Assembly: GCF_013371465.1 (NCBI RefSeq) | Contig: NZ_JABWDU010000009.1 | Span: forward strand, 124,001-188,000 | Length of the DNA stretch: 64,000 nucleotides | Direction of reading: 5' to 3' | DNA from: Ensifer oleiphilus | GTDB taxonomy: Bacteria; Pseudomonadota; Alphaproteobacteria; Rhizobiales; Rhizobiaceae | Part shown: one piece after another, positions 1 through 64,000 of the stretch | Layout: each line of letters opens with the position of its first letter | Position numbering within the stretch: the first letter of the stretch is position 1 | Notes under the pieces: model-generated | Told to the model about the DNA's origin: nothing | The model's input: only the letters and a program-made list of their open reading frames with translations | The model's database searches: none | Translations under genes and position numbers: made by a program

Positions 1-929
1 CGCCGCTCTCCAAGGCGCATGTGGCGGCCGCACTAGCACTCTATGGCGATGCCCAGCGGTCGCAGGAGATCTTCGCGGCGTCCGCCAACATGTCGACGGG
101 GCTTGTCAATGTCAGCCTGGCGCGATCCGACTATGGTTCTTCGCTGCGTGACGACGCGGCCGTGCTCGCGCTCGCTGCCGAAAGCCGCCCCGTTCCGCCG
201 ATAATTCCGGAACTGTCGAAGATCGTGGCGCGGCAATGGGACCAGAAGAAATATACAAGCACCCAGGAACAGGCCTGGATGCTGCTGGCCGCACGCGCCG
301 TGCAGGGCGGCGACGAGGACATGGTGCTCGACGTCAACGGCGCCTCGAAGAACGGCGCTTACGCCGCGCGCATCACCGGCGACGCCCTGCTGTCGCACCC
401 GGTGGTGATCAAGAACGAAGGGGCGGATGCCGTCTCTGCGGTCGTGACGACAGTTGCGGCCCCGGCACAACCGTTGTCCGCCGGGGGCGACGGCTTTGCC
501 ATCGAGCGCACCTACTACACACTTGACGGTGCCGAGGCCAATGTCAGCCAGGCAAGGCAGAACGAGCGTTATGTCGTGGTGCTGAAAGTGACGGAAACCA
601 ATGACTGGCCGTCGCGCGTGCTCGTGTCGGATCTGCTGCCGGCGGGCTTCCAGATCGACAATCCGAGCCTGGTCGACAGCGCCCAGCTTACCAACTTCGA
701 ATGGCTCGGCGAGATCAGCGCGACGCACACCGAGTTCCGCAACGATCGCTTCGTCGCTGCCTTCGACCGCGGCACAGGAGACAGTCGCGAGTTGACGCTC
801 GCCTATGTCGTGCGCGCTGTGAACCCTGGTGTTTACGACCATCCTGCCGCAAGCGTCGAAGACATGTACAGGCCGCAGTTTTCGGCCCGCACCGCGACAG
901 GGCGCATGGAGGTGCTTGCAGCACAATAG
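1..929 (+). CDS. alpha-2-macroglobulin family protein, C-terminal part (5' end outside window)
   Basis: The frame is open from base 3 and stops at the TAG ending at 929, so only about the last 308 residues are present. The end of the protein carries a DLLPAGF segment typical of the C-terminal domain of bacterial alpha-2-macroglobulins of the YfhM/MagD type. These are periplasmic protease traps, thought to act with PbpC to protect a breached envelope. The next gene, 8 bp downstream, is pbpC, and this pairing is classical and strongly supports the call. The thioester region and the signal peptide lie outside the window, so thioester status cannot be judged. Confidence 0.88.
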   Translation, partial: PLSKAHVAAALALYGDAQRSQEIFAASANMSTGLVNVSLARSDYGSSLRDDAAVLALAAESRPVPPIIPELSKIVARQWDQKKYTSTQEQAWMLLAARAVQGGDEDMVLDVNGASKNGAYAARITGDALLSHPVVIKNEGADAVSAVVTTVAAPAQPLSAGGDGFAIERTYYTLDGAEANVSQARQNERYVVVLKVTETNDWPSRVLVSDLLPAGFQIDNPSLVDSAQLTNFEWLGEISATHTEFRNDRFVAAFDRGTGDSRELTLAYVVRAVNPGVYDHPAASVEDMYRPQFSARTATGRMEVLAAQ

Positions 930-937
930 GCCTGACG

Positions 938-3019
938 ATGTCGATAAGGCACAAATTGCTGATCGCAATCCCCGTCGGCCTGTTGCTGACAGGGTTGTCG
1001 GCCTTTGCGATAGACAAGGCCGACCAGGCGTTTCCGCCGCCGCTTGAGGCAGCCGGCGTCGTGTCGCGTGAGGTGCTCGACGTCGACGGACAGTTGCTCA
1101 GGGCCTTTGCCACGCCTGACGGCCTGTGGCGGCTGAAGACGACTGTCGATGACGTCGATCCGCAATTCCTGCGGATGCTGGTCGCCTACGAGGACCAGCG
1201 GTTTCGCGAGCATGCCGGCATCGACATCCTGGCGCTCGGGCGCGCCGCGCTGCAGTTCGTCACCAATGGCCGCATCGTTTCCGGTGCCTCGACCCTTTCG
1301 ATGCAGGTCGCGCGGCTGATCGAACCGCGAGAGCAGCGAAGCATCACCGCCAAGCTGCTGCAGATTGCCCGCGCGATCCAGATCGAGCACCGGCTGTCGA
1401 AGGACCAGATCCTTAACCTCTATCTGAGCCACGCGCCCTATGGCGGCAATCTCGAGGGCGTGCGCTCAGCCAGTCTTGCCTGGTTTGGCAAGGAGCCGAA
1501 ACGTCTTTCGGTCGGTGAAGCGGCCCTCTTGGTGGCGCTGCCGCAATTGCCGGAAAAACGCCGGCCCGACAGAAACCATGTCGCCGCCGAAGCGGCGCGC
1601 CAGCGTGTCCTAACCCGGATGGCCGTCGCCGACGTGATCGGCGAAGGCGAAGCCGAGCGAGCGGCAATGACGGCCGTTCCCAACCGTCGCCTGCAATTGC
1701 CGGCCTATGCCGCGCATCTGGCCGAGATTGCATTGCGCAAGCAGCCGACGGCCGTACAACATCAGACGACGCTGCGCCGCAATGTCCAGCGTGGTCTCGA
1801 AGCGGTTGCGCGCGACGGCGCCGCCAAGTTGGGACCGAAGGTGTCTGTCGCCATGATCATGGCCGACGCGCGCACGGGCGAGATCATCGGCGAAGTCGGC
1901 TCCGCCGATTATTTCGATGCAAGCCGCTCCGGCTGGATCGACATGACGCGGATCAACCGCTCGCCGGGATCGACCCTCAAACCCTTCATCTACGGCCTCG
2001 CCTTCGAAGAGGGCCTGGTCAGCCAGGAAACCATCATCGAGGACCGCCCGGCCGATTTCTTCGGCTATCGCCCGCGCAATTTCGACATGAGCTACCAAGG
2101 CGACGTCAGCGTGCGCCAGGCGCTGCAATTGTCCTTGAACGTGCCCGCCATCCGCCTGCTCGACGTCGTCGGCCCTGCGCGGCTGATGGTGCGGTTCCGT
2201 CGCGCCGAGGTGAAGCCGGTGCTGCCGGCCGGCGAGGCTCCCGGCCTGGCGATCGGCCTCGGCGGGGTCGGGCTGACGCTGCGTGATCTCGTGCAGCTCT
2301 ATGCGGGGCTCGCCAATCGCGGCTTCCCGGTGCGCCTCGGCGACGGCATCACCGGCACGGCGGGGCTGATCGACGGAGAGCCGCTGCTGTCTCCGGTTTC
2401 CGCCTGGCACGTCTCGGATGTGCTTTCCGCCGTCCTGCCGCCGGCAGGCAGCCGCCAGCGCGGCATCGCCTACAAGACCGGGACCAGCTACGGCTATCGC
2501 GACGCCTGGTCGGTTGGCTATGATGGCCGGTATGTTCTCGGTGTCTGGGTGGGGCGGCCGGACAATGGCGCAGTCCCAGGTCTGACCGGCTATGGTGCTG
2601 CCGCGCCAATTCTCTTTGAGGGATTTGCAAAATCCGGCCTGCCGATCACACCGCTCCCGGATGCGCCGTCGGGTGCTGTGCGCATCTCGCAGACGGAACT
2701 GCCGATCAGCCAGCGCCGCTTCTCGATGACCGCAAGCGGCCTCGTCAACGCCTCGGCGCGCGAGCCGGCTCCACAGATCGTCTTTCCGCCCGAGGGCGCC
2801 CGCGTCGAACTCGGCGTCGGCCTTGACACCATGTCGCCCCTGACGTTGAAGCTGCAAGGCGGCCGCGCCCCCTTTCGCTGGCTGGCCAATGGCAAGCCGT
2901 TGCCAGATCCTACCCGGCGACGAACCACACAGTGGCAACCCGATGGCGCCGGTTATTCCACCTTGACGGTCATCGACGCCGTCGGCCGGGCCGCGAGCGT
3001 CCGTGTCTTCATCGAATAG
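938..3019 (+). CDS. pbpC: penicillin-binding protein 1C
   Basis: A 693-residue bifunctional peptidoglycan synthase with an N-terminal membrane anchor (residues about 7-25). The glycosyltransferase domain has the EDQRF motif with catalytic Glu85, and SGASTLSMQ at about 115-123. The transpeptidase domain has SxxK at S345-K348, SLN at 399-401 and KTG at 513-515. A C-terminal region of about 90 residues matches the PBP1C C-terminal extension (BiPBP_C). The ATG at 938 was chosen because it directly precedes the membrane anchor and follows the alpha-2-macroglobulin stop. The frame is open further upstream, but that stretch lies antiparallel in sense to the upstream gene and reads as low-complexity arginine-rich sequence. 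PbpC is usually co-transcribed with the macroglobulin gene. Confidence 0.95.
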   Translation: MSIRHKLLIAIPVGLLLTGLSAFAIDKADQAFPPPLEAAGVVSREVLDVDGQLLRAFATPDGLWRLKTTVDDVDPQFLRMLVAYEDQRFREHAGIDILALGRAALQFVTNGRIVSGASTLSMQVARLIEPREQRSITAKLLQIARAIQIEHRLSKDQILNLYLSHAPYGGNLEGVRSASLAWFGKEPKRLSVGEAALLVALPQLPEKRRPDRNHVAAEAARQRVLTRMAVADVIGEGEAERAAMTAVPNRRLQLPAYAAHLAEIALRKQPTAVQHQTTLRRNVQRGLEAVARDGAAKLGPKVSVAMIMADARTGEIIGEVGSADYFDASRSGWIDMTRINRSPGSTLKPFIYGLAFEEGLVSQETIIEDRPADFFGYRPRNFDMSYQGDVSVRQALQLSLNVPAIRLLDVVGPARLMVRFRRAEVKPVLPAGEAPGLAIGLGGVGLTLRDLVQLYAGLANRGFPVRLGDGITGTAGLIDGEPLLSPVSAWHVSDVLSAVLPPAGSRQRGIAYKTGTSYGYRDAWSVGYDGRYVLGVWVGRPDNGAVPGLTGYGAAAPILFEGFAKSGLPITPLPDAPSGAVRISQTELPISQRRFSMTASGLVNASAREPAPQIVFPPEGARVELGVGLDTMSPLTLKLQGGRAPFRWLANGKPLPDPTRRRTTQWQPDGAGYSTLTVIDAVGRAASVRVFIE

Positions 3020-3320
3020 ATCAGCGCCTCAATGGTCTGAAGTCTTGGGCAAGACGTCCGACAGGGCGGGGCATCGGGAGCCAGCGAGACATTGCGCTCC
3101 ATCTCGTATGCGGCAGGCCAGCAGCGGTCACCGCCTCCCTTCCAGAACGACGGCAACCGGCGGTAGAATGCTCAAATTTGCGACCAGCACCGCGCAAGAT
3201 TGACGAAATAGTAGCTCTATCAGGAGAGGTCGCAATCGCTGATTGCCGTTTGCGTCGCCACCTCGCGCCAACCTGTCTATGGTCGCGGACAACGACTGAT
3301 ATCAATGAAGGATTGCTTAA
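3020..3320. other. intergenic region, no recognised gene
   Basis: About 300 bp between pbpC and the response regulator. Short open frames here lack protein-like composition and ribosome-binding sites. No strong hairpin with a T-run was seen. It presumably holds the response-regulator promoter, but no clear promoter was recognised. Confidence 0.5.
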
Positions 3321-3980
3321 ATGTCGAAGGCCATGACCGTTATCGTTGCCGACGACCATGCCATCGTGCGCGAAGGCTTGAAGATGCTGCTGTCTACGAT
3401 GGCGGATGTATCCGTGGTTGCCGAGGCGGCTGACGGCGAAGCCGTGCTGGCCCTTGCCCGCAGCGAGCCGGCAGGCCTTCTGATCCTCGACCTCGGCATG
3501 CCGGGTGTTGCCGGCATCCAGTTCATTGCCGACATCAGGGAAATTGCACCCCGAATGAAGATCCTGGTGCTGACCGCCAATGTCGAGCCGCGGACGGTCC
3601 GCGCCGCCATCGAGGCCGGCGCCAACGGCTATCTCACCAAAAACGGCGACCCCGCCGAGCTTGCCGACGCCGTTGATGCGCTGCGCGCCAATGATATCTA
3701 TCTCGCCCAGTCGATCCGCTTCGCCGTCAGCGATCCCGCACGACAGACACTGCCGTCGGCCACCGACGAGGCGCTTTCGCCCATTCCGCTCACCCGGCGA
3801 GAGATGCAGATCCTTTCCCTCGCCGCCCAGGGCCTGACGGCGCGCGAGAGCGCCGAGCGGCTTGGCATCAGCCCACTCACCGCACGCAAGCACCGCGAAA
3901 ACCTGATGCGCAAGCTCAGCCTGCACAGCGCCGCCGAAATCGCGGCCTATGCGGTCCGCATCGGCCTGCCTATCGGCTGA
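3321..3980 (+). CDS. NarL/FixJ-type response regulator
   Basis: A 219-residue two-domain response regulator. The receiver domain shows the acidic pair D11-D12, phosphoacceptor D57 within LILDLGMPG, T85 and K107, which is the full set of conserved receiver residues. The C-terminal LuxR-type helix-turn-helix begins near residue 155 (LTRREMQILSLAAQGLT) and includes the recognition segment LGISPLTARKHRENLMRKL. No histidine kinase gene is next to it, so it is an orphan here and its signal is unknown. The ATG at 3321 starts directly before the first beta strand of the receiver domain. Confidence 0.93.
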   Translation: MSKAMTVIVADDHAIVREGLKMLLSTMADVSVVAEAADGEAVLALARSEPAGLLILDLGMPGVAGIQFIADIREIAPRMKILVLTANVEPRTVRAAIEAGANGYLTKNGDPAELADAVDALRANDIYLAQSIRFAVSDPARQTLPSATDEALSPIPLTRREMQILSLAAQGLTARESAERLGISPLTARKHRENLMRKLSLHSAAEIAAYAVRIGLPIG

Positions 3981-4189
3981 GATCCGCATGGCGCAACTAC
4001 TCCCGTTGGTCACGTTCGCTTAACCACCGCAATGTCAGCCCCAGGTTCATCCTGTCGAAATACGGCACCTGCCGTATGTCGCGCCGATACAACCAAGCGT
4101 AGTTCTCCGCCTGCTCGATTCCGAATGTGTCGGGGTCGGGTCGAATGCCGCATTGCCGCAAGGCCATGCGGCGAACCGGAGGAACTGCG

Positions 4190-4804
4190 ATGCCATCGAT
4201 TGATCACTGGATGTCCTTTGCGGTTGCCACCGCGATCTTCGCCTGCATGCCGGGGCCAGCCATTCTCTATATGACGGCACAAACGCTCGCGCATGGCCGC
4301 AGTGCCGGGTTCCTCGCAGCACTCGGCATTCACCTCGGTTGCTATGCCCATATCGCCGCTGCGACGCTGGGTCTTGCCGCCCTTCTCAGTCACGCCCCCT
4401 TTGCCTATGCGGCAATCAAACTTGCCGGCGCGGTCTATCTCATCTGGCTCGGCGGCACGATGCTGCTCGGCATCGGCAAACACGACGAGCACAAGACGGA
4501 CGCCAAGCCGGGTGTGCTGCGCGACAGCATCCTCGTCGAAATTCTCAACCCCAAGACGGCGCTGTTCTTCGTGACGTTCCTGCCGCAATTCGTCGATCCG
4601 GCAGCGGCCATGCCAGTCACGCTGCAGTTCCTGATCTTCGGCATGCTCGTCAACCTGGCATTGTCTGCGGCGGATGTCGCGGCGGTGCTGCTCGCGTCGC
4701 TGACCCTTGGTCGTTTCACCGGCGGCCAGAGCCGTCTGGTGCCGCGGGCTTGCGGGTCGATCCTTATCGGTCTCGGCATGATGCTGGCGACGCAGTCGGT
4801 CTGA
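4190..4804 (+). CDS. LysE/RhtB family amino-acid exporter
   Basis: A 204-residue inner-membrane protein with about six hydrophobic segments. The N-terminus contains the family hallmark PGPAILYM (residues about 21-28) and the following G-x-x-AGxxAALG segment. Family members export amino acids such as lysine, threonine or homoserine. The substrate here cannot be deduced. The start at 4190 is supported by a GGAGGA ribosome-binding site 7 bp upstream. An in-frame start 63 bp earlier has no such site. The gene stands alone between the response regulator and the hydratase gene. Confidence 0.9.
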   Translation: MPSIDHWMSFAVATAIFACMPGPAILYMTAQTLAHGRSAGFLAALGIHLGCYAHIAAATLGLAALLSHAPFAYAAIKLAGAVYLIWLGGTMLLGIGKHDEHKTDAKPGVLRDSILVEILNPKTALFFVTFLPQFVDPAAAMPVTLQFLIFGMLVNLALSAADVAAVLLASLTLGRFTGGQSRLVPRACGSILIGLGMMLATQSV

Positions 4805-4980
4805 CGGGCGCTCCCCAATTCCAATATGTCGGCGAGGCTCGTTCATCCCATCGCGCCCTTTCCTATCGCCCGTGTTTCGGCGATGATATCGGCACCTGGA
4901 AACGCAGCGGAATACTCGAAATCCTTCCGATGCCCATCGCCAAGGCGTGACGGGCGGCCCTGTGAGAGGAAGACGGTCGC

Positions 4981-5817
4981 ATGCTTAGTCTTGCCGAGAT
5001 TTCACAAGCAGCCGAGAGCCTCCACCGGGCCGAAGTCGATCGCAACCAGATCGGCCTCCTGTCGCTCAAGCACCCTGGTATGACCGTCGATGACGCCTAT
5101 GCGGTGCAGTCGGCCTGGATCAGGCGCAAGCGTGACCTCGGTAGGCGCATCATCGGCTTCAAGATCGGTTTGACCTCGAAGGCGATGCAGCAGGCGCTCG
5201 GCATTGACACGCCGGATTCCGGCGTCCTGTTCGACGACATGCTTTTCGAGGATGGCGCAACCATTCCGGCCGACCGATTCATCCAGCCGCGGGTCGAGGC
5301 GGAAATCGCCTTCGTGATGAAGGCGCCGCTCAAAGGCCCGCGCGTCACCGTGTTGAACGTGCTCAATGCCACCGACTTCGTGATCCCAGCCCTTGAGATC
5401 CTCGACACCCGCATCCTCAGACGCGACCCAGAGACACAACAAGCCCGGGGGATCGCTGATACGATCGCGGACAATGCAGCGAATGCCGGTCTGATCCTCG
5501 GTGGCCGGCCGATGCGCGCGGACGCGGTCGACATGCGCTGGATGGGCGCGATCCTCTCGCGCAATGCCGAGGTTGAAGAAACCGGATTGGGCGCCGGCGT
5601 GCTCAACCATCCGGCCCATGGCATCGCCTGGCTCGCAAACCGGTTGGCACATTATGGCGATGCGATCGAACCCGGACAGATCGTTCTATCCGGTTCGTTC
5701 GTGCGGGCAGTCGAGGCGCGCAGCGGCGACACGTTCGTCGCCGATTTCGGCGCTCATGGTACGGTCAGTTGCCACTTTGCTGGCGTGACGCCTGACAACG
5801 CGGTACCAACACTCTAG
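4981..5817 (+). CDS. hpaH: 2-oxo-hept-4-ene-1,7-dioate hydratase family protein (HpaH/HpcG)
   Basis: A 278-residue protein of the fumarylacetoacetase-like hydratase superfamily, close in length to HpcG/HpaH (267 residues). The expected metal-binding acids are seen at E106 and E108 (PRVEAEIAF) and E139 (IPALEI), and the KIGLTSKAMQ segment lies at residues 61-70. HpaH hydrates 2-oxo-hept-4-ene-1,7-dioate in 4-hydroxyphenylacetate/homoprotocatechuate meta-cleavage. No other gene of that pathway lies nearby, so a related 2-oxopent-4-enoate-type hydratase is possible. The upstream GAGGAAGA provides a ribosome-binding site. Confidence 0.82.
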   Translation: MLSLAEISQAAESLHRAEVDRNQIGLLSLKHPGMTVDDAYAVQSAWIRRKRDLGRRIIGFKIGLTSKAMQQALGIDTPDSGVLFDDMLFEDGATIPADRFIQPRVEAEIAFVMKAPLKGPRVTVLNVLNATDFVIPALEILDTRILRRDPETQQARGIADTIADNAANAGLILGGRPMRADAVDMRWMGAILSRNAEVEETGLGAGVLNHPAHGIAWLANRLAHYGDAIEPGQIVLSGSFVRAVEARSGDTFVADFGAHGTVSCHFAGVTPDNAVPTL

Positions 5818-5835
5818 CCGGCTTAACCTCGTGTG

Positions 5836-7104
5836 CTATTGCACCAAGATCGCCCGGAAATCATTGACATTCGTGCCCGTCGGCCCTGGCTTGAAGATAT
5901 CGCCAAGCGCGTCGAAGGCGCTCCAGCTGTCGTTGCGCTGCAGGAACGCTGCCGCATCGAGCCGTTGCGCCACGAGCCGGGTGATGGTGGTGCCATCGGC
6001 AAAGGCGCCGGCATTGTCCTCGGAGCCGTCGATGCCGTCCGTGTCGGCCGCGAGCGCCGAAACGCCGCTTGCACCATCGATGCCGAGCGCCAGCGACAAC
6101 AGGAATTCGCTGTTGCGTCCGCCCTTGCCGGCACCCTTTATCGTCACGGTCGTCTCGCCGCCGGAGAGAACCACAACCGGCTTGGCAAAGGGACGGCCGC
6201 GACCCGCGACCTCGCGGGCAATCGCGGCGTGCACACTGCCGACGTCGCGCGCCTCCCCCTCGATGGCATCCGACAGGATGATTGCCTCGATACCGGCTTC
6301 CCGCGCCTTGGCGGCCGCGGCTTCGAGCGAGACGGAAGCGGACGCGATCAGGCGTACTTCATTGTCGACGAAACGCCGATCGGACGGCAACGGCGCGTCG
6401 GCGGCCGGGTTGGCGAGCCATGCCCGCACCTTTTCGGGCAATTGCAGATCGTAACGCTCGACGATCTTCAAAGCGTCGGCACGATTGCTGGCATCGGGTA
6501 AGGTCGGGCCGGACGCGACCAGCGCCGGGTCGTCGCCGGGTATGTCGGAAACGACCAGCGAAACGACCTTCGCCGGGTAAGCGGCAGCGGCAAGCCGGCC
6601 ACCCTTGATCATCGAGACATGCTTGCGCACCGCGTTCATGGCACTGATCGGCGCGCCGGAGGCGAGCAGCGCCCGGTTGACCGCGACCTCGTCCTCAAGC
6701 GAAAGCCCTGGAGGGGGGGCAGGCAGCAGGGCCGAGCCGCCACCGCAGACAAGGGCAACGACCAGATCGTCCTTTGTCAGCCCGCTGACCTCGGCAAGCA
6801 GGCGCTTCGAGGCCTGCAGCCCGCTTTCGTCCGGTAGGGGATGCGACGCCTCCAGAACCTCGATGCGCTCGCACGGGACCGCGTAGCCATAGCGGGTGAC
6901 AACAACGCCAGAGAGCGGGCCGTGCCAGTGACGCTCGAAGGCCTGCGCCATCTGGGCAGCACCCTTGCCGGCGCCGACGACGACGGTGCGGCCTTTCGGC
7001 CTCGCCGGCAGGTTGGTGGCGATCACCAGCGCCGGATCGGCGGCGGCAACTGCGGATGTAAACAGCGTTTCCAGAAATCTGCGCGGATCGGCAATCGCTG
7101 CCAT
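5836..7104 (-). CDS. ttuD: glycerate 2-kinase / MOFRL family (TtuD, GckA)
   Basis: A 422-residue protein of the DUF4147-MOFRL family, which includes glycerate 2-kinase GckA and proteins annotated as hydroxypyruvate reductase TtuD. Visible signatures are VVGAGKGAAQMAQAFE near the N-terminus, VCGGGSALLPAPP, and the C-terminal MOFRL core with VVLSGGETTVT and NSEFLLSLAL. It should phosphorylate D-glycerate to 2-phosphoglycerate, the last step of the glyoxylate-to-glycerate route encoded just upstream (gcl, hyi, glxR). The start at 7104 is preceded by GGGGAGA; an open extension of 23 codons lacks this. It lies 123 bp after glxR on the same strand. The kinase activity is inferred from context. Confidence 0.88.
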   Translation of the reverse strand: MAAIADPRRFLETLFTSAVAAADPALVIATNLPARPKGRTVVVGAGKGAAQMAQAFERHWHGPLSGVVVTRYGYAVPCERIEVLEASHPLPDESGLQASKRLLAEVSGLTKDDLVVALVCGGGSALLPAPPPGLSLEDEVAVNRALLASGAPISAMNAVRKHVSMIKGGRLAAAAYPAKVVSLVVSDIPGDDPALVASGPTLPDASNRADALKIVERYDLQLPEKVRAWLANPAADAPLPSDRRFVDNEVRLIASASVSLEAAAAKAREAGIEAIILSDAIEGEARDVGSVHAAIAREVAGRGRPFAKPVVVLSGGETTVTIKGAGKGGRNSEFLLSLALGIDGASGVSALAADTDGIDGSEDNAGAFADGTTITRLVAQRLDAAAFLQRNDSWSAFDALGDIFKPGPTGTNVNDFRAILVQ

Positions 7105-7227
7105 GTCTCTCCCCTTCATCTGATATTTCGGGCGGCGGCTCCTCCTTCCGCCGCCCGCAGGCACGATCGGCACGGCGGAATGCTCCGCCAGCCAATCATG
7201 CGCATGCCAAGCTTTCGTCCAAGCGTG

Positions 7228-8112
7228 TCAGGCGACCTGATGGTTTGCCATGCGCTCCAGCGCCCGCACCAGCCCGGAATGGTCGAGCCCGCTGTCGCCG
7301 TTGGCGGCGCAGTTGTTGAACAGTTCCTGGGTTGCGGCCGTGTTCGGCAGAGAGATGCCGAGGGACTTTGCGCCCTGCAGCGCCAGGTTCAGGTCCTTCT
7401 GGTGCAGCGAGATGCGGAAGCCCGGATCGAAGGTGCGCTTGATCATGCGATCGCCATGCACTTCGAGAATGCGCGAAGAGGCAAAACCGCCCATCAGCGC
7501 TTCGCGAACCCGCGCTGGATCTGCCCCGGCCTTCGACGCAAAGACCAGCGCTTCGGAAACCGCTTCGATCGTCAGCGCAACGATGATCTGGTTGGCGACC
7601 TTGGTCACTTGGCCGTCACCGCAATCGCCGACGAGTGTGATGTTCTTGCCCATCAGCTTGAACAGGGGCAGTGCCCGGTCGAAACTCTCCTGAGAACCAC
7701 CGGCCATGATCGACAGCGATGCGTTCTTGGCGCCGACTTCGCCGCCGGAGACCGGCGCATCGACGTATTCGGCGCCGGTTTCGCGGACCTTCCTGGCGAA
7801 TTCCTTGGTCTCGATCGGCGAAATCGAGCTCATGTCGATGACGAGCTTGCCTTCGGAAAGACCATAGGCGACGCCGTTCTCGCCGAAAAGAACATCCTTC
7901 ACTTCGGGCGTATCCGGCAGCATCAGGATGATGGTGTCGACCGTTTCGGCAAGCGCCTTCGGCGTCTCGACGAATGTCAGGCCGTTGTCGATGAGTTCCT
8001 GTCGCGGCGGGATCGCGAATTTCGAAGTAATGATCGTGTGTCCGGCGTCCTGCAGATGGCGTGCCATCGGCGTGCCCATGATGCCCAGTCCAATAAAGCC
8101 GATCGTTGCCAT
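7228..8112 (-). CDS. glxR: 2-hydroxy-3-oxopropionate reductase (tartronate semialdehyde reductase)
   Basis: A 294-residue beta-hydroxyacid dehydrogenase. It has the N-terminal nucleotide-binding motif GFIGLGIMG (residues 5-13), the substrate-binding VSGGE segment (121-125) and catalytic Lys171 in TKVANQ. It reduces tartronate semialdehyde to D-glycerate with NAD(P)H. It begins 5 bp after hyi and belongs to the gcl-hyi-glxR-ttuD operon, which fixes its role in glyoxylate assimilation. The length matches E. coli GlxR/GarR. Confidence 0.94.
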   Translation of the reverse strand: MATIGFIGLGIMGTPMARHLQDAGHTIITSKFAIPPRQELIDNGLTFVETPKALAETVDTIILMLPDTPEVKDVLFGENGVAYGLSEGKLVIDMSSISPIETKEFARKVRETGAEYVDAPVSGGEVGAKNASLSIMAGGSQESFDRALPLFKLMGKNITLVGDCGDGQVTKVANQIIVALTIEAVSEALVFASKAGADPARVREALMGGFASSRILEVHGDRMIKRTFDPGFRISLHQKDLNLALQGAKSLGISLPNTAATQELFNNCAANGDSGLDHSGLVRALERMANHQVA

Positions 8113-8117
8113 TGTGC

Positions 8118-8933
8118 TTAACTCCTGATCTTGATGATGTCTGCGGATTGCGTGCGCTTGCGCTCGGCCCCAAGCCAGCCAAGGCCTTCGGCCGTCGTCG
8201 TGCGCGGCTTGTATTCACAGCCGATCCAGCCGTCGTAGCCTGCCTCTTCGAGCGCATCGAAGACGTAGGGATAGTTGATCTCGCCGGTCCCCGGCTCGTT
8301 ACGGCCGGGGTTGTCGGCAAGCTGCACATGGGCGATACGGTCGGCAAAGCGCCTGTAGGTGCCGATGAGTTCGCCCTGCGTGCGCTGCTGGTGATAGAGG
8401 TCGTACTGGATGAACAGATTGTCGCTGCCGACTTCGTCGATGATCGAGGCGGCCTGCTCGACCGTGTTGAGATAGAACCCCGGAATATCGAAGTCGTTGA
8501 TCGGTTCGATCAGCAGGCGAATGCCCTGCTTACCGAGTTCGCTTGCCGCAAGCCGGAGATTGGCAACGAGCGTGTTGCGCAGAACGTCTTCCGCGATACC
8601 CGCCGGCGCGATGCCGACCAGGCAGTTGACCTGTTTGCAATCGAGCGCAGTCGCGTAGTCGATGGCGCTCGCCACGCCCTTACGGAACTCGTCGATCCGG
8701 TCGGGCAGGATGGCAATGCCGCGCTCGCCGCCCGCCCAGTTGCCGGCCGGCAGGTTGTGCAGCACCTGTGTCAGGCCATAGCGCTGCAGCTCGCCGCGCA
8801 GGCTCACCTTCTCGAACTCGTAGGGGAAGAGATACTCGACGCCTTCGAAGCCGGCCTTGGCAGCCAGGGCAAAACGATCGAGGAACGGCGCCTCGGTAAA
8901 CAGCATTGTCAGGTTCGCAGCGAACTTCGCCAT
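8118..8933 (-). CDS. hyi: hydroxypyruvate isomerase
   Basis: A 271-residue TIM-barrel enzyme of the xylose-isomerase-like superfamily. It begins FAANLTMLFTE, typical of Hyi, and has Glu143 in LIEPIN and the C-terminal GWIGCEYKP strand with a second conserved Glu. It interconverts hydroxypyruvate and tartronate semialdehyde. It lies between gcl (26 bp upstream) and glxR (5 bp downstream) in the glyoxylate-utilisation operon. The length matches E. coli Hyi closely. Confidence 0.93.
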   Translation of the reverse strand: MAKFAANLTMLFTEAPFLDRFALAAKAGFEGVEYLFPYEFEKVSLRGELQRYGLTQVLHNLPAGNWAGGERGIAILPDRIDEFRKGVASAIDYATALDCKQVNCLVGIAPAGIAEDVLRNTLVANLRLAASELGKQGIRLLIEPINDFDIPGFYLNTVEQAASIIDEVGSDNLFIQYDLYHQQRTQGELIGTYRRFADRIAHVQLADNPGRNEPGTGEINYPYVFDALEEAGYDGWIGCEYKPRTTTAEGLGWLGAERKRTQSADIIKIRS

Positions 8934-8959
8934 GCGGTGTTTCCTCCTTATGATTGGTT

Positions 8960-10744
<1,785 letters not shown>

Positions 10745-10803
10745 GGGAACTCCTCCTATTTGATGAGACGATAACCCATTATCCACGACACACAACACAT
10801 AAA

Positions 10804-10818
10804 TGGAATTCATTTCCA
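10804..10818. promoter_or_regulatory. predicted IclR-family operator in the gcl / iclR divergent promoter
   Basis: TGGAATTCATTTCCA matches the published E. coli IclR box TGGAAATnATTTCCA at all but one defined position. A further TGGAA half-site follows at 10824-10828, so TGGAA, TTCCA and TGGAA are spaced by 5 bp. The site is 60 bp upstream of the gcl start and about 93 bp upstream of the regulator start. It suggests that the adjacent IclR-type protein represses gcl and possibly itself. Confidence 0.72.
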
Positions 10819-10910
10819 GCATATGGAAATAAACATCTTCAAGAATTTCGAAACAATCGATCTCGGTCCTGCTAGAGGATGATGATCACGACTCGGGCGC
10901 TGGAGGATGA

Positions 10911-11735
10911 ATGATGGACGCGACAGGCAAGGGAAAACGCGGTCGGAAGGCCGGCGAAAACGCGGCACCCGGCTCCGTGCAGGTGCTTGATCGCAGCCTG
11001 ATGCTGCTCGCGATCGTCGCCGAAAACGATGGCTCGACCCTGACGCAGTTGTCGGATGTAACCGGCATGGCGCCATCGACCGTGCACCGGCTACTGACGT
11101 CGCTCGCCAACCACGGAATGGTGATGAACGATCCGGACACCGGCGCCTGGACCATCGGCCTCAAGGCCTTCGAGATCGGCAATGCCTATCTGCGTTTCCG
11201 CAAGCTCGGCACCATCAGTCGTCCGTTCCTGAAGCAGCTGATGGAAGAAAGCGGCGAGACTGCCAATATCGGTATCGAGGAAGGCGGAGACGTCGTCTTC
11301 ATCTCGCAGGTGGAGAGCCATGCCCCGATGCGGGCGTTCTTCCGCCCCGGCCGGCGCGGGCCGATCCATGCATCGGGCATCGGCAAGGCGATCCTGTCGA
11401 CCTGGGCGGACAAGGATGTGGCGCATCTGCTTGCCGGGCGCGAGCTTGCCCATTTCACCGACAAGACGCGCGACAGCTTGCCGGCGCTGCTGCAGGACAT
11501 CCAGACCATCCGCCAGCGCGGCTGGTCTGTCGACGATGAGGAACACACGCTCGGCATGCGCTGCGTGGCCGCTCCGATCTTCAACGAGTATGGCGAGACG
11601 ATTGCCGGGATCTCGATCTCAGGGCCGTCGGTCCGCGTCAACGACGACAGGCTGGCACTGCTCGGGCCGGTCGTGCGCGAGCGCGCCGACGCCCTGACCC
11701 GGGCGATGGGCGGCAAGCGGCCGGAAGATCTGTAA
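10911..11735 (+). CDS. IclR-family transcriptional regulator of the glyoxylate operon (AllR-like)
   Basis: A 274-residue regulator. It has an N-terminal winged helix-turn-helix (about residues 22-80, including TLTQLSDVTGMAPSTVHRLLTSL) and a C-terminal GAF-like IclR effector domain with the typical GPIHASGIGKAIL and GMRCVAAPIF segments. It is divergent from gcl and the gap contains an IclR box, so it is probably the local repressor responding to glyoxylate or allantoin-derived signals, as AllR does in E. coli. The effector is inferred. Two adjacent ATGs (10911, 10914) follow a GGAGG site. Confidence 0.9.
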   Translation: MMDATGKGKRGRKAGENAAPGSVQVLDRSLMLLAIVAENDGSTLTQLSDVTGMAPSTVHRLLTSLANHGMVMNDPDTGAWTIGLKAFEIGNAYLRFRKLGTISRPFLKQLMEESGETANIGIEEGGDVVFISQVESHAPMRAFFRPGRRGPIHASGIGKAILSTWADKDVAHLLAGRELAHFTDKTRDSLPALLQDIQTIRQRGWSVDDEEHTLGMRCVAAPIFNEYGETIAGISISGPSVRVNDDRLALLGPVVRERADALTRAMGGKRPEDL

Positions 11736-12032
11736 CGAGGAAGACCTCTTTCCCTGTCGGAGAGGTCCTAATTGCCGACAAAACCAGAACTACGAGACTG
11801 AGTGCTCGCTAGGTTCTTCGTCATTCCTGTGCCTGTGACAGGAAGCTCCAGCAGTTCCGCAGGAACTGCGGGACCAGCACAGGTCCTTGGGCGGAAACGC
11901 CTTATGACCTGACGGAAGTCAGGTCGTTGGGTTCCGGCACAACGCCTGTCTGGGAGAAGTGCGCAAACTTCCCCCAGACAGGCGTTCAAGATTTGTCCGA
12001 TTCAAGCTTTGGACGGCGGCCGCCGCAACGGC
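11736..12032. other. highly structured non-coding segment between convergent genes (at least five hairpins)
   Basis: No gene is seen. Five inverted repeats follow one another. GACCTCT/AGAGGTC lies at 11743-11767. TTCCTGT/ACAGGAA lies at 11824-11844. GCAGTTCC/GGAACTGC lies at 11851-11869 with a 3-nt loop. GACCTGAC/GTCAGGTC lies at 11906-11925 around a GGAA tetraloop. A long stem has 14-bp perfect arms at 11941-11954 and 11973-11986, with an inner GAAGT/ACTTC pair. CCTGTGC (11826-11832) can also pair with GCACAGG (11877-11883) to enclose the third hairpin. The segment may combine terminators for iclR and guaD with a rhizobial palindromic repeat or a structured RNA. Confidence 0.6.
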
Positions 12033-13388
12033 TCAGACCGTCTCGAGTGTCCGGCTACCTTCGGATTCTGCCGCAACGGCTTGGGCACTTGCGCGATTCC
12101 TCATCGGCTTGCCGGCGACATAGGTTTCCGCCACCGAGCGGTCATCCCCCATCGTCTGCAGAATGAAGAGTTCCTCGGCGAGCGTCTTCGCCACGCGCAT
12201 GCGCAGCTCCATCGAGGGCTTGGCGCGACTGTCGAGCACGACGATATCGGCGTCGGCACCGACATGCAGCGAGCCGATGCGGTCATCGAGTTCGAGCGCC
12301 CGCGCGTTACCGAGGGTCATCATGTAGAAGGAATTGAGCGGCGAGAGCCGCTGGCCCTGCAGATGCAGAACTTTGTAGGCCTCATCCATCGTCTCCAGCA
12401 TCGAGAAGCTGGTGCCGGCACCGACATCGGTTGCCACCGACCAGCGCGCGCCGAGCTTGTCGAACCGGTCGCGATCGAAGAGACCCGAGCCGAGGAACAG
12501 GTTCGATGTCGGACAGAAGGTGCCGACGGCACCGGTCTCGGCCAGAACCGAAATCTCGCGATCGCTCAGATAGATGCAGTGTCCGAGCAGCGTCTTGTGC
12601 GTCAAAAGGTCGTAGCGCGCATAGATGTCGGTATAGTCTTTCGCCTCCGGGTAGAGCGAGGTCGCGAACGCGATCTCGTCCTTGTTCTCCGAGAGATGCG
12701 TCTGGACGTAGCACTCGGGATGTTCGGCCACGAGCGCGCGGCTCATCTCCATCTGTTCCGGTGTCGAGGTGATGGCAAAACGCGGGCTGATGGCATAATG
12801 AGCACGGCCGCGGCCATGCCACTTGCCGATCAGGTACTTGGTCTCGTCGTAGCCGAGCTCAGGCGTATCGCGCAGCGCGTCGGGCGCGTTGCGATCCATC
12901 ATCACCTTGCCGCCGATCATCAGCATGCCGCGTGCCTCAGCGGCGCCGAAGTAGGCATCGACGCTTTCCGGATGCACCGAGCAATAGGCCACAGCCGTGG
13001 TCGTGCCGTTAGACAAAAGCTCGTCCATGAACCGACCGGCAATGAACTGCGCATGCCCCGGCTCACGAAACTTCTGTTCCTCGACGAAGATGTAGGTGTT
13101 TAGCCATTCGAGCAGTTGCGCGCCGTAGGAGGCGATCGCCTGCGTCTGCGGGAAGTGCAGATGCGTGTCGATCAGACCCGGCAGCACCAGGTTCGGCCGG
13201 TGATCGGCGACCTTGACGGCGGGACCCGCACGGCGCGAAACGTCCGTATGCTCGCCGATATCGGCAACCTTGCCGCCACGCACCAGAACGGCACCATCTT
13301 CGAAGTAGCGATAGGAGGCTGTATCGTAGATGCCCTCAGGCTTTTCGACGAAGGTCAGCACGCGGCCGCGGATCAGCAAATCGGTCAT
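12033..13388 (-). CDS. guaD: guanine deaminase
   Basis: A 451-residue amidohydrolase converting guanine to xanthine and ammonia. The metal-binding HLHFPQ motif is at residues 76-81 (H76, H78). The guanine-deaminase segment CPTSNLFLGSGLFD and the downstream metal-site Asp in SVATDVGAGTSFSML are clear. The start overlaps the puuD stop by 4 bp (ATGA), so the two are translationally coupled. Xanthine produced here feeds the XdhABC enzyme encoded about 5 kb away. Confidence 0.95.
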   Translation of the reverse strand: MTDLLIRGRVLTFVEKPEGIYDTASYRYFEDGAVLVRGGKVADIGEHTDVSRRAGPAVKVADHRPNLVLPGLIDTHLHFPQTQAIASYGAQLLEWLNTYIFVEEQKFREPGHAQFIAGRFMDELLSNGTTTAVAYCSVHPESVDAYFGAAEARGMLMIGGKVMMDRNAPDALRDTPELGYDETKYLIGKWHGRGRAHYAISPRFAITSTPEQMEMSRALVAEHPECYVQTHLSENKDEIAFATSLYPEAKDYTDIYARYDLLTHKTLLGHCIYLSDREISVLAETGAVGTFCPTSNLFLGSGLFDRDRFDKLGARWSVATDVGAGTSFSMLETMDEAYKVLHLQGQRLSPLNSFYMMTLGNARALELDDRIGSLHVGADADIVVLDSRAKPSMELRMRVAKTLAEELFILQTMGDDRSVAETYVAGKPMRNRASAQAVAAESEGSRTLETV

Positions 13389-14623
13389 TGAACCTTCTCT
13401 CCCTTTACGACCGTCTCATACCAGGCAACGAGGAGCTTGCGCTCCTCGTCGGATATGCCGGTGACATTGGCGGGTGGCATGGCGTGCGAGCGGCCGGCCT
13501 GAAGATAGATTTCGCGCGCGTGGTTGGCGATCTCGGTATCGGTCTCCAGCGTCACACCCTTAGGCGGCACGACGATGCCCTCCCAGCCGGGTTCCTTGGC
13601 ATGGCACATGGAACAACGGCCAAGCACGGTGTCGCGGACCTTCGGAAAGGCTTCGGCGGTGACAAACGGCTGCTGTGCTGCCGAAACCTTCGCCTCCTCG
13701 TCGCCGCTCAGAATCTTCGGCACGGTCGACAGCCACATGATGACGATGAAGAGCAGCACCGTGGCAAGCCAAGTCCAGGTCGGGTTGCCCTTGTCGGCAT
13801 GGCGGGTGTTGAAATAGTGGCGGATGGTCACGCCCATCAGGAACACCAGCGACGCGATGATCCAGTTGTACTGGGTACCGAACGCCAGGGGGTAATGGTT
13901 CGACAGCATCAGGAACAGAACGGGCAGCGTCAGGTAGTTGTTGTGGGTCGAGCGCTGCTTGGCGATGACGCCGTATTTCGCGTCGGGCGTGCGGCCGGCG
14001 ATGAGGTCGGCAACGACGATCTTCTGGTTCGGAATGATGATGAAGAACACGTTGGCCGACATGATCGTCGCTGTGAAGGCGCCGAGATGCAGGAAGGCGG
14101 CGCGGCCGGTGAAGAGCTGCGTATAGCCCCAGGCCATGCCGACCAGGATGAAATACAGAAGCACCATCAGCTTGGTGTTGTCGCGACCGGCTGGCGACTT
14201 GCAGATCGTGTCGTAGGCGAGCCAGCCGAAGCCGATCGATGCCAGCGAAATGGCGATCGCCGTTGTCTTCGAGACGTCGAGCACGTTGGGGTCGATCAGG
14301 TAGAGGTCCGCACCAGCGTAATAGACCATGCACAGCATGCCGAAGCCGGAAAGCCAGGTGACGTAGGATTCCCATTTGAACCAGATGAGGTGCTCGGGCA
14401 TATTTGCCGGCGCCACCAGATATTTCTGGATATGGTAGAAGCCGCCGCCGTGAACCTGCCATTCCTCGCCATAGGCACCGACCGGCAGGTCGGGTCTCTT
14501 CTTCAGGCCAAGGTCGAGCGCGACGAAATAAAACGACGAACCGATCCACGCGATACCGGTGATGACGTGCAGCCATCTCATGGCAAAGGTCAGCCAATCC
14601 CAGGCTATGGCATACTCGTACAT
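13385..14623 (-). CDS. puuD: membrane-bound urate oxidase with C-terminal cytochrome c domain
   Basis: A 412-residue inner-membrane protein of the PuuD family. The first about 300 residues contain roughly eight hydrophobic segments. The C-terminal domain carries a haem c motif CSMCH at residues 337-341 and a later MPPAN segment that could supply the axial methionine. PuuD replaces the soluble cofactor-free uricase in many alphaproteobacteria, oxidising urate to 5-hydroxyisourate and passing electrons to the respiratory chain. It is the first gene of a puuD-guaD transcript. A shared purine-promoter motif lies 75 bp upstream, and a LysR gene is divergent. Confidence 0.94.
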   Translation of the reverse strand: MYEYAIAWDWLTFAMRWLHVITGIAWIGSSFYFVALDLGLKKRPDLPVGAYGEEWQVHGGGFYHIQKYLVAPANMPEHLIWFKWESYVTWLSGFGMLCMVYYAGADLYLIDPNVLDVSKTTAIAISLASIGFGWLAYDTICKSPAGRDNTKLMVLLYFILVGMAWGYTQLFTGRAAFLHLGAFTATIMSANVFFIIIPNQKIVVADLIAGRTPDAKYGVIAKQRSTHNNYLTLPVLFLMLSNHYPLAFGTQYNWIIASLVFLMGVTIRHYFNTRHADKGNPTWTWLATVLLFIVIMWLSTVPKILSGDEEAKVSAAQQPFVTAEAFPKVRDTVLGRCSMCHAKEPGWEGIVVPPKGVTLETDTEIANHAREIYLQAGRSHAMPPANVTGISDEERKLLVAWYETVVKGEKVQ

Positions 14624-14695
14624 GCAATTCTCCCATTTCTCCGTGCGGCATTATGTGTCATTGCTGGAGGTCGGGGGAACGTCGCTGCGTCACCA

Positions 14696-14706
14696 ACACT
14701 TTCAAA
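14696..14706 (-). promoter_or_regulatory. shared purine-operon motif, copy 1 (puuD promoter)
   Basis: Read on the minus strand this is TTTGAAAGTGT, matching TTTGAAAGTCT found upstream of uraH and of the purine permease. It sits 75 bp upstream of the puuD start and 65 bp upstream of the divergent LysR gene. The flanks are A/T-rich in a GC-rich genome. It is the weakest of the three copies, with 11 bp of similarity and one degenerate base. Confidence 0.5.
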
Positions 14707-14770
14707 AAAATCTATATAATCGCGACGGAATGGATGCGTTACATAACGCCCGGAGGAGAGATCGGGAGGC

Positions 14771-15685
14771 ATGTCATATCTGGACAATGTGCGCGTATTC
14801 GTACGCGTCGTAGAACTTGGAACCCTGTCGGCGGCTGGTCGCGACCAGCGCGTCACGCCAGCGGTTGCGAGCAATAGAATCAAGGAGTTGGAGCGCCACA
14901 TGGGCGTTCGGCTGTTCAATCGGACGACGCGCAAGCTGACGCCGACGGAGCACGGCCGCGTCTTTTACGACGGTGCGGTCAAGATCCTCGAGGCGGTCAA
15001 CGAGGCGGAAAATGCCATCGCGGACCTGTCGCACAATCCGAAGGGCGCGCTGAAGATTACCGCTCCATTGGGGATAGGTCGAAGGCTGATCGCTTCGGGT
15101 ATTCCGGAGTTTCACGACAAGTATCCTGATATTGAGGTGCGGCTCAGGCTCTCCGACCACAACGTCGACATCTTGTCGGAAGGCGTCGATGTCGCCTTCA
15201 AGCTCGGCATCCTCGAAGATTCAAACCTGCGCATGCGCGGCATCATGAACTGCGAGCGGGTCGTGTGCGGTGCACCCGCTTATTTCGAGAAGCGCGGCCT
15301 GCCGCAAACGCCCGACGAGTTGATTGCCAACAAGCATGACTGTCTGCTTTTGCGCTATCCCGGCTCCAAGGAATATTTCTGGACGCTGCAGACGCCAGAG
15401 GGCGTCAAAAAGCTCGAAGTGACGGGACCCTACGATTCCGATGACGGCGACGTGCTGACCCAATGGGCGCTCGACGGGCGCGGCATTATCAACAAGCCGC
15501 TGTTCGAAGTGAAGAGCCACATCAACGCCGGCGAACTGGTGCCGATCCTGGCGTCAACGCCGCCGCTCGGCGTGCAACTGGCGGCGATCTATCCCCACAA
15601 ACGTTTCCAGGACCCGAAAGTGCGGCTGATGATCGACTATATGGCAGAGCGCTGTCAGCGGCTCATCGGCAAGATGCTCGCCTGA
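14771..15685 (+). CDS. LysR-family transcriptional regulator
   Basis: A 304-residue LysR protein. The N-terminal helix-turn-helix spans about residues 1-60 (FVRVVELGTLSAAG ... VASNRIKELERHMGVRLFNRTTRKL) and is followed by a periplasmic-binding-like effector domain. It belongs to the compact LysR subgroup in which the cofactor domain begins LKITAPLGIGRR. It is divergent from puuD-guaD, which makes it a reasonable candidate regulator of purine degradation. The start at 14771 follows GGAGAGATCGGGAGGC, which contains good ribosome-binding sequence. Confidence 0.9.
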   Translation: MSYLDNVRVFVRVVELGTLSAAGRDQRVTPAVASNRIKELERHMGVRLFNRTTRKLTPTEHGRVFYDGAVKILEAVNEAENAIADLSHNPKGALKITAPLGIGRRLIASGIPEFHDKYPDIEVRLRLSDHNVDILSEGVDVAFKLGILEDSNLRMRGIMNCERVVCGAPAYFEKRGLPQTPDELIANKHDCLLLRYPGSKEYFWTLQTPEGVKKLEVTGPYDSDDGDVLTQWALDGRGIINKPLFEVKSHINAGELVPILASTPPLGVQLAAIYPHKRFQDPKVRLMIDYMAERCQRLIGKMLA

Positions 15686-15720
15686 CGCCCAGGCGAGCTC
15701 AAACAACGCTCTCCGCATAA

Positions 15721-16701
15721 CTACGGCACAAGCACGATCTTGCCGATCGTGCTTCGCGCTTCCATGGCGCGATGCGCCTCGGCCGCCTGCGCCAGCGGAA
15801 ACCGGCCGCCCACATGAACCTTCAACCGCCCATCTTCTATGCGACGGAACAGATGGCCGAGATCCGCCTTCAGGGACGAAGGTGTGAGCAGCGGCAGCAG
15901 CGCGAAACCGCGCAGGGATTGGTTGTCCGCCGCCATTTTCTCGACGTCGGCCGCGTCTAATTCGAAGCGGCCCATCGCCCCAAAGACGAGCTCGCCGCCG
16001 GGAGAAAGCACGCCAAGCGCAGATTTGGTGAAGTCACCACCGACGAAGTCGTAGATCGTCTCGATCGAGTTGCCCGCCAGATGCCGCCCGAGTGTCTCCC
16101 GCCAGTCTGATATCCGGTAATCGATCGCAAGGTCCGCGCCAAGCGAGCGCGCGAACGCGACCTTCTCGCTGCCACCCGCAAGCGCGATCACCGTCTTGGC
16201 ACCCGCCTCCCTTGCAAGCTGAAGGAGCAGCGAGCCGACGCCACCGGCCGCAGCAGTTACCAGCACGGTCTTGCCCGCGGGATTGCTCTGCCGAAGAAGA
16301 TGACGCGCCGTCAGTCCCTGGATCATCAGCGCCGTCGCCACTTCGAACGAAACGTCGTCGGGGAGCGGCACGAGAGCGTCCGCATCGATCGCGACATACT
16401 CTGCGCAACCACCCGAGCCGCGACCAAAGGCAAACATTGGTACGGCGACGCGGGTGCCGACCGCTGCCGATTCCACACCTTCGCCCAGCGCCTCGATAAC
16501 GCCTGCCACCTCGACGCCCGGAACCATCGGCACATCAGGCGTGACAGCATATCGATCCTGCCGCATCAGCACTTCGAAGAAATTGAGCCCGATAGCGCCG
16601 ACCCGCACCAGCACTTCACCGCGCGCAGGCACCGGCTTCGGTATATTGAGCAGCTCTAGGACTTCAGGGCTTCCGAAGGAGCGGTATTCAATAGCTTTCA
16701 T
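15721..16701 (-). CDS. zinc-less quinone oxidoreductase / medium-chain dehydrogenase
   Basis: A 326-residue medium-chain dehydrogenase/reductase resembling NADPH:quinone reductase. The N-terminal GroES-like domain has VPGVEVAGVI and the Rossmann domain begins VLVTAAAGGVGSLLLQLA, the QOR-type AxxGGVG motif. No cysteine cluster for structural zinc is present. It is transcribed away from an HxlR-type regulator gene about 100 bp off, a common arrangement for redox-responsive oxidoreductases. The physiological substrate is unknown and a link to purine degradation is not evident. Confidence 0.87.
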   Translation of the reverse strand: MKAIEYRSFGSPEVLELLNIPKPVPARGEVLVRVGAIGLNFFEVLMRQDRYAVTPDVPMVPGVEVAGVIEALGEGVESAAVGTRVAVPMFAFGRGSGGCAEYVAIDADALVPLPDDVSFEVATALMIQGLTARHLLRQSNPAGKTVLVTAAAGGVGSLLLQLAREAGAKTVIALAGGSEKVAFARSLGADLAIDYRISDWRETLGRHLAGNSIETIYDFVGGDFTKSALGVLSPGGELVFGAMGRFELDAADVEKMAADNQSLRGFALLPLLTPSSLKADLGHLFRRIEDGRLKVHVGGRFPLAQAAEAHRAMEARSTIGKIVLVP

Positions 16702-16800
16702 GAATCTCGACCTGATTTGATTGGCGTTGATCCGTAGCTAGCCCTACTCTCCAATTTGGCTCTACACACTCTTTCGTTCCATACTGACCTGTTGGTAACC

Positions 16801-17178
16801 ATGGCCGAGATCTTTAAGCGACTGCCGTCACTGCCATCCGAGCGTGCGCTCAAGGTGATCTCCGGGCGATGGAAGGCGGTGATCCTTTATCACCTGTTCG
16901 ACGGTCCGAGACGGCTTTCGGAACTGCGACGGCTCGTCCCGGCCGTGAGCCAGAAAGTGCTGATCCAGCAGCTTCGCGAGATGGAGGAGCACGGCCTCGT
17001 CCATCGCGAGATCTTTCGCGAAGTGCCGCCGAGGGTGGAGTATTCGGCAACGGCGCTGGGCCAAAGCCTCGAGCCGGTTCTGCTCGCTCTATGCGAATGG
17101 GGGCAGCGCCATGCCGAGGAGTTGGGCGAAGTCGATCAGGTCGGCGATTGCATCATCCGGCCGCGCCAAGGCGCCTGA
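16801..17178 (+). CDS. HxlR-family transcriptional regulator
   Basis: A 125-residue single-domain winged-helix protein. It has the HxlR signatures SGRWKAVILYHLFDGPRRLSEL and the following SQKVLIQQLREMEEHGLVHR and PPRVEYSATALGQSL segments. Members often sense electrophiles or quinones and control an adjacent oxidoreductase. Here the divergent neighbour is a quinone-oxidoreductase-like gene. The ATG at 16801 lacks a strong ribosome-binding site, and an in-frame TTG at 16756 is an alternative. Its stop lies 2 bp from the end of the convergent xdhC gene. Confidence 0.87.
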   Translation: MAEIFKRLPSLPSERALKVISGRWKAVILYHLFDGPRRLSELRRLVPAVSQKVLIQQLREMEEHGLVHREIFREVPPRVEYSATALGQSLEPVLLALCEWGQRHAEELGEVDQVGDCIIRPRQGA

Positions 17179-17180
17179 TG

Positions 17181-18050
17181 TCAGGCGCCGACGTGCTTGC
17201 CCCGCTTGGTCGACACGACGGCCGGTGTTTCCCAATTATGGTTGAGAGCAGCGGTCATGATCTCGGCGGCGGCCAGCGCCGCGATCACGGTGGGCCTCTT
17301 GTCCTTTACCGCCGTGCCGCCAATCGGGCAGACGAGCCGGTCGAACAGATCCGGCCGACCGATTTCCCGAGACAGCCAGCTTTTGAACGTGGAACGCTTG
17401 GTCTTCGAACCGATCATGCCGACATAGGAGGCGTCGTCGCGCCGGAGCGCCTCGGCCGCGATCAGGAAGTCGAGCGCATGGTCGTGGGTAAGGATGACGA
17501 AGGCGCTGCCGCGCGGCGCATCGCGGACCACCGCCTCGGGCATCGCCGTCAGGCAGGTCTCGATGCCATGGATGCCTGCGGCCTCGAGCTCATCTTCTCG
17601 CGTGTCTACGAGGATGGTGCGCACCGGCACGAGCGACAGGGCCATCGCCAAGGCGTCGCCGACATGGCCGGCGCCGAAGACGTAGACATGGGGTCGGCTG
17701 GCAATCTCCAGATCGCTGCGTTCAATAAGCATGGCGGCTTTCTCCCGGTCGATGCGCGTGAAGGCGAGCGCGACACGCCCGCCGCAACACTGGCCGATCT
17801 CGGGGCCGAGCAGGATCGTCATCGTGTCGGCGCGGTCGCCGCGCTTCAGCGCCCGCCGGCCGTGATCGATCGCCATATACTCGAGCTGGCCGCCGCCGAT
17901 GGTGCCGAAAAGACCGTCCGGCGCCACCAGCATCCAGGCGTCGGTGTCGCGCGGCGTCGAGCCGGCAGCCCCCGTCACCTCGACCAGCACGCAGTCCGGC
18001 TCGCGGCGCAGAAAGTCCCGGATATCCTCTCGGCTCGCAACCATCGTCAT
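17181..18050 (-). CDS. xdhC: xanthine dehydrogenase accessory protein XdhC
   Basis: A 289-residue XdhC/CoxI family chaperone. The N-terminal domain has VEVTGAAGSTPR and the GTIGGGQLEY and GPEIGQCCGG cysteine motif. The C-terminal Rossmann domain begins HVYVFGAGHVGDAL. XdhC binds the molybdenum cofactor, promotes its sulfuration and inserts it into XdhB. The gene begins 6 bp after xdhB and ends the uraH-xdhA-xdhB-xdhC series. Confidence 0.94.
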   Translation of the reverse strand: MTMVASREDIRDFLRREPDCVLVEVTGAAGSTPRDTDAWMLVAPDGLFGTIGGGQLEYMAIDHGRRALKRGDRADTMTILLGPEIGQCCGGRVALAFTRIDREKAAMLIERSDLEIASRPHVYVFGAGHVGDALAMALSLVPVRTILVDTREDELEAAGIHGIETCLTAMPEAVVRDAPRGSAFVILTHDHALDFLIAAEALRRDDASYVGMIGSKTKRSTFKSWLSREIGRPDLFDRLVCPIGGTAVKDKRPTVIAALAAAEIMTAALNHNWETPAVVSTKRGKHVGA

Positions 18051-18056
18051 CAGTCC

Positions 18057-20402
18057 TTACGCCACGTCCCCTTGCCTTGCGGCAGCGCGAAGTCGCTCGA
18101 TCGCCATCAGCACCCGCTCCGGCGTCGCCGGCGCGTCGATGCTCGGAGCAATACGATACTCCGCAACGCTCGCGGCTGCCATCGACAAGGCCTCCAGAAC
18201 CGAAATGCCCAGCATGAACGGCGGTTCCCCGACGGCCTTCGACCGGCGGATCGTCTCCTCGCGATTGACAGACCATTCCGCCAACCGGACGTTGAACACA
18301 CGCGGACGATCGGAGGCAAGCGGGATCTTGTAGGTCGACGGAGCATGCGTGCGCAGCCGTCCCTTGGCATCCCACCACAATTCCTCGGTGGTCAGCCACC
18401 CCATGCCCTGGACGAAAGCACCTTCCACCTGCCCCAAGTCCAATGCCGGGTTCAGCGACCGGCCGACATCGTGCAGGATATCGGTGCGATCGACCTGGTA
18501 TTCGCCGGTCAGCGTGTCGACGCTGACTTCGGAGCAGGACGCGCCATAGGCGTAGTAGAAGAACGGCCGTCCGCGCCCCTCTGAACGATCCCAGTGGATC
18601 TTCGGCGTCTTGTAGAAGCCGGCGGCAGACAGCTGGATGCGGGCGCCATAGGCGAGCTTGATGAACTCGCCGAAGGGTAACCGTTCCGCGCCGATGCGCA
18701 CCGTGTTCGGCTCGAAAGCAACATCGGATTCCGCAACGTTCCAGCGTTCGGCAGCAAAACGCACCAGCCGCGCCTTGATCTGCTGCGCCCCATTGGCGGC
18801 GGCCATGCCGTTGAGATCCGCGCCTGAAGATGCAGCCGTCGCCGACGTGTTCGGCACCTTCGCAGTTGTCGTCGCCGTGACCTTGATCCGGTCGAGATCG
18901 ACCTGGAACTCGTCGGCCACCACCTGGGCGATCTTGGTGTAGAGACCCTGCCCCATCTCGGTGCCACCGTGGTTGAGGTGGATCGACCCGTCAGCATAGA
19001 CATGCACCAGGGCGCCCGCCTGATTGTACTCTGTCTTGGTGAAGGAGATGCCGAATTTGACCGGCGTGAGAGCAATGCCGCGCTTGATGACGTGGTTTTC
19101 ACGGTTGAAGGCGATCACGGCCTTTCGACGCGCGGCGTAATCGGCCGACGTTTCCAGCTCTTCGATGATGCGCCCGATGATGTTGTCTTCGACCGTCTGG
19201 TGATAGGGCGTGAGATTGCGGCCTTCGCCACCATAGAAGTTGAGCTTGCGGATCTCGAGCGGATCCTTGCCGACGGCATAGGCCACGTCCTCGATCATGC
19301 GTTCGCCACCGACCATGCCCTGAGGGCCGCCGAAGCCACGAAACGCGGTGTTGGACACGGTATTGGTCTTCAGCGGCTTCGAGCGCAGGCGCACGTTCGG
19401 ATAGAAGTAGCAGTTGTCGGCATGAAACAGCGCACGGTCGGTCACCGGACCGGAGAGGTCGGCGGAGAAGCCACAGCGCGCGGCAAACACCGTATCGACC
19501 GCTTCGATGCGACCTTCGTCGTCGAAACCGACCTTGTAGTCGACATGGAAATCGTGGCGCTTGCCGGTCGCCGACATGTCGTCGTCCCGGTCGGGCCGCA
19601 CCTTGACGGCGCAGCGGTATTTCTTGGCGGCCAGCGCCGCCACGGCTGCGAAGATGTTGGCCTGTGTTTCCTTGCCGCCGAAGCCACCGCCCATGCGGCG
19701 CACGTTCACGGTGACGGCGTTCGACGGCACGCCGAGCACCGTTGCCACCATGTGCTGGGTTTCGCTCGGATGCTGGGTCGAGGAATAGACCAGGACCTCG
19801 TCGTCTTCGCCTGGAATGGCAAAGGAAATCTGGCCTTCAAGGTAAAAGTGGTCTTGGCCGCCGATGCGCATCTCGCCCTTGACGACGTTCTTCGCCTTGG
19901 CAAAACCAGCTTCGATGTCGCCGCGCTCCAGCTTCAGGGGATCGATGACCAGAGGGTAGTTCGCGGCCGCCGCTTCCAGCACGTCGGTCACATGCGGCAG
20001 ATCGCGATACTCGACCTTGACCTTGGCGGCGGCCCGCCGTGCCGCTTCACGCGACGTGGCGATGACGGCGAAGATCGGCTGGCCGTGGAATTCGACCTTG
20101 CCGGTCGCAAACACCGGATCGTCGTGCTTGTGGGCCGGGCTGATATCGTTTTCGCCCGGAATATCGTCGGCAGTCAGTATGCCGATGACACCTTCGGTAG
20201 CACTGACCGCCTCGAAATCAATCGACAGAATATCGGCATGGGCGCGTTGCGACAGACCGAGATAGCCGTGCAGCGTGCCTGATGGTTCGGGGATATCGTC
20301 GATATATTCGGCGGTTCCCGACACGTGCTTGTGGCCGGATTCGTGTTTCTCGTTTTCGTGGACGCCACCGCGGATGCGGTCGATGGGCTGCATCACATTC
20401 AT
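18057..20402 (-). CDS. xdhB: xanthine dehydrogenase, molybdopterin-binding subunit
   Basis: A 781-residue large subunit that carries the Mo-cofactor active site and oxidises hypoxanthine and xanthine to urate. Visible family segments are SGTAEYIDDIPEP at the N-terminus, RMGGGFGGKETQ, AFRGFGGPQGM, and the C-terminal VGEPPFMLG segment that leads into the catalytic-glutamate loop in this family. The ATG at 20402 has AGGAGG 8 bp upstream. A GTG three codons earlier overlaps that site and is less likely. It follows xdhA by 12 bp. Confidence 0.95.
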   Translation of the reverse strand: MNVMQPIDRIRGGVHENEKHESGHKHVSGTAEYIDDIPEPSGTLHGYLGLSQRAHADILSIDFEAVSATEGVIGILTADDIPGENDISPAHKHDDPVFATGKVEFHGQPIFAVIATSREAARRAAAKVKVEYRDLPHVTDVLEAAAANYPLVIDPLKLERGDIEAGFAKAKNVVKGEMRIGGQDHFYLEGQISFAIPGEDDEVLVYSSTQHPSETQHMVATVLGVPSNAVTVNVRRMGGGFGGKETQANIFAAVAALAAKKYRCAVKVRPDRDDDMSATGKRHDFHVDYKVGFDDEGRIEAVDTVFAARCGFSADLSGPVTDRALFHADNCYFYPNVRLRSKPLKTNTVSNTAFRGFGGPQGMVGGERMIEDVAYAVGKDPLEIRKLNFYGGEGRNLTPYHQTVEDNIIGRIIEELETSADYAARRKAVIAFNRENHVIKRGIALTPVKFGISFTKTEYNQAGALVHVYADGSIHLNHGGTEMGQGLYTKIAQVVADEFQVDLDRIKVTATTTAKVPNTSATAASSGADLNGMAAANGAQQIKARLVRFAAERWNVAESDVAFEPNTVRIGAERLPFGEFIKLAYGARIQLSAAGFYKTPKIHWDRSEGRGRPFFYYAYGASCSEVSVDTLTGEYQVDRTDILHDVGRSLNPALDLGQVEGAFVQGMGWLTTEELWWDAKGRLRTHAPSTYKIPLASDRPRVFNVRLAEWSVNREETIRRSKAVGEPPFMLGISVLEALSMAAASVAEYRIAPSIDAPATPERVLMAIERLRAAARQGDVA

Positions 20403-20414
20403 GGGTCTCACCTC

Positions 20415-21896
20415 CTAAACGGCAACGGCGATGGTGCGGTCGAGCCGGATCTGTCCGGTCGCCTGTGTTTCCAGATAGAAGCGGCGCAGCAGGTTCTTCG
20501 CCACCAGCTGGCGGTATTCCGCCGAGGCCCGCCAGTCGGTGAGCGGTGTGAAATCCTCATCGAATGCCGAGATCGCCTGCTCGACGGTCGCCTCGCTCCA
20601 TGCCTTGCCCTTGAGCGCAGCCTCGACATGGTCAGCCCGCTTCGGCGTTCCGGCCATGCCGCCAAAGGCGATCACGGCGTCCGTGACATTGCCGGCACCG
20701 TCGAACGTCAAGCGGAACGCGCCGCAGACCGCGGTGATATCCTCATCCAGACGCTTGGTTATCTTGTAGACGGCAAAGCGCGTATCGGCTTCGAGGAAGG
20801 GAATATGTACCGCCTCGACGAATTCGCCGGGCTCGCGATCCTGTTTGCCATAGGCGATGAAGAAATCTTCAAGCGCCACGGTACGGCGGCGCGACCCCTT
20901 GCGCAGCGTCACCGAGGCTCCGAGCGCAATGAATGCGGGCGGCGTGTCGCCGATCGGCGAGCCATTGGCGATGTTGCCGCCGACGGTGCCCATATTGCGC
21001 ACCTGCTGCCCGCCGATCCGGTCCCAAAGCTCGCGCAGCTGCGGAAAATGCTCGGTGATCACTGGGTAGGCTTCGGCGTAGCTGACGCCAGCGCCAAGCG
21101 TCACGCCCTTGTCGTCGACGGTGATGAGGCGCAGCTCTTCGAGATGCGTCAGGTGCACGACCGGGGCGATATCGCGCATGAACTTCGTGACCCAGAGGCC
21201 GACGTCGGTCGATCCGGCGACGATCGTCGCCTTCGGATTGGCTTCGAGCACATCGGCAAAGTCGTCGACGGATGCCGGCAGCATGAACAGTTCGGATCCC
21301 TCGCGGATCACCACGCGGCGGCCGTCCTGCAGGCTCGCAAGTTCGCCGGCGATCCGGTCCCGTTCGGCAAACAGCGGATCCTTGCCGAGATCACCGATGG
21401 TCGAGATCGCTTCCGCGGCACGGATGATCGCGGCATAGCCGGTGCAGCGACAGAGGTTGCCCTGCAGCGCCTTCTCGATTTCCGTGATCGACGGCTTCGG
21501 GTTCTCCATCCAGAGCCCATAGAGAGACATGACGAAGCCCGGCGTGCAGAAGCCGCACTGCGAGGCGTGCGTCTCAACCATCGCCTGCTGGACAGGGTGA
21601 AGCGGGCCGCCCGGCGTTGCCAGCGAATCCACCGTCACCACATGACAGCCGTCGAGCGAACCGACGAAGCGGATGCAGGCATTGACGGCCTCGTATTTCA
21701 GCTGGCCGCCGAGCAGGCGGCCGACCAGCACGGTGCAGGCGCCGCAATCGCCTTCGGCGCAGCCTTCCTTGGTGCCGCGCAGATTGCGGTCGATGCGCAG
21801 GAAATCGAGCAATGTCTGCACCGCGGAAACATCTGAAAGCTCGACGAGGCGGTGGTTCAGCAGGAAACGGATGGTGTTGCGAATCTGGATAGTCAT
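20415..21896 (-). CDS. xdhA: xanthine dehydrogenase, iron-sulfur/FAD subunit
   Basis: A 493-residue small subunit with two [2Fe-2S] clusters and an FAD domain. The plant-type ferredoxin cluster is ligated by C46, C51, C54 and C74 (EGCAEGDCGAC). The second cluster uses C114, C117, C149 and C151 (SQCGFC and NLCRC). The FAD-binding segment includes TIVAGSTDVGLWV, and GGNIANGSPIGD follows. It transfers electrons from the Mo centre in XdhB to NAD+. It is 6 bp downstream of uraH in the same direction. Confidence 0.95.
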   Translation of the reverse strand: MTIQIRNTIRFLLNHRLVELSDVSAVQTLLDFLRIDRNLRGTKEGCAEGDCGACTVLVGRLLGGQLKYEAVNACIRFVGSLDGCHVVTVDSLATPGGPLHPVQQAMVETHASQCGFCTPGFVMSLYGLWMENPKPSITEIEKALQGNLCRCTGYAAIIRAAEAISTIGDLGKDPLFAERDRIAGELASLQDGRRVVIREGSELFMLPASVDDFADVLEANPKATIVAGSTDVGLWVTKFMRDIAPVVHLTHLEELRLITVDDKGVTLGAGVSYAEAYPVITEHFPQLRELWDRIGGQQVRNMGTVGGNIANGSPIGDTPPAFIALGASVTLRKGSRRRTVALEDFFIAYGKQDREPGEFVEAVHIPFLEADTRFAVYKITKRLDEDITAVCGAFRLTFDGAGNVTDAVIAFGGMAGTPKRADHVEAALKGKAWSEATVEQAISAFDEDFTPLTDWRASAEYRQLVAKNLLRRFYLETQATGQIRLDRTIAVAV

Positions 21897-21902
21897 TGCA
21901 GC

Positions 21903-22274
21903 TCAGCTCCCGCGATAGGTCGAATAGCCGTAGGGCGACAGGAGCAGCGGTACATGATAGTGCGCGGCTTGGTCGTCGATACCGAAGCGGATGGGGATGA
22001 CATCGAGAAACGGGTTGGCGCCGCGCGCCGCTTCGGACCCGAGGTAGTCGCCGGCGTGAAATTGCAGTTCGTAGGTGCCGGCCTGCATCAGCGATCCGCT
22101 GAGGAGCGGCTGGTCACAGCGTCCGTCGTCGTTGGTGCGGACGGAACGCAGATGCGTCTGGCGCTCGCCCTCGATGCGATAGAGCTCAATGCGCAGGTCC
22201 TTGGCCGGTTTGCCACTGGCCGTATCCAGCACATGGGTCGTCAGACGGCCGTCGTTTCCACCATGAGATTGCAT
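21903..22274 (-). CDS. uraH: 5-hydroxyisourate hydrolase
   Basis: A 123-residue transthyretin-related protein. It has [14 protein letters not shown] near the N-terminus (catalytic His) and the C-terminal signature [18 protein letters not shown], diagnostic of HIU hydrolases. It hydrolyses 5-hydroxyisourate from PuuD to OHCU. The start at 22274 has GGGAGGAG 8 bp upstream; an open frame extending 20 codons further lacks this. It leads the uraH-xdhABC transcript, and a shared purine-promoter motif lies about 83 bp upstream. Confidence 0.95.
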
Positions 22275-22356
22275 GCGTATTGCTCCTCCCGAAGTCAGCT
22301 TTCCAGTTGGCAGTATCGAGGTGAGCCAGTGCATTGAGAAGCAGGCGGATCATTCG

Positions 22357-22375
22357 AGACTTTCAAATTTTTTGG
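22357..22375 (-). promoter_or_regulatory. shared purine-operon motif, copy 2 (uraH / puuE divergent promoter)
   Basis: The plus strand reads AGACTTTCAAATTTTTTGG. The first 16 bases are identical to the copy at 29753-29768 upstream of the purine permease. The minus-strand core is TTTGAAAGTCT. The site is about 83 bp from the uraH start and 71 bp from the divergent allantoinase start, placing it to control both directions. Confidence 0.65.
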
Positions 22376-22445
22376 GGGGAATGACGCTGGAAAAATCCCG
22401 TTAGGAATCAGGCCGCAGAGACAAATGTCTGGAGGACTGCTTCAA

Positions 22446-23861
22446 ATGAGATACCCCCGCGATCTTCACGGCCATGGCCAGAACCCCACCACCGTCTGGC
22501 CCGACGAGGCGCGGATCGCCGTGCAGTTCGTGATCAATTACGAGGAAGGCGGCGAGAACTGCGTGCTCCATGGAGACGCCGCATCGGAGGCTTTCCTGTC
22601 GGAAATCGTCGGTGCGCAGGCATGGCCCGGACAGCGCCACTGGAACATGGAATCGATCTACGAATACGGCGCCCGCGCCGGCTTCTGGCGCCTCCACCGC
22701 ATGTTCGCCGAAAAGGCGGTGCCGGCCACGGTCTATGGCGTCGCGACGGCGCTGAAGCGCTCTCCGGTGCAGGTCGCCGCCATGCAGGACGCTGGCTGGG
22801 AAATCGCCTCGCATGGCCTGAAATGGATCGAGCACAAGGACTTCAGCCCCCAGCGTGAGCGGGCGGAAATCGCCGAAGCAATCCGGCTGCACACCGTGGT
22901 CACCGGCGAGCCGCCGCGCGGCTGGTACACCGGCCGCTGTTCCGATAACACGCTGGATCTCGTGACCGAAACCGGCGGCTTCGACTATGTCTCCGACAGC
23001 TATGCCGACGATCTGCCCTACTGGCATGAACATGCCGGGCGCCACCAACTCGTCATTCCCTACACGCTCGACACCAACGACATGCGCTTTGCGACGCCAC
23101 AGGGGTTCAACAGCGGCGACCAGTTCTTCAGCTATCTCAAGGACAGTTTCGACGTGCTCTATGCGGAAGGTGCAGCCGGCGCGCCGAAGATGCTGAGCAT
23201 CGGCCTGCATTGCCGCCTCGTCGGCAGGCCCGGCCGCGCAGCAGCGCTGGCCCGCTTCATCGACTATGTCAAAGGCCACGAAAAGGTCTGGCTCGCCCGG
23301 CGCATCGATATTGCGCGCCACTGGGCAAAGGCCTATCCGTTCAAGGCCTGGGACGATCGCCCGTCGCGGCTGTCCGAGGCCGATTTCGTCGCCCGCTTCG
23401 GCGGCGTTTTCGAACATTCGGAATGGATCGCCAGGCGTGCCTTCGCCGGCGAACTGTCGGCCGCCAACGACACGGCGATTGGGCTTGCTGCGGCGCTGAG
23501 TGCAGTCTTCCGCGAGGCGACAGCAGACGAGCGTCTCGGCGTACTCAACGCCCACCCGGATCTCGCCGGCAAGCTGGCGCAGGCAAAGCGACTGACCGAA
23601 AGCTCGACCAGCGAACAGGCCTCGGCCGGTCTCGATGCGCTGACCGATGCCGAACGCGCGCGGTTCACCGAACTGAACAGCGCCTATGTCGAAAAATTCG
23701 GCTTTCCCTTCATCATCGCCGTCAGGGGCCGCAGCAAGGATGACATCCTCGCGGCATTCGAGACCCGGATCGGCAACGATCGCGACAGCGAACTTGAAAC
23801 GGCCTGCCGACAGGTGGAGCGGATCGCGCTTCTCCGCCTCAAAGACATGCTGCCGAGCTGA
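22446..23861 (+). CDS. puuE: bifunctional allantoinase (PuuE) / OHCU decarboxylase (UraD) fusion
   Basis: A 471-residue fusion. Residues about 1-300 form a NodB-type (polysaccharide-deacetylase-like) allantoinase with INYEEGGE, ASHGLKWIEH and GWYTGR segments. Residues about 310-471 form an OHCU decarboxylase with the NAHPDLAGK motif and FGFPFIIAVRG. UraD converts OHCU to S-allantoin and PuuE opens allantoin to allantoate, so one polypeptide does two consecutive steps. The ATG at 22446 has GGAGG 10 bp upstream; an ATG at 22425 lies in front of that site. It begins the puuE-alc-allA operon. Confidence 0.94.
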   Translation: MRYPRDLHGHGQNPTTVWPDEARIAVQFVINYEEGGENCVLHGDAASEAFLSEIVGAQAWPGQRHWNMESIYEYGARAGFWRLHRMFAEKAVPATVYGVATALKRSPVQVAAMQDAGWEIASHGLKWIEHKDFSPQRERAEIAEAIRLHTVVTGEPPRGWYTGRCSDNTLDLVTETGGFDYVSDSYADDLPYWHEHAGRHQLVIPYTLDTNDMRFATPQGFNSGDQFFSYLKDSFDVLYAEGAAGAPKMLSIGLHCRLVGRPGRAAALARFIDYVKGHEKVWLARRIDIARHWAKAYPFKAWDDRPSRLSEADFVARFGGVFEHSEWIARRAFAGELSAANDTAIGLAAALSAVFREATADERLGVLNAHPDLAGKLAQAKRLTESSTSEQASAGLDALTDAERARFTELNSAYVEKFGFPFIIAVRGRSKDDILAAFETRIGNDRDSELETACRQVERIALLRLKDMLPS

Positions 23862-23870
23862 GGTCGGGCG

Positions 23871-24893
23871 ATGACGATCGACGGCGCCGGCCTGCCTGAA
23901 TTCGCGCGAAAGGCGATCAATCTTGCCTCTGCCGGGCTCGGCGCGCGGCCGGTCCTTGCCACGGACGAATTCTTCGCGCCGCTCGAAAGGATGCTGCAGG
24001 ATTGTCCTGCCGTCTTTCATGCCGGCGTCTATGACGACCACGGCAAGTGGATGGACGGCTGGGAAACACGGCGGCGGCGCGACCTCGGGCATGACCATGC
24101 AATCGTTGCCCTTGCGACCACCGGACGCATTGCCGGCTTCGACGTCGACACCGCGCATTTTACCGGCAACTACCCCAGCGCCTGCGCCATCGATGCCTGT
24201 CTGGCGCCGGAGGGCCCGAATGATACGACGGTTTGGACCGAGCTTCTGGGCATGAACCTGCTTGGCCCAAGCGCTCATCATTTCTTCCCGGCGCAGGGCG
24301 AAGGGGTCTGGAGCCATGTCAGGCTGCGCATCTATCCCGATGGCGGCATTGCCCGGTTGCGGGTCTACGGCACGCCCGAACTCGACCTCGACGGGATCGG
24401 CGACGAGCCTGTCGACCTCGCGTCCTCGCTGCTCGGCGGCCGGATTGTTACATTTTCCAACGGCCATTACGGCCATCAACGACTGTTGGCACCCGGTCGG
24501 GGGATCAATATGGGCGACGGCTGGGAGACGCGACGGCGGCGCGAGCCCGGAAACGACTGGATCATCGTAAAACTCGCTGCGCGCACCTCGATCGAGCGCA
24601 TCGTCGTCGATACCGCGCACTTCAAAGGCAACTACCCCGACGCCTGCTCGGTGCAGGCGGCCGACATCGGCGAGGCGGAGTGTACCGTCGACGCCGCGAT
24701 AACAGCATCTTCGCTTTACTGGCGAGAGGTGTTGGCGCGCCAGAAGCTGAGCGCCGACAGCATCCATGACTACGGCGGCAGCATGATCGAGGACATCGGC
24801 CTTGCCACCCATGTCCGCCTCAACATTTACCCCGACGGCGGCGTCAGCCGGCTGCGTGTCTTCGGGCGCATTGCAAGGGCCGGCACCCCCTAA
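23871..24893 (+). CDS. alc: allantoicase
   Basis: A 340-residue protein with two tandem jelly-roll allantoicase domains. The repeat is easy to see: MDGWETRRRRDLGHDH ... DTAHFTGNYPSAC in the first half and GDGWETRRRREPGNDW ... DTAHFKGNYPDAC in the second. Each half ends with an (R/N)IYPDGG(I/V)xRLRV(Y/F)G segment. It hydrolyses allantoate to ureidoglycolate and urea. It starts 9 bp after the fusion gene and is followed 29 bp later by allA. Confidence 0.95.
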   Translation: MTIDGAGLPEFARKAINLASAGLGARPVLATDEFFAPLERMLQDCPAVFHAGVYDDHGKWMDGWETRRRRDLGHDHAIVALATTGRIAGFDVDTAHFTGNYPSACAIDACLAPEGPNDTTVWTELLGMNLLGPSAHHFFPAQGEGVWSHVRLRIYPDGGIARLRVYGTPELDLDGIGDEPVDLASSLLGGRIVTFSNGHYGHQRLLAPGRGINMGDGWETRRRREPGNDWIIVKLAARTSIERIVVDTAHFKGNYPDACSVQAADIGEAECTVDAAITASSLYWREVLARQKLSADSIHDYGGSMIEDIGLATHVRLNIYPDGGVSRLRVFGRIARAGTP

Positions 24894-24922
24894 ACGACCA
24901 ACATAGGACGGAGGAGCGTCAC

Positions 24923-25408
24923 ATGAAGGAGATCGAGATAAAGCCGCTGACACGCGAGGCATTCGCGCCATTCGGCGACGTGATCGAGACTGAAAACGCC
25001 CACAGCTTTCCCATAAACGGTGGCAAATGCACCCGCTACCATGACCTCGCCAAGATCGAGACGGCCGGCGACAAAGGCCGGCCGATGATCAGCCTCGTGC
25101 GCGGCGAGCCCTATCCGCTGCCCTTGAAGCTCACCATGGTCGAGCGCCACCCGCTCGGCAGCCAGGCCTTCATTCCCCTGACCGACAATCCGTTCCTGGT
25201 GGTCGTTTCGGGAGAGACGAAGGAAGGCCCGAGCGAACCGATCGCCTTCAGGACTGCGCCCGGCCAGGGCGTCAACATCGCCCGTAATGTCTGGCACGGC
25301 ATCCTGACGCCACTCGACGATGTCTCCGACTTCGCCGTGGTCGACCGTGGCGGAGAAGGCGTCAATCTCGAGGAGCATTTCTTCGAGGAGCCGTTCCTGC
25401 TGCGTTGA
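24923..25408 (+). CDS. allA: ureidoglycolate lyase
   Basis: A 161-residue cupin-fold protein matching AllA in length. Signatures include FAPFGDVIE near the N-terminus, MVERHPLGSQAFIPL, and NVWHGILTPL. It splits ureidoglycolate into glyoxylate and urea, giving the substrate for Gcl encoded in the same region. GGACGGAGGAG precedes the start. It is the last gene of puuE-alc-allA; a hairpin with a T-run follows at 25429-25466. Confidence 0.93.
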   Translation: MKEIEIKPLTREAFAPFGDVIETENAHSFPINGGKCTRYHDLAKIETAGDKGRPMISLVRGEPYPLPLKLTMVERHPLGSQAFIPLTDNPFLVVVSGETKEGPSEPIAFRTAPGQGVNIARNVWHGILTPLDDVSDFAVVDRGGEGVNLEEHFFEEPFLLR

Positions 25409-25428
25409 TGGCAGGTTCGAAACAGGAG

Positions 25429-25466
25429 GACGGACCCGCTTCTTTCGAGTGGGTACCGTCATCTTT
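25429..25466 (+). terminator. terminator between convergent allA and araC-family gene
   Basis: The arms GACGGACCCGCT and AGTGGGTACCGTC pair with small mismatches around a short loop, and ATCTTTTC follows the 3' arm. It lies just after the allA stop. Confidence 0.65.
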
Positions 25467-25477
25467 TCATCGCGATC

Positions 25478-26326
25478 TCAGTACCCACCGTCGCGCCTGA
25501 ACTTTGTCGGCGTGTAGCCGGTCAAACGGCGAAAATCGCGGGAAAAATGATAGGGATCCGGATAGCCGCAATGCGCGGCGACCGCCGAAATCTTGGCCCT
25601 CGGCTCAACCAACAGGCGCTTGGCCTGGTTGATGCGCTCATGGCGTAGCCAGTCCATCGGCGTCGTCCCTATCGTATCCTTGAACCGGCGAAACAGTTGC
25701 GACGGGCTGAGCCTTGCAAGAGCAGCAAGGTCGTCGATCGTCCAGGCCTTCGCCAGGTCCTTTCTGACCGCGGCAAGCACGCCGGTTATCCGATCGCGCA
25801 AGGCGGGGTCGTCAGGTGCTGCGGCGCCGGCCAATCGTGGCGCGCTGAGGTTGGCGATCAGGCCGGCAATGGCGGCGCTGACCAATGCATCCGTTGCCGA
25901 TGAGCGATCGTCCAGATAGGCGATGACGGACTGGAACGCGGCCTGCGCCGCCTCGCGATCCGACGGCTCGAACAAGGGCGCCTGCTGCACATTGAGGAAG
26001 GCATAGACGTCGTCCAACCCGTGCCCCTCGACGCCCATCCAAAGATAGCGCCACTCGGCAGCGTCTGGGGAGCAACGATGCTCATAGGCCTGCGACGTGT
26101 CCAGCCAGATCGACATGCCCTTTTGCGCGACAAACCGCTGCCCACGCACTTCGATCTGCCCTTGCCCTGAGGTGGTGTGAACGAGCACGTGCTGATGGAA
26201 CCGTTTGCGGATCGGCGGCTCGTCGGGCAACGCCACGCGGGCGCCGGCCACCAGCGCCTTGTAGGGAAACGCTCCGGCCAGACGGGCTGGGGTGTGAAAA
26301 TAGATCTCTTCGCGCTCGGCCGACAT
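25478..26326 (-). CDS. AraC-family transcriptional regulator
   Basis: A 282-residue regulator with an N-terminal cupin-like sensing domain (RKRFHQHVLVHTTSGQGQIEV) and a C-terminal AraC double helix-turn-helix (about residues 180-282, including DLAALARLSPSQLFRRFKD and AAHCGYPDPYHFSRDFRRLTGYTP). It is divergent from the P450 gene, with starts about 110 bp apart, and is probably its regulator. The ATG at 26326 was preferred over one 18 bp upstream. The inducer is unknown. Confidence 0.9.
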   Translation of the reverse strand: MSAEREEIYFHTPARLAGAFPYKALVAGARVALPDEPPIRKRFHQHVLVHTTSGQGQIEVRGQRFVAQKGMSIWLDTSQAYEHRCSPDAAEWRYLWMGVEGHGLDDVYAFLNVQQAPLFEPSDREAAQAAFQSVIAYLDDRSSATDALVSAAIAGLIANLSAPRLAGAAAPDDPALRDRITGVLAAVRKDLAKAWTIDDLAALARLSPSQLFRRFKDTIGTTPMDWLRHERINQAKRLLVEPRAKISAVAAHCGYPDPYHFSRDFRRLTGYTPTKFRRDGGY

Positions 26327-26438
26327 GCGAGACACTCTGCACATCGATGCGAGTTTTGTCCATTATCTCGCGAGATCGCTGCATTTCCATGAAGCTGGCG
26401 ATGACGCTATCATGCAGTTTTTGCAGGGAGTGCGGCCA

Positions 26439-27692
26439 ATGACAGAGAGCGTATCGACACGGGACCAACTGGAGGTGACGTTCGCCCCTCTCTCCCCGGA
26501 TTTCGCGCGCGATCCCTACCCGACCTACAAGGCGCTGCGCGACAAGGGCGGCCTGCACTATTTCGAGGATTTCGACATCTGGCTCGCCTCGCGCTTCGAG
26601 GATGTCTCGGCCATCGTCATGGACAAGCGCATGGTCCGCTCGCTCGAAGATATCGCCACAGCCGAAGAAATCGCCCGGATCCAGCGCGCCGGCAACTGGC
26701 ACGACATGCCGAACCATTCGCGCTTCGTGCAGTTCAGCCTGCTCGACAGCGACGGCGCCGTGCATGACCGGCTTCGCCGGCAGGTCTTCAAGCTGTTCAC
26801 GCCGGCAATGATCGCCAAGCTGCGCGACCAGATCCAGACCTATGTCGATAAGCTGTTCGACAGTCTCGCCGATCGCGGCCAGATCGATTTTGTCGACGAT
26901 CTCGCAGCCCACGTGCCCGGTCACATCATCGGCCGCCTTCTTGGCGTTCCCGACGAAGACTGTCCCCAGCTGCGCATCTGGTCGGAAAACATCGTGCAAT
27001 TCTTCGACGTCGACCGCTCGAATGAACGCAAGCGGATCGCCGAGACCAACACCACCGAATTCTACGAATACCTGACGGCGCTGAAACACGAGCGCGAGCG
27101 CAGCCCCAAGGACGACCTCATCTCGGTGCTGATCGAGGCGGAGCGCGCCGGTGCGATGAACGCCGACGAATTCATTTCGACCTGCATGCTGATCCTGATG
27201 GCCGGTCACGGCTCGACGATCGACGTGCTTGGCAGCGGAATGCATGCGCTCTTGCGCTTTCCCGAGCAGATGGCGCGGCTGCGCCAGGATCCGGCATTGA
27301 TCCAGACGGCGGTGCAGGAGATGTTCCGCTACGAGTCGCCGCTGCCTTTCTTCCACCGCCACTGCATCGAGGATGTGGAAATCGGCGGACGGACCTTTGC
27401 GCGCGGGACGAAGTTCGGGCTGCTTTATGGCGCGGCAAACCGCGACCCGAAACAATTCGAGAACGCCGATGCCTTCGACATCGGCCGCAGCCCCAACCGA
27501 CATCTCGCCTTCGGCGGCGGCGTGCACTTCTGTCTCGGCAACCATCTCGCCCGGCTGGATATGGACATCATCTTCAGCACGCTGCTGCGACGCTTCCCGA
27601 CGATCGCGCTTGTCGACGAACAGCCCGAATACAAGCGGGGCCTTTCGGTGCGTGGCCCGAAGAAGCTGCAGATCGCGATCAGGCCGGCTTAA
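26439..27692 (+). CDS. cytochrome P450
   Basis: A 417-residue soluble bacterial P450. The haem-binding loop FGGGVHFCLG has F358 and the haem ligand C365. The K-helix ExxR is E294-R297. The I-helix reads LMAGHGSTID (about 253-262): the usual acidic residue of the AG(H/N)(E/D)TT motif is glycine (G258), so proton delivery may differ from the common pattern. The start at 26439 is preceded by AGGGAG; an upstream in-frame ATG at 26412 is possible. A [2Fe-2S] ferredoxin gene follows in the same direction and is a plausible electron donor. The substrate is unknown. Confidence 0.92.
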   Translation: MTESVSTRDQLEVTFAPLSPDFARDPYPTYKALRDKGGLHYFEDFDIWLASRFEDVSAIVMDKRMVRSLEDIATAEEIARIQRAGNWHDMPNHSRFVQFSLLDSDGAVHDRLRRQVFKLFTPAMIAKLRDQIQTYVDKLFDSLADRGQIDFVDDLAAHVPGHIIGRLLGVPDEDCPQLRIWSENIVQFFDVDRSNERKRIAETNTTEFYEYLTALKHERERSPKDDLISVLIEAERAGAMNADEFISTCMLILMAGHGSTIDVLGSGMHALLRFPEQMARLRQDPALIQTAVQEMFRYESPLPFFHRHCIEDVEIGGRTFARGTKFGLLYGAANRDPKQFENADAFDIGRSPNRHLAFGGGVHFCLGNHLARLDMDIIFSTLLRRFPTIALVDEQPEYKRGLSVRGPKKLQIAIRPA

Positions 27693-27757
27693 GGGCCGGA
27701 CGCGGGGCGACCAGTGCCAATCAACACGACGATTTCAGATTTGAGTGGAGACTATTT

Positions 27758-28078
27758 ATGCCAAGGATTGTGTTTGTGGATGCTGAGGGAAAGACGACCG
27801 AGGTTGTGGCCGAGATCGGCCAGTCGGTGATGTCGGCAGCCGTGCAGAACGGTATCGACGCCATTGCGGCCGAATGCGGCGGCTCCTGCGCCTGCGGTAC
27901 ATGTCACTGTTACATCGATGCGGCATGGAGCGAAAAGCTGCCCGCGCCCGACTATCAGGAGCAGGACATGATCGAGTGCGTCGTCAATCCGGATGAGCGC
28001 AGCCGGCTCAGCTGTCAGATCGCGGTCTCCGATGCGCTCGACGGATTGGTCGTGCACTTGCCGGCCGGGCAATATTGA
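27758..28078 (+). CDS. [2Fe-2S] ferredoxin, putidaredoxin type
   Basis: A 106-residue ferredoxin with cluster ligands C40, C46, C49 and C86 (C-x5-C-x2-C ... C), the spacing of adrenodoxin/putidaredoxin-type ferredoxins. An additional C44 and C51 flank the cluster loop. It lies 65 bp after the P450 and probably supplies it with electrons. No ferredoxin reductase gene is next to it. A short perfect hairpin begins at its stop codon. Confidence 0.93.
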   Translation: MPRIVFVDAEGKTTEVVAEIGQSVMSAAVQNGIDAIAAECGGSCACGTCHCYIDAAWSEKLPAPDYQEQDMIECVVNPDERSRLSCQIAVSDALDGLVVHLPAGQY

Positions 28079-28095
28079 TCGGGCGTCCGCCCGAT
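28078..28095 (+). terminator. hairpin after the ferredoxin gene
   Basis: ATCGGGCG and CGCCCGAT form a perfect 8-bp stem with a 2-nt spacer, starting at the ferredoxin stop. A short TTGTC follows, so it is a weak terminator candidate. Confidence 0.45.
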
Positions 28096-28105
28096 TGTCA
28101 AAACG

Positions 28106-28142
28106 AAAAAAGACCGGAGCCGCAGCGATGTCTGCGGTCCGG
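28106..28142 (-). terminator. Rho-independent terminator of the purine permease gene
   Basis: On the minus strand a GC-rich stem (CCGG and CCGCAG pairing with CTGCGG and CCGG, one bulge) is followed by six T residues (28111-28106). It lies about 60 bp past the permease stop. Confidence 0.75.
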
Positions 28143-28174
28143 CCAGCTTCACGGGGGAAGTTCTGAAGATGCGG

Positions 28175-28195
28175 AGCCGGGGCATCGCCCCGGCT
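28175..28195. terminator. strong hairpin just after the permease stop
   Basis: AGCCGGGGC and GCCCCGGCT form a 9-bp perfect stem with a 3-nt loop, 5 bp beyond the permease stop codon. On the plus strand TTCTTA follows. It may act with the T-tailed hairpin at 28106-28142. Confidence 0.5.
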
Positions 28196-28200
28196 TCTTA

Positions 28201-29493
28201 CTATTCGGCGAAGAAGGCGAAGCGCACGATGAAAAGCGCCGCGACAAGCTGTGTTGCAGGGTGGATGACGCTCCACTTGCCGGTGAACACCTTGAGCACG
28301 ACATAGCTCACGAAGCCGAAGGCCAGGCCATTGGCGATCGAGTAGGTGAAGGGCATGGCAAGCGCGGTGAGTGCTGCCGGTGCGGCTTCCGTCAGGTCGT
28401 CCCAGTCGACTTCCGTCAGTTCGCGCATCATCAGGCCGGCGACGTAGAGCAGAGCCGGTGCTGTCGCATAGGTCGGCACGGCGGCTGCCAGCGGCGAGAA
28501 GAACAGGGCCGCCAGGAAGAGTACGCTGACGGTCAGCGCCGTCAGGCCCGTGCGACCGCCAGCCTGGACGCCCGAGGCGCTTTCGACATAGGCGGTGGTG
28601 CTGCTGGTGCCGATCAGCGAGCCGGCGACGATGGCGGTGCTGTCAGCCAGAAGCGCCCGGCCGAGGCGGTTCGGCTTGCCTTCTTCCACCAGCTTGGCGC
28701 GCTTGGCCACACCGATCAGCGTACCCGTGGCGTCGAAGACTTCGACGAGCACGAAGACGAGGATCACGTGGACCAGGCCACCATGCAGCGCACCCATGAT
28801 GTCGAGCTGCATGAAGGTCGGCGCGATGCTCGGCGGCGTGGAAACGATGCCCTTGAACTCGCTGACACCCAGCAGCATCGACAGAATGGTGACGACCAGA
28901 ATACCGATCAGGATCGAGCCGCGCACTCTAAGCGAATCGAGCACCGCAATGACGAAGAAGCCGAGGATCGCCAGCAGCGGGCCGGTCTGCTTCAGGTCGC
29001 CGAGTCCGACCAGCGTTGCCGGATTATCGACGACGATGCCAGCATTCTTGAGCGCGATGATGCCCAGGAACAGTCCGATACCGGTGGCGATCGCGCTTCT
29101 GAGCGAATGCGGGATACCGGCGATCAACCAGCTTCGGACCCCGGTTACCGTCAGGATCAGGAAGATCACGCCCGAAATGAACACGGCGCCGAGCGCCTGC
29201 TGCCAGCTGAAGCCGAGGGCTGCAACGACTGTGAAGGCGAAAAAGGCGTTGAGGCCCATGCCCGGCGCCATGCCGATCGGCCAGTTGGCGACGAGCGCCA
29301 TGACAGCCGAGCCGAGTGCGGCGGCAATACAGGTTGCGACGAATACGGCATCCCTATCCATGCCCGTGGTCGACAGAATGTCGGGGTTGACGAAGATGAT
29401 GTAGGACATCGTCAGGAATGTCGTGACGCCGGCGATCACCTCGGTGCGCACGGACGTCCCATGCTCATTTAACTTGAATAGTCGTTCAAACAT
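28201..29493 (-). CDS. NCS2-family purine permease (AzgA/PbuG type)
   Basis: A 430-residue inner-membrane transporter with about 12-13 hydrophobic segments. It begins MFERLFKLNEHGTSVRTEVIAG, a start typical of AzgA/PbuG permeases. Family segments include GMGLNAFFAF, FDATGTLIGVA and GTSSTTAYVESASGVQAGGRTG. Members import adenine, guanine or hypoxanthine by proton symport. In this context it would supply guanine or hypoxanthine to GuaD and Xdh. The start at 29493 has GGGAGG 4 bp upstream; an open extension of 31 codons is unlikely to be translated. The leader back to the shared purine motif is about 260 bp and can fold. Confidence 0.92.
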   Translation of the reverse strand: MFERLFKLNEHGTSVRTEVIAGVTTFLTMSYIIFVNPDILSTTGMDRDAVFVATCIAAALGSAVMALVANWPIGMAPGMGLNAFFAFTVVAALGFSWQQALGAVFISGVIFLILTVTGVRSWLIAGIPHSLRSAIATGIGLFLGIIALKNAGIVVDNPATLVGLGDLKQTGPLLAILGFFVIAVLDSLRVRGSILIGILVVTILSMLLGVSEFKGIVSTPPSIAPTFMQLDIMGALHGGLVHVILVFVLVEVFDATGTLIGVAKRAKLVEEGKPNRLGRALLADSTAIVAGSLIGTSSTTAYVESASGVQAGGRTGLTALTVSVLFLAALFFSPLAAAVPTYATAPALLYVAGLMMRELTEVDWDDLTEAAPAALTALAMPFTYSIANGLAFGFVSYVVLKVFTGKWSVIHPATQLVAALFIVRFAFFAE

Positions 29494-29752
29494 ATTTCCT
29501 CCCTTGGCGGCGTCGCCACGACGCAGCCGAACGACAGAGATCGGGACACAGTCTCCTCCAGTACCCGACCGATGCATTTCGATCATCGCCGAATATTCCG
29601 GCGCGATCGCATCACGAACCTTTGACGGTCCATGCCGGGCGGGCGAACGTCCGCCCCCATGAGACGACGCGAATGCCCTTGTGCACAGCCTTCGGATTGT
29701 GCGTCTTCCCGCGGCCGACCGCTAGCCGTCCATTCCAGGGTTCGGTAATGAA
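29494..29752 (-). other. long structured leader of the purine permease gene
   Basis: About 260 bp between the shared motif at 29753 and the permease start. Three stems can form in 29624-29730: GACGG with CCGTC (29624-29628 / 29726-29730), GGGCGG with CCGCCC (29637-29642 / 29651-29656), and GCACA with TGTGC (29683-29687 / 29698-29702). The outer stem encloses the other two like a three-way junction. It does not contain the conserved core of the classic purine riboswitch. This may be a regulatory leader or chance pairing in GC-rich DNA. Confidence 0.35.
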
Positions 29753-29771
29753 AGACTTTCAAATTTTTCGG
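29753..29771 (-). promoter_or_regulatory. shared purine-operon motif, copy 3 (purine permease promoter)
   Basis: The plus strand reads AGACTTTCAAATTTTTCGG. The first 16 bases are identical to the uraH/puuE copy at 22357-22372, and the minus-strand core is TTTGAAAGTCT. It lies about 260 bp upstream of the permease start, in the same orientation relative to the gene as the uraH and puuD copies. Confidence 0.65.
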
Positions 29772-29863
29772 AGCAGTTGCCGGCGAAATACGCGCCGGTT
29801 TCCAACCTTTTGCCACCGGGTTGAGCGACCGAAGCATGTTGAAAAATATCGGCGAACGGCCAC

Positions 29864-29894
29864 TTGACCTTCCAACGGTGGGAAGCCCCATGTT
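29864..29894 (+). promoter_or_regulatory. CueR-type promoter of copZ
   Basis: A -35 box TTGACC (29864-29869) and a -10-like CATGTT (29889-29894) are separated by 19 bp, the over-long spacer typical of MerR-family promoters. The spacer contains the inverted repeat CTTCC-N7-GGAAG (29869-29885). The same arrangement precedes copA. Confidence 0.8.
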
Positions 29895-29924
29895 TGTCTC
29901 ACATCGAAAAGAAGGAGACAAGCG

Positions 29925-30122
29925 ATGCAGAATTACAAGATCGACAACATGACCTGCGGACACTGCGCCGGCACCGTGCAGAAGGCGATCCTGAGCGTCG
30001 ACCCGCAGGCAACCGTCAAGGTCGATCTCGGCGCGCGTGAGGTCAGCGTGGAGACTGTCGCCGCGGCCGGCCCGATCACAGAGGCGCTGAAGGCAGCCGG
30101 CTACGACAGCCGCCAGCTCTGA
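29925..30122 (+). CDS. copZ: copper chaperone CopZ-like, heavy-metal-associated domain
   Basis: A 65-residue single HMA domain with the copper-binding motif MTCGHC (C11 and C14) near the N-terminus. It should bind Cu(I) in the cytoplasm and hand it to CopA, encoded 197 bp downstream. AAGGAGA precedes the start. It has its own CueR-type promoter and is followed by a T-tailed terminator, so it is a monocistronic copper-induced gene. Confidence 0.93.
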   Translation: MQNYKIDNMTCGHCAGTVQKAILSVDPQATVKVDLGAREVSVETVAAAGPITEALKAAGYDSRQL

Positions 30123-30157
30123 ATTGCAAGCTTAGCGGTGCCTCCAGCCACCGGTTG

Positions 30158-30187
30158 ACGCCTCGGCCTTGTGCCGGGGCGTTTTTC
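30158..30187 (+). terminator. Rho-independent terminator of copZ
   Basis: ACGCCTCGGC pairs with GCCGGGGCGT (one G-T pair) around a 5-nt loop, followed by TTTTC. It lies 35 bp after the copZ stop. Confidence 0.85.
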
Positions 30188-30256
30188 GTTTAACGGCGCC
30201 GGACCGAGGCAGACGATCGTGGCGCGCATTATCAGAAGAAATGTTTCGAACCGCCC

Positions 30257-30287
30257 TTGACCTTCCCATCGTTGGAAGCCCCACCTT
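30257..30287 (+). promoter_or_regulatory. CueR-type promoter of copA
   Basis: TTGACC (30257-30262) is followed by CTTCC-N7-GGAAG (30262-30278), placed exactly as in the copZ promoter, and then GCCCCACC near the expected -10. The two copper promoters share ACCTTCC...TGGAAGCCCC. The -10 is less clear than at copZ. Confidence 0.78.
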
Positions 30288-30319
30288 CCGATAAAAGAAC
30301 AGGATAAAGGAGCACGATC

Positions 30320-32842
30320 ATGGGATCTGTGACCACCATCGAAACGAAGAACGCGACCGCAATTCCCGGCGCTGCGCTGACGGCGAGCATACCGGTCGAA
30401 GGCATGACGTGCGCGTCCTGCGTCGCGCGCGTCGAAAAGGCTATCCGCGCGGTCCCAGGCGTCACCTCCGCTTCCGTCAACCTTGCGACCGAGCGGGCAG
30501 ACGTCCGATTCGATGGAACGACCAAGACCGTCGACATCGTCAAGGCGATCGAAAACAGCGGCTATGCCGCAGCTGAAGAATCGATCGAGCTGGCAATCGA
30601 AGGCATGACTTGCGCCTCCTGCGTCGCCCGCATCGAGAAGGCGCTGAAGGCGGTGCCCGGTGTTACGCAGGCCAACGTCAATCTCGCAACCGAGCGCGCC
30701 TCCGTACGCCTGACCAAGGGCATTGCAACGGTCGCCAGCCTCGAAGAGGCCGTGCGCGCCGCCGGTTACGACGCCAAGCGCATCACCGGCGATGAGAACA
30801 CCGACGAGGAAGCCGAAAAGCGCGAGCGCGAAGGCCGGCGCCTCAGCCGCTCGTTGCTGGTTGCCGCAGCCTTGACGCTGCCGATCTTCGTCCTTGAGAT
30901 GGGCTCGCACTTCATCCCAGCCGTGCACGACTTCGTCATGAACAATATCGGCATGCAGGAGAGCTGGTACCTGCAGTTCGTGCTGACGACGCTGGTGCTC
31001 TTCGGCCCGGGTTTGCGCTTCTACCAGAAGGGCATACCGGCTCTGCTGCGCCTCGCGCCCGACATGAACTCGCTCGTCGCCATCGGCACGGCCGCCGCCT
31101 GGGGCTATTCTGTTGTCGCGACCTTCGCCTCCGGACTTCTGCCCGAGGGCACCGCCAACGTCTATTATGAGGCCGCGGCCGTCATCGTGACGCTGATCCT
31201 GCTCGGCCGGGTGCTGGAAGCCCGTGCCAAGGGCCGCACGTCCGAGGCGATCAAGCATCTGATGGGCCTGCAGGCAAAGACGGCGCGCGTCTTACGCGAC
31301 GGCGAGACGATGGAGATACCGCTTGCCGACGTCCATTCCGGCGACACCGTTATGGTGCGTCCCGGCGACCGGGTACCGGTCGATGGCACCGTTATCGACG
31401 GCAGTTCCTACGTCGACGAATCGATGATCACCGGCGAGCCGGTTCCCGTTGAAAAGTTCGCCGGTGCCGATGTCGTCGGCGGCACGATCAACAAGACGGG
31501 GTCCTTCACCTTCCGCGCCACCAAGGTCGGCGCCGACACGGTGCTTGCGCAGATCATCCGCATGGTCGAGCAGGCGCAGGGCGCCAAGCTGCCGATCCAG
31601 TCGCTGGTCGACAAGGTCACAGCCTGGTTCGTTCCCGCCGTCATCGCGATTGCCGCGATCACCTTCGCGATCTGGCTGATCTTCGGCCCGGATCCGGCGC
31701 TGAGCTTTGCGCTCGTCAATGGCGTCGCCGTGCTGATCATCGCCTGCCCCTGCGCCATGGGCCTGGCGACCCCGACCTCGATCATGGTCGGCACCGGCCG
31801 GGCCGCTGAAATGGGTGTCCTGTTCCGCAAGGGCGAAGCACTGCAGACATTGCGCAACGCCGAGATCATCGCCGTCGACAAGACGGGCACGCTTACCAAG
31901 GGCCGTCCGGAGCTGACCGATCTTGATACTGCCGCCGGATTTGAACGCGATGACGTGCTCACACTGGTCGCCGCTGTCGAGACCCGGTCGGAACATCCGA
32001 TCGCCGAGGCAATCGTCGAGGCTGCCAAGAAGGAAGGCCTCACCATTGCCGCCCCGGCAGACTTCGAAGCTGTCCCGGGTTTCGGCGCCAGCGCCTCCGT
32101 CAATGGTCGGAGCGTCCATGTCGGCGCCGACCGGCTGATGACCAAGCTCAACCTTGATGTCTCGGCGTTTGCCGACCAGGCGGCTCGCCTCGGCTCGGAA
32201 GGCAAGAGCCCGCTCTATGCCGCGATCGACGGCAAGCTTGCCGCCATCATCGCCGTTGCCGATCCGATCAAGGAAACGACACCGCAGGCAATCCGCATGC
32301 TGCACGATCTCGGCCTCAAGGTGGCGATGATCACCGGAGACAACCGTCGCACGGCCGAAGCGATCGCCGCCAAGCTCGGCATCGACGAAGTCATCGCCGA
32401 GGTGCTGCCCGACGGCAAGGTTGCCGCGCTGAAGCGCCTGAAGGCTGACGGCCGTGCCGTCGCCTTCGTCGGCGATGGTATCAACGATGCGCCGGCCCTT
32501 GCCGAAGCCGATGTCGGGCTGGCGATCGGGACCGGCACGGATGTCGCGATCGAAAGCGCAGATGTGGTGCTGATGTCCGGCGATCTCCTGGGCGTGCCGA
32601 ACGCGATCGCCCTGTCGAAGGCAACAATCCGCAACATCAAGGAAAACCTGTTCTGGGCCTTCGCCTATAACGCGGTCCTGATCCCGGTTGCAGCCGGTGC
32701 GCTCTATCCGGCCTATGGTTTGCTGCTGTCGCCGATCTTCGCCGCCGGCGCGATGGCGCTGTCGAGCGTCTTCGTGCTCGGCAATGCGCTCCGGCTGCGG
32801 CGTTTCCGCGGCGTTGTCGCGCAAACGCCGGGCGCTCGATAA
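30320..32842 (+). CDS. copA: Cu(I)-translocating P-type ATPase
   Basis: An 840-residue P1B-1 ATPase that exports Cu(I) from the cytoplasm. Two N-terminal HMA domains have CxxC at C31/C34 and C98/C101. The transmembrane metal site is C476-P-C478. The TGEP actuator loop is at 371-374 and the phosphorylated Asp520 lies in DKTGTLTKG. The [14 protein letters not shown] hinge is present near the C-terminal end of the P-domain. About eight membrane segments fit the family. It is followed by cueR. Confidence 0.97.
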
Positions 32843-32948
32843 CAGCTCACGTCTTTCCGGCGGGTTCGCCCGCATGGCGTCCGCCGGGGAGACTTCCTAT
32901 ATTCGACCTGAATACCCGCGCTCCGCGCACCGCTCGAAAGGTGAAGTC

Positions 32949-33419
32949 ATGAACATCGGCGAAGTTGCACGCGCTTCCGGCGTTTCGACGAAGATGATCC
33001 GCTATTACGAAACGATCGGCCTCATTCCGCCCGCTGATCGCAGCGAGGCTGGCTATCGCAACTACGGCGACAACGACGTCCACACCCTGCGTTTCATCCG
33101 CCGCTCCCGCGATCTCGGCTTCACGGTCGAGCAGATGGCCGACCTCTTGACGCTGTGGCGCGACCGTTCGCGCGCCAGCAGTGAGGTAAAGAAGATCGCG
33201 CTCGAACACGTGGAAATCCTTGAGCGAAAGGCCGAGGAGCTGAAGGCCATGAGCCGGACACTCAAGCATCTGGCCGCCAACTGCCACGGTGACGGCAGGC
33301 CGGATTGCCCGATCCTTGATGATCTCGCCGCCATGGCAGCTGAACCCGGCAAGGCTCCAGAGCCTGCCCGCTTTGGCCCGGCCGGCATCGAGCCCGTCCG
33401 CAACCGCCGACGGGCCTGA
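32949..33419 (+). CDS. cueR: MerR-family copper-responsive activator CueR
   Basis: A 156-residue MerR-type regulator. The N-terminal winged helix-turn-helix begins MNIGEVARASGVSTKMIRYYE. The metal-binding loop holds C112 and C120 (C-x7-C), the same positions as in E. coli CueR, which fits Cu(I) sensing. It should activate the 19-bp-spacer promoters of copZ and copA just upstream. The start at 32949 is preceded by AAAGGTG; the frame is open upstream but overlaps the end of copA. A nested hairpin follows the stop. Confidence 0.94.
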   Translation: MNIGEVARASGVSTKMIRYYETIGLIPPADRSEAGYRNYGDNDVHTLRFIRRSRDLGFTVEQMADLLTLWRDRSRASSEVKKIALEHVEILERKAEELKAMSRTLKHLAANCHGDGRPDCPILDDLAAMAAEPGKAPEPARFGPAGIEPVRNRRRA

Positions 33420-33424
33420 AAACT

Positions 33425-33460
33425 TGGGCAAAGGCTCACGCATTCGTGAGCCGAAGCCCA
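33425..33460 (+). terminator. nested hairpin after cueR
   Basis: GGCTCACG and CGTGAGCC (33433-33440 / 33445-33452) form an 8-bp stem with a 4-nt loop. It is extended, after a 3-nt symmetric internal loop, by TGGGC/GCCCA. No T-run follows, so termination is plausible but not certain. Confidence 0.5.
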
Positions 33461-33502
33461 GTCGGCAGCATTGACAGGAATCGAGAGCGTTTCTACGGAT
33501 TG

Positions 33503-33916
33503 ATGATGGAAAAGGCACGACATGCGTATCAGCGTCTGCTGACGATGCTCAAGCTGGTGACGATGCTGTCGCTGGCGGTGTTGCCCTTTTCCACGGCTGC
33601 CGGCATGACCCATGTCGCCTCGCACGCCGCAATGCAGATGCACATGGTGACACAGACCGATGCCTCGGTCGACAACAGTGCTTCGGCGCTGAGCGAACAC
33701 TGCCCGAGTGCCGACACAAACAAGACAAAACCGATCGGCGACAGCGGCAAGTCCGACAAGAAGGATTGCTGCAAGACCTTCTGCGCCTCCGTTGCCGTTC
33801 TTGCCGACGCCGGCGAGGTACGCTTCGGTCTACCGCGCTCCACGTTGAACGTTGGCCTGCAGTCGCAGCTGAGCCCTGGCGAACGCGCCGGCCTGCACCG
33901 CCCTCCAAGAGCCTGA
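33503..33916 (+). CDS. Cys/His/Met-containing small secreted protein in copper island
   Basis: A 137-residue protein of unassigned function. It has a hydrophobic N-terminal segment (about residues 14-34) that could be a signal peptide or anchor, then a His/Met-rich stretch, then EHCPS and a KKDCCKTFCAS cysteine motif. The layout resembles small metal-related secreted proteins of the DUF2946 kind, but that similarity is only by eye. ATGs at 33503 and 33506 are the likely starts; the frame is open a further 19 codons. Its place between cueR and the lipoprotein/efflux genes suggests a role in periplasmic copper handling. Confidence 0.7.
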   Translation: MMEKARHAYQRLLTMLKLVTMLSLAVLPFSTAAGMTHVASHAAMQMHMVTQTDASVDNSASALSEHCPSADTNKTKPIGDSGKSDKKDCCKTFCASVAVLADAGEVRFGLPRSTLNVGLQSQLSPGERAGLHRPPRA

Positions 33917-33929
33917 TTTCGTGAACAGC

Positions 33930-33947
33930 TGACCGCGTCTGCGGTCA
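33930..33947 (+). terminator. hairpin after the Cys/His-rich gene
   Basis: TGACCGC and GCGGTCA form a perfect 7-bp stem with a GTCT loop, 14 bp past the stop. AAGGTCTTGG follows without a T-run. Confidence 0.4.
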
Positions 33948-34014
33948 AGGTCTTGGCCTGCCCGGCATCGCCGGTCGGACGCCGTCGTCCATCCTTCACA
34001 TTTCAGGTTGAACC

Positions 34015-34245
34015 ATGAAACGTCTGTTTCCCATGGCGCTCCTGCCCATCCTTCTGGGCGGATGCGCAACCACAATGCCTGCCGAGGTAACAAGCCTCGC
34101 CGATCCCGCTGAAAGTTCCACTGGCGCTGACGGCCAGACCTATCGAAGCCCTGTCGCCGGCTACGTCCACCGTGAGCCGGTCGGCCCAAAACGCTGGGTG
34201 CCGCTCAACGACGCCCAATCTCCCGGCAAGGGAGACGCATCATGA
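34015..34245 (+). CDS. small lipoprotein of copper island
   Basis: A 76-residue protein with a lipoprotein signal peptide: MKRLFPMALLPILLGGC, with lipobox LGGC and modified Cys at 17. The mature part is short and polar, and no family is recognised. Its stop overlaps the start of the downstream efflux gene by 4 bp (ATGA), so the two are translationally coupled and probably act together in the outer membrane or periplasm. Confidence 0.82.
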   Translation: MKRLFPMALLPILLGGCATTMPAEVTSLADPAESSTGADGQTYRSPVAGYVHREPVGPKRWVPLNDAQSPGKGDAS

Positions 34246-35675
34246 CCATACAGAAGTTCAAGCTCGCCGCGATCATCGGCCTGCCGCTGGTCCTTGCCGG
34301 CTGTGCGACGAACACGGAGTATTCGGCTGGGGATGCCGGCTTCACGGCCGTCGAGGCCAAGGTCGGCGCCGGCACGGCCAAGCGAAGCGTCTGGATCCAG
34401 AACCGGCAACAGGCCGAAAAGGCTGAGGCACAGGTGAAGGCGCTGCTGGCGCGCAAATCGGTCGATGCCGATACCGCCGTGCAGGTCGCGCTGCTCAACA
34501 ACAAGGGCCTGCAGGCCGCCTATGCCGATCTCGGCGACGCGTCGGCGGACGCCTGGCAGGCAACGATGCTGCTCAACCCGACGATCTCGATCGGCACAAG
34601 CGGGATCGGCGCGCCGGAGCTTCAGGCCTATCGTGCCATCGAAGGGTTGATCACCACCAATATCCTGGCGCTGATCACGCGGGAAAAAACCATCGCCGTT
34701 GCCGACGCCCGCTTCCGCCAGGCTCAGCTTGCCGCCGCGTTACAGACGCTTGCGCTTGCCGGCGAAACCCGCCGTGCCTGGGTCGAGACGGTCTCGGCCT
34801 GGGAAACGGTGACACAGCTCAACCGAGCACAGGCCGCCGCCGACGCGGCCTCGGAACTCGCCGCCAAGCTCGGCGAAACCGGAGCCATGGGCAAGGCAGA
34901 TCAGGCCCGCGAGCATGTGTTCAATGCCGAACTCGCCGGCCAGGTGGCGGAGGCCCGCCTCGCGGCACGCCTTGCCAAGGAAAACCTCACCCGGAAAATG
35001 GGGCTCTGGGGGGCAAATGCCGAATACCGGGTCCCGAACCGGTTGCCTGACCTGCCGAAGGCGCTTTCCCGCCTCGATAGCATCGAGGCCGAGGCACTCA
35101 AGCGCCGTGTCGACCTGCAGATGGCACGCCTCGATCTCGAGGCCGTGGCAAAGTCCTATCGGCTGACCGAGGCGACACGCTTCGTCAGCGATCTCACGCT
35201 GGTTGCCGGTGCGGAAACCGAGCGCGAACGCGAAGACGGCGGCACCAAGTTCGAGACGACAGGCCAGGCGGAGTTGGAGTTCTCCATCCCCATCTTCGAT
35301 ACCGGCCAGGCAAGCCTGCGCAAGGCGGAGCTGGCGCATATGCGCGCCGCCAACCTGCTTGCCGAAAAGGCCGTCAACATCCGCTCGGAAGCCCGCTCGG
35401 CCTACCAGGCCTATCGGTCGCGCTACGACATCGCCCGCCACTACCGCAACACCGTCGTGCCATTGCGCACGAAGATCGAGGAGGAAGCCACCCTCAGCTA
35501 CAACGGCATGATCACCAGCACCTTCGAGCTGCTCGCCGACAACAGGTCCAAGGTGGATTCCGTGATCCTGACCATCAATGCCAAGCGCGATTTCTGGCTC
35601 GCGGACGCCGATCTGATGACGGCGATCCATGGAGGCGGTGAAGCAGGCGCAGCGGCAGCAGCGGGCGCGGATTGA
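34242..35675 (+). CDS. outer-membrane efflux lipoprotein (TolC/CusC family)
   Basis: A 477-residue outer-membrane factor. It has a lipoprotein signal peptide ending LVLAGC (Cys about 21) and long alanine-rich helical segments with two OEP repeats, as in CusC/NodT-type channels. Normally such channels pair with RND and membrane-fusion proteins, but neither is encoded here. It is followed 14 bp later by the multicopper oxidase gene. It may serve a pump encoded elsewhere or be an adapted copper-envelope protein. Confidence 0.88.
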   Translation: MTIQKFKLAAIIGLPLVLAGCATNTEYSAGDAGFTAVEAKVGAGTAKRSVWIQNRQQAEKAEAQVKALLARKSVDADTAVQVALLNNKGLQAAYADLGDASADAWQATMLLNPTISIGTSGIGAPELQAYRAIEGLITTNILALITREKTIAVADARFRQAQLAAALQTLALAGETRRAWVETVSAWETVTQLNRAQAAADAASELAAKLGETGAMGKADQAREHVFNAELAGQVAEARLAARLAKENLTRKMGLWGANAEYRVPNRLPDLPKALSRLDSIEAEALKRRVDLQMARLDLEAVAKSYRLTEATRFVSDLTLVAGAETEREREDGGTKFETTGQAELEFSIPIFDTGQASLRKAELAHMRAANLLAEKAVNIRSEARSAYQAYRSRYDIARHYRNTVVPLRTKIEEEATLSYNGMITSTFELLADNRSKVDSVILTINAKRDFWLADADLMTAIHGGGEAGAAAAAGAD

Positions 35676-35689
35676 GAAGGACGATGACC

Positions 35690-37039
35690 ATGTTCAACAG
35701 ACGACAAATCCTCGGTGCGGGCGCCGCACTTGTTTCAACCACCGCCTGGGCACAGACATCCAACTCCGGCCTACCGGAAGCGGAGGGCATGAACAATGCC
35801 GCCACGCAAAAGCCGCTCGTGCCGACGAGCGGGCCGGACTACAACCCGGTCGTTACGCTCAACGGCTGGACGCTGCCGCACCGGATGAACAATGGCGTCA
35901 AGGAATTCCACCTCGTCGCCGAACCGGTGGAGCGCGAGATGGCCGACGGCATGACCGCCTATCTCTGGGGCTATAACGGCCAGTCCCCCGGACCAACGAT
36001 CGAGGCGGTCGAAGGCGACCGCGTGCGCATCTTCGTCACCAACAAGCTGCCTGAGCACACGACGATCCATTGGCACGGCATGATCCTGCCGTCCGGCATG
36101 GATGGCGTCGGCGGGCTGTCGCAACCGCATATCCCGGTGGGCAAAACGTTCGTCTATGAGTTCGATCTCGTGAAATCGGGGACCTTCATGTATCACCCGC
36201 ATGCCGACGAGATGGTCCAGATGGCCATGGGCATGATGGGTTTCTTCGTCATCCATCCGAAGGACCCGGCCTTCATGCGGGTCGACCGCGACTTCGTCTT
36301 CCTGCTCAACGCCTATGACATCGATCCCGGCACCTATGTTCCGCGCATCATGGAGATGACGGACTTCAACATGTGGTGCTGGAACAGCCGCATTTTCCCG
36401 GACATCGATCCGCTGGTCGTTGCCAAGAACGACCGGGTGCGGGTGCGCGTCGGCAACCTGACGATGACCAACCATCCGGTCCACATGCACGGCTACGATT
36501 TCGAGGTGACCTGCACCGATGGCGGCTGGGTTCGCCCGGAGGCAAGATGGCCGGAGGTCTCGATCGACATTCCCGTCGGCGCCATGCGCGCCTACGAGTT
36601 CGACGCCAAGTATGAAGGCGACTGGGCGATCCATTGCCACAAATCGCACCACACGATGAATGCGATGGGCCACGATGTCCCGACCTTCATCGGCGCCGAC
36701 AAGACCGAAGTCGCGGCCAAGATCCGCAAGATCAAGCCCGACTACATGCCCATGGGCACGGCCGGCATGGCCGACATGGGCGAAATGGAAATGCCGCTTC
36801 CCGACAACACGATCCCGATGATGACCGGCTGGGGTCCGCACGGGGCGTTGGAGATGGGCGGCATGTTCTCGGTGGTGAAGGTCCGCGAAGGCATCTCCGC
36901 CGGGGATTACAGCGACCCCGGCTGGTACGAGAACCCGCCGGGAACGCAGGCATGGGAATGGTCCGGCGCGTTGCCGGAAACCACCCGGGCCACCGATGCC
37001 AAGACCGTGATCACGCCACCTTCCGCAAGAAAAGGCTGA
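35690..37039 (+). CDS. periplasmic multicopper oxidase (CueO/CopA-type)
   Basis: A 449-residue enzyme with a twin-arginine signal (NRRQILGAGAALVSTTAWA). The four copper-ligand blocks are HWHG (127-130), HPHAD (169-173), HPVHMHG (262-268) and HCHKSHH (315-321). A methionine-rich segment follows at about 353-392, as in copper-resistance oxidases that bind extra Cu(I). It is expected to oxidise Cu(I) to the less toxic Cu(II). The last ligand block lies far from the C-terminus (130 residues), unlike CueO. The ATG at 35690 has AGAAGG 9 bp upstream. Confidence 0.9.
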   Translation: MFNRRQILGAGAALVSTTAWAQTSNSGLPEAEGMNNAATQKPLVPTSGPDYNPVVTLNGWTLPHRMNNGVKEFHLVAEPVEREMADGMTAYLWGYNGQSPGPTIEAVEGDRVRIFVTNKLPEHTTIHWHGMILPSGMDGVGGLSQPHIPVGKTFVYEFDLVKSGTFMYHPHADEMVQMAMGMMGFFVIHPKDPAFMRVDRDFVFLLNAYDIDPGTYVPRIMEMTDFNMWCWNSRIFPDIDPLVVAKNDRVRVRVGNLTMTNHPVHMHGYDFEVTCTDGGWVRPEARWPEVSIDIPVGAMRAYEFDAKYEGDWAIHCHKSHHTMNAMGHDVPTFIGADKTEVAAKIRKIKPDYMPMGTAGMADMGEMEMPLPDNTIPMMTGWGPHGALEMGGMFSVVKVREGISAGDYSDPGWYENPPGTQAWEWSGALPETTRATDAKTVITPPSARKG

Positions 37040-37077
37040 CCGCAATGACCTCTTCCAACGCAATCAAGGAAATCAAG

Positions 37078-37563
37078 ATGAAGACGACACTTTTCGCGCT
37101 GGCGTTCCTCGCCGCTTCCTCGCTCGCCTCGCCGATGCTGGCAAGCGGCTCGCACGCAGGCGTTCATCAGTCCATGTCGATCGGAGAACCCGGCGAGGCC
37201 AAGAAGGCGACTCAGACCGTGCGCGTGACGATGAAGGAAACCGACGACGGCAAGATGATCTTCACGCCGGCAAGCATCAAGGTCCGCCAGGGGCAGACCG
37301 TGCGCTTCGCCCTCAAGAATGTCGGCGAGCTCGAACATGAATTCGTGCTCGACGACAAGGCGCAGATCCAGGAGCACAAGGCGGCGATGGAGAAGTTCCC
37401 GGACATGGAACACGCTGACGCAAACGCCATTCGCCTCGAGCCGGGCAAATCAGGCGAGATCGTCTGGACCTTTACCAACACCGGCACGTTCGAGTTCGCC
37501 TGCCTGGTCCCCGGCCACTATGACGCCGGCATGCATGGGCCGCTCGAAGTCGTGAAGAAGTGA
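37078..37563 (+). CDS. cupredoxin-like periplasmic copper protein
   Basis: A 161-residue protein with a signal peptide (about residues 1-23) and a cupredoxin domain. The blue-copper ligands are H87 (LEHEF), C142, H147 and M152 (ACLVPGHYDAGM). It could pass electrons or copper to or from the multicopper oxidase encoded 38 bp upstream. The ATG at 37078 follows AAGGA; an in-frame ATG at 37045 is also possible. Confidence 0.9.
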   Translation: MKTTLFALAFLAASSLASPMLASGSHAGVHQSMSIGEPGEAKKATQTVRVTMKETDDGKMIFTPASIKVRQGQTVRFALKNVGELEHEFVLDDKAQIQEHKAAMEKFPDMEHADANAIRLEPGKSGEIVWTFTNTGTFEFACLVPGHYDAGMHGPLEVVKK

Positions 37564-37589
37564 CTGTAACCGATTGAAAGGATGCCATT

Positions 37590-37862
37590 ATGAAAACGCT
37601 CATCACATTGTTTGCGGCTCTGACCCTCGCCGCTTCCGCTCAGGCAGCCGAGTTCACCAAGGGAACCGTCAAGAAGCTTGATGCCTCCGCCAAGAAGGTG
37701 ACGATCGCCCATGAGGACCTGAAAAACCTGGATATGCCCGCCATGACCATGGTGTTCCGCGTCAAGGACGAGGCTATCCTGGCCAAACTCAAGGAAGGTG
37801 CGGCGATCGAATTCGTCGCCGACCGGGTCGATGGCAAGCTGACAGTGATCGAGATCAAGTAA
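37590..37862 (+). CDS. CusF-like periplasmic copper-binding protein
   Basis: A 90-residue protein with a signal peptide ending near AQA-A and the CusF/YdeI (CusF_Ec) fold. The motif DMPAMTMVFRV carries the Met ligands, and a preceding His lies in TIAHED. It should bind Cu(I) or Ag(I) in the periplasm. It begins 27 bp after the cupredoxin gene with GAAAGGA before the start. A hairpin with a duplicated left arm follows its stop. Confidence 0.9.
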   Translation: MKTLITLFAALTLAASAQAAEFTKGTVKKLDASAKKVTIAHEDLKNLDMPAMTMVFRVKDEAILAKLKEGAAIEFVADRVDGKLTVIEIK

Positions 37863-37871
37863 TCCAACGCT

Positions 37872-37915
37872 CAAGGCCCGGTATAAGGCCCGGTATAAGG
37901 AATGTCCGGGCCTTG
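37872..37915 (+). repeat. 12-bp tandem duplication forming a two-option hairpin
   Basis: AAGGCCCGGTAT occurs twice in direct tandem (37873-37884, 37885-37896), followed by AAGG. Either copy can pair with CCGGGCCTT at 37906-37914. It looks like a terminator whose left arm has been duplicated. No T-run follows. Confidence 0.7.
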
Positions 37916-37951
37916 GGCGACCAGGCAAAACAGACAGGAAAGGAGCGTTCG

Positions 37952-38419
37952 ATGTTGAACCTCAAAAGTAGACATTTCATTGCCGGCACGATCACGAGCA
38001 TGTCAATGCTGACGGCCGGTGTGGCGATCGCGGCGGGCCCGATGACGGTCTACAAGGATCCGCAATGCGGCTGCTGCGAACAATGGGCAGAAGCGATGGA
38101 GGCAGCCGGCTTCAAGGTCGACATCCGCGACGAAGCCGACATGACGCCGATCAAGACCCGGTTCGCCGTGCCCGCCGAAATGGAAGGTTGCCATACCGCC
38201 GTCATCGACGGTTACGTCGTCGAAGGGCATGTACCGCTTGAGGCCGTGCAGAAGCTGGTCTCCGAAAAGCCGGATGTTGCAGGCATCGCCGTGCCGGGCA
38301 TGCCCGCAGGCTCGCTCGGAATGGGCGACGACCCCAAGGCGTCCTATGACGTCTACACCATCGCAAAGACCTCGGGCGCGGCGGCAACCGTCTATTACAA
38401 GGTGCGACCGGCGCAATAG
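37952..38419 (+). CDS. DUF411 family metal-binding protein
   Basis: A 155-residue exported protein of the DUF411 family, commonly found beside copper-resistance genes. The N-terminal hydrophobic segment is followed by YKDPQCGCCEQW, with a CGCC metal motif near residues 38-41, and a later EGCHTAVI segment with a third Cys and a His. The exact role is unknown; metal binding is the family expectation. The ATG at 37952 has AAAGGAG upstream. It is the last gene of the copper island. Confidence 0.9.
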   Translation: MLNLKSRHFIAGTITSMSMLTAGVAIAAGPMTVYKDPQCGCCEQWAEAMEAAGFKVDIRDEADMTPIKTRFAVPAEMEGCHTAVIDGYVVEGHVPLEAVQKLVSEKPDVAGIAVPGMPAGSLGMGDDPKASYDVYTIAKTSGAAATVYYKVRPAQ

Positions 38420-38447
38420 CGCCGGCTTGACTGGGCAGATTGGACCG

Positions 38448-39128
38448 TCAGGCGGCGCGCCACGCGCCGTCTGCCTCTTTGGTCAGCAACGGCGTGCGGA
38501 ACACACCGACGACGCGGTCCGGCCAATGCGGCGCGAGGTCGGCCAGTGGCTGTCGCCAACGCTCGGTCTGCAGCATGGCGGCACCGATCGCGACCGGCTC
38601 CACGCCGCAGGTCTGCATCAGGGTCAGTCCGGCCACGATCGACGTGCCGCTGGAAATGACGTCATCGACGAGCACGACGCGCTTGCCCTCGAGCAACGGG
38701 AGCATGCGCGGATCGACATACAGCCGCTTCGTCTGGTCGGGGGTGGTGATGGACGACAGTGGGACGGAGAGATCGTCGACATACCAAAACTTGCGCGACG
38801 TTCCGAGCGGCACGTAACGGGCATGTCCGAGCTTGCGGGCCACGGCGCTCGCGAGCGTCAGTCCCAGCGTCGGCAGGCCGGCGATCACGTCCGGGTTGAA
38901 TGGCGCCAGCCTTAGAGCAAGTTCCGTTGCCAGGGCTTCCTCAACGGCGAAGCTCGCCTGGTTGATGATCAGCGAGGCCAGCGCATGCTTGCCATCGGAG
39001 AGCTGCCGGATCGGCAACTGGATCTGACGACCGTCGTCGAGTGTTGCCGGGAAGAAATCCCGATAACCGCTTCTAGTATCGAAACTTTTCGGCGGAAACA
39101 CATCCTGCCAGAATTCATGCGGCTGCAT
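38448..39128 (-). CDS. phosphoribosyltransferase-family protein
   Basis: A 226-residue type-I phosphoribosyltransferase. The PRPP-binding loop VVLVDDVISSGTS is at residues 151-163 and a PDVIAGLPTLGLTLA segment lies at 79-93. The N-terminal about 45 residues are unlike those of short Apt enzymes. It may salvage a purine or pyrimidine base, which fits the many purine genes nearby, but the substrate cannot be told from the sequence. The ATG at 39128 was preferred because the upstream extension looks non-coding. It converges on the copper island. Confidence 0.8.
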   Translation of the reverse strand: MQPHEFWQDVFPPKSFDTRSGYRDFFPATLDDGRQIQLPIRQLSDGKHALASLIINQASFAVEEALATELALRLAPFNPDVIAGLPTLGLTLASAVARKLGHARYVPLGTSRKFWYVDDLSVPLSSITTPDQTKRLYVDPRMLPLLEGKRVVLVDDVISSGTSIVAGLTLMQTCGVEPVAIGAAMLQTERWRQPLADLAPHWPDRVVGVFRTPLLTKEADGAWRAA

Positions 39129-39321
39129 CGATACGGTCCTATTCTGCGCCAACAAGGCTTCGAACGAAAGGCGATGAAAACACCGGCGCACTGTTCTGGT
39201 TCCGGCGGTTTTCGTCTATACCGTTTACCACTTCGATCAAACCGAAAGGGCGCCCCGGCCGACGCAAATCTGGGGAATTCGACGGCCCTGCTCCGACAGA
39301 CATGCAAGGAACTGCCAGACA

Positions 39322-40503
39322 ATGCGCGTGCCAGATGGGATCTCCAACGACCTGCCCTTCCTCACCGAATTCCGTCGTGATCTGCACGCCCACCCCGAAC
39401 TTGGCTTCGAGGAGGTTCGCACCAGTGATCTGGTCGCCAAACTCCTTGAAGAAGTCGGCATTAAAGTCCACCGCGGCCTTGGAAAAACCGGTGTCGTCGG
39501 CACGCTGCAGATCGGCAACGGCACCCGCTCGATCGGCCTTCGGGCGGATATGGACGCACTCGCCATGCCGGAGCTGGCCGACCGGCCGTACAAGTCGAAG
39601 GAAGCCGGCAAGATGCATGCCTGTGGCCACGACGGTCACACGACCATGCTGCTGGGTGCCGCCCGCCATCTCGCCAAGACACGGAATTTTTCTGGCACGG
39701 TGCACTTCATCTTCCAGCCTGCCGAGGAAGGCCGTGGGGGTGCCAGACGCATGGTCGAGGACGGCCTCTTCCAGCTCTTCCCCTGTGATGCCGTCTACGG
39801 CCTTCACAACATGCCCGGCCTCGATCCAGACGAGATGGCCGTGGTGGCGGGGCCGCAGCTTGCCTCCTCCGACAGCTGGCGGTTGACCTTCCGCGGTGTC
39901 GGCACCCATGGCGCCAAGCCGCATCTCGGCCGCGATCCGGTGACGGCGGCCGGCACCTTCCTCGCCTCGCTGCAATCGATCGTCGGTCGCGTCGTCGACC
40001 CGCTGCAGCCGGCTGTCGTCAGCGCCTGCTCGGTGCGCGCCGGCGACCCGAAGGCGCTCAACGTCATTCCGGATACGGTCGAGATCGGTGGCACGGCCCG
40101 CGCCTACACGCCTCACGTCCGCGATCAGCTCGAAGAAGAGATCGGCCGTCTGGCGCGCGGCACGGCCGAAATGTACGGCATCAAGGTCGACTACGAATTC
40201 GAACGCCGCATCCCGCCTGTCGTCAATGACACAGATGCGAGCGAACGGGCGCTTTCGGCCGCCCGCACCGTCTTCGGAGAAAAGACGCGCACGCAGTTTC
40301 CGCCCTCAACCGCCGGCGACGATTTTGCCTTTTTTGGCCTCGAAGCGCCCGGCTGCTACGTCTGGCTCGGCAACGGCCCCGCCGTCGACGGCGCGCTTCA
40401 CCACAACACCGCCTACGACTTCAACGACGACGCGATCGGTCCCGGTGTCGCCTTCTGGACGACATTGGTGGAACAGGAATTGAGCGCCTCGGCGGATCGC
40501 TGA
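39322..40503 (+). CDS. M20-family amidohydrolase (hippurate hydrolase/AbgA-like)
   Basis: A 393-residue metallohydrolase of the M20D type. Metal-ligand motifs are RADMDAL (about 74-80), MHACGHDGH (98-106, C101 and H103) and PAEEGRGG. The C-terminal SxAGDDFAFF segment includes the last ligand region. Such enzymes cleave N-acyl amino acids, hippurate or auxin conjugates, and the precise substrate is unknown. It is divergent from the phosphoribosyltransferase gene and stands alone. The start ATG lies 4 bp after a CAGAC stretch without a strong ribosome-binding site. Confidence 0.9.
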   Translation: MRVPDGISNDLPFLTEFRRDLHAHPELGFEEVRTSDLVAKLLEEVGIKVHRGLGKTGVVGTLQIGNGTRSIGLRADMDALAMPELADRPYKSKEAGKMHACGHDGHTTMLLGAARHLAKTRNFSGTVHFIFQPAEEGRGGARRMVEDGLFQLFPCDAVYGLHNMPGLDPDEMAVVAGPQLASSDSWRLTFRGVGTHGAKPHLGRDPVTAAGTFLASLQSIVGRVVDPLQPAVVSACSVRAGDPKALNVIPDTVEIGGTARAYTPHVRDQLEEEIGRLARGTAEMYGIKVDYEFERRIPPVVNDTDASERALSAARTVFGEKTRTQFPPSTAGDDFAFFGLEAPGCYVWLGNGPAVDGALHHNTAYDFNDDAIGPGVAFWTTLVEQELSASADR

Positions 40504-40762
40504 ACATCGAACGCCTTCACTCGGCACGTCTCCGCGTGCGTGGTTGCTCTGAGCAGATTGCGTGAGCAAGATTCCAGGAAAAGGGCACGCCAAAAAAGGC
40601 GCCGGCCTGTCGCGCCGCCAAGACGCCTTGGGCGTCAGCACTTGCATCGATGGTCGGACTTTTGCACTGGGCACACGGGATTTCGCCAAGGCGGCGAACG
40701 GATGAATTGTCGCGATCACTTGTGTGCATGGCAGGGCGACAACCGTAGCCCTGCGTGATGCC

Positions 40763-42544
40763 TCACAGGACTTCGAGCACCGGGTTTTCGAGCAACTTGC
40801 CCGTCACCACATCGGCAATGCCGCGATCGGTCTGGTGCGGACCTGCGTTGCAGGCAAGCGTCGCTCCGAAACACGCCTTGAAGACGAGATAGGGCGGCTG
40901 CCACTCGACGATCCGCCCGACAGCGTCGCGCAAGCGCGCAAAGCCGGCTGACACCTCTGACAGCGGCGCATCCGAGACCAGGCCGCACAGCGGCAAGGGC
41001 AGGATCGCATCGACCTTGCCCGCCGACGCCACAGCCATGCCGCCGCCGGCAGCGATGACGGCATTGGCCGCCACCGTCATGTCGTGGGCGTTACCGCCGA
41101 AGACCGTGAGGTTGTGGCTGTCATGCGACACCGTCGTCGCGAAAGCCCCGCGCCATTCTCCCCAGCCGGTGAGCAGCCCGACACGCGGCCTGCTGTCGGC
41201 GCGGCCGTGGCGGTGGGCAACAGCAATCAACGCCGCGCCTTGCGGCGGAACGACGTAGCCGTCCTCGACGTCGGCCACGACCTCACTCCACTCAGTAAAG
41301 CGCGGACGGTCGATGGTGGCGATGCGAACCTTCGACCCCGTCGAAGCGATGGCGAAATCGGTCTCGTGCAACGGCTCGATCTTCATCGTACCGGCAAGGG
41401 TCCGGACGTCTGCCTTCGGCGCGCCCTCGATCATTCGTTCGCCCAAGGCTACCTGCCTGCCGCCGGCAATGACCGACCGAGTACGAAACGCCTGCACGTC
41501 GTCGAAGATCGCGATATCCGCCCGCCGTCCCGGCGCAACGAGGCCGAGGTCGGCACGGCCTAGGCGCTGAGCGGCGTTCAGCGTTGCGGCGCGCAGGGCC
41601 CATTCGGGTTTGAGCCCGTAGCGCACCAGCCGCCGCACCACGTCGTCCAATCCGCCTGAGCGGACGAGATCGTCTGGAAAGACATCATCGGTGCAAAGCG
41701 TGACGGTCTGCGGCAGGTGGCCGAGCGTGTTCAGCGCCTCGACGAATTCCGGCAGCAGGTGATCGTGCGAGCCACGCAGTTCGATCGTGAGCCCGGCACG
41801 GAGCTTTGCCATGAGATCGTCGGCAGAGACCAGCTCATGATCCGAACTGACGCCTGCTGTCACGAATGCCTGCAGGTCGGATCCGGCAAGGCCGCGCGCA
41901 TGGCCGTTGACCGGCTTGGCAGCAGCAAGCCCCGCCTGCACGATCGCGTGCATGCGGGGATCGCCATCGATCACGCCGCGCATGTTCATCATCTCGGCGA
42001 TGCCGCCGATCTCGGGCCAGGCGAGCATGGTGGCGATGGCATCGGCGTCGAAATCGGCACCCGTCAGTTCAAGGCCAGGAGCCGACGGCACGCTCGACGG
42101 TGCGAGCAGCACACAGCGCAGCGGCAAGTCTGCGATCGCATCGGCAGCCCAGCGCACCCCGGCAATGCCGCTGACATTGCCGAACTCATGCGGATCCCAG
42201 ACAACAGTCGTAACGCCGCGCGGCAGCACCGCGTCGGCATAGGTCGCGGGCGTCACCATCGAGCTTTCGACATGCATATGGGTGTCGATCAGTCCCGGCG
42301 ACAGATAGGCGCCGGAGGCATCGACGATATCTGCGGCATCGCTGCGGCTACCCGGCGCATGCACGCTGGCAATCAGCGCACCGACGATGCCGACGTCTGC
42401 TGCGCGCCGTTCGCCGGTGACCATGTCGACCACGGTGCCGCCGGTGATCAGCAGGTCGAATGCCTCAGAACCCCGCGCGGCCGCGATGGCGCGCGCGCGC
42501 AACGTCGCATCCATCAGATCCATCGGCTCCTGCGGGCGCGTCAC
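40763..42544 (-). CDS. ade: adenine deaminase
   Basis: A 593-residue amidohydrolase of the bacterial Ade type. Signatures include GLIDTHMHVESSM, VWDPHEFGNVSG, TLCTDDVFPDDL and the C-terminal THD-like VSHDSHNLTVFG and GGNAHDMTVAANAV segments. It converts adenine to hypoxanthine. The GTG start at 42544 overlaps the nucleoside-hydrolase stop by 4 bp (GTGA); ATGs at 42523 and 42514 are alternatives. Hypoxanthine from here could feed the XdhABC enzyme. It is the last gene of an operon starting at a lacI-type gene. Confidence 0.94.
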   Translation of the reverse strand: MTRPQEPMDLMDATLRARAIAAARGSEAFDLLITGGTVVDMVTGERRAADVGIVGALIASVHAPGSRSDAADIVDASGAYLSPGLIDTHMHVESSMVTPATYADAVLPRGVTTVVWDPHEFGNVSGIAGVRWAADAIADLPLRCVLLAPSSVPSAPGLELTGADFDADAIATMLAWPEIGGIAEMMNMRGVIDGDPRMHAIVQAGLAAAKPVNGHARGLAGSDLQAFVTAGVSSDHELVSADDLMAKLRAGLTIELRGSHDHLLPEFVEALNTLGHLPQTVTLCTDDVFPDDLVRSGGLDDVVRRLVRYGLKPEWALRAATLNAAQRLGRADLGLVAPGRRADIAIFDDVQAFRTRSVIAGGRQVALGERMIEGAPKADVRTLAGTMKIEPLHETDFAIASTGSKVRIATIDRPRFTEWSEVVADVEDGYVVPPQGAALIAVAHRHGRADSRPRVGLLTGWGEWRGAFATTVSHDSHNLTVFGGNAHDMTVAANAVIAAGGGMAVASAGKVDAILPLPLCGLVSDAPLSEVSAGFARLRDAVGRIVEWQPPYLVFKACFGATLACNAGPHQTDRGIADVVTGKLLENPVLEVL

Positions 42545-43464
42545 TTCGCGGCTTCCTTCATCAGGGCGCCAAGGATCTGCGCACGGGCCGTTTCCGCATG
42601 CACGTCGGTTGCGTATTCCGCGTTGAAGGCAGCGTGACTTTCACGGGTCTCGACCACCGTGCGCCCACGCGTGAGTGTGCCGGCAAGTTCCGCATCGATG
42701 CGGGCCTTGCGGAAGGAAATCGCGCCAGGATTGACGAAAGCGACGGCGGCTGAAGGATCGTAGATCGCCATGCCCGGACGCCCGCGGCTTGTGCCGATCG
42801 AGACGTAGCCGGACAGGAGATCGGCGATCAGCGCAGCGTTGACGCCACCGGTGGCCCGAATGGGCGCGATATCATCGGGATAGGCGAAGACCTTGCGGCA
42901 GAGGTCGAGGTCGACCATGCGCAGCGGCAGGTCGTGCGCCAGCACGATCGCGAGTGCTTCCGGGTCGGCGAAAGCGTTGAATTCGGCCGACGCCGTGTGG
43001 TTGCCGCTGGTGACGCCACCACCCATCCAGGTCAAGTCGGTGATCTTCGCCGCCAGATCCGGACGCGCGAGGCAGAGGGCTGCAAGGTTCGTCAGCGGAC
43101 CAAGCGCCAGGATGCGGCGTGGCTCGTCGCCCTCCTCCAGCCAGCGGCTAAGGGCGACAAAGGCATCGCTCGCCGGGAGTGGCTGGGCCGTCGGTAACGA
43201 CAGGCCTGCGGTCGGCATGCCGGTCTCGCCAAGAATCCGCTCCGCGGTTTCGAGCTTGCCGAGCACGGGCAAAGCGCGCCCTTCGTGGATGGGAAACGTC
43301 CAGCCGAATGCCATCGCCGCACTGGCGGCGTTGCGCCTCACCTGCTCCATCGGCGTGTTGCCGAACACGAGAGAGACGCCGTCAATCACCTCGTTGGCGT
43401 GGAGAACGACGAGCACCGCTGCGATGTCGTCAAAACCCATGTCGGTATCGATCCAGATCCCCAT
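42541..43464 (-). CDS. inosine-uridine preferring nucleoside hydrolase family protein
   Basis: A 307-residue nucleoside hydrolase. The calcium-binding motif DTDMGFDD is at residues 6-13 and the family segments ILALGPLTNLA, WMGGG and EFNAFADPEAL follow in order. It releases a free base and ribose from a nucleoside. The next gene in the operon, adenine deaminase, acts on adenine, so adenosine is a likely substrate. It starts 6 bp after the transporter ATPase gene. Confidence 0.93.
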   Translation of the reverse strand: MGIWIDTDMGFDDIAAVLVVLHANEVIDGVSLVFGNTPMEQVRRNAASAAMAFGWTFPIHEGRALPVLGKLETAERILGETGMPTAGLSLPTAQPLPASDAFVALSRWLEEGDEPRRILALGPLTNLAALCLARPDLAAKITDLTWMGGGVTSGNHTASAEFNAFADPEALAIVLAHDLPLRMVDLDLCRKVFAYPDDIAPIRATGGVNAALIADLLSGYVSIGTSRGRPGMAIYDPSAAVAFVNPGAISFRKARIDAELAGTLTRGRTVVETRESHAAFNAEYATDVHAETARAQILGALMKEAAK

Positions 43465-43470
43465 GGCCGG

Positions 43471-44499
43471 TTATCCGAACCGCTCGAGCCGTGCCGCCTT
43501 GGCGACCGGCAGGTCGAAGCTGAGTTCGGTGCCGGGCTGATGCGCGGCGAGGCCTGCATCCTCCTCGGCCTTGATGGCGCCGAGCGGTGTGTCGAGCAGA
43601 TATTCGCGGGTGCTTCCGGAGAAAGAGGCTCCGCGCACAGTGCCTTGGAAAGGACCTGAACCAAGGGTCACCATGCGCGGACGCCACGCAAGCCCTGCCG
43701 TGTCAGGCGGCAGGGATTCGGAAAGAGCGATCGGGCCGTTTGCGGCTTTGAGCTTGCCGCCTTCGACCGCAAAGATGTTCTCGAAGCCGACGAAATCGGC
43801 AACGAAGCGGGAAACCGGGCGATTGTAGATGTCTTCCGGCGTGCCGATCTGCTCGATCGCGCCGTTCAGCATCACCACGATCCGGTCTGCAAGCGACAGC
43901 GCTTCGCCCTGATCATGGGTGACGAAGATCATCGTCACGCCGGTTTCCTTCTGCACGCGCTGCAGCTCTGTGCGCATCTCCAAGCGAAGCCGCGCGTCGA
44001 GGTTCGACAGCGGCTCGTCGAGCAGCAGCACCTTCGGCTCCATCACCATCGAGCGGGCAAGGGCAACGCGCTGTTGCTGGCCGCCGGAAAGCTCGGCCGG
44101 CTTGCGTGTCGCGAACTTCGACAGTCCTACGGATTTCAGGCCAGCGGTGACGCGCGTCTCGATATCACTTACCGGCATCTTCTTCAGGCGCAGGCCGAAG
44201 GCGACGTTTTCGAACACCGAGAGATGCGGAAACAGCGCATAGGACTGGAAGACGAGCCCGACCGACCGCTTGTTGGCGGAAACCCGGGTGATGTCGACGC
44301 CGTCAAGACTGATGCGGCCAGACGCCGGCGTCAGCAATCCGGCGATCGAGCGCATCGTCGTCGTCTTGCCGCAGCCGGACGGACCGAGGAACGCCACCAG
44401 TTCGCCCTTGCGGATCGACAGGTCGAGATCCTTCACCGCGACAGTATCGCCATAGGCGAGCGTGAGTTTTTCGAGGCTGAGGAAGGAAGCGTCAGACAT
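43471..44499 (-). CDS. ABC transporter ATP-binding protein (PotA/FbpC-like)
   Basis: A 342-residue ATPase with Walker A GPSGCGKTT (39-47), the LSGGQQQR signature, Walker B VLLLDEPLSNLD and a C-terminal TOBE domain. It belongs to the spidermidine/putrescine-iron-thiamine importer class. It overlaps the upstream permease gene by 8 bp. The adjoining nucleoside hydrolase and adenine deaminase suggest that the imported solute is a nucleoside or base-containing compound, which is inference. Confidence 0.93.
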   Translation of the reverse strand: MSDASFLSLEKLTLAYGDTVAVKDLDLSIRKGELVAFLGPSGCGKTTTMRSIAGLLTPASGRISLDGVDITRVSANKRSVGLVFQSYALFPHLSVFENVAFGLRLKKMPVSDIETRVTAGLKSVGLSKFATRKPAELSGGQQQRVALARSMVMEPKVLLLDEPLSNLDARLRLEMRTELQRVQKETGVTMIFVTHDQGEALSLADRIVVMLNGAIEQIGTPEDIYNRPVSRFVADFVGFENIFAVEGGKLKAANGPIALSESLPPDTAGLAWRPRMVTLGSGPFQGTVRGASFSGSTREYLLDTPLGAIKAEEDAGLAAHQPGTELSFDLPVAKAARLERFG

Positions 44500-45271
44500 A
44501 GCGGGAAAATCCTAGGAAGCGTTCGGCAAGGAAGACGATGCCGATGGACATGAAGGCGAGCAGCGCAGACAAGGCCGCAACCGACGGGTCATAGGTGATC
44601 TCCATGTAGGAGAGCATGTCGATCGGCAGCGTGCGCACGCCCGGCCCGGACAGGAACAGCGAGACCGGCACCTGGTTGAAGCTCGTCACGAAGCCGAGGA
44701 TGAAGGCGGCCAGGATGCCGCTGCGGATATTCGGCATCACCACCCGGAAGAAGGCACCGGCTCGTGAGGAGCCAAGCAGCACCGCCGCTTCCTCGATGTC
44801 GGAGCGCAGGTTGTTGAGGCTGGCCGAAACGACGCGCACCGCATAGGGCAGCACCAGCGCCGTATGCGCCAGGAACAGCGCCAGCGTGATGTTGAAGCCG
44901 AAAGGCACGACGATGTAGCGCAGCAGCGCCAGACCGACGATGATACCCGGCACGATGATCGGCAAGGACACGATCGTGCGGATGGTTTCGCCGAACGGCA
45001 GCTTGTAGCGCGACAGCGCATAGGATGCGGGAATGCCGAGCACCAGCGCCATCGCGGTGCCGCCGATGGCAAGGAACATCGACACGGCGAAACTTTCGCG
45101 GAAGCTCTCGACCGTGAAGACCTTGACCACCCACTTCAGCGAGAAGCCCTGCGGCGGGAAGGCCAGCGTCTCGCCACCCGAAAGCGATGCCGCGACAATG
45201 ATGAAGAACGGCCCGATCAGGAAGGCGACGACCAGAAGCAGGACGAGGGGCGAAAAGATACGGGGGGTCAT
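44492..45271 (-). CDS. ABC transporter permease (PotC-like)
   Basis: A 259-residue inner-membrane permease with six hydrophobic segments. A BPD_transp_1 EAA loop lies at about 160-180 (SDIEEAAVLLGSSRAGAFFRV). It is the second permease subunit of the importer encoded at 43471-47225. It overlaps its neighbours by 4 bp upstream and 8 bp downstream, so the operon is tightly coupled. Confidence 0.92.
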   Translation of the reverse strand: MTPRIFSPLVLLLVVAFLIGPFFIIVAASLSGGETLAFPPQGFSLKWVVKVFTVESFRESFAVSMFLAIGGTAMALVLGIPASYALSRYKLPFGETIRTIVSLPIIVPGIIVGLALLRYIVVPFGFNITLALFLAHTALVLPYAVRVVSASLNNLRSDIEEAAVLLGSSRAGAFFRVVMPNIRSGILAAFILGFVTSFNQVPVSLFLSGPGVRTLPIDMLSYMEITYDPSVAALSALLAFMSIGIVFLAERFLGFSRYV

Positions 45272-46095
45272 CGCTTGTTCCTCGCGGTGGCAAGCCGTTT
45301 CAGAAGGAGATTGGCAGCAAAGCTCATGACGATCAGGATGAAGGCGATGACGCTGGCCGAGACGAAATCATTGGCGACGGTGACGCGCTGATAGAGCAAC
45401 GTCTCGAGCATCAGCACCTTGGAGCCGCCGAGGATTGCCGGCGTGATGTAGGCGGTGAGCGAACCGGTGAAGACCAGCGTTCCACCGATGACCAGACCTT
45501 CCTTGGTCAGCGGCAGGATGACCTTCCAGAACACCTGGAACCAGTTCGCACCCAGCACGCGCGCAGCGGGAATGGCGTCCTTCGGCATGTTCTCGAGCGC
45601 GCTGATCAGCGACAGGATCATCAGTGGCAGGAACAGCTGCAACAGGCCGATGAACACGGCCGTTTCGGTAAAAAGAAAGCGGATCGGTTCATCCGAAAGG
45701 CCGATGAGCTGAAGCGCCTGGTTGACGATGCCGGTGCGGCCGAGAATGACGATCCAGGCATAGGTGCGCGCGACCGACGAGATCATCAGCGGCAACACGA
45801 CGAGGCCGATCATCTGGCCCTTGCTGCGCGGCGAAAGATTGACGATCGCAAAGGCCGCGGCATAGCCGATCACGGCGGAGACGGCGGTCACCATCAGGCC
45901 AAGCCGGAACGTGCGCAGGAAGACGGTGCGGTTCAGCGGGTCGGTGAAGAAATCGACATAGGCGGCGAGCGACCAGCTGTCGGCGCTGCGAAAGCCTTCG
46001 GAGAGCAGAATGACGACGGGCGCCAGAAAGACGATCGCCGCAAACACCGCTGCCGGCAATGCGAGCGCCAATGCCTCGGCGCGGTTCTGAAACAT
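45268..46095 (-). CDS. ABC transporter permease (PotB-like)
   Basis: A 275-residue permease with six hydrophobic segments and an EAA-type loop near residues 180-200 (NMPKDAIPAARVLGANWFQVF). The ATG at 46095 has AAAGGAAG 7 bp upstream; an in-frame ATG at 46122 is less well placed. It lies between the solute-binding-protein gene and the PotC-like permease. Confidence 0.91.
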   Translation of the reverse strand: MFQNRAEALALALPAAVFAAIVFLAPVVILLSEGFRSADSWSLAAYVDFFTDPLNRTVFLRTFRLGLMVTAVSAVIGYAAAFAIVNLSPRSKGQMIGLVVLPLMISSVARTYAWIVILGRTGIVNQALQLIGLSDEPIRFLFTETAVFIGLLQLFLPLMILSLISALENMPKDAIPAARVLGANWFQVFWKVILPLTKEGLVIGGTLVFTGSLTAYITPAILGGSKVLMLETLLYQRVTVANDFVSASVIAFILIVMSFAANLLLKRLATARNKR

Positions 46096-46202
46096 CCTTC
46101 GTCTTCCTTTCGTCGCGTTCATTCATTGCGGGGTCGGCTCAGTTCACCGGATCGCCCGCGAAACCGCCCCCACCCTTCGGATGGGGGCTTCTCCAGGTGG
46201 TG

Positions 46203-47225
46203 TTACTGGCCGACCTGGGCGTTCCACTCGGAAAGCCAGGCTTCGCGGTTGTCGAGGGCAACTGCAGACGGAATGAGCTTCAGGCTCTTCACCGTCTCCT
46301 CGCCATAGGTGAGGTTTTCGGCGATTTCCGGCGCGACCTTCACGTCCTTGTTGGAGGGGCTGTCGACCAGCTTTTCGGCAAGGGCCGTCTGGATTTCGGT
46401 CGAAAGCCAGAAGTCCATGAATTCAAGCGCCAGGTCCTGGTTCTTGCCACCCTTGGTCAGGACCATGACGTTCATGCCGCCGGTCTGGCCTTCCTTCGGG
46501 GTCGCCCACTTGATCGGCAGGCCGAGCTTGGTGAAGCCTTCCCAGGAGAAGCGGCCGATCGGTGCGGCCCAGATTTCTTCCTGCTGCATCAGCTGCACGA
46601 GTTGCGAAGACTTGACGTAGAAGGTGACGATCTCGTCCTTCTTGGCGCCGACGGCGGCGATAGCTTCCTTGAGGTCCGGCGTATTCTTGCCGATTGCCTC
46701 ACCGACCATGTAGAGCGCCGGCGGGCCCTGGTTTGTGGTGACGTTCGGGAAGGCGACATGGCTGGCGTTCTTCTCATCGAGCAGGTCTGCCCAGGAGTTC
46801 ACTTCCATCTTGTCGGAGCGATAGACGATCGAGGTTGCGTAGAAGGTATAGCCGACGCTCATGCCGTCGCCGTTCGGATCCTTGGCGATGTCGTAGAGCT
46901 TGTTGAAGTTCGTGAGCTTCGCGTTGTCGATCTTCTCGATCAGGCCGGCACGCGAGGCCGAAAGCGCATCAGCCATGGAGACGACGGCCATGTCGACCAC
47001 GGGACTAGCCTTGTTGGCTTCCATCTTCGCCAGGCGCTCGACGCTGTTGCCGGTCTCGACCACCAGCTTGCAGCCGCACTTGGCTTCGAAGGGCGTGTAG
47101 ACCAGTTCCTTGAAGGCGTCCTGGGCGAAACCGTAGACGGAAATGGTCAGCGTCTTTTCCTGAGCGGAAGCGGCATTGGCGCCGACGAGCAAAAGCGCGC
47201 TGGAAGCGAGCAGGATCTTCTTCAT
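46203..47225 (-). CDS. ABC transporter solute-binding protein (PotD-like)
   Basis: A 340-residue periplasmic protein with a signal peptide ending ASA-Q (residues about 1-21) and a type-II periplasmic-binding fold of the PotD/FbpA class. A CGC cysteine pair (about 50-52) occurs in the first lobe. It delivers the substrate to the two permeases encoded downstream. Its start overlaps the lacI-family stop by 4 bp. Polyamine specificity should not be assumed, because the operon encodes purine-salvage enzymes. Confidence 0.92.
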   Translation of the reverse strand: MKKILLASSALLLVGANAASAQEKTLTISVYGFAQDAFKELVYTPFEAKCGCKLVVETGNSVERLAKMEANKASPVVDMAVVSMADALSASRAGLIEKIDNAKLTNFNKLYDIAKDPNGDGMSVGYTFYATSIVYRSDKMEVNSWADLLDEKNASHVAFPNVTTNQGPPALYMVGEAIGKNTPDLKEAIAAVGAKKDEIVTFYVKSSQLVQLMQQEEIWAAPIGRFSWEGFTKLGLPIKWATPKEGQTGGMNVMVLTKGGKNQDLALEFMDFWLSTEIQTALAEKLVDSPSNKDVKVAPEIAENLTYGEETVKSLKLIPSAVALDNREAWLSEWNAQVGQ

Positions 47226-48325
47226 GGCTGGTGTTCTCCTTCTGGGGCTGTGTTTCTGGCTGAGGCCGCGGCTCCGGCGTTGGCGATCGTCTGGGCAGGC
47301 TGAAACTGTGTTGCGGGCGGCGCAGCACTCGATTGCCGCACGACCAGTTGCATCGGCACTTCGGCGTTTTCGGCGGTCACCGGCGCGCCGATGCCGGCAT
47401 CGGCCGGATCCCGCTCGCCGATCGCCTTGACCAGCGCTTCAACGGCGATCGCCGCGATCCGGGTCATGTCCATGCGCGCCGTGGTCAGCGCCGGCGTCAC
47501 CACCGGCGACCAGATGAGATCGTCGAAGCCGGTGACGCTCGCCTTTTCCGGCACGTTGATGCCGGCGCGCTGCAATTCGGTCAGGGCTCTCAGCGCATGC
47601 AGATCGGAGACGCAGGCAAAGGCGGTGAAGCCTTCGGCCACCTTCGCGGCAAGGCCGAGCGGGCAGCCCTTGCCCTCTTCGCGTTCAAGCGATTCGATCC
47701 ACAGGATCTCGACGAATGCGCCATCGCCGAAGGTCGAGCGAATGCCGCCGATACGATCGTTCTGCACGTTGGAGGCAGGGTTGTTGCCAATCACAAGTAC
47801 GCGCCGATGCCCGAGCGCCTTCAGGTGCTCGGCGATCTGCCGGCCACCGCCCCAATGATCGGCGGCAACAGTGTTGCCCGGCGTCGATGGGGTATCGATG
47901 ACAGCGACGGGACAGCCGACATCGGCGATGCGCGTTCCGCGCCGGGGCACGATGACCATGCCGTCGACATCACGATCGATCAGCCGCTCGATGGCCTTGG
48001 TCTGGGTGGCGACGTCGCCGCGGGAGTCGGCGATCAGCACGCCATAGCCGGCCGAAGACGCGGCAAGCTCGATGGCCTGTGCGATCTGCGGGAAGAGCGG
48101 ATTGGCGATATCAGGGAGTACGAGGCCGAGGACGGCGGTGCGACCGGTTCGAAGCGCCCTGCCCGCAAGGCTCGGGACATAACCGAGCTCTGCGGCTGTT
48201 ACTCGTATCTTTTCGGCGAGTTCCGCAGAGACGCGGCCCTTGCCAGAAAGCGCGTTGGAAACCGTCGCCGCGGAGACGCCCAGTGTTCTGGCAATCCTCG
48301 TCAGTTTTGGTCCGGAACGCGCCAA
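47222..48325 (-). CDS. LacI-family transcriptional repressor of the nucleoside-type operon
   Basis: A 367-residue LacI/GalR regulator. The helix-turn-helix begins at about residue 8 (LTRIARTLGVSAATVSNALSGKGRVS) with the hinge GYVPSLAGRALRTG, followed by a sugar-binding-like effector domain. A PurR or nucleoside-type effector is plausible from context. It is the first gene of the operon and a LacI-type palindrome lies 21 bp upstream of its start, which predicts autorepression of the whole transcript. The C-terminal about 30 residues are a low-complexity tail. Confidence 0.93.
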   Translation of the reverse strand: MARSGPKLTRIARTLGVSAATVSNALSGKGRVSAELAEKIRVTAAELGYVPSLAGRALRTGRTAVLGLVLPDIANPLFPQIAQAIELAASSAGYGVLIADSRGDVATQTKAIERLIDRDVDGMVIVPRRGTRIADVGCPVAVIDTPSTPGNTVAADHWGGGRQIAEHLKALGHRRVLVIGNNPASNVQNDRIGGIRSTFGDGAFVEILWIESLEREEGKGCPLGLAAKVAEGFTAFACVSDLHALRALTELQRAGINVPEKASVTGFDDLIWSPVVTPALTTARMDMTRIAAIAVEALVKAIGERDPADAGIGAPVTAENAEVPMQLVVRQSSAAPPATQFQPAQTIANAGAAASARNTAPEGEHQP

Positions 48326-48345
48326 GGCCGTAGTTTCCGCTATCG

Positions 48346-48365
48346 ATGATTAAACGATTAATCAT
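48346..48365. promoter_or_regulatory. LacI-family operator of the nucleoside-type operon
   Basis: ATGATTAAACGATTAATCAT is a 20-bp palindrome with nine of ten base pairs matching and a central CG, the usual symmetry centre of LacI-family operators. It is 21 bp upstream of the lacI-type start and AT-rich in a GC-rich context. Confidence 0.78.
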
Positions 48366-48719
48366 GCGATATATCAGAATGCCGTAACTGTCGAATCCTT
48401 TTGCCGGCTCAGGATGATTTTTGCCGCATTCGCTGGCGTCACCTGTGGACAGTCTCGGCGCTTTCCGATCAGCCACGACCAGTCGGTATTGAACCGTTCC
48501 GCCCGGAACCCGAGCGCGAAGATATGTTTCGCCTCAGGATCGGCATGAGGCGCTTCGCGCGCGATCCTCGATCCCAGTTGGCCGCAAGAATGCCCAGCCG
48601 ACCGGACGTACCGACGTCAGCAATGGCAGCACGCAAGTGAATATCCTCACTCGTGGGATTACCGCGGGATGCCTGCCACTGACGGCAGATGGATATGCGC
48701 GCTCGATCGACGCGGTTCT
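48366..48719. other. intergenic region, no recognised gene
   Basis: About 350 bp upstream of the lacI-type gene and beyond the end of the small lipoprotein gene. Short open frames have arginine-rich shadow composition. No convincing promoter, hairpin or RNA gene was recognised apart from the operator at the left edge. Confidence 0.45.
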
Positions 48720-49091
48720 TCAAAGAGCTCCGTCGGATGTCGTCGCCATAACGTCGACGAAGGCGCCGTTGCTATCGAACCGGCATCGGAACGTCTTGAC
48801 GCCTTCGCTCCCTTTGTCGACCGTACCGTCGATCACCGTGCTGCCGTCCGCCTGCTTCATCGGCGTGCCGGTTTTCACATAGGCCGGTTTTGTCGCGTAT
48901 TGGCCGGCCACCTCCCCGCGACAAAAGGCCGGCATGTTGCCGGCAGCAATCGGCGCGCCGCTCCCGACAAGCGCCGTCGCCGTCGGCAACTGCGTTTGCG
49001 CAGGCACGGGTGCGGACGTGCTCGAAGATTCACATCCGTAAAGGCCAAAGGCCAAAACGGCGGAGACGGCTGTCAGAGCTGGATGCCTCAT
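48720..49091 (-). CDS. small lipoprotein, unknown function
   Basis: A 123-residue protein. A signal peptide ends with lipobox LYGC (Cys about 19) and a Ser/Thr/Pro-rich linker follows. The C-terminal globular part has the segments AFCRGEVAGQYATKP and TFRCRFDSNGAFV, each with one cysteine that could form a disulfide. I recognise the general look of a conserved rhizobial hypothetical lipoprotein but cannot assign a function. The ATG at 49091 has GAGGA 5 bp upstream; the open frame continues upstream without protein-like composition. Confidence 0.75.
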   Translation of the reverse strand: MRHPALTAVSAVLAFGLYGCESSSTSAPVPAQTQLPTATALVGSGAPIAAGNMPAFCRGEVAGQYATKPAYVKTGTPMKQADGSTVIDGTVDKGSEGVKTFRCRFDSNGAFVDVMATTSDGAL

Positions 49092-49404
49092 ATCATTCCT
49101 CAATTGTTCAGACGAAAGCCTATGGTGTCTGTATGGCTGTGATGGGTCTGCAAAGCGATGGATCCGCAAGGGGCCCGGTGGTTGAACCGACCGCGCCGAG
49201 TGCCTCCTTCGAATTCGAATGCCTGACTTGTTGTTACTTAACCAACGCCTGGATTTTGTCCCATAGTTCTCACGAGATGTCGTCAACATTCGCATCGACC
49301 GATACCCGCTCGATACCGGCCACGGATATCCGCGCGAGCCGCCTCCCGTCTTCCCTTCCCCGACGACGCAGAATAGGTCTAGGAAAAAGCTACAGGAAAC
49401 CACC
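49092..49404. other. divergent intergenic region
   Basis: About 310 bp between the divergent lipoprotein and DUF1275 genes. It should hold both promoters. An A/T-rich stretch near 49228-49270 is the only promoter-like part seen. No gene is supported. Confidence 0.4.
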
Positions 49405-50085
49405 ATGACCTTTCAGCGACGGCGTCGGATCATCAAGCGCCAGCGAACCGGCACAGCGCTTCTCGTGGTCGCGCTCATTTCCTTTCTGGCCGGGATGACC
49501 GATGCGATCGGCCTACTGACGGTGGGCGACTTTGTCTCCTTCATGAGCGGCAACACCACGCGCGCCGCGACAGCCGTCTCCGACGGCAATATCCTGCGAT
49601 CGCTCATCCTTCTCGGCTCGCTCGCGGTCTTCGTCGTCGGCAATGCCTTGGGAACGATCGTCGCAAGCCGGTTTCGTGCGAGCGGCGTTCTATGCTGCGT
49701 CACCGTCATCCTCACCCTAGCCGCCGCAGGCGGCGACCACTTGGCGAACGAACTGCGCTTCTATCTCATCGTCCTTGCCATGGGCGTCGTGAACGCCTCC
49801 GTCGAGCACATCGAGGGACTGCCAATCGGCTTGACCTACGTGACCGGCGCCCTCTCCCGTTTTGGCCGCGGTCTGGGCCGATGGATCATGGGGACGGGCA
49901 ACATACAATGGACGATCCAGATCGTCCCCTGGCTTGGCATGCTTGGCGGGGCCATCGTCGGCGCCATACTGGAAAATCGATTCGGGCAACTGTCGCTCTG
50001 GGCACCCGCTCTCCTGGCCGGGCTGCTGTGCATTCTGGTCCTGACGATTCCGGCGCGCTGGTCGAAGCGTTACGCACAAAGATAA
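49405..50085 (+). CDS. DUF1275 (YoaK) family membrane protein
   Basis: A 226-residue inner-membrane protein with about six hydrophobic segments. The first segment contains the DUF1275 hallmarks AGMTDAIGLL and FVSFMSGNTTR, and a later segment has the HIEGLPIGLTYVTGALSRFG repeat of that motif. The biochemical function of the family is unknown. CAGGAAACC precedes the start. It is a single gene followed by an ABC importer operon. Confidence 0.9.
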   Translation: MTFQRRRRIIKRQRTGTALLVVALISFLAGMTDAIGLLTVGDFVSFMSGNTTRAATAVSDGNILRSLILLGSLAVFVVGNALGTIVASRFRASGVLCCVTVILTLAAAGGDHLANELRFYLIVLAMGVVNASVEHIEGLPIGLTYVTGALSRFGRGLGRWIMGTGNIQWTIQIVPWLGMLGGAIVGAILENRFGQLSLWAPALLAGLLCILVLTIPARWSKRYAQR

Positions 50086-50292
50086 TCCCGTCGGTGCATC
50101 CTCCACGGGAGGAACGCCCTTCGCTTGCCGGCGCCAGCCGCAGGTGCAAATTTCAACTTTGCGCGACAAAACGAACCAAAATTCCCACTAAATTACTAGG
50201 GAATTTGTATGATGGACCGCAACCGCCCGATGTGTACATTCGGAAGGCAAGCGCGACATCGCGTCATGAGCATTTATGCAGGAGTTAGGGAA

Positions 50293-51837
50293 ATGACAGG
50301 CAACACGATCGATTTGGGCGGACTTTCAGGGAATGGCCGGAAACGCGGGCGTTCGATTCTTGCCTCCGCAGCCTTGGTCATGGTTGTGTCGACGAGCACG
50401 GCAGCGCTCGCGCAGGACGCAGGTTTCAACCCGGATGCCTCCATCGTCGTCGGTTCGCTCTATGAGCCGCAGAACCTGGACAACACTGCCGGCGCCGGCC
50501 AGGGCATCAACGAAGCCTTCAACGGCAATGTCTATGAAGCGCTGTTCACACTGACCGACGCGGGCGATGTCGCGCCCGGTCTCGTTGCCGAACAAACGGT
50601 TAGCGAAGACGGCCTGACCTACACCTTCAAGCTCCGGCCGAACGTAAGCTTCCACTCCGGCGACCCGCTGACGGCCAAGGACGTGAAGCACAGCATCGAG
50701 CGTGTTGTCGCGCCGGATTCTAAGAGTTCGCGCAAGAAGAGCCTGGCGACGATCAGCGAGATCCAGACCCCCGACGACCAGACTGTCGTGATCAAGCTCT
50801 CCGCCCGTTCCATTTCGCTGCCCTATAACCTCAGCTACGTTTGGATCGTCAACGACGCAGCCAAGGATCTGAACGCCAGCGAAGACGGCACAGGCCCTTA
50901 CCGCCTGGACGAATGGCGCCGCGGCTCCTCGCTGGCGCTGACGCGCAACGACAAGTACTGGGGCACCGCGCCGACCAACGGCGAAGTCGTCTTCCAGTAC
51001 TTCACCGATGCGACTGCGCTCAACAATGCGCTGTTGACCGGTGCAGTCGATGTCATCACCAGCGTCCAGAGCCCGGATTCAATCGCCCAGTTCAAGGACA
51101 ATCCTGATTTCACCGTAACCGCCGGCCAGTCGACCACCAAGGAGTTGCTGGCATTCAACGACAGGATCGAGCCCTTCAACAACGTCAAGGTTCGCAAGGC
51201 CATTGCCCGCGCGATCGACGACAAGAAGCTGCTGCAGTCGATCTGGGGCGAGTACGGCACGCTGATCGGCTCCTTCGTGCCGCCGACCGATCCTTGGTAC
51301 GTCGACCTGACCGCCGTCGATGCCTATGACGTCGAAAGCGCCAAGGCGCTTTTGAAGGAAGCCGGCTTTGCCGATGGCTTCTCGTTCAAGCTCGACACGC
51401 CGAACTACGATCCGCATCCCATCGTTGCCCAGTTCCTGCAGAGCGAACTGGCGAAGGTCGGCATCAAGGTCGAGATCAACGTCATCACCGCCAACGAGTG
51501 GTACACCAAGGTCTACAAGGCGCACGACTTCCAGGCGACGCTGCAGGAACACGTCAACCACCGCGACATCGTGTTCTACGGCAACCCCGACTTCTACTGG
51601 GGCTACAACAACCCTGAGGTTGTCGACCTGATCAAGCAGTCGGAAGCCGCCGCCAACACCGACGAGCAGACGGCAAAGCTGACGGAGGCAAATCGCATCA
51701 TCGCCGAGGACGCAGCCAGCAACTGGCTCTACCTCTATCCGCAGATCGTGGTCTCAAGCTCGGCCGTTACCGGCTATCCCGTCAACGGCCTTAACTCGCA
51801 GTTCTTCGCCTACAACATCAAGAAGAGCGGTAACTGA
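50293..51837 (+). CDS. ABC transporter solute-binding protein, family 5 (peptide/opine/nickel type)
   Basis: A 514-residue SBP_bac_5 protein. It has a signal peptide ending ALA-Q (about residue 41), and the family segment APGLVAEQTVSEDGLTYTF, followed by LTAKDVKHSIERV, lies in the first part. It should bind a short peptide or similar solute for the DppBCDF-like transporter encoded 430 bp downstream. The ATG at 50293 has AGGAG 8 bp upstream. A repeat element and a strong terminator separate it from the permease genes, so it may be transcribed in excess, as is usual for binding proteins. Confidence 0.92.
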   Translation: MTGNTIDLGGLSGNGRKRGRSILASAALVMVVSTSTAALAQDAGFNPDASIVVGSLYEPQNLDNTAGAGQGINEAFNGNVYEALFTLTDAGDVAPGLVAEQTVSEDGLTYTFKLRPNVSFHSGDPLTAKDVKHSIERVVAPDSKSSRKKSLATISEIQTPDDQTVVIKLSARSISLPYNLSYVWIVNDAAKDLNASEDGTGPYRLDEWRRGSSLALTRNDKYWGTAPTNGEVVFQYFTDATALNNALLTGAVDVITSVQSPDSIAQFKDNPDFTVTAGQSTTKELLAFNDRIEPFNNVKVRKAIARAIDDKKLLQSIWGEYGTLIGSFVPPTDPWYVDLTAVDAYDVESAKALLKEAGFADGFSFKLDTPNYDPHPIVAQFLQSELAKVGIKVEINVITANEWYTKVYKAHDFQATLQEHVNHRDIVFYGNPDFYWGYNNPEVVDLIKQSEAAANTDEQTAKLTEANRIIAEDAASNWLYLYPQIVVSSSAVTGYPVNGLNSQFFAYNIKKSGN

Positions 51838-51849
51838 TCCTCGTTTCCC

Positions 51850-51952
51850 AGAGCATTTCCAGGAAAAACGCGAAGCGTTATTCCGTCAGGAAATGCGTAG
51901 AAACAAAGAGGCAGAGCGCTTCAGCGGACCCGCCTAAGACGGAAGCGCTCTA
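51850..51952. repeat. palindromic intergenic repeat of rhizobial type
   Basis: Two hairpins follow the binding-protein gene. GCATTTCC/GGAAATGC (51853-51860 / 51889-51896) encloses AACGC-GAA-GCGTT. AGAGCGCTTC/GAAGCGCTCT (51913-51922 / 51942-51951) has 10-bp perfect arms. The sequence resembles the dispersed intergenic palindromes I recall from Rhizobium/Sinorhizobium genomes; that identification is from memory and not checked. Confidence 0.6.
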
Positions 51953-51980
51953 AGCTATCCGTTGCAACGACACGCTGATG

Positions 51981-52010
51981 AAGGAGCCCCAAGCGATTTG
52001 GGGCTCCTTT
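51981..52010 (+). terminator. Rho-independent terminator after the solute-binding-protein gene
   Basis: AAGGAGCCCCAA and TTGGGGCTCCTT form a perfect 12-bp stem around a 5-nt loop, with T residues at the 3' end. It is about 140 bp past the stop and 260 bp before the permease gene. Confidence 0.85.
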
Positions 52011-52266
52011 GCGTTGCACGTCAGTCAGCTTTGTTGCGTCGGCAACGGCAACGCAAGGTCAGCTCATTTTCGCCCACATTTGCGACTGCTCCCCGCGCCG
52101 GCTCGGATGCCCGAAGTGCAGTGCAGCGTTTGAAACCCGCCGGATCATTTCCGCGGATATCGATGCTCATTTTGGGGACAATGCAGTAGCGTCACGGTTG
52201 TTTTTGTGCAAAAGCCAGCACTGCCGGCCTCGGGCGTCACGCCTGTCGGACGAAAGGAATCCTACC

Positions 52267-53232
52267 ATTCTCGCCTATATCCTGCGCCGATTCGCCATCT
52301 TGATCCTGTCGCTGCTGATTGCTGCGGTGGTGCTGTTTGTGTTGCTGCGTCTGCTGCCGGGCGACCCTGCGAACGCCCTGCTCTCCGTCGGTGCAGATCA
52401 GCAACAGATCGAGGCGGCGCGCGAACAGGTCGGTTCCAACCTGCCGCTCTGGGAGCAGTTTCTGCGCTTTGTCGCCAGCCTCGCCCGCTTCGATCTCGGC
52501 ACGTCCTTCGTCAGCGGCAAGCCCGTTGTCGAGGAGATCGCCACGCGCCTGACCGTGACGGTGCCGCTGGCGCTGCTGGGCTTCGCACTCGCGGTCGCCA
52601 TCGCCGTTCCGCTTGGCATCCTGTCGGCCGTCAAGGTAAACCGCTGGTACGGCGCAGCCATTTCGACCGTGTCCCAGCTTGGCATAGCCATACCGGTCTT
52701 CTGGGTCGGAATCCTGCTGGTGACCGTCTTTGCGGTCAATCTCCGACTCTTTCCCTCCGGCGGCTACCCACGGCGCGGCTGGCAGAACGAAGGCCAGGTT
52801 CTCTACGCGCTCGCGCTGCCGGTTTTAACGATAGGCCTCGTCATGGCAGCCTCCCTCATCCGCTACATTCGATCCGCGACGCAGGACGTTCTGGGCAGCG
52901 ACTATCTGCGAACCGCCCGCGCGCTCGGGGCCAGCTTCTCGCAAGCACTGATCCGGCATGGCATTCGCAACGGCGCCGTGCCGATCGTCTCGATCCTCGG
53001 CATCGAACTTGCAACGACCCTGCTCGGCGCCGTCGTGGTCGAGCGCGTGTTCGCCCTTCCCGGCCTCGGCTCGATGCTGCTCCTGGCGATCGAGCAGCGC
53101 GATTACCCCAACGTCCAGGGCGTTTTGTTCATCTCGACCCTGCTGGTGCTGCTGATCGGTTTTGCCGCCGACCTGCTCCAGCGCGTCATCGATCCGCGCC
53201 TGCGCGAACGGGCTACGGGGGCTGCTACATGA
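52267..53232 (+). CDS. ABC transporter permease (DppB/GsiC-like), possible ATT start
   Basis: A 321-residue permease with six hydrophobic segments and the family N-terminus AYILRRFAILILSLLIAAVVLFVLLRLLPGDP. The transmembrane loop with the EAA-like segment DYLRTARALGASFSQALIRHGIRN is present near residue 210. The natural N-terminus would be M-LAYILRRF, but the codon at 52267 is ATT. AAAGGA lies 8 bp upstream, so ATT is either a rare start codon or a start has been lost by mutation. An in-frame TTG at 52198 is the nearest conventional alternative. Confidence 0.85.
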   Translation: MLAYILRRFAILILSLLIAAVVLFVLLRLLPGDPANALLSVGADQQQIEAAREQVGSNLPLWEQFLRFVASLARFDLGTSFVSGKPVVEEIATRLTVTVPLALLGFALAVAIAVPLGILSAVKVNRWYGAAISTVSQLGIAIPVFWVGILLVTVFAVNLRLFPSGGYPRRGWQNEGQVLYALALPVLTIGLVMAASLIRYIRSATQDVLGSDYLRTARALGASFSQALIRHGIRNGAVPIVSILGIELATTLLGAVVVERVFALPGLGSMLLLAIEQRDYPNVQGVLFISTLLVLLIGFAADLLQRVIDPRLRERATGAAT

Positions 53233-54080
53233 CCGCGTTGGATCTTTCGGCGGATCGCCCCGCCCGCAAACATTCACTGGCGCTTTCCATCGGTCTTGCC
53301 CTTGTCGGCCTCAATGTCGCGGTCGCGATCCTCACCCTGTTCTGGACCCCCTACGACCCGCTGAATGCCTCCGGTGGCCGTCTCGAAGCGCCGTCATTGC
53401 TGCATTGGGTCGGCACGGACCGGCTCGGGCGCGATTACCTGACGCAAATCATGATCGGAGCCCGCACGGCGTTGATCGTCGGAACCGGTGCGGTTGCAAT
53501 CGGCGCCTCCATCGGCGTGACGCTTGGAATTCTTGCCGCCTTCGCGACGCGCCTACTCGACGATGTGATGGCAGCCACGCTTGATATCCTGATCGCTTTC
53601 CCAACGCTGCTGCTCGCGATGTTGGTCGTCGCCGCCAGCGACAGTGCCAGCCTGTGGTCGGCGATCCTGGCGCTTGGCCTGGCCATCTCCGCGATCGTCG
53701 CCCGTCTGACCCGCATCCTTGCAAAACGCGTGCTGCGTCAGGACTATATCATCGCATCCCGGACCTCCGGCACGTCGTGGCCGGGCGTGGTCGTTCGACA
53801 TGTGCTGCCCAACATCTGGCCGACGCTCTCGGTCAACTTCGCTCTGCAATTCGGCTTGGCAGTGATCGCGGAAGCGTCGCTTTCCTATCTCGGCCTTGGC
53901 GCACCGCCGCCCAACGCATCCTGGGGCAGGCTGCTGCAGGAGGCGCAAGGCACGGTCTACACCGCCCCCGTCGGCGCAATCGCGCCGGGCATTGCCCTGG
54001 TCGCGCTTGTCATCGGCATGAACCTGCTTGCCGATGGCCTAAGGGATGTAGGCGACCCGACACGCGGGAGATCCAGATGA
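53229..54080 (+). CDS. ABC transporter permease (DppC/GsiD-like)
   Basis: A 283-residue permease with an N-terminal membrane segment, the OppC_N-like start and five further hydrophobic segments. The domain shows HWVGTDRLGRDYLTQIMIGART and the EAA-like loop DYIIASRTSGTSWPGVVVRHVLPN. It overlaps the DppB-like gene by 4 bp (ATGA) and the next ATPase gene by 4 bp, so the operon is translationally coupled. Confidence 0.93.
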   Translation: MTALDLSADRPARKHSLALSIGLALVGLNVAVAILTLFWTPYDPLNASGGRLEAPSLLHWVGTDRLGRDYLTQIMIGARTALIVGTGAVAIGASIGVTLGILAAFATRLLDDVMAATLDILIAFPTLLLAMLVVAASDSASLWSAILALGLAISAIVARLTRILAKRVLRQDYIIASRTSGTSWPGVVVRHVLPNIWPTLSVNFALQFGLAVIAEASLSYLGLGAPPPNASWGRLLQEAQGTVYTAPVGAIAPGIALVALVIGMNLLADGLRDVGDPTRGRSR

Positions 54081-54889
54081 GCGCCTTGCTTTCCGTTCAG
54101 GGCCTGACCGTGAGCACCGGCGGCAAGACGCTGGTGTCGGACCTGTCGTTCTCCATCGGCGCCGGCGAACGCATGGGCTTGATCGGCGAATCCGGCTCTG
54201 GCAAGTCGATGACCGCGATGGCCGTTACCGGCCTTTTACCGGGGAACATCTCCGTGTCAGGCTCGATCATACTTGATTGCCAGGAGGTGGTCGGCGCGGA
54301 TGACAGGCACCTGAACCGGCTGCGCGGGGTGGCAACCGCCGTCGTCTTCCAGGAGCCGCTGACGGCGCTTGACCCCCTGATGAAGATAGGCAAGCAGATA
54401 GCCGAACCCGTCCGCCGACGGCTCGCACGCGAGCAGGGACGTGCGATGCGGCTGGCGGTCGACCGCGAAGTGCTGGATCTGCTCGACAAAGTCGCGCTAC
54501 CGCAGCCGGAGCGCATTGCCAACGCCTACCCGCACGAGGTGTCGGGCGGTCAACGCCAACGCGTGGCGATTGCCATGGCGCTCGCCTGCCGTCCAAAACT
54601 TCTGATCGCCGACGAACCGACAACGGCGCTCGACGTGACCACGCAGGCGGAGATCCTCAGGCTGCTGGATGGGCTGGTTCGTGAAACGGGGATGGCGCTG
54701 CTCTTCATCAGTCATGACTTGCCTGTCGTGGCCCAAGTCGTAGAGCGGGTGATGGTCTTGCGCGACGGGATCGCGCTTGAAGAGGGCGCCGTTGCCGACG
54801 TGTTCGGCAATCCGTCGCATGACTATACGCAGACGCTCGTCGACGCCGCCCGTGTGTTCGACGAAGCCCTTGGACGAACGGGATCGTGA
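54077..54889 (+). CDS. ABC transporter ATP-binding protein (DppD/GsiA N-half type)
   Basis: A 270-residue ATPase with Walker [11 protein letters not shown] (about 36-45), a Q-loop VFQEP, signature VSGGQRQR, Walker [12 protein letters not shown] and the H-loop FISHDL. It lacks the long C-terminal oligopeptide extension of DppD and is close to the DDP class of peptide or nickel importers. It overlaps both neighbours by 4 bp. Confidence 0.93.
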
Positions 54890-55629
54890 TGCTCGACCTG
54901 CGGAATGTGAATTTCGGCTACTCCCGCCACCGCAAGGTTTTGACCGATGTGTCGTTCAGCGTGCGTTCCGGCGCCAGCGTCGGCCTGGTCGGCGAGTCCG
55001 GTTCCGGCAAGACGACGCTGCTGCGATTGCTGCTCGGCCTCGAATGGCCCACCAGCGGCACCATTTGCTTCGGTGACGATCCGCTCGATCCGGCAGATGG
55101 CGCGTTCATGCGCCGCTACCGGCGTGCGGTGCAACCGGTCTTCCAGGATCCCTATTCGTCGCTCGATCCGCGCCAGAAGGTACTCGACATCATCGCCGAG
55201 CCGCTGCAATCGCTGCGCATCGCCGGACCGCACAAGGATGCGGTGGCGCAGGCGCTGGAGGCCGTTGGCCTGCCGCTCGACGCCATGCAGCGCTATCCAC
55301 ACGAATTTTCCGGCGGCCAGCGCCAGCGCATCGCGATTGCACGCGCCATCGTCGCGCGCCCACAGATCATTCTTGCCGACGAAGCCGTCAGCGCACTCGA
55401 TCTGTCGACCCGCATCCGGATCGTCGATCTGTTCAAGACCCTATCGGCAACGCTGACGCTAGTGTTCGTGTCGCACGACCTCGGCGTCGTCGCAGCGCTT
55501 TGCGAGGAGATGGTGATCCTCGAAAAGGGACAGGTGGTCGAGAGCGGCAAGACGCGCGATATCCTGGCGGCGCCGCAGCATCCCTATACGCGGCGGTTGC
55601 TTTCCAGCATCCCGCGCATGCCCGCTTGA
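54886..55629 (+). CDS. ABC transporter ATP-binding protein (DppF-like)
   Basis: A 247-residue ATPase with Walker A GESGSGKTTLL, Q-loop VFQDPYSSLDPRQKV, signature FSGGQRQR, Walker B ILADEAVSALD and H-loop FVSHDL. Walker B ends DEA rather than DEP, a minor variation. GTG at 54886 overlaps the upstream stop by 4 bp and the following ATG at 54889 is an alternative start. It completes the five-gene importer. Confidence 0.92.
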   Translation: MMLDLRNVNFGYSRHRKVLTDVSFSVRSGASVGLVGESGSGKTTLLRLLLGLEWPTSGTICFGDDPLDPADGAFMRRYRRAVQPVFQDPYSSLDPRQKVLDIIAEPLQSLRIAGPHKDAVAQALEAVGLPLDAMQRYPHEFSGGQRQRIAIARAIVARPQIILADEAVSALDLSTRIRIVDLFKTLSATLTLVFVSHDLGVVAALCEEMVILEKGQVVESGKTRDILAAPQHPYTRRLLSSIPRMPA

Positions 55630-55820
55630 GCCCTTCGATTGGATAGCCTTCCACCCGGCCACGAATCTGCCGGCGGCCGCCATATCGTCAACAAACTGAA
55701 GACCTTGATCTAGAACAACCTCTCCCCGGACGGAGTTGTCCATAGTGCCGCTGGCCGCAGATTCCCTGCAGCCGCCTGCCCTAAATGGCAAATTTGAAAC
55801 TCTTCTGGGGGTCCGGAATC

Positions 55821-56525
55821 ATGTCTACTCGCTCCATCCTGCCAACTGCCGTCGCATTTCTTCTGCTGGCGGCCTCGGTCACTACGGCGCGCGCCGCGGA
55901 CCTGACTGCACCGAGCGAACCTGCCCCTGAATTGCCGGCCATAAGCGAGCAGAGCCCATGGATGATCCGCGCTCGCGCGCTCGCCGTTCTGCCCGAAGAC
56001 AAGGCGTCGTTGCAGCTGAACGGCACGTCGCTTAACGGCGAAAAGGTCGGCGTCAGCAATTCGGTCGTACCCGAGCTCGATATCACCTACTTCTTCACCG
56101 ACAATATTGCGGCGGAACTGATCCTTGGCACGACCCCGCACACGGCCAGGGGCAGCGGCTCGATCGCCGGCCTCGGCGAGATCGGCAAGGCGTGGCTGCT
56201 GCCACCGACGCTGACGCTGCAGTACCACGTCAATCTGACCGACACGATCAAGCCCTATGTCGGCGCCGGCGTGAACTACACCATCTTCTACAACGAAAAG
56301 GCGAAGGGCGACTTCTCCAGCTTCAACCTCAAGAACACCTTCGGCGTTGCCTTGCAGGCCGGCGTCGACATCAAACTCGACGATCACTGGGGGATCAACT
56401 TCGACGTCAAGAAACTGTTCCTCGAGCCTGAGGTCAACGCGACCCTGCCGGGGGCCGGCACGGTGACAGGCAAGGTGAAGCTCGACCCGTGGCTGATCGG
56501 CACAGGCATCACCTACCGCTTCTGA
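55821..56525 (+). CDS. outer-membrane protein of the OmpW family
   Basis: A 234-residue beta-barrel protein with a signal peptide ending ARA-A (about residue 26). The barrel has alternating hydrophobic strands, including LDITYFFTDNIAAELIL and PYVGAGVNYTIFY, and ends in YRF with the C-terminal aromatic typical of outer-membrane barrels. OmpW-type barrels pass small hydrophobic compounds. The ATG at 55821 was preferred over one 36 bp earlier because it begins the signal peptide and has GGGGG upstream. Confidence 0.88.
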   Translation: MSTRSILPTAVAFLLLAASVTTARAADLTAPSEPAPELPAISEQSPWMIRARALAVLPEDKASLQLNGTSLNGEKVGVSNSVVPELDITYFFTDNIAAELILGTTPHTARGSGSIAGLGEIGKAWLLPPTLTLQYHVNLTDTIKPYVGAGVNYTIFYNEKAKGDFSSFNLKNTFGVALQAGVDIKLDDHWGINFDVKKLFLEPEVNATLPGAGTVTGKVKLDPWLIGTGITYRF

Positions 56526-56585
56526 CGTTCGTCGCCAGCGCGAAGCGATCGCGCCGTAGGATCGACGACGCCACCCGAACGACTG

Positions 56586-56619
56586 TGCGCCTTCGTCACT
56601 GTTCAGCGGCGAAGGCGCA
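56586..56619. terminator. bidirectional hairpin between ompW and the CBS gene
   Basis: TGCGCCTTCG and CGAAGGCGCA form a perfect 10-bp stem with a 14-nt loop between the convergent ompW and CBS-domain genes. No T-run follows on either side. Confidence 0.5.
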
Positions 56620-56639
56620 TCCAAGTCGTCAGTCGCCTG

Positions 56640-57059
56640 TCATGCGTGGTGTGCGGTTACGGCCTTAACCAATCCGGTTGTCAATTCACGGCTGGTCGCA
56701 TGCGAGATATCGCCAAGCGACAACATGCCGACCATGCGCTTTTCGTCATCGATGACCGGCAGGCGCCGTACTTTCTTTGCCTCCATAAGACGGACAGCCT
56801 CTTCGATACTCTCGCTGGTGCGGCAATAGACGATGTCCTTCGTCATGACGTCGCGCGCGGTCAGCGATGCAGCGTCGTGCCCATTCGCCCAGGCCCGAAC
56901 CGCAATGTCCCTGTCCGTCACCATGCCGATGAGGCGATCGTTTTCGCCAACCGGCAGGGCGCCGATATCCTCATCACGCATGATCCTTGCCACGGTGCGC
57001 AAATCCGTTTCAGGGGCTATCCAGCGCGCGCCGGGGTGCATGGCTTCCCAAGTTCTCAT
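56640..57059 (-). CDS. CBS-domain protein
   Basis: A 139-residue protein made of two CBS domains (about residues 8-62 and 68-125). Each has the family pattern GALPVGENDRLIGMVTDRDI and RRLPVIDDEKRMVGMLSLGDI. CBS pairs bind adenosyl ligands such as AMP and act as energy sensors; the partner here is unknown. It is followed by the convergent ompW hairpin. Confidence 0.92.
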   Translation of the reverse strand: MRTWEAMHPGARWIAPETDLRTVARIMRDEDIGALPVGENDRLIGMVTDRDIAVRAWANGHDAASLTARDVMTKDIVYCRTSESIEEAVRLMEAKKVRRLPVIDDEKRMVGMLSLGDISHATSRELTTGLVKAVTAHHA

Positions 57060-57152
57060 CGCATCCTCCTACGGTTTGGAGAGCTGACGATAGACGAAGA
57101 TCGTGGCCAATCGTTGATCCGCGCAGCCGGCGTGGTCAGCGATATCAGTTGC

Positions 57153-57440
57153 TCAAAATCCAGAAGGAAAGAAGTCGTCGGACCGGACGGGGGCGTCGTT
57201 GCTCAGGCGAAACGCAACCGGCCCGACGCCATCGGCGACCGGCAGGTGAAGCGTTCCGTCCAGGCCGACCGGAGAAACGCGCAACGTCGTCGCCGCCCTC
57301 GCGATCGAGAGATCGATCTCCCCTCGCCGGATCGGCACCAGCGGTGCACTGCCCGGATCGTAGCCGCCGACCCAATCATGGCAGGTGTTCACCGTGACGA
57401 CTTCGAGCTCACGGCGGCTGCCGTGCGCTCGAAAAGCCAC
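57153..57440 (-). CDS. possible small protein, unknown function
   Basis: A 95-codon open frame with natural-looking amino-acid composition and mostly G/C third codon positions. It lies between FkbM and the CBS gene in the same direction. It begins with GTG at 57440 with only a weak GAGAA upstream. The frame is open further into the end of the FkbM gene, so the true start may be elsewhere or this may be the C-terminal remnant of a longer protein. NTCHDWVGG is its most distinctive segment. No family is recognised. Confidence 0.35.
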   Translation of the reverse strand: MAFRAHGSRRELEVVTVNTCHDWVGGYDPGSAPLVPIRRGEIDLSIARAATTLRVSPVGLDGTLHLPVADGVGPVAFRLSNDAPVRSDDFFPSGF

Positions 57441-57466
57441 ACGTTTTCGTTCTCGGAAGTGTGAGG

Positions 57467-58228
57467 TTACCGGCCGCCGTCTTTGGCGACGAAGAGCAGA
57501 TCGAACCCGCGGAATTCACGCCGGGCGGCGGACTTCTTGAGGGCAGTCCATATCGCCTGGGGATTGTCGAGGCGGAAGCCATTGAAGCTGCGGACCAGGC
57601 CCAAGGTCGCCAGGATGGTGCGAAACGCCCTGACGATGACGGGGCCACTCAGCGAGGCGAACAGAATTTGCGGGTGCACGGCGAGCAGGACGCCCGCCGT
57701 CCGCGCCCGATCGATATCGCCGAACTGAGCCAGGGACCTGTACTCATAGCCCTCTATATCGATCTTGAAACACAGCTTGTCGGTTCGGGCCATCGATTGC
57801 AATTCGGCGATCGTGATCGTTTTCGCCTTGATTGCCTGCCCCGTCTCGTCCGCGATCAAAGCCGAGGTTTCCGAACTGCCAAAGCCGCCGCCAACCGAGT
57901 TCAGCACCAGCACCTCGTCCTCGGACAGTGCGGCATTGATCAACGTGACATCGCCCTCATTCTGCGGCTCCATTTCCTTCAGTATGCCGAAGCAGACGGG
58001 GTCGGGCTCAACAGTAATGACATTGTCGGCAATCTGAGCCGCCCAATAGGGCGTCACGCCGATCCAGCCGCCGATATCGACAAAGGTCGTGTTGGCGTCG
58101 ACGAGGCGTTCGATGTTCTGGAACGTGCAAGGCTCCCACTCGCCGCTTTGAAGGCGCGTAAAGAAACGCTTCTTCTCAGGCTTGTCGGGGAAATGGACGG
58201 TCTTACAGAAATAGGTGATCGCACGCAT
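57467..58228 (-). CDS. FkbM-family methyltransferase
   Basis: A 253-residue SAM-dependent methyltransferase of the FkbM type. The SAM-binding motif FVDIGGWIGVTPYWA is at about 49-63, the acidic loop VEPDP follows, and the family motif FKIDIEGYEYRSL lies near 153-165. FkbM enzymes methylate sugar or polyketide hydroxyls and are common in polysaccharide clusters. It lies about 100 bp downstream of the cNMP-binding gene in the same direction. Confidence 0.9.
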   Translation of the reverse strand: MRAITYFCKTVHFPDKPEKKRFFTRLQSGEWEPCTFQNIERLVDANTTFVDIGGWIGVTPYWAAQIADNVITVEPDPVCFGILKEMEPQNEGDVTLINAALSEDEVLVLNSVGGGFGSSETSALIADETGQAIKAKTITIAELQSMARTDKLCFKIDIEGYEYRSLAQFGDIDRARTAGVLLAVHPQILFASLSGPVIVRAFRTILATLGLVRSFNGFRLDNPQAIWTALKKSAARREFRGFDLLFVAKDGGR

Positions 58229-58327
58229 GGCGCTTCTCTAGCCCATATCCCGGCGAAGCGGAATCGTTTTTGCGAAGATCTTCCATGCGGCCAGGGCATG
58301 TCAAAGACAGGTGCCGTCGGTCCGGTT

Positions 58328-58792
58328 TCACGCTTCCATGCGCTCGTTGCGGCTGCGCGCTTCCGTCAGTTCAGCGGTCGTCTGGCTCAAGCGGTCAGCC
58401 AGCACGCGCATGATCTCCACCGCCATTTCGGGGAAGTCGGCCAGCAGCTTCAGGAAGTCGTCCTTGCGGATGCGCAGGGCCTCGAGCGGGGTCGTGGTGC
58501 GCACGGTTGCCGTACGCGGGGTATTACAGAGAATGGCGATTTCGCCGACGATGGAATTTTGCTCGACCTCCGCCAGCTTCAGTGGCCCGCCTGCGGTCGT
58601 CACCAGCACGTCGGCCTTGCCGGAGAGGATGACATAGGCGGCGTCACCGATATCACCCTGGTAGAAAAGGGCCTCCCCGGCGCTATACATGACCCGATCG
58701 GAGGTAAAGGCAAGAAGCTTCAATTTTGCAGGCGGCAATCCCGAAAACAGGGTTATCCGGCGCAGCATTTCCACTTCATCCTTGAGCAACAT
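58328..58792 (-). CDS. stand-alone cyclic-nucleotide-binding domain protein
   Basis: A 154-residue protein consisting of one cNMP-binding domain. The phosphate-binding cassette is GEIAILCNTPRTATV, with G83, E84, R93, T94 and A95 matching the cAMP-contacting residues of the Crp/PKA family. There is no DNA-binding domain and the C-terminal helix ends at residue 154, so it is not a transcription factor. It follows the 900-residue ABC-like gene by 92 bp and may be a regulatory subunit of it. ATG at 58792 or the preceding GTG at 58795 is the start, with GGGAGAA upstream. Confidence 0.88.
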   Translation of the reverse strand: MLLKDEVEMLRRITLFSGLPPAKLKLLAFTSDRVMYSAGEALFYQGDIGDAAYVILSGKADVLVTTAGGPLKLAEVEQNSIVGEIAILCNTPRTATVRTTTPLEALRIRKDDFLKLLADFPEMAVEIMRVLADRLSQTTAELTEARSRNERMEA

Positions 58793-58884
58793 CACAATCC
58801 GTTTCTCCCAGTATCCGGTCGAAGGCAACCCGTGTCCCGCTTCGCTGCGGGACCTTATGCTCGTGCCCTGACATTAATATTACA

Positions 58885-61587
58885 TCAAGATGCCATTTCC
58901 TTATAGTCGGGTCCTTCGTTAGCCCCCACTTCCGTATGGTCGTCGCGAAGCAGGCGGCCATTCTCGAAAACTGCGACGCGGTCGAACAGTTCCATCACCG
59001 CCGGATTGGCAACGACCCAGACGATTGCCGGGTTGCGACCATCCTGGCGCAGAAGCGCAAAGACGTTGCGGATCACCTGCTCCTGTACGCGTTGGTCGAG
59101 TGCCAGCAGGGGCTGGTTGAAGATGTAGAAATCGCAGATTCGGATGAGCGCGCGGGCCAGATCCAGCTTCTGCCGCTGGCCTGCGGTCAACCGCTTCCCC
59201 CCAGCACCGACATTGAAATCGAAGCCGAAGGCGAGCACATCGTTGTAGAGGCCGACAGCCTCGAAAAGATCGCGCACGATTGCCCGGATCTTCTCGGATC
59301 CGTCGGCGTGCTTGTGGCCAATGCGCCCGAAAAGCACGTTGTCGATGATGCTGCCGGAAGCGATGTAGCGGTTTGGACGATAGTGTTCGATCATGCCTGC
59401 AAGGTCCGCCGGCAGCCCTTCGTCGAACTCACGTCGTGCTGCGACGATCTTTGCCATGAGCTCGTCGGTCAGGAGACCGAAACGGTGGCGAGGTTCGATG
59501 TAGCCGAAACACAGACGAATGATCTTGACCTGATCGTCCTCGGCAACATCGGCGCGCGCTCGGCCGCGAACCTTTTGCAGCAACGCCTCATACACGGGGA
59601 TTTCTTCCGCTGTCATGAAGGTCAGCTGCTGGAAGAACGGGTGATCCGGCGGCAGGTCGCGGAACAGTTCGACAACGTTCTCGGCAATCTCCAGGCCCAT
59701 TTCGTAGAAGACGTCACGCAGGCCGACCCGCTGCAGCACTGTCTTGAAAAACGGATGCCCCTCGAGCGCACCGTCCCACATCACCTGGTCGGTGATCGTG
59801 CCGAAGAGCAGGTTTTCGCCGATGGTCGCTTCGATGTTGTACGAGCCGGGCTCGAAGAACACCACGAGATCGCTGAGCTTCTCCTTTTCGAGGCGCTGCC
59901 GGAGCGCACCGCGCATCTCGACGATACCGGCGGCAAAAGCCGCATTGCGGTTCGGATCGATGGTCGAGCGAACCGCGAGCGCCATCACGTCGTTGGTGAG
60001 AAGAACGGCATCGAGCACCGGCCTGATCTTGACCAACAGATCCTCAGGCCCGGTTGCGCCAGCGGCCCGATAGTCGATCCAATCGCTGTTGACGTCGAAG
60101 TGCGGGTTCCCGGCGAGTTTGGCTTCGACCAGCTCCCACTTGCGATGGACCGCACCTTCACCTTCGTAACGCACTTCCGTCAAAGGCGCGTGCTTCAAGC
60201 CGTAGAGCAGGTTGTCGCCAAGGCTGCCCTGAAACACGTAGACATCCGAGGAAGCGTAGGAGATACGCCTGCCCGTCACCGATTCCGGCATCTCCAGAAT
60301 ATCCTGGCTGCCGATGAGAATTCGACCGCTCGCCGGCCAGATCAGTCGGGCGAAAGCTTCGGCCAGCACTTCGCCGCCGGGTTTGAGTGCGACCGCCTCG
60401 CCTGGCTGCACCTGCAGCGAAACGTGATCGAGAAGCGTTGCGCCGCCATCATCAGTCACCGTCAGGTTGACCGCTGCGAGCGCGCCACTCAAGGGCTCGG
60501 CACTTGTCGCTGCGATCGCGTGAACCTTGGGATCGAGCAGCGGATCGACGCTGAATTGCTCGACGACCTGCGCATATTTGACCTGCACGTCCTGGCGCGC
60601 CTGATCCCAGTCGATCAATTCCTTCAGAGGCCCAGGCAGATCCTTGTAGGCGCCGATGACGGCAACGAGTTGGCCTATGTCAAGCCGGCCCTGAAGCGCG
60701 AAATAGCCACCGATCGAATAGAACAGGAACGGCGTCACCTGGGCGAGGAAGTTGTTGATGAACTTGACCAGGAACTTCCACTGATAAAGGTCGTAACGGA
60801 TCTTGAAGATCCGGGCGAGCCGCGATGCGATGTCGGCGCGCTCGAAATTGGAGGTGTCGTAACCCCGGATGGTGCCAATGCCATCGACGATCTCGCTCAC
60901 CCGGCCGGACAATTCTCGCGCGGTCAGCTGGCGCTCTCGCCCAAGGACAAGCAACCGCTTTCGCATGCGTGGGATAATGATCGCCTGCACGGCGACGATG
61001 ACCGTGGCGATGAGACCGAGCCAGAAGCTCTGCAGCAGAATGAAGATCAAGGCCGTCAATGCCTGGCCGCCGAGCAGCGCCGGCGACACGAAGGCATCGC
61101 CTGTGAAACCGCCGAGGGGCTCCACTTCATCCTTGATCATCGTCGAGATCTCGGCCGGCTTCACCCTTTTGAAATGCGTTGGTGGAAACCGCAGCACCCG
61201 ATCGACGAGTTCGAAGCGGATGCGCCGCAAGAGGCGCTCGCCGAGCCGCCCCTTGAAGGTGTTGATGTAAAACTTGAAAAGGCCGTTCACCACCACAAGC
61301 AGCAGGAAGACGAGACTCAGCGCCAGAAGCATACCTTCGCGGCCGAGCTGGAAGCCGTCGAACAGATTGATCGTCCCGAGATAGGGCAGGTCAAAAGAGA
61401 TCGCCAGGAACGCCTGCGTCGCTTCCGGACTGTCAAAGCCGTCGCCTTGTATAGGTCCGTTGACGATCTGCTTGGGCAGATCGAAGGACAGGAAATACGG
61501 GATCATGGAAAACGCGACGACCACCAGAATCCAAAGCTGGTCCTTGCGCGTATGGGTCCAAATGTAGCGGGAGAGGCGTGATTCCAT
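58885..61587 (-). CDS. ABC exporter-like protein with degenerate ATPase domain
   Basis: A 900-residue protein. Residues about 15-345 form an ABC-exporter-type transmembrane domain. The nucleotide-binding domain runs from about 365 to the end and is about 270 residues longer than usual. The Walker A position reads ALKPGGEVLAEAF (no GxGKS/T), the Q-loop Gln is missing (ASSDV), Walker B is FYIFNQPLLALD (Asp-Glu replaced by Asn-Gln), and the H-loop is VANPAV (His replaced by Asn). The signature LTAGQRQK at 800-807 and D-loop ALD are kept. Three post-Q-loop motifs occur: GSLGDNLLYG (454), ATIGENLLFG (587) and GSIIDNVLFG (745). Confidence 0.9.
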   Translation of the reverse strand: MESRLSRYIWTHTRKDQLWILVVVAFSMIPYFLSFDLPKQIVNGPIQGDGFDSPEATQAFLAISFDLPYLGTINLFDGFQLGREGMLLALSLVFLLLVVVNGLFKFYINTFKGRLGERLLRRIRFELVDRVLRFPPTHFKRVKPAEISTMIKDEVEPLGGFTGDAFVSPALLGGQALTALIFILLQSFWLGLIATVIVAVQAIIIPRMRKRLLVLGRERQLTARELSGRVSEIVDGIGTIRGYDTSNFERADIASRLARIFKIRYDLYQWKFLVKFINNFLAQVTPFLFYSIGGYFALQGRLDIGQLVAVIGAYKDLPGPLKELIDWDQARQDVQVKYAQVVEQFSVDPLLDPKVHAIAATSAEPLSGALAAVNLTVTDDGGATLLDHVSLQVQPGEAVALKPGGEVLAEAFARLIWPASGRILIGSQDILEMPESVTGRRISYASSDVYVFQGSLGDNLLYGLKHAPLTEVRYEGEGAVHRKWELVEAKLAGNPHFDVNSDWIDYRAAGATGPEDLLVKIRPVLDAVLLTNDVMALAVRSTIDPNRNAAFAAGIVEMRGALRQRLEKEKLSDLVVFFEPGSYNIEATIGENLLFGTITDQVMWDGALEGHPFFKTVLQRVGLRDVFYEMGLEIAENVVELFRDLPPDHPFFQQLTFMTAEEIPVYEALLQKVRGRARADVAEDDQVKIIRLCFGYIEPRHRFGLLTDELMAKIVAARREFDEGLPADLAGMIEHYRPNRYIASGSIIDNVLFGRIGHKHADGSEKIRAIVRDLFEAVGLYNDVLAFGFDFNVGAGGKRLTAGQRQKLDLARALIRICDFYIFNQPLLALDQRVQEQVIRNVFALLRQDGRNPAIVWVVANPAVMELFDRVAVFENGRLLRDDHTEVGANEGPDYKEMAS

Positions 61588-61903
61588 GTTTCTGGCAACG
61601 GGACCTTATTGAACACTACGATGTGTGCGGCGAGGGCTGCCACCATACCCGGCCACGATATGCTTGCTTACCGCGCATTTCGACTGAACCGATACAGGCC
61701 TTCGGCCGCGAACGCGTTTCGGCAAAATCCGATCCGGCTTCGAATCCGGTTTATTAGATTATGCAGGTGCAAGAGAAATCCGCAATGGACCTGCCTTCGC
61801 CTTTGAGACCCGCGATCGATTTCCATGGCAAGAGGTGGAACTGGTACCAAGGGAGAAGAGCGCGCTTATTGCACTCGATTGCCTGCCAGCTTACAACGGC
61901 AGC
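61588..61903. other. divergent promoter region, no recognised gene
   Basis: About 315 bp between the ABC-like gene and the methyltransferase gene. The only notable feature is an A/T-rich patch at about 61748-61762. An open frame continuing from 61835 could extend the methyltransferase N-terminus by 23 residues. No hairpin or RNA gene is evident. Confidence 0.4.
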
Positions 61904-62578
61904 ATGAAACACGCCAGCCACCACCCTACTCCTGCGAGCGACTGGTACGAAAACGCTTTCGACCTGACGCGCGGAATTGCCGCTTACACCAGAAGTCCGC
62001 TGGTCGACGGCATAGCCAAGGTGATCGCCAAACATCCCGACGCCGATATCGCCAACGCCTTCAACCATAAGCAGGTTGCCTGCAAGATCTGGGCGCGCGA
62101 CACGCTGCTGCAAGCCGCGGGGAAATCCTATGAGCGGATCGTGGTTCTGGGCGGTTGGTATGGAATCCTTCCGGCCATGTTGCTGGAGGACCGCCGATTC
62201 GAGATTGCCGTGGCTGAAAGCTATGACATCGACCCCTCCGTAGAGACTGTGGCGCGTACGCTCAACGCGACCCATGCCGACCGTTTTCGTGCGGTCACCG
62301 CCGATATGTACGCGATCGACTACCCTCGCCTCGGCGCCGACCTGATCATCAACACGAGCTGCGAACACATCGCCGATCTTCGCAGCTGGCTTGAATTGAT
62401 ACCGGCCGGCACACGTGTCCTCCTGCAGTCCAACGATTATTTCAGCGAACCGACACACATCAACTGTGTTGCGTCCGTAGAAGCATTCGCCGACCAGGCG
62501 AAACTTTCGACAATCGATTTTGCCGGCGCCTTGCCGACGAAGAAATACACACGGTTCATGCTGATCGGGACGGTCTGA
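61904..62578 (+). CDS. class I SAM-dependent methyltransferase family protein
   Basis: A 224-residue Rossmann-type methyltransferase. The SAM-binding region reads RIVVLGGWYGILPAMLL, followed by an acidic AESYDIDP and the later LGADLIINTSCEHIADL segment. A specific substrate cannot be given. ATG at 61904 has no strong ribosome-binding site, and GTG at 61835 or another start in the same open frame is possible. Its end overlaps the convergent glycosyltransferase gene by 23 bp, so the two transcripts are convergent. Confidence 0.8.
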   Translation: MKHASHHPTPASDWYENAFDLTRGIAAYTRSPLVDGIAKVIAKHPDADIANAFNHKQVACKIWARDTLLQAAGKSYERIVVLGGWYGILPAMLLEDRRFEIAVAESYDIDPSVETVARTLNATHADRFRAVTADMYAIDYPRLGADLIINTSCEHIADLRSWLELIPAGTRVLLQSNDYFSEPTHINCVASVEAFADQAKLSTIDFAGALPTKKYTRFMLIGTV

Positions 62579-63722
62579 CAGGCGCCTTCAAAAGCCACTC
62601 ACGCAGGATCGCCGCCGTCTGGGCGGCGCCTTCGAGGTCAAGCGGCGGCATTGCCGGCTTCGCGCGAGCAAGCTGTGTTTCAACATCGCGCGCCAGGCGA
62701 GCGGGCGTTATGTCGTTTTCGGGCAGGACGCCGGCGAGCCCGAGCTTTTCCAGTCGCGCTGCCCGCGTCGATTGTTCCGTTTCGCCGCCGGCCGTGAACG
62801 GGATCAACAGAGATGCACAACCCGCTCGAATGATGTCGCAGACCGTATTGTAACCGGCCTGTGAAACGGAAAGCCGCGCGCCGGAAAGCAGGCTGGCAAA
62901 ATCCTGGCGAAACCGGAACAGATTCACATTCCCGGGAGCAGCGGATTCGAAAGCGTCATAGTCGGCCTGCGGCAGATTGGGGCCTGTCACCAGGCACCAT
63001 TTAAGCTCCTGCGGCAGAAGTTTCGCGGCCTCAAGGCCGGCGCCGATCAGCTCTTTACCAACCGCGCCGCCGCCGGCCGAAACCAGCACGTCGAACCGCT
63101 CCCGCGGCAGCGCAGGCGCGCTGCCCGCGACGAGGCCGGTATAGGCGACCTTGTCGGCGATCTCCCGCGCGTAGGGAAACGTCTCTTCAAGCCGGGCAAA
63201 GGCGGGATCGCCGTGGACGAGCACAAGGTCGAAATGCGCCTGCACCAGCTCCAGCATTTCCTCGGCGCGGCCCGGCTTGTTCCGCTCCTGCAGGATATCG
63301 CGCAGCGATGTTGCCACCAGCGGGCGCGGGTTTGACGCCTCGATCAGGTCGAGCAACGGCATCAATTCAAACCGCATCTGGCGGCGCCCGAACGGAAACG
63401 CCTCGAAAATCACAACATCCGGGTCGCAGGTGCGGAATGAATCCAGCAGCATATCCCGCCGACGTTCCTTGAATTCATCATCCACCGGCTGTCCGGTTTC
63501 GTCGGCGAGGCCAGAAAACCCCTTGTCGCCGGCAACGACCGGCGGCAACGCTACGTGCTTCAAATCGGACGCTGGAAAGCCGGGAACCGGTGTACCGCCA
63601 GTGACGACCGTGACGTCGAAACCGTCGACAGCCAGCGCACTGGCAATGCGACTTGCCCGTGCCAGATGGCCGATCCCCAGCAGATGCTGGACATAGAAGA
63701 AGACCCGCAGCTGCCGTGTCAT
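62556..63722 (-). CDS. predicted glycosyltransferase, GT-B fold (MurG-like)
   Basis: A 388-residue glycosyltransferase of the COG4671/MurG-like type. The N-terminus has VFFYVQHLLGIGHLARASRIASAL. The C-terminal nucleotide-sugar-binding half contains VSAGGGAVGKEL and the motif LSVSQAGYNTVCDIIRAGCASLLIPF. It would transfer a sugar from a UDP-type donor to an envelope or exopolysaccharide acceptor. The ATG at 63722 overlaps the upstream glycosyltransferase stop by 4 bp (ATGA), so the two genes are coupled. Confidence 0.85.
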   Translation of the reverse strand: MTRQLRVFFYVQHLLGIGHLARASRIASALAVDGFDVTVVTGGTPVPGFPASDLKHVALPPVVAGDKGFSGLADETGQPVDDEFKERRRDMLLDSFRTCDPDVVIFEAFPFGRRQMRFELMPLLDLIEASNPRPLVATSLRDILQERNKPGRAEEMLELVQAHFDLVLVHGDPAFARLEETFPYAREIADKVAYTGLVAGSAPALPRERFDVLVSAGGGAVGKELIGAGLEAAKLLPQELKWCLVTGPNLPQADYDAFESAAPGNVNLFRFRQDFASLLSGARLSVSQAGYNTVCDIIRAGCASLLIPFTAGGETEQSTRAARLEKLGLAGVLPENDITPARLARDVETQLARAKPAMPPLDLEGAAQTAAILREWLLKAPVRPSRSA

Positions 63723-64000
63723 GCCAATTTCCACTCGTTTGCAAACAGCTTCGTAAGCTGGTCGATGCTGGAGTGATGGTCAAACTGCGTCCTCACCCGC
63801 TGTTCGGCAGCAGCCCCCAACTGGGCGCGGCGTGCAGGGTTGCGGATCAACTCTTCCAGCGCGAGCGACAGCGCCTGCGGATCTTCCGAAGGAACGACCC
63901 GGCCGTTTTCGCCGTCAATCAGGAGTTCGGGCACGCCGGATATTGCCGTAGACACGCAAGCAAGTCGCTGGCTCGACGCTTCGACGAGCACATTCGGCAG
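63719..64000 (-). CDS. glycosyltransferase family 4, C-terminal part (5' end outside window)
   Basis: The last about 93 residues of a GT-B glycosyltransferase. They contain VEASSQRLACVSTAISGVPELLIDG with the E-x7-E-like donor-binding segment characteristic of GT4 enzymes, then NGRVVPSEDPQALSLAL and a final helix. The N-terminal acceptor domain lies outside the window. It is translationally coupled to the MurG-like gene and suggests a polysaccharide-biosynthesis cluster continuing past the right edge. Confidence 0.88.
   Translation of the reverse strand: MPNVLVEASSQRLACVSTAISGVPELLIDGENGRVVPSEDPQALSLALEELIRNPARRAQLGAAAEQRVRTQFDHHSSIDQLTKLFANEWKLA

Follow-up and report, generated by a model that had tools for sequence, protein, structure and literature searches.

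ABC exporters are textbook ATP-driven pumps, and the locus described here raises the question of what a protein of this fold can do once the residues that make it an ATPase are gone. The gene lies on the minus strand of the window, by which we mean the whole 64,000-nucleotide stretch of Ensifer oleiphilus DNA that was analysed:

58885..61587, minus strand: ABC-exporter-like protein with a degenerate nucleotide-binding domain, or NBD (P0001, 900 aa)
60553..61587, minus strand: exporter-type membrane domain (TMD) with long helices, residues 1-345 (PF00664, AlphaFold secondary structure, dN/dS 0.020-0.057)

An earlier, sequence-only reading had described a 900-residue protein with an exporter-type membrane domain; its coordinates are exact, and Pfam finds ABC_membrane (PF00664) at residues 87-311 with an E value of 6.7e-21. 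Aligned by HMM to ABC_tran, as that reading had proposed, the protein scores 24.9 bits (E 3.3e-5), just below the curated cut-off of 25. A PF00664-type TMD followed by an ABC NBD is the arrangement of the ABC exporter fold, which the protein thus shows; in the AlphaFold secondary structure, an additional beta segment at residues 58-81 separates helices one and two. Its top NCBIfam match is MsbA (TIGR02203), at 147.5 bits against a cut-off of 602, a score that does not place it in this lipid A exporter equivalog. An 881-aa ORF exists on the plus strand, but the Pfam domains and the homologues belong to the minus reading, and an antisense artefact was rejected.

The ATPase motifs were located by motif alignment:

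60352..60396, minus strand: degenerate, shortened Walker A (P-loop), residues 398-412
59167..59190, minus strand: signature LTAGQRQK, residues 800-807
59095..59133, minus strand: degenerate Walker B (N824, Q825) with a kept D-loop (D831), residues 819-831
59005..59028, minus strand: H-loop region without His, residues 854-861

The claim that the Walker A lysine and serine, the Q-loop glutamine, the Walker B aspartate and glutamate and the H-loop histidine had all been lost holds for the window protein, where none of these six core residues is present. Its Walker A reads ALKP-GGEVLAEAF, without any GK[ST], and G405 and E406 stand at the Lys and Ser/Thr positions; S447 occupies the Q-loop Gln position, Walker B ends in FN-Q, with N824 and Q825 replacing the Asp and the catalytic Glu, and A860 takes the place of the H-loop His. 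The D-loop (ALD831) keeps its Asp. The P-loop stretch is 9 residues long, against 13 in 188 of 209 family members, and all 16 members of the genus set share the shortening by 4 residues. As a control, GxxxxGK[ST] was found in every one of the 15 further exporter-type ORFs that the genome holds, a result toward which the control is biased, as ORFs were picked for a Walker A or signature pattern; their lengths agree with the open frames of the exporter-type places. Because of this selection, and because other simple motif patterns were unmatched in several of these ORFs, we claim the control for Walker A only.

How far these losses reach depends on the family considered. With a 17-row alignment, matches at 1e-60 were obtained in 98 of the 289 genomes sampled from the class, and matches in 31 of 398 genomes of the phylum, all of them Alphaproteobacteria; a 28-row profile of the insert described below also hit 31 of the 398 genomes at 1e-5, again all Alphaproteobacteria. 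A search with the protein itself shows patchy presence across the order, and among 558 confirmed places in a set of one genome per species (bacteria and archaea), the best 80 all carry rhizobial names. The insert of a deep member (L133) matched 263 of 72,556 plasmid records by tblastn; the ten organism names listed for these matches are alphaproteobacterial. The insert of the window protein gave no match in 50,697 phage records. Within the genomes searched, the family is alphaproteobacterial.

From 245 locus proteins, 209 were retained after dropping identical ones and any with an X; the tree and its alignment used 106 members (thinned to below 75% identity, at least 820 residues), and the alignment behind the structure model had 85 rows, namely the window protein and 84 of 94 listed members. 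Among the 209, Lys is kept in 55, Ser/Thr in 12, Gln in 20, Asp in 22, Glu in 45 and His in 26, counts that are sensitive to how the sequences are aligned, most of all at the gapped H-loop. None of the 209 has all six residues of a functional ABC ATPase; one (L224) keeps five, 11 keep four and 128 keep none. A Walker A pattern also matched L029, L151 and L128 at other places, which we took as chance. That homologues share the losses, a check proposed by the sequence-only reading, is borne out for much of the family, and deep relatives that are partly intact, which the same reading had named as evidence against itself, do occur; these relatives support both the motif placement and a descent from ordinary NBDs. 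Its statement that the LTAGQ signature and the D-loop are kept stands for the window protein but not family-wide for the signature, where both glycines are mostly lost (G802 kept in 31 of 209, G803 in 40); the signature Gln is kept in 189 members and the D-loop Asp in 195.

When the 106 members were placed on a tree derived solely from the columns of the membrane domain, Lys required at least 20 changes, Asp 15, Glu 17 and His 18, rough figures given that the tree comes from a quick method with 35 of 103 inner branches open. Such counts alone do not tell gain from loss; since a canonical NBD is the ancestral state in ABC proteins, we read the changes as losses. Three of the 106 rows keep K, D, E and H, 40 keep none of the four, and the clade of the window protein (25 rows) has none of them in any row. 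As many as five core residues survive on a few deep branches, and the losses therefore seem to be repeated. As judged from these sequences, the decay of the ATPase appears graded and repeated, and complete in the lineage of the window. Three very divergent members (L164, L165 and L166), for which the tree carries a long-branch warning, have lost all four tracked residues; no gene for the cyclic-nucleotide-binding (CNB) protein described below was found within about 1.5 kb of them.

The second peculiarity of the protein is its size. The sequence-only reading had placed about 270 extra residues between Walker A and the signature, with three copies of a motif that exporters carry once, and had suggested looking for repeated units in an AlphaFold model. 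Three copies of a module were indeed found, delimited from the model and hhalign:

59854..60270, minus strand: module copy 1, residues 440-578
59377..59871, minus strand: module copy 2, residues 573-737
59110..59397, minus strand: module copy 3, residues 731-826

In the model, all three sit inside one complete NBD fold. Copy 1 runs in the order strand, short helix, strand, helices, long helix, strand, and copy 3 has the native signature helix and the strand of Walker B at its end; the motif (S/T)(I/L)xxN(L/V)L(F/Y)G recurs at residues 455-463, 588-596 and 746-754. The family profiles of the modules align with one another (E 2.2e-7 for modules 1 and 2, 1.5e-13 for 2 and 3, 1.6e-7 for 1 and 3; that is, about 2e-7 to 2e-13), and 19 of 20 control alignments against other segments gave E 0.029 or worse, the lone exception (E 1.8e-4) pairing module 1 with a segment within module 2. 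The helix-strand tail of module 1 matches that of module 2 (E 1.2e-10), and neither matches the native signature helix in hhalign (E 0.038 and 0.11). The insert profile also matches module copy 3 in 12 genomes. Taken alone, the insert has no Pfam match and no convincing sequence relative in the PDB (best E 0.2). The NBD is enlarged by two additional copies of its helical-subdomain module. As partly intact members share the tripled layout, the duplication seems to predate the complete loss of the ATPase residues, at least from the sequences compared. Both halves of the original idea, a pseudo-ATPase arisen with internal duplication, find support.

One has to ask whether such a gene is simply decaying without any function; its motif losses and the weak Pfam score of its NBD would fit. 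Across seven pairs, dN/dS over residues 1-890 lies between 0.022 and 0.096, several of the dS values being above 1 and near saturation; values of about 0.02 to 0.10 argue against a pseudogene, and all 16 genomes searched in the genus, the window's own included, have a full-length match, so that we consider decay hardly credible. Among four regions compared, the TMD (0.020-0.057) is lowest in five of the seven pairs and the Walker A half (0.074-0.196) highest in six of the seven; the insert gives 0.011-0.092 and the C-terminal part 0.013-0.174.

The strongest clue to function is the linkage to the gene that follows:

58328..58792, minus strand: CNB-only cyclic-nucleotide-binding protein, 154 aa (PF00027 1.1e-20; likely ATG at 58792)

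The ORF is listed to 58828 with a TTG start (166 residues), and an annotated gene of 465 nt stands at the corresponding place in S. meliloti, whose record calls it a Crp/Fnr transcription regulator. Pfam gives PF00027 at 73.9 bits (cut-off 27.5) as the sole match at E values up to 1, and a DNA-binding helix-turn-helix after the CNB domain is absent. The suggestion to search for a conserved neighbourhood with this gene proved fruitful on a scale that is new in this analysis: for 207 of the 209 members (the other two had neither a hit nor 500 bases downstream), the CNB domain follows on the same strand at no more than 800 nt in 188 cases, forms a C-terminal fusion in 11 and is missing from 8, hence downstream or fused in 199. 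The fusion calls come from a coarse script; in all four fusions tested with Pfam (L158, L230, L233 and L245), a single chain combines ABC_membrane, ABC_tran and cNMP_binding, ABC_tran in L158 scoring below its cut-off, and the C-terminal tails of L231 and L237 resemble those confirmed fusions. The window's own genome has 16 exporter-domain places and 15 CNB matches, and nowhere except at the window pair do the two come within 5 kb of each other.

Over 199 CNB rows, made up of that of the window and the best match from each of 198 loci, Glu96 is kept in 184 and Arg105 in 191, gaps being counted as misses; these are the cyclic-nucleotide ligand residues of the phosphate-binding cassette. With PF00027 and the cassette Glu and Arg, the neighbour is a predicted cyclic-nucleotide-binding domain. 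PADLOC gave a match between it and Pycsar TIR effectors, in their CNB part (1.4e-16), and one between the exporter-like protein and mad3 (1e-5); we took these defence-system matches as shared domains only, the first indicating that the ligand need not be cAMP. Three members (L120, L128 and L130) have no CNB gene in the sequence examined and keep four of the six ATPase residues; a link between the two features was dropped, L120 and L128 being sisters and L130 lying outside the tree.

Further genes of the window bear on a possible cargo:

57467..58228, minus strand: FkbM-family methyltransferase, second gene downstream (TIGR01444 1.3e-20; same order in S. meliloti)
61835..62578, plus strand: divergent gene without Pfam match, its S. 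meliloti counterpart annotated as class I SAM methyltransferase
62556..63734, minus strand: GT28-type glycosyltransferase (PF04101 1.5e-13)
63719..64000, minus strand: group-1 glycosyltransferase, C-terminal part, running off the window (PF00534 1.1e-11)

The two glycosyltransferase genes lie upstream of the exporter-like gene, and this company is frequent. Among 80 near-relative loci, 78 have a GT28-type or group-1 cluster within 8 ORFs and 56 have both, but these loci are too similar to count as independent cases; among 79 distant loci, 51 have at least one of the clusters and 39 have both, often divergent and at recurring positions. The clusters are named by the Pfam matches of their representatives, one GT28 representative being below its cut-off, and some neighbour ORFs are spurious since ORFs were called by length alone. 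A histidine phosphatase cluster, likewise named by its representative, is found in 26 of the 79 distant loci; divergent GT28-type, group-1 and histidine-phosphatase-type genes stand upstream in L168, L172, L190, L213 and similar loci. Among the Pfam-named representatives of 15 neighbour clusters, the only recurring ABC genes are parts of an oligopeptide importer, and the window's contig (C32, 268,892 bases) holds no other exporter-domain place.

The reading we favour, in which our confidence is evenly balanced, is that of an exporter-fold half-transporter with a decayed ATPase and an enlarged NBD, controlled by the CNB protein and handling a glycan or glycolipid without ATP hydrolysis. The residue losses, the triplication, the NBD fold, the purifying selection and the linkage to CNB and, frequently, glycosyltransferase genes are directly supported by sequence or model. 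The exporter-like protein and the adjacent CNB protein would act as one unit; the latter would bind a cyclic nucleotide and act via the enlarged pseudo-NBD to control the membrane domain, which would handle a glycan or glycolipid from the nearby glycosyltransferases, ATP not being hydrolysed. A constrained TMD, an NBD fold without its chemistry and a near-invariable CNB partner fit cyclic-nucleotide control, and we infer this control, as well as the lack of ATP hydrolysis in vivo and the glycan cargo, the last being suggested by the neighbouring genes only. Tentatively, and with rather more doubt, one may go further and propose that a cyclic nucleotide replaces ATP as the controlling ligand, with the CNB protein gating an ATP-independent, exporter-shaped channel or flippase through the threefold-repeated pseudo-NBD. 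Several observations speak against the favoured reading: the signature Gln and the D-loop Asp are widely kept and not obviously needed by an inert domain, 28 of the 79 distant loci have neither glycosyltransferase cluster within 8 ORFs (some contigs being short), and the CNB domain is missing in 8 of the 207 genes. As four or five core residues survive in 12 of the 209 members, ATP binding or hydrolysis may persist in some of the family.

The main rival explains the same facts almost as well, though we think it somewhat unlikely: the protein would be a membrane scaffold or regulator, by analogy with SUR of the K-ATP channel, whose pseudo-NBD and CNB partner would sense a cyclic nucleotide and regulate a glycosyltransferase complex or another membrane protein. 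SUR and CFTR are ABC proteins turned regulator or channel, and the use of an exporter fold for something other than plain pumping is what they might have in common with our protein; a fold and a gene conserved after loss of the ATPase residues, often among glycosyltransferases, agree with such a role. SUR2B is also the top structural match by Z (26.4), but ABCC1 (26.3) is tied with it and ordinary exporters are close. SUR and CFTR bind nucleotides at their NBDs, whereas no channel partner is known for the window protein and no channel gene recurs among the representatives of the 15 neighbour clusters; the low dN/dS of the TMD also fits a transport path.

Alternatively, the window protein could be the degenerate subunit of a heterodimeric exporter, giving the signature and D-loop to one working site for which a canonical half-exporter encoded elsewhere gives Walker A, Walker B and H-loop. 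TM287/288, TmrAB and BmrCD have the same fold and one NBD with substituted catalytic residues; unlike them, the window protein is altogether without the Walker A, Walker B, Q-loop and H-loop residues, and a partner exporter was not found near it. Its own LTAGQ and D-loop, the family-wide retention of the signature Gln and D-loop Asp and the 15 other exporter-type places in the genome are in keeping with this explanation, which the missing neighbour only weakens, as two genes need not be adjacent; the signature glycines are mostly lost, and we judge it improbable. An even less probable option is an ATPase with an unusual site, in which an acidic residue has been exchanged between Walker A (Glu/Asp) and Walker B (Asn) at these codons:

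60370-60372, minus strand: residue 406 of the acidic-Asn pair site
59116-59118, minus strand: residue 824 of the same pair site

Glu or Asp at 406 is paired with Asn at 824 in 145 of 209 members, and many deep members with an E-N or D-N pair keep the Walker A Lys; the pair is also present where this Lys is lost, and the lineage of the window is, in addition, without the P-loop length, the Gln, the catalytic Glu and the His. From MsbA-type homodimeric exporters, the protein differs not only by its score but also by its absent ATPase residues, its insert of about 270 residues with further module copies and its CNB partner.

Coming back to the favoured, CNB-controlled transporter, we found no description of such a family and no experiment on it in the titles and abstracts of the open-access literature searched, in line with the remark of the sequence-only reading that it knew of no described family with this layout. 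To our knowledge, no earlier signal-gated, non-hydrolytic ABC exporter family exists in bacteria, and this one would be the first if gating by the CNB protein proved true. Rhizobia carry many cyclases, and their cyclic nucleotides would then gain a possible direct membrane target besides transcription, adjoining genes that may make surface glycans. A conserved, motor-less and triplicated family tied to a CNB protein is a natural test of what the ABC fold does without hydrolysis, and its graded losses across lineages form a natural series for how an ATPase is given up.

The orthologue in S. meliloti lies at 841,723-844,432 of pSymB, which we take to be a separate place from the B307/msbA2 region of this replicon. 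Identity with MsbA2, raised by the glycosyltransferase neighbours, was rejected on these positions, the two being probably different genes. PMC12239276 places MsbA2, an ABC exporter with glycosyltransferase genes next to it, on pSymB, ascribes to it the export of a polysaccharide whose function is unknown, and locates its gene, together with those for galactoglucan, in the B307 region of 259.2 kb. A locus tag near SMb20953/54 in strain 1021 was likewise dropped for the orthologue, as SMb20954 is ExoH according to PMC5498481. Four other genes are cited here without assignment to the cluster of the window protein, and we claim no phenotype from them: according to the respective papers, SMb20813 is the msbA homologue (PMC10945364), nothing suggests a role of SMb20811 in growth, stress or symbiosis (PMC6180224), and mutating smb20804 and smb20805, for which an effect on the capsular KPS is stated, alters competitiveness under a plant peptide (PMC5539429). 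Two further genes of the window were noted in passing:

55785-56525, plus strand: OmpW-family outer membrane protein
56640-57059, minus strand: CBS-domain protein
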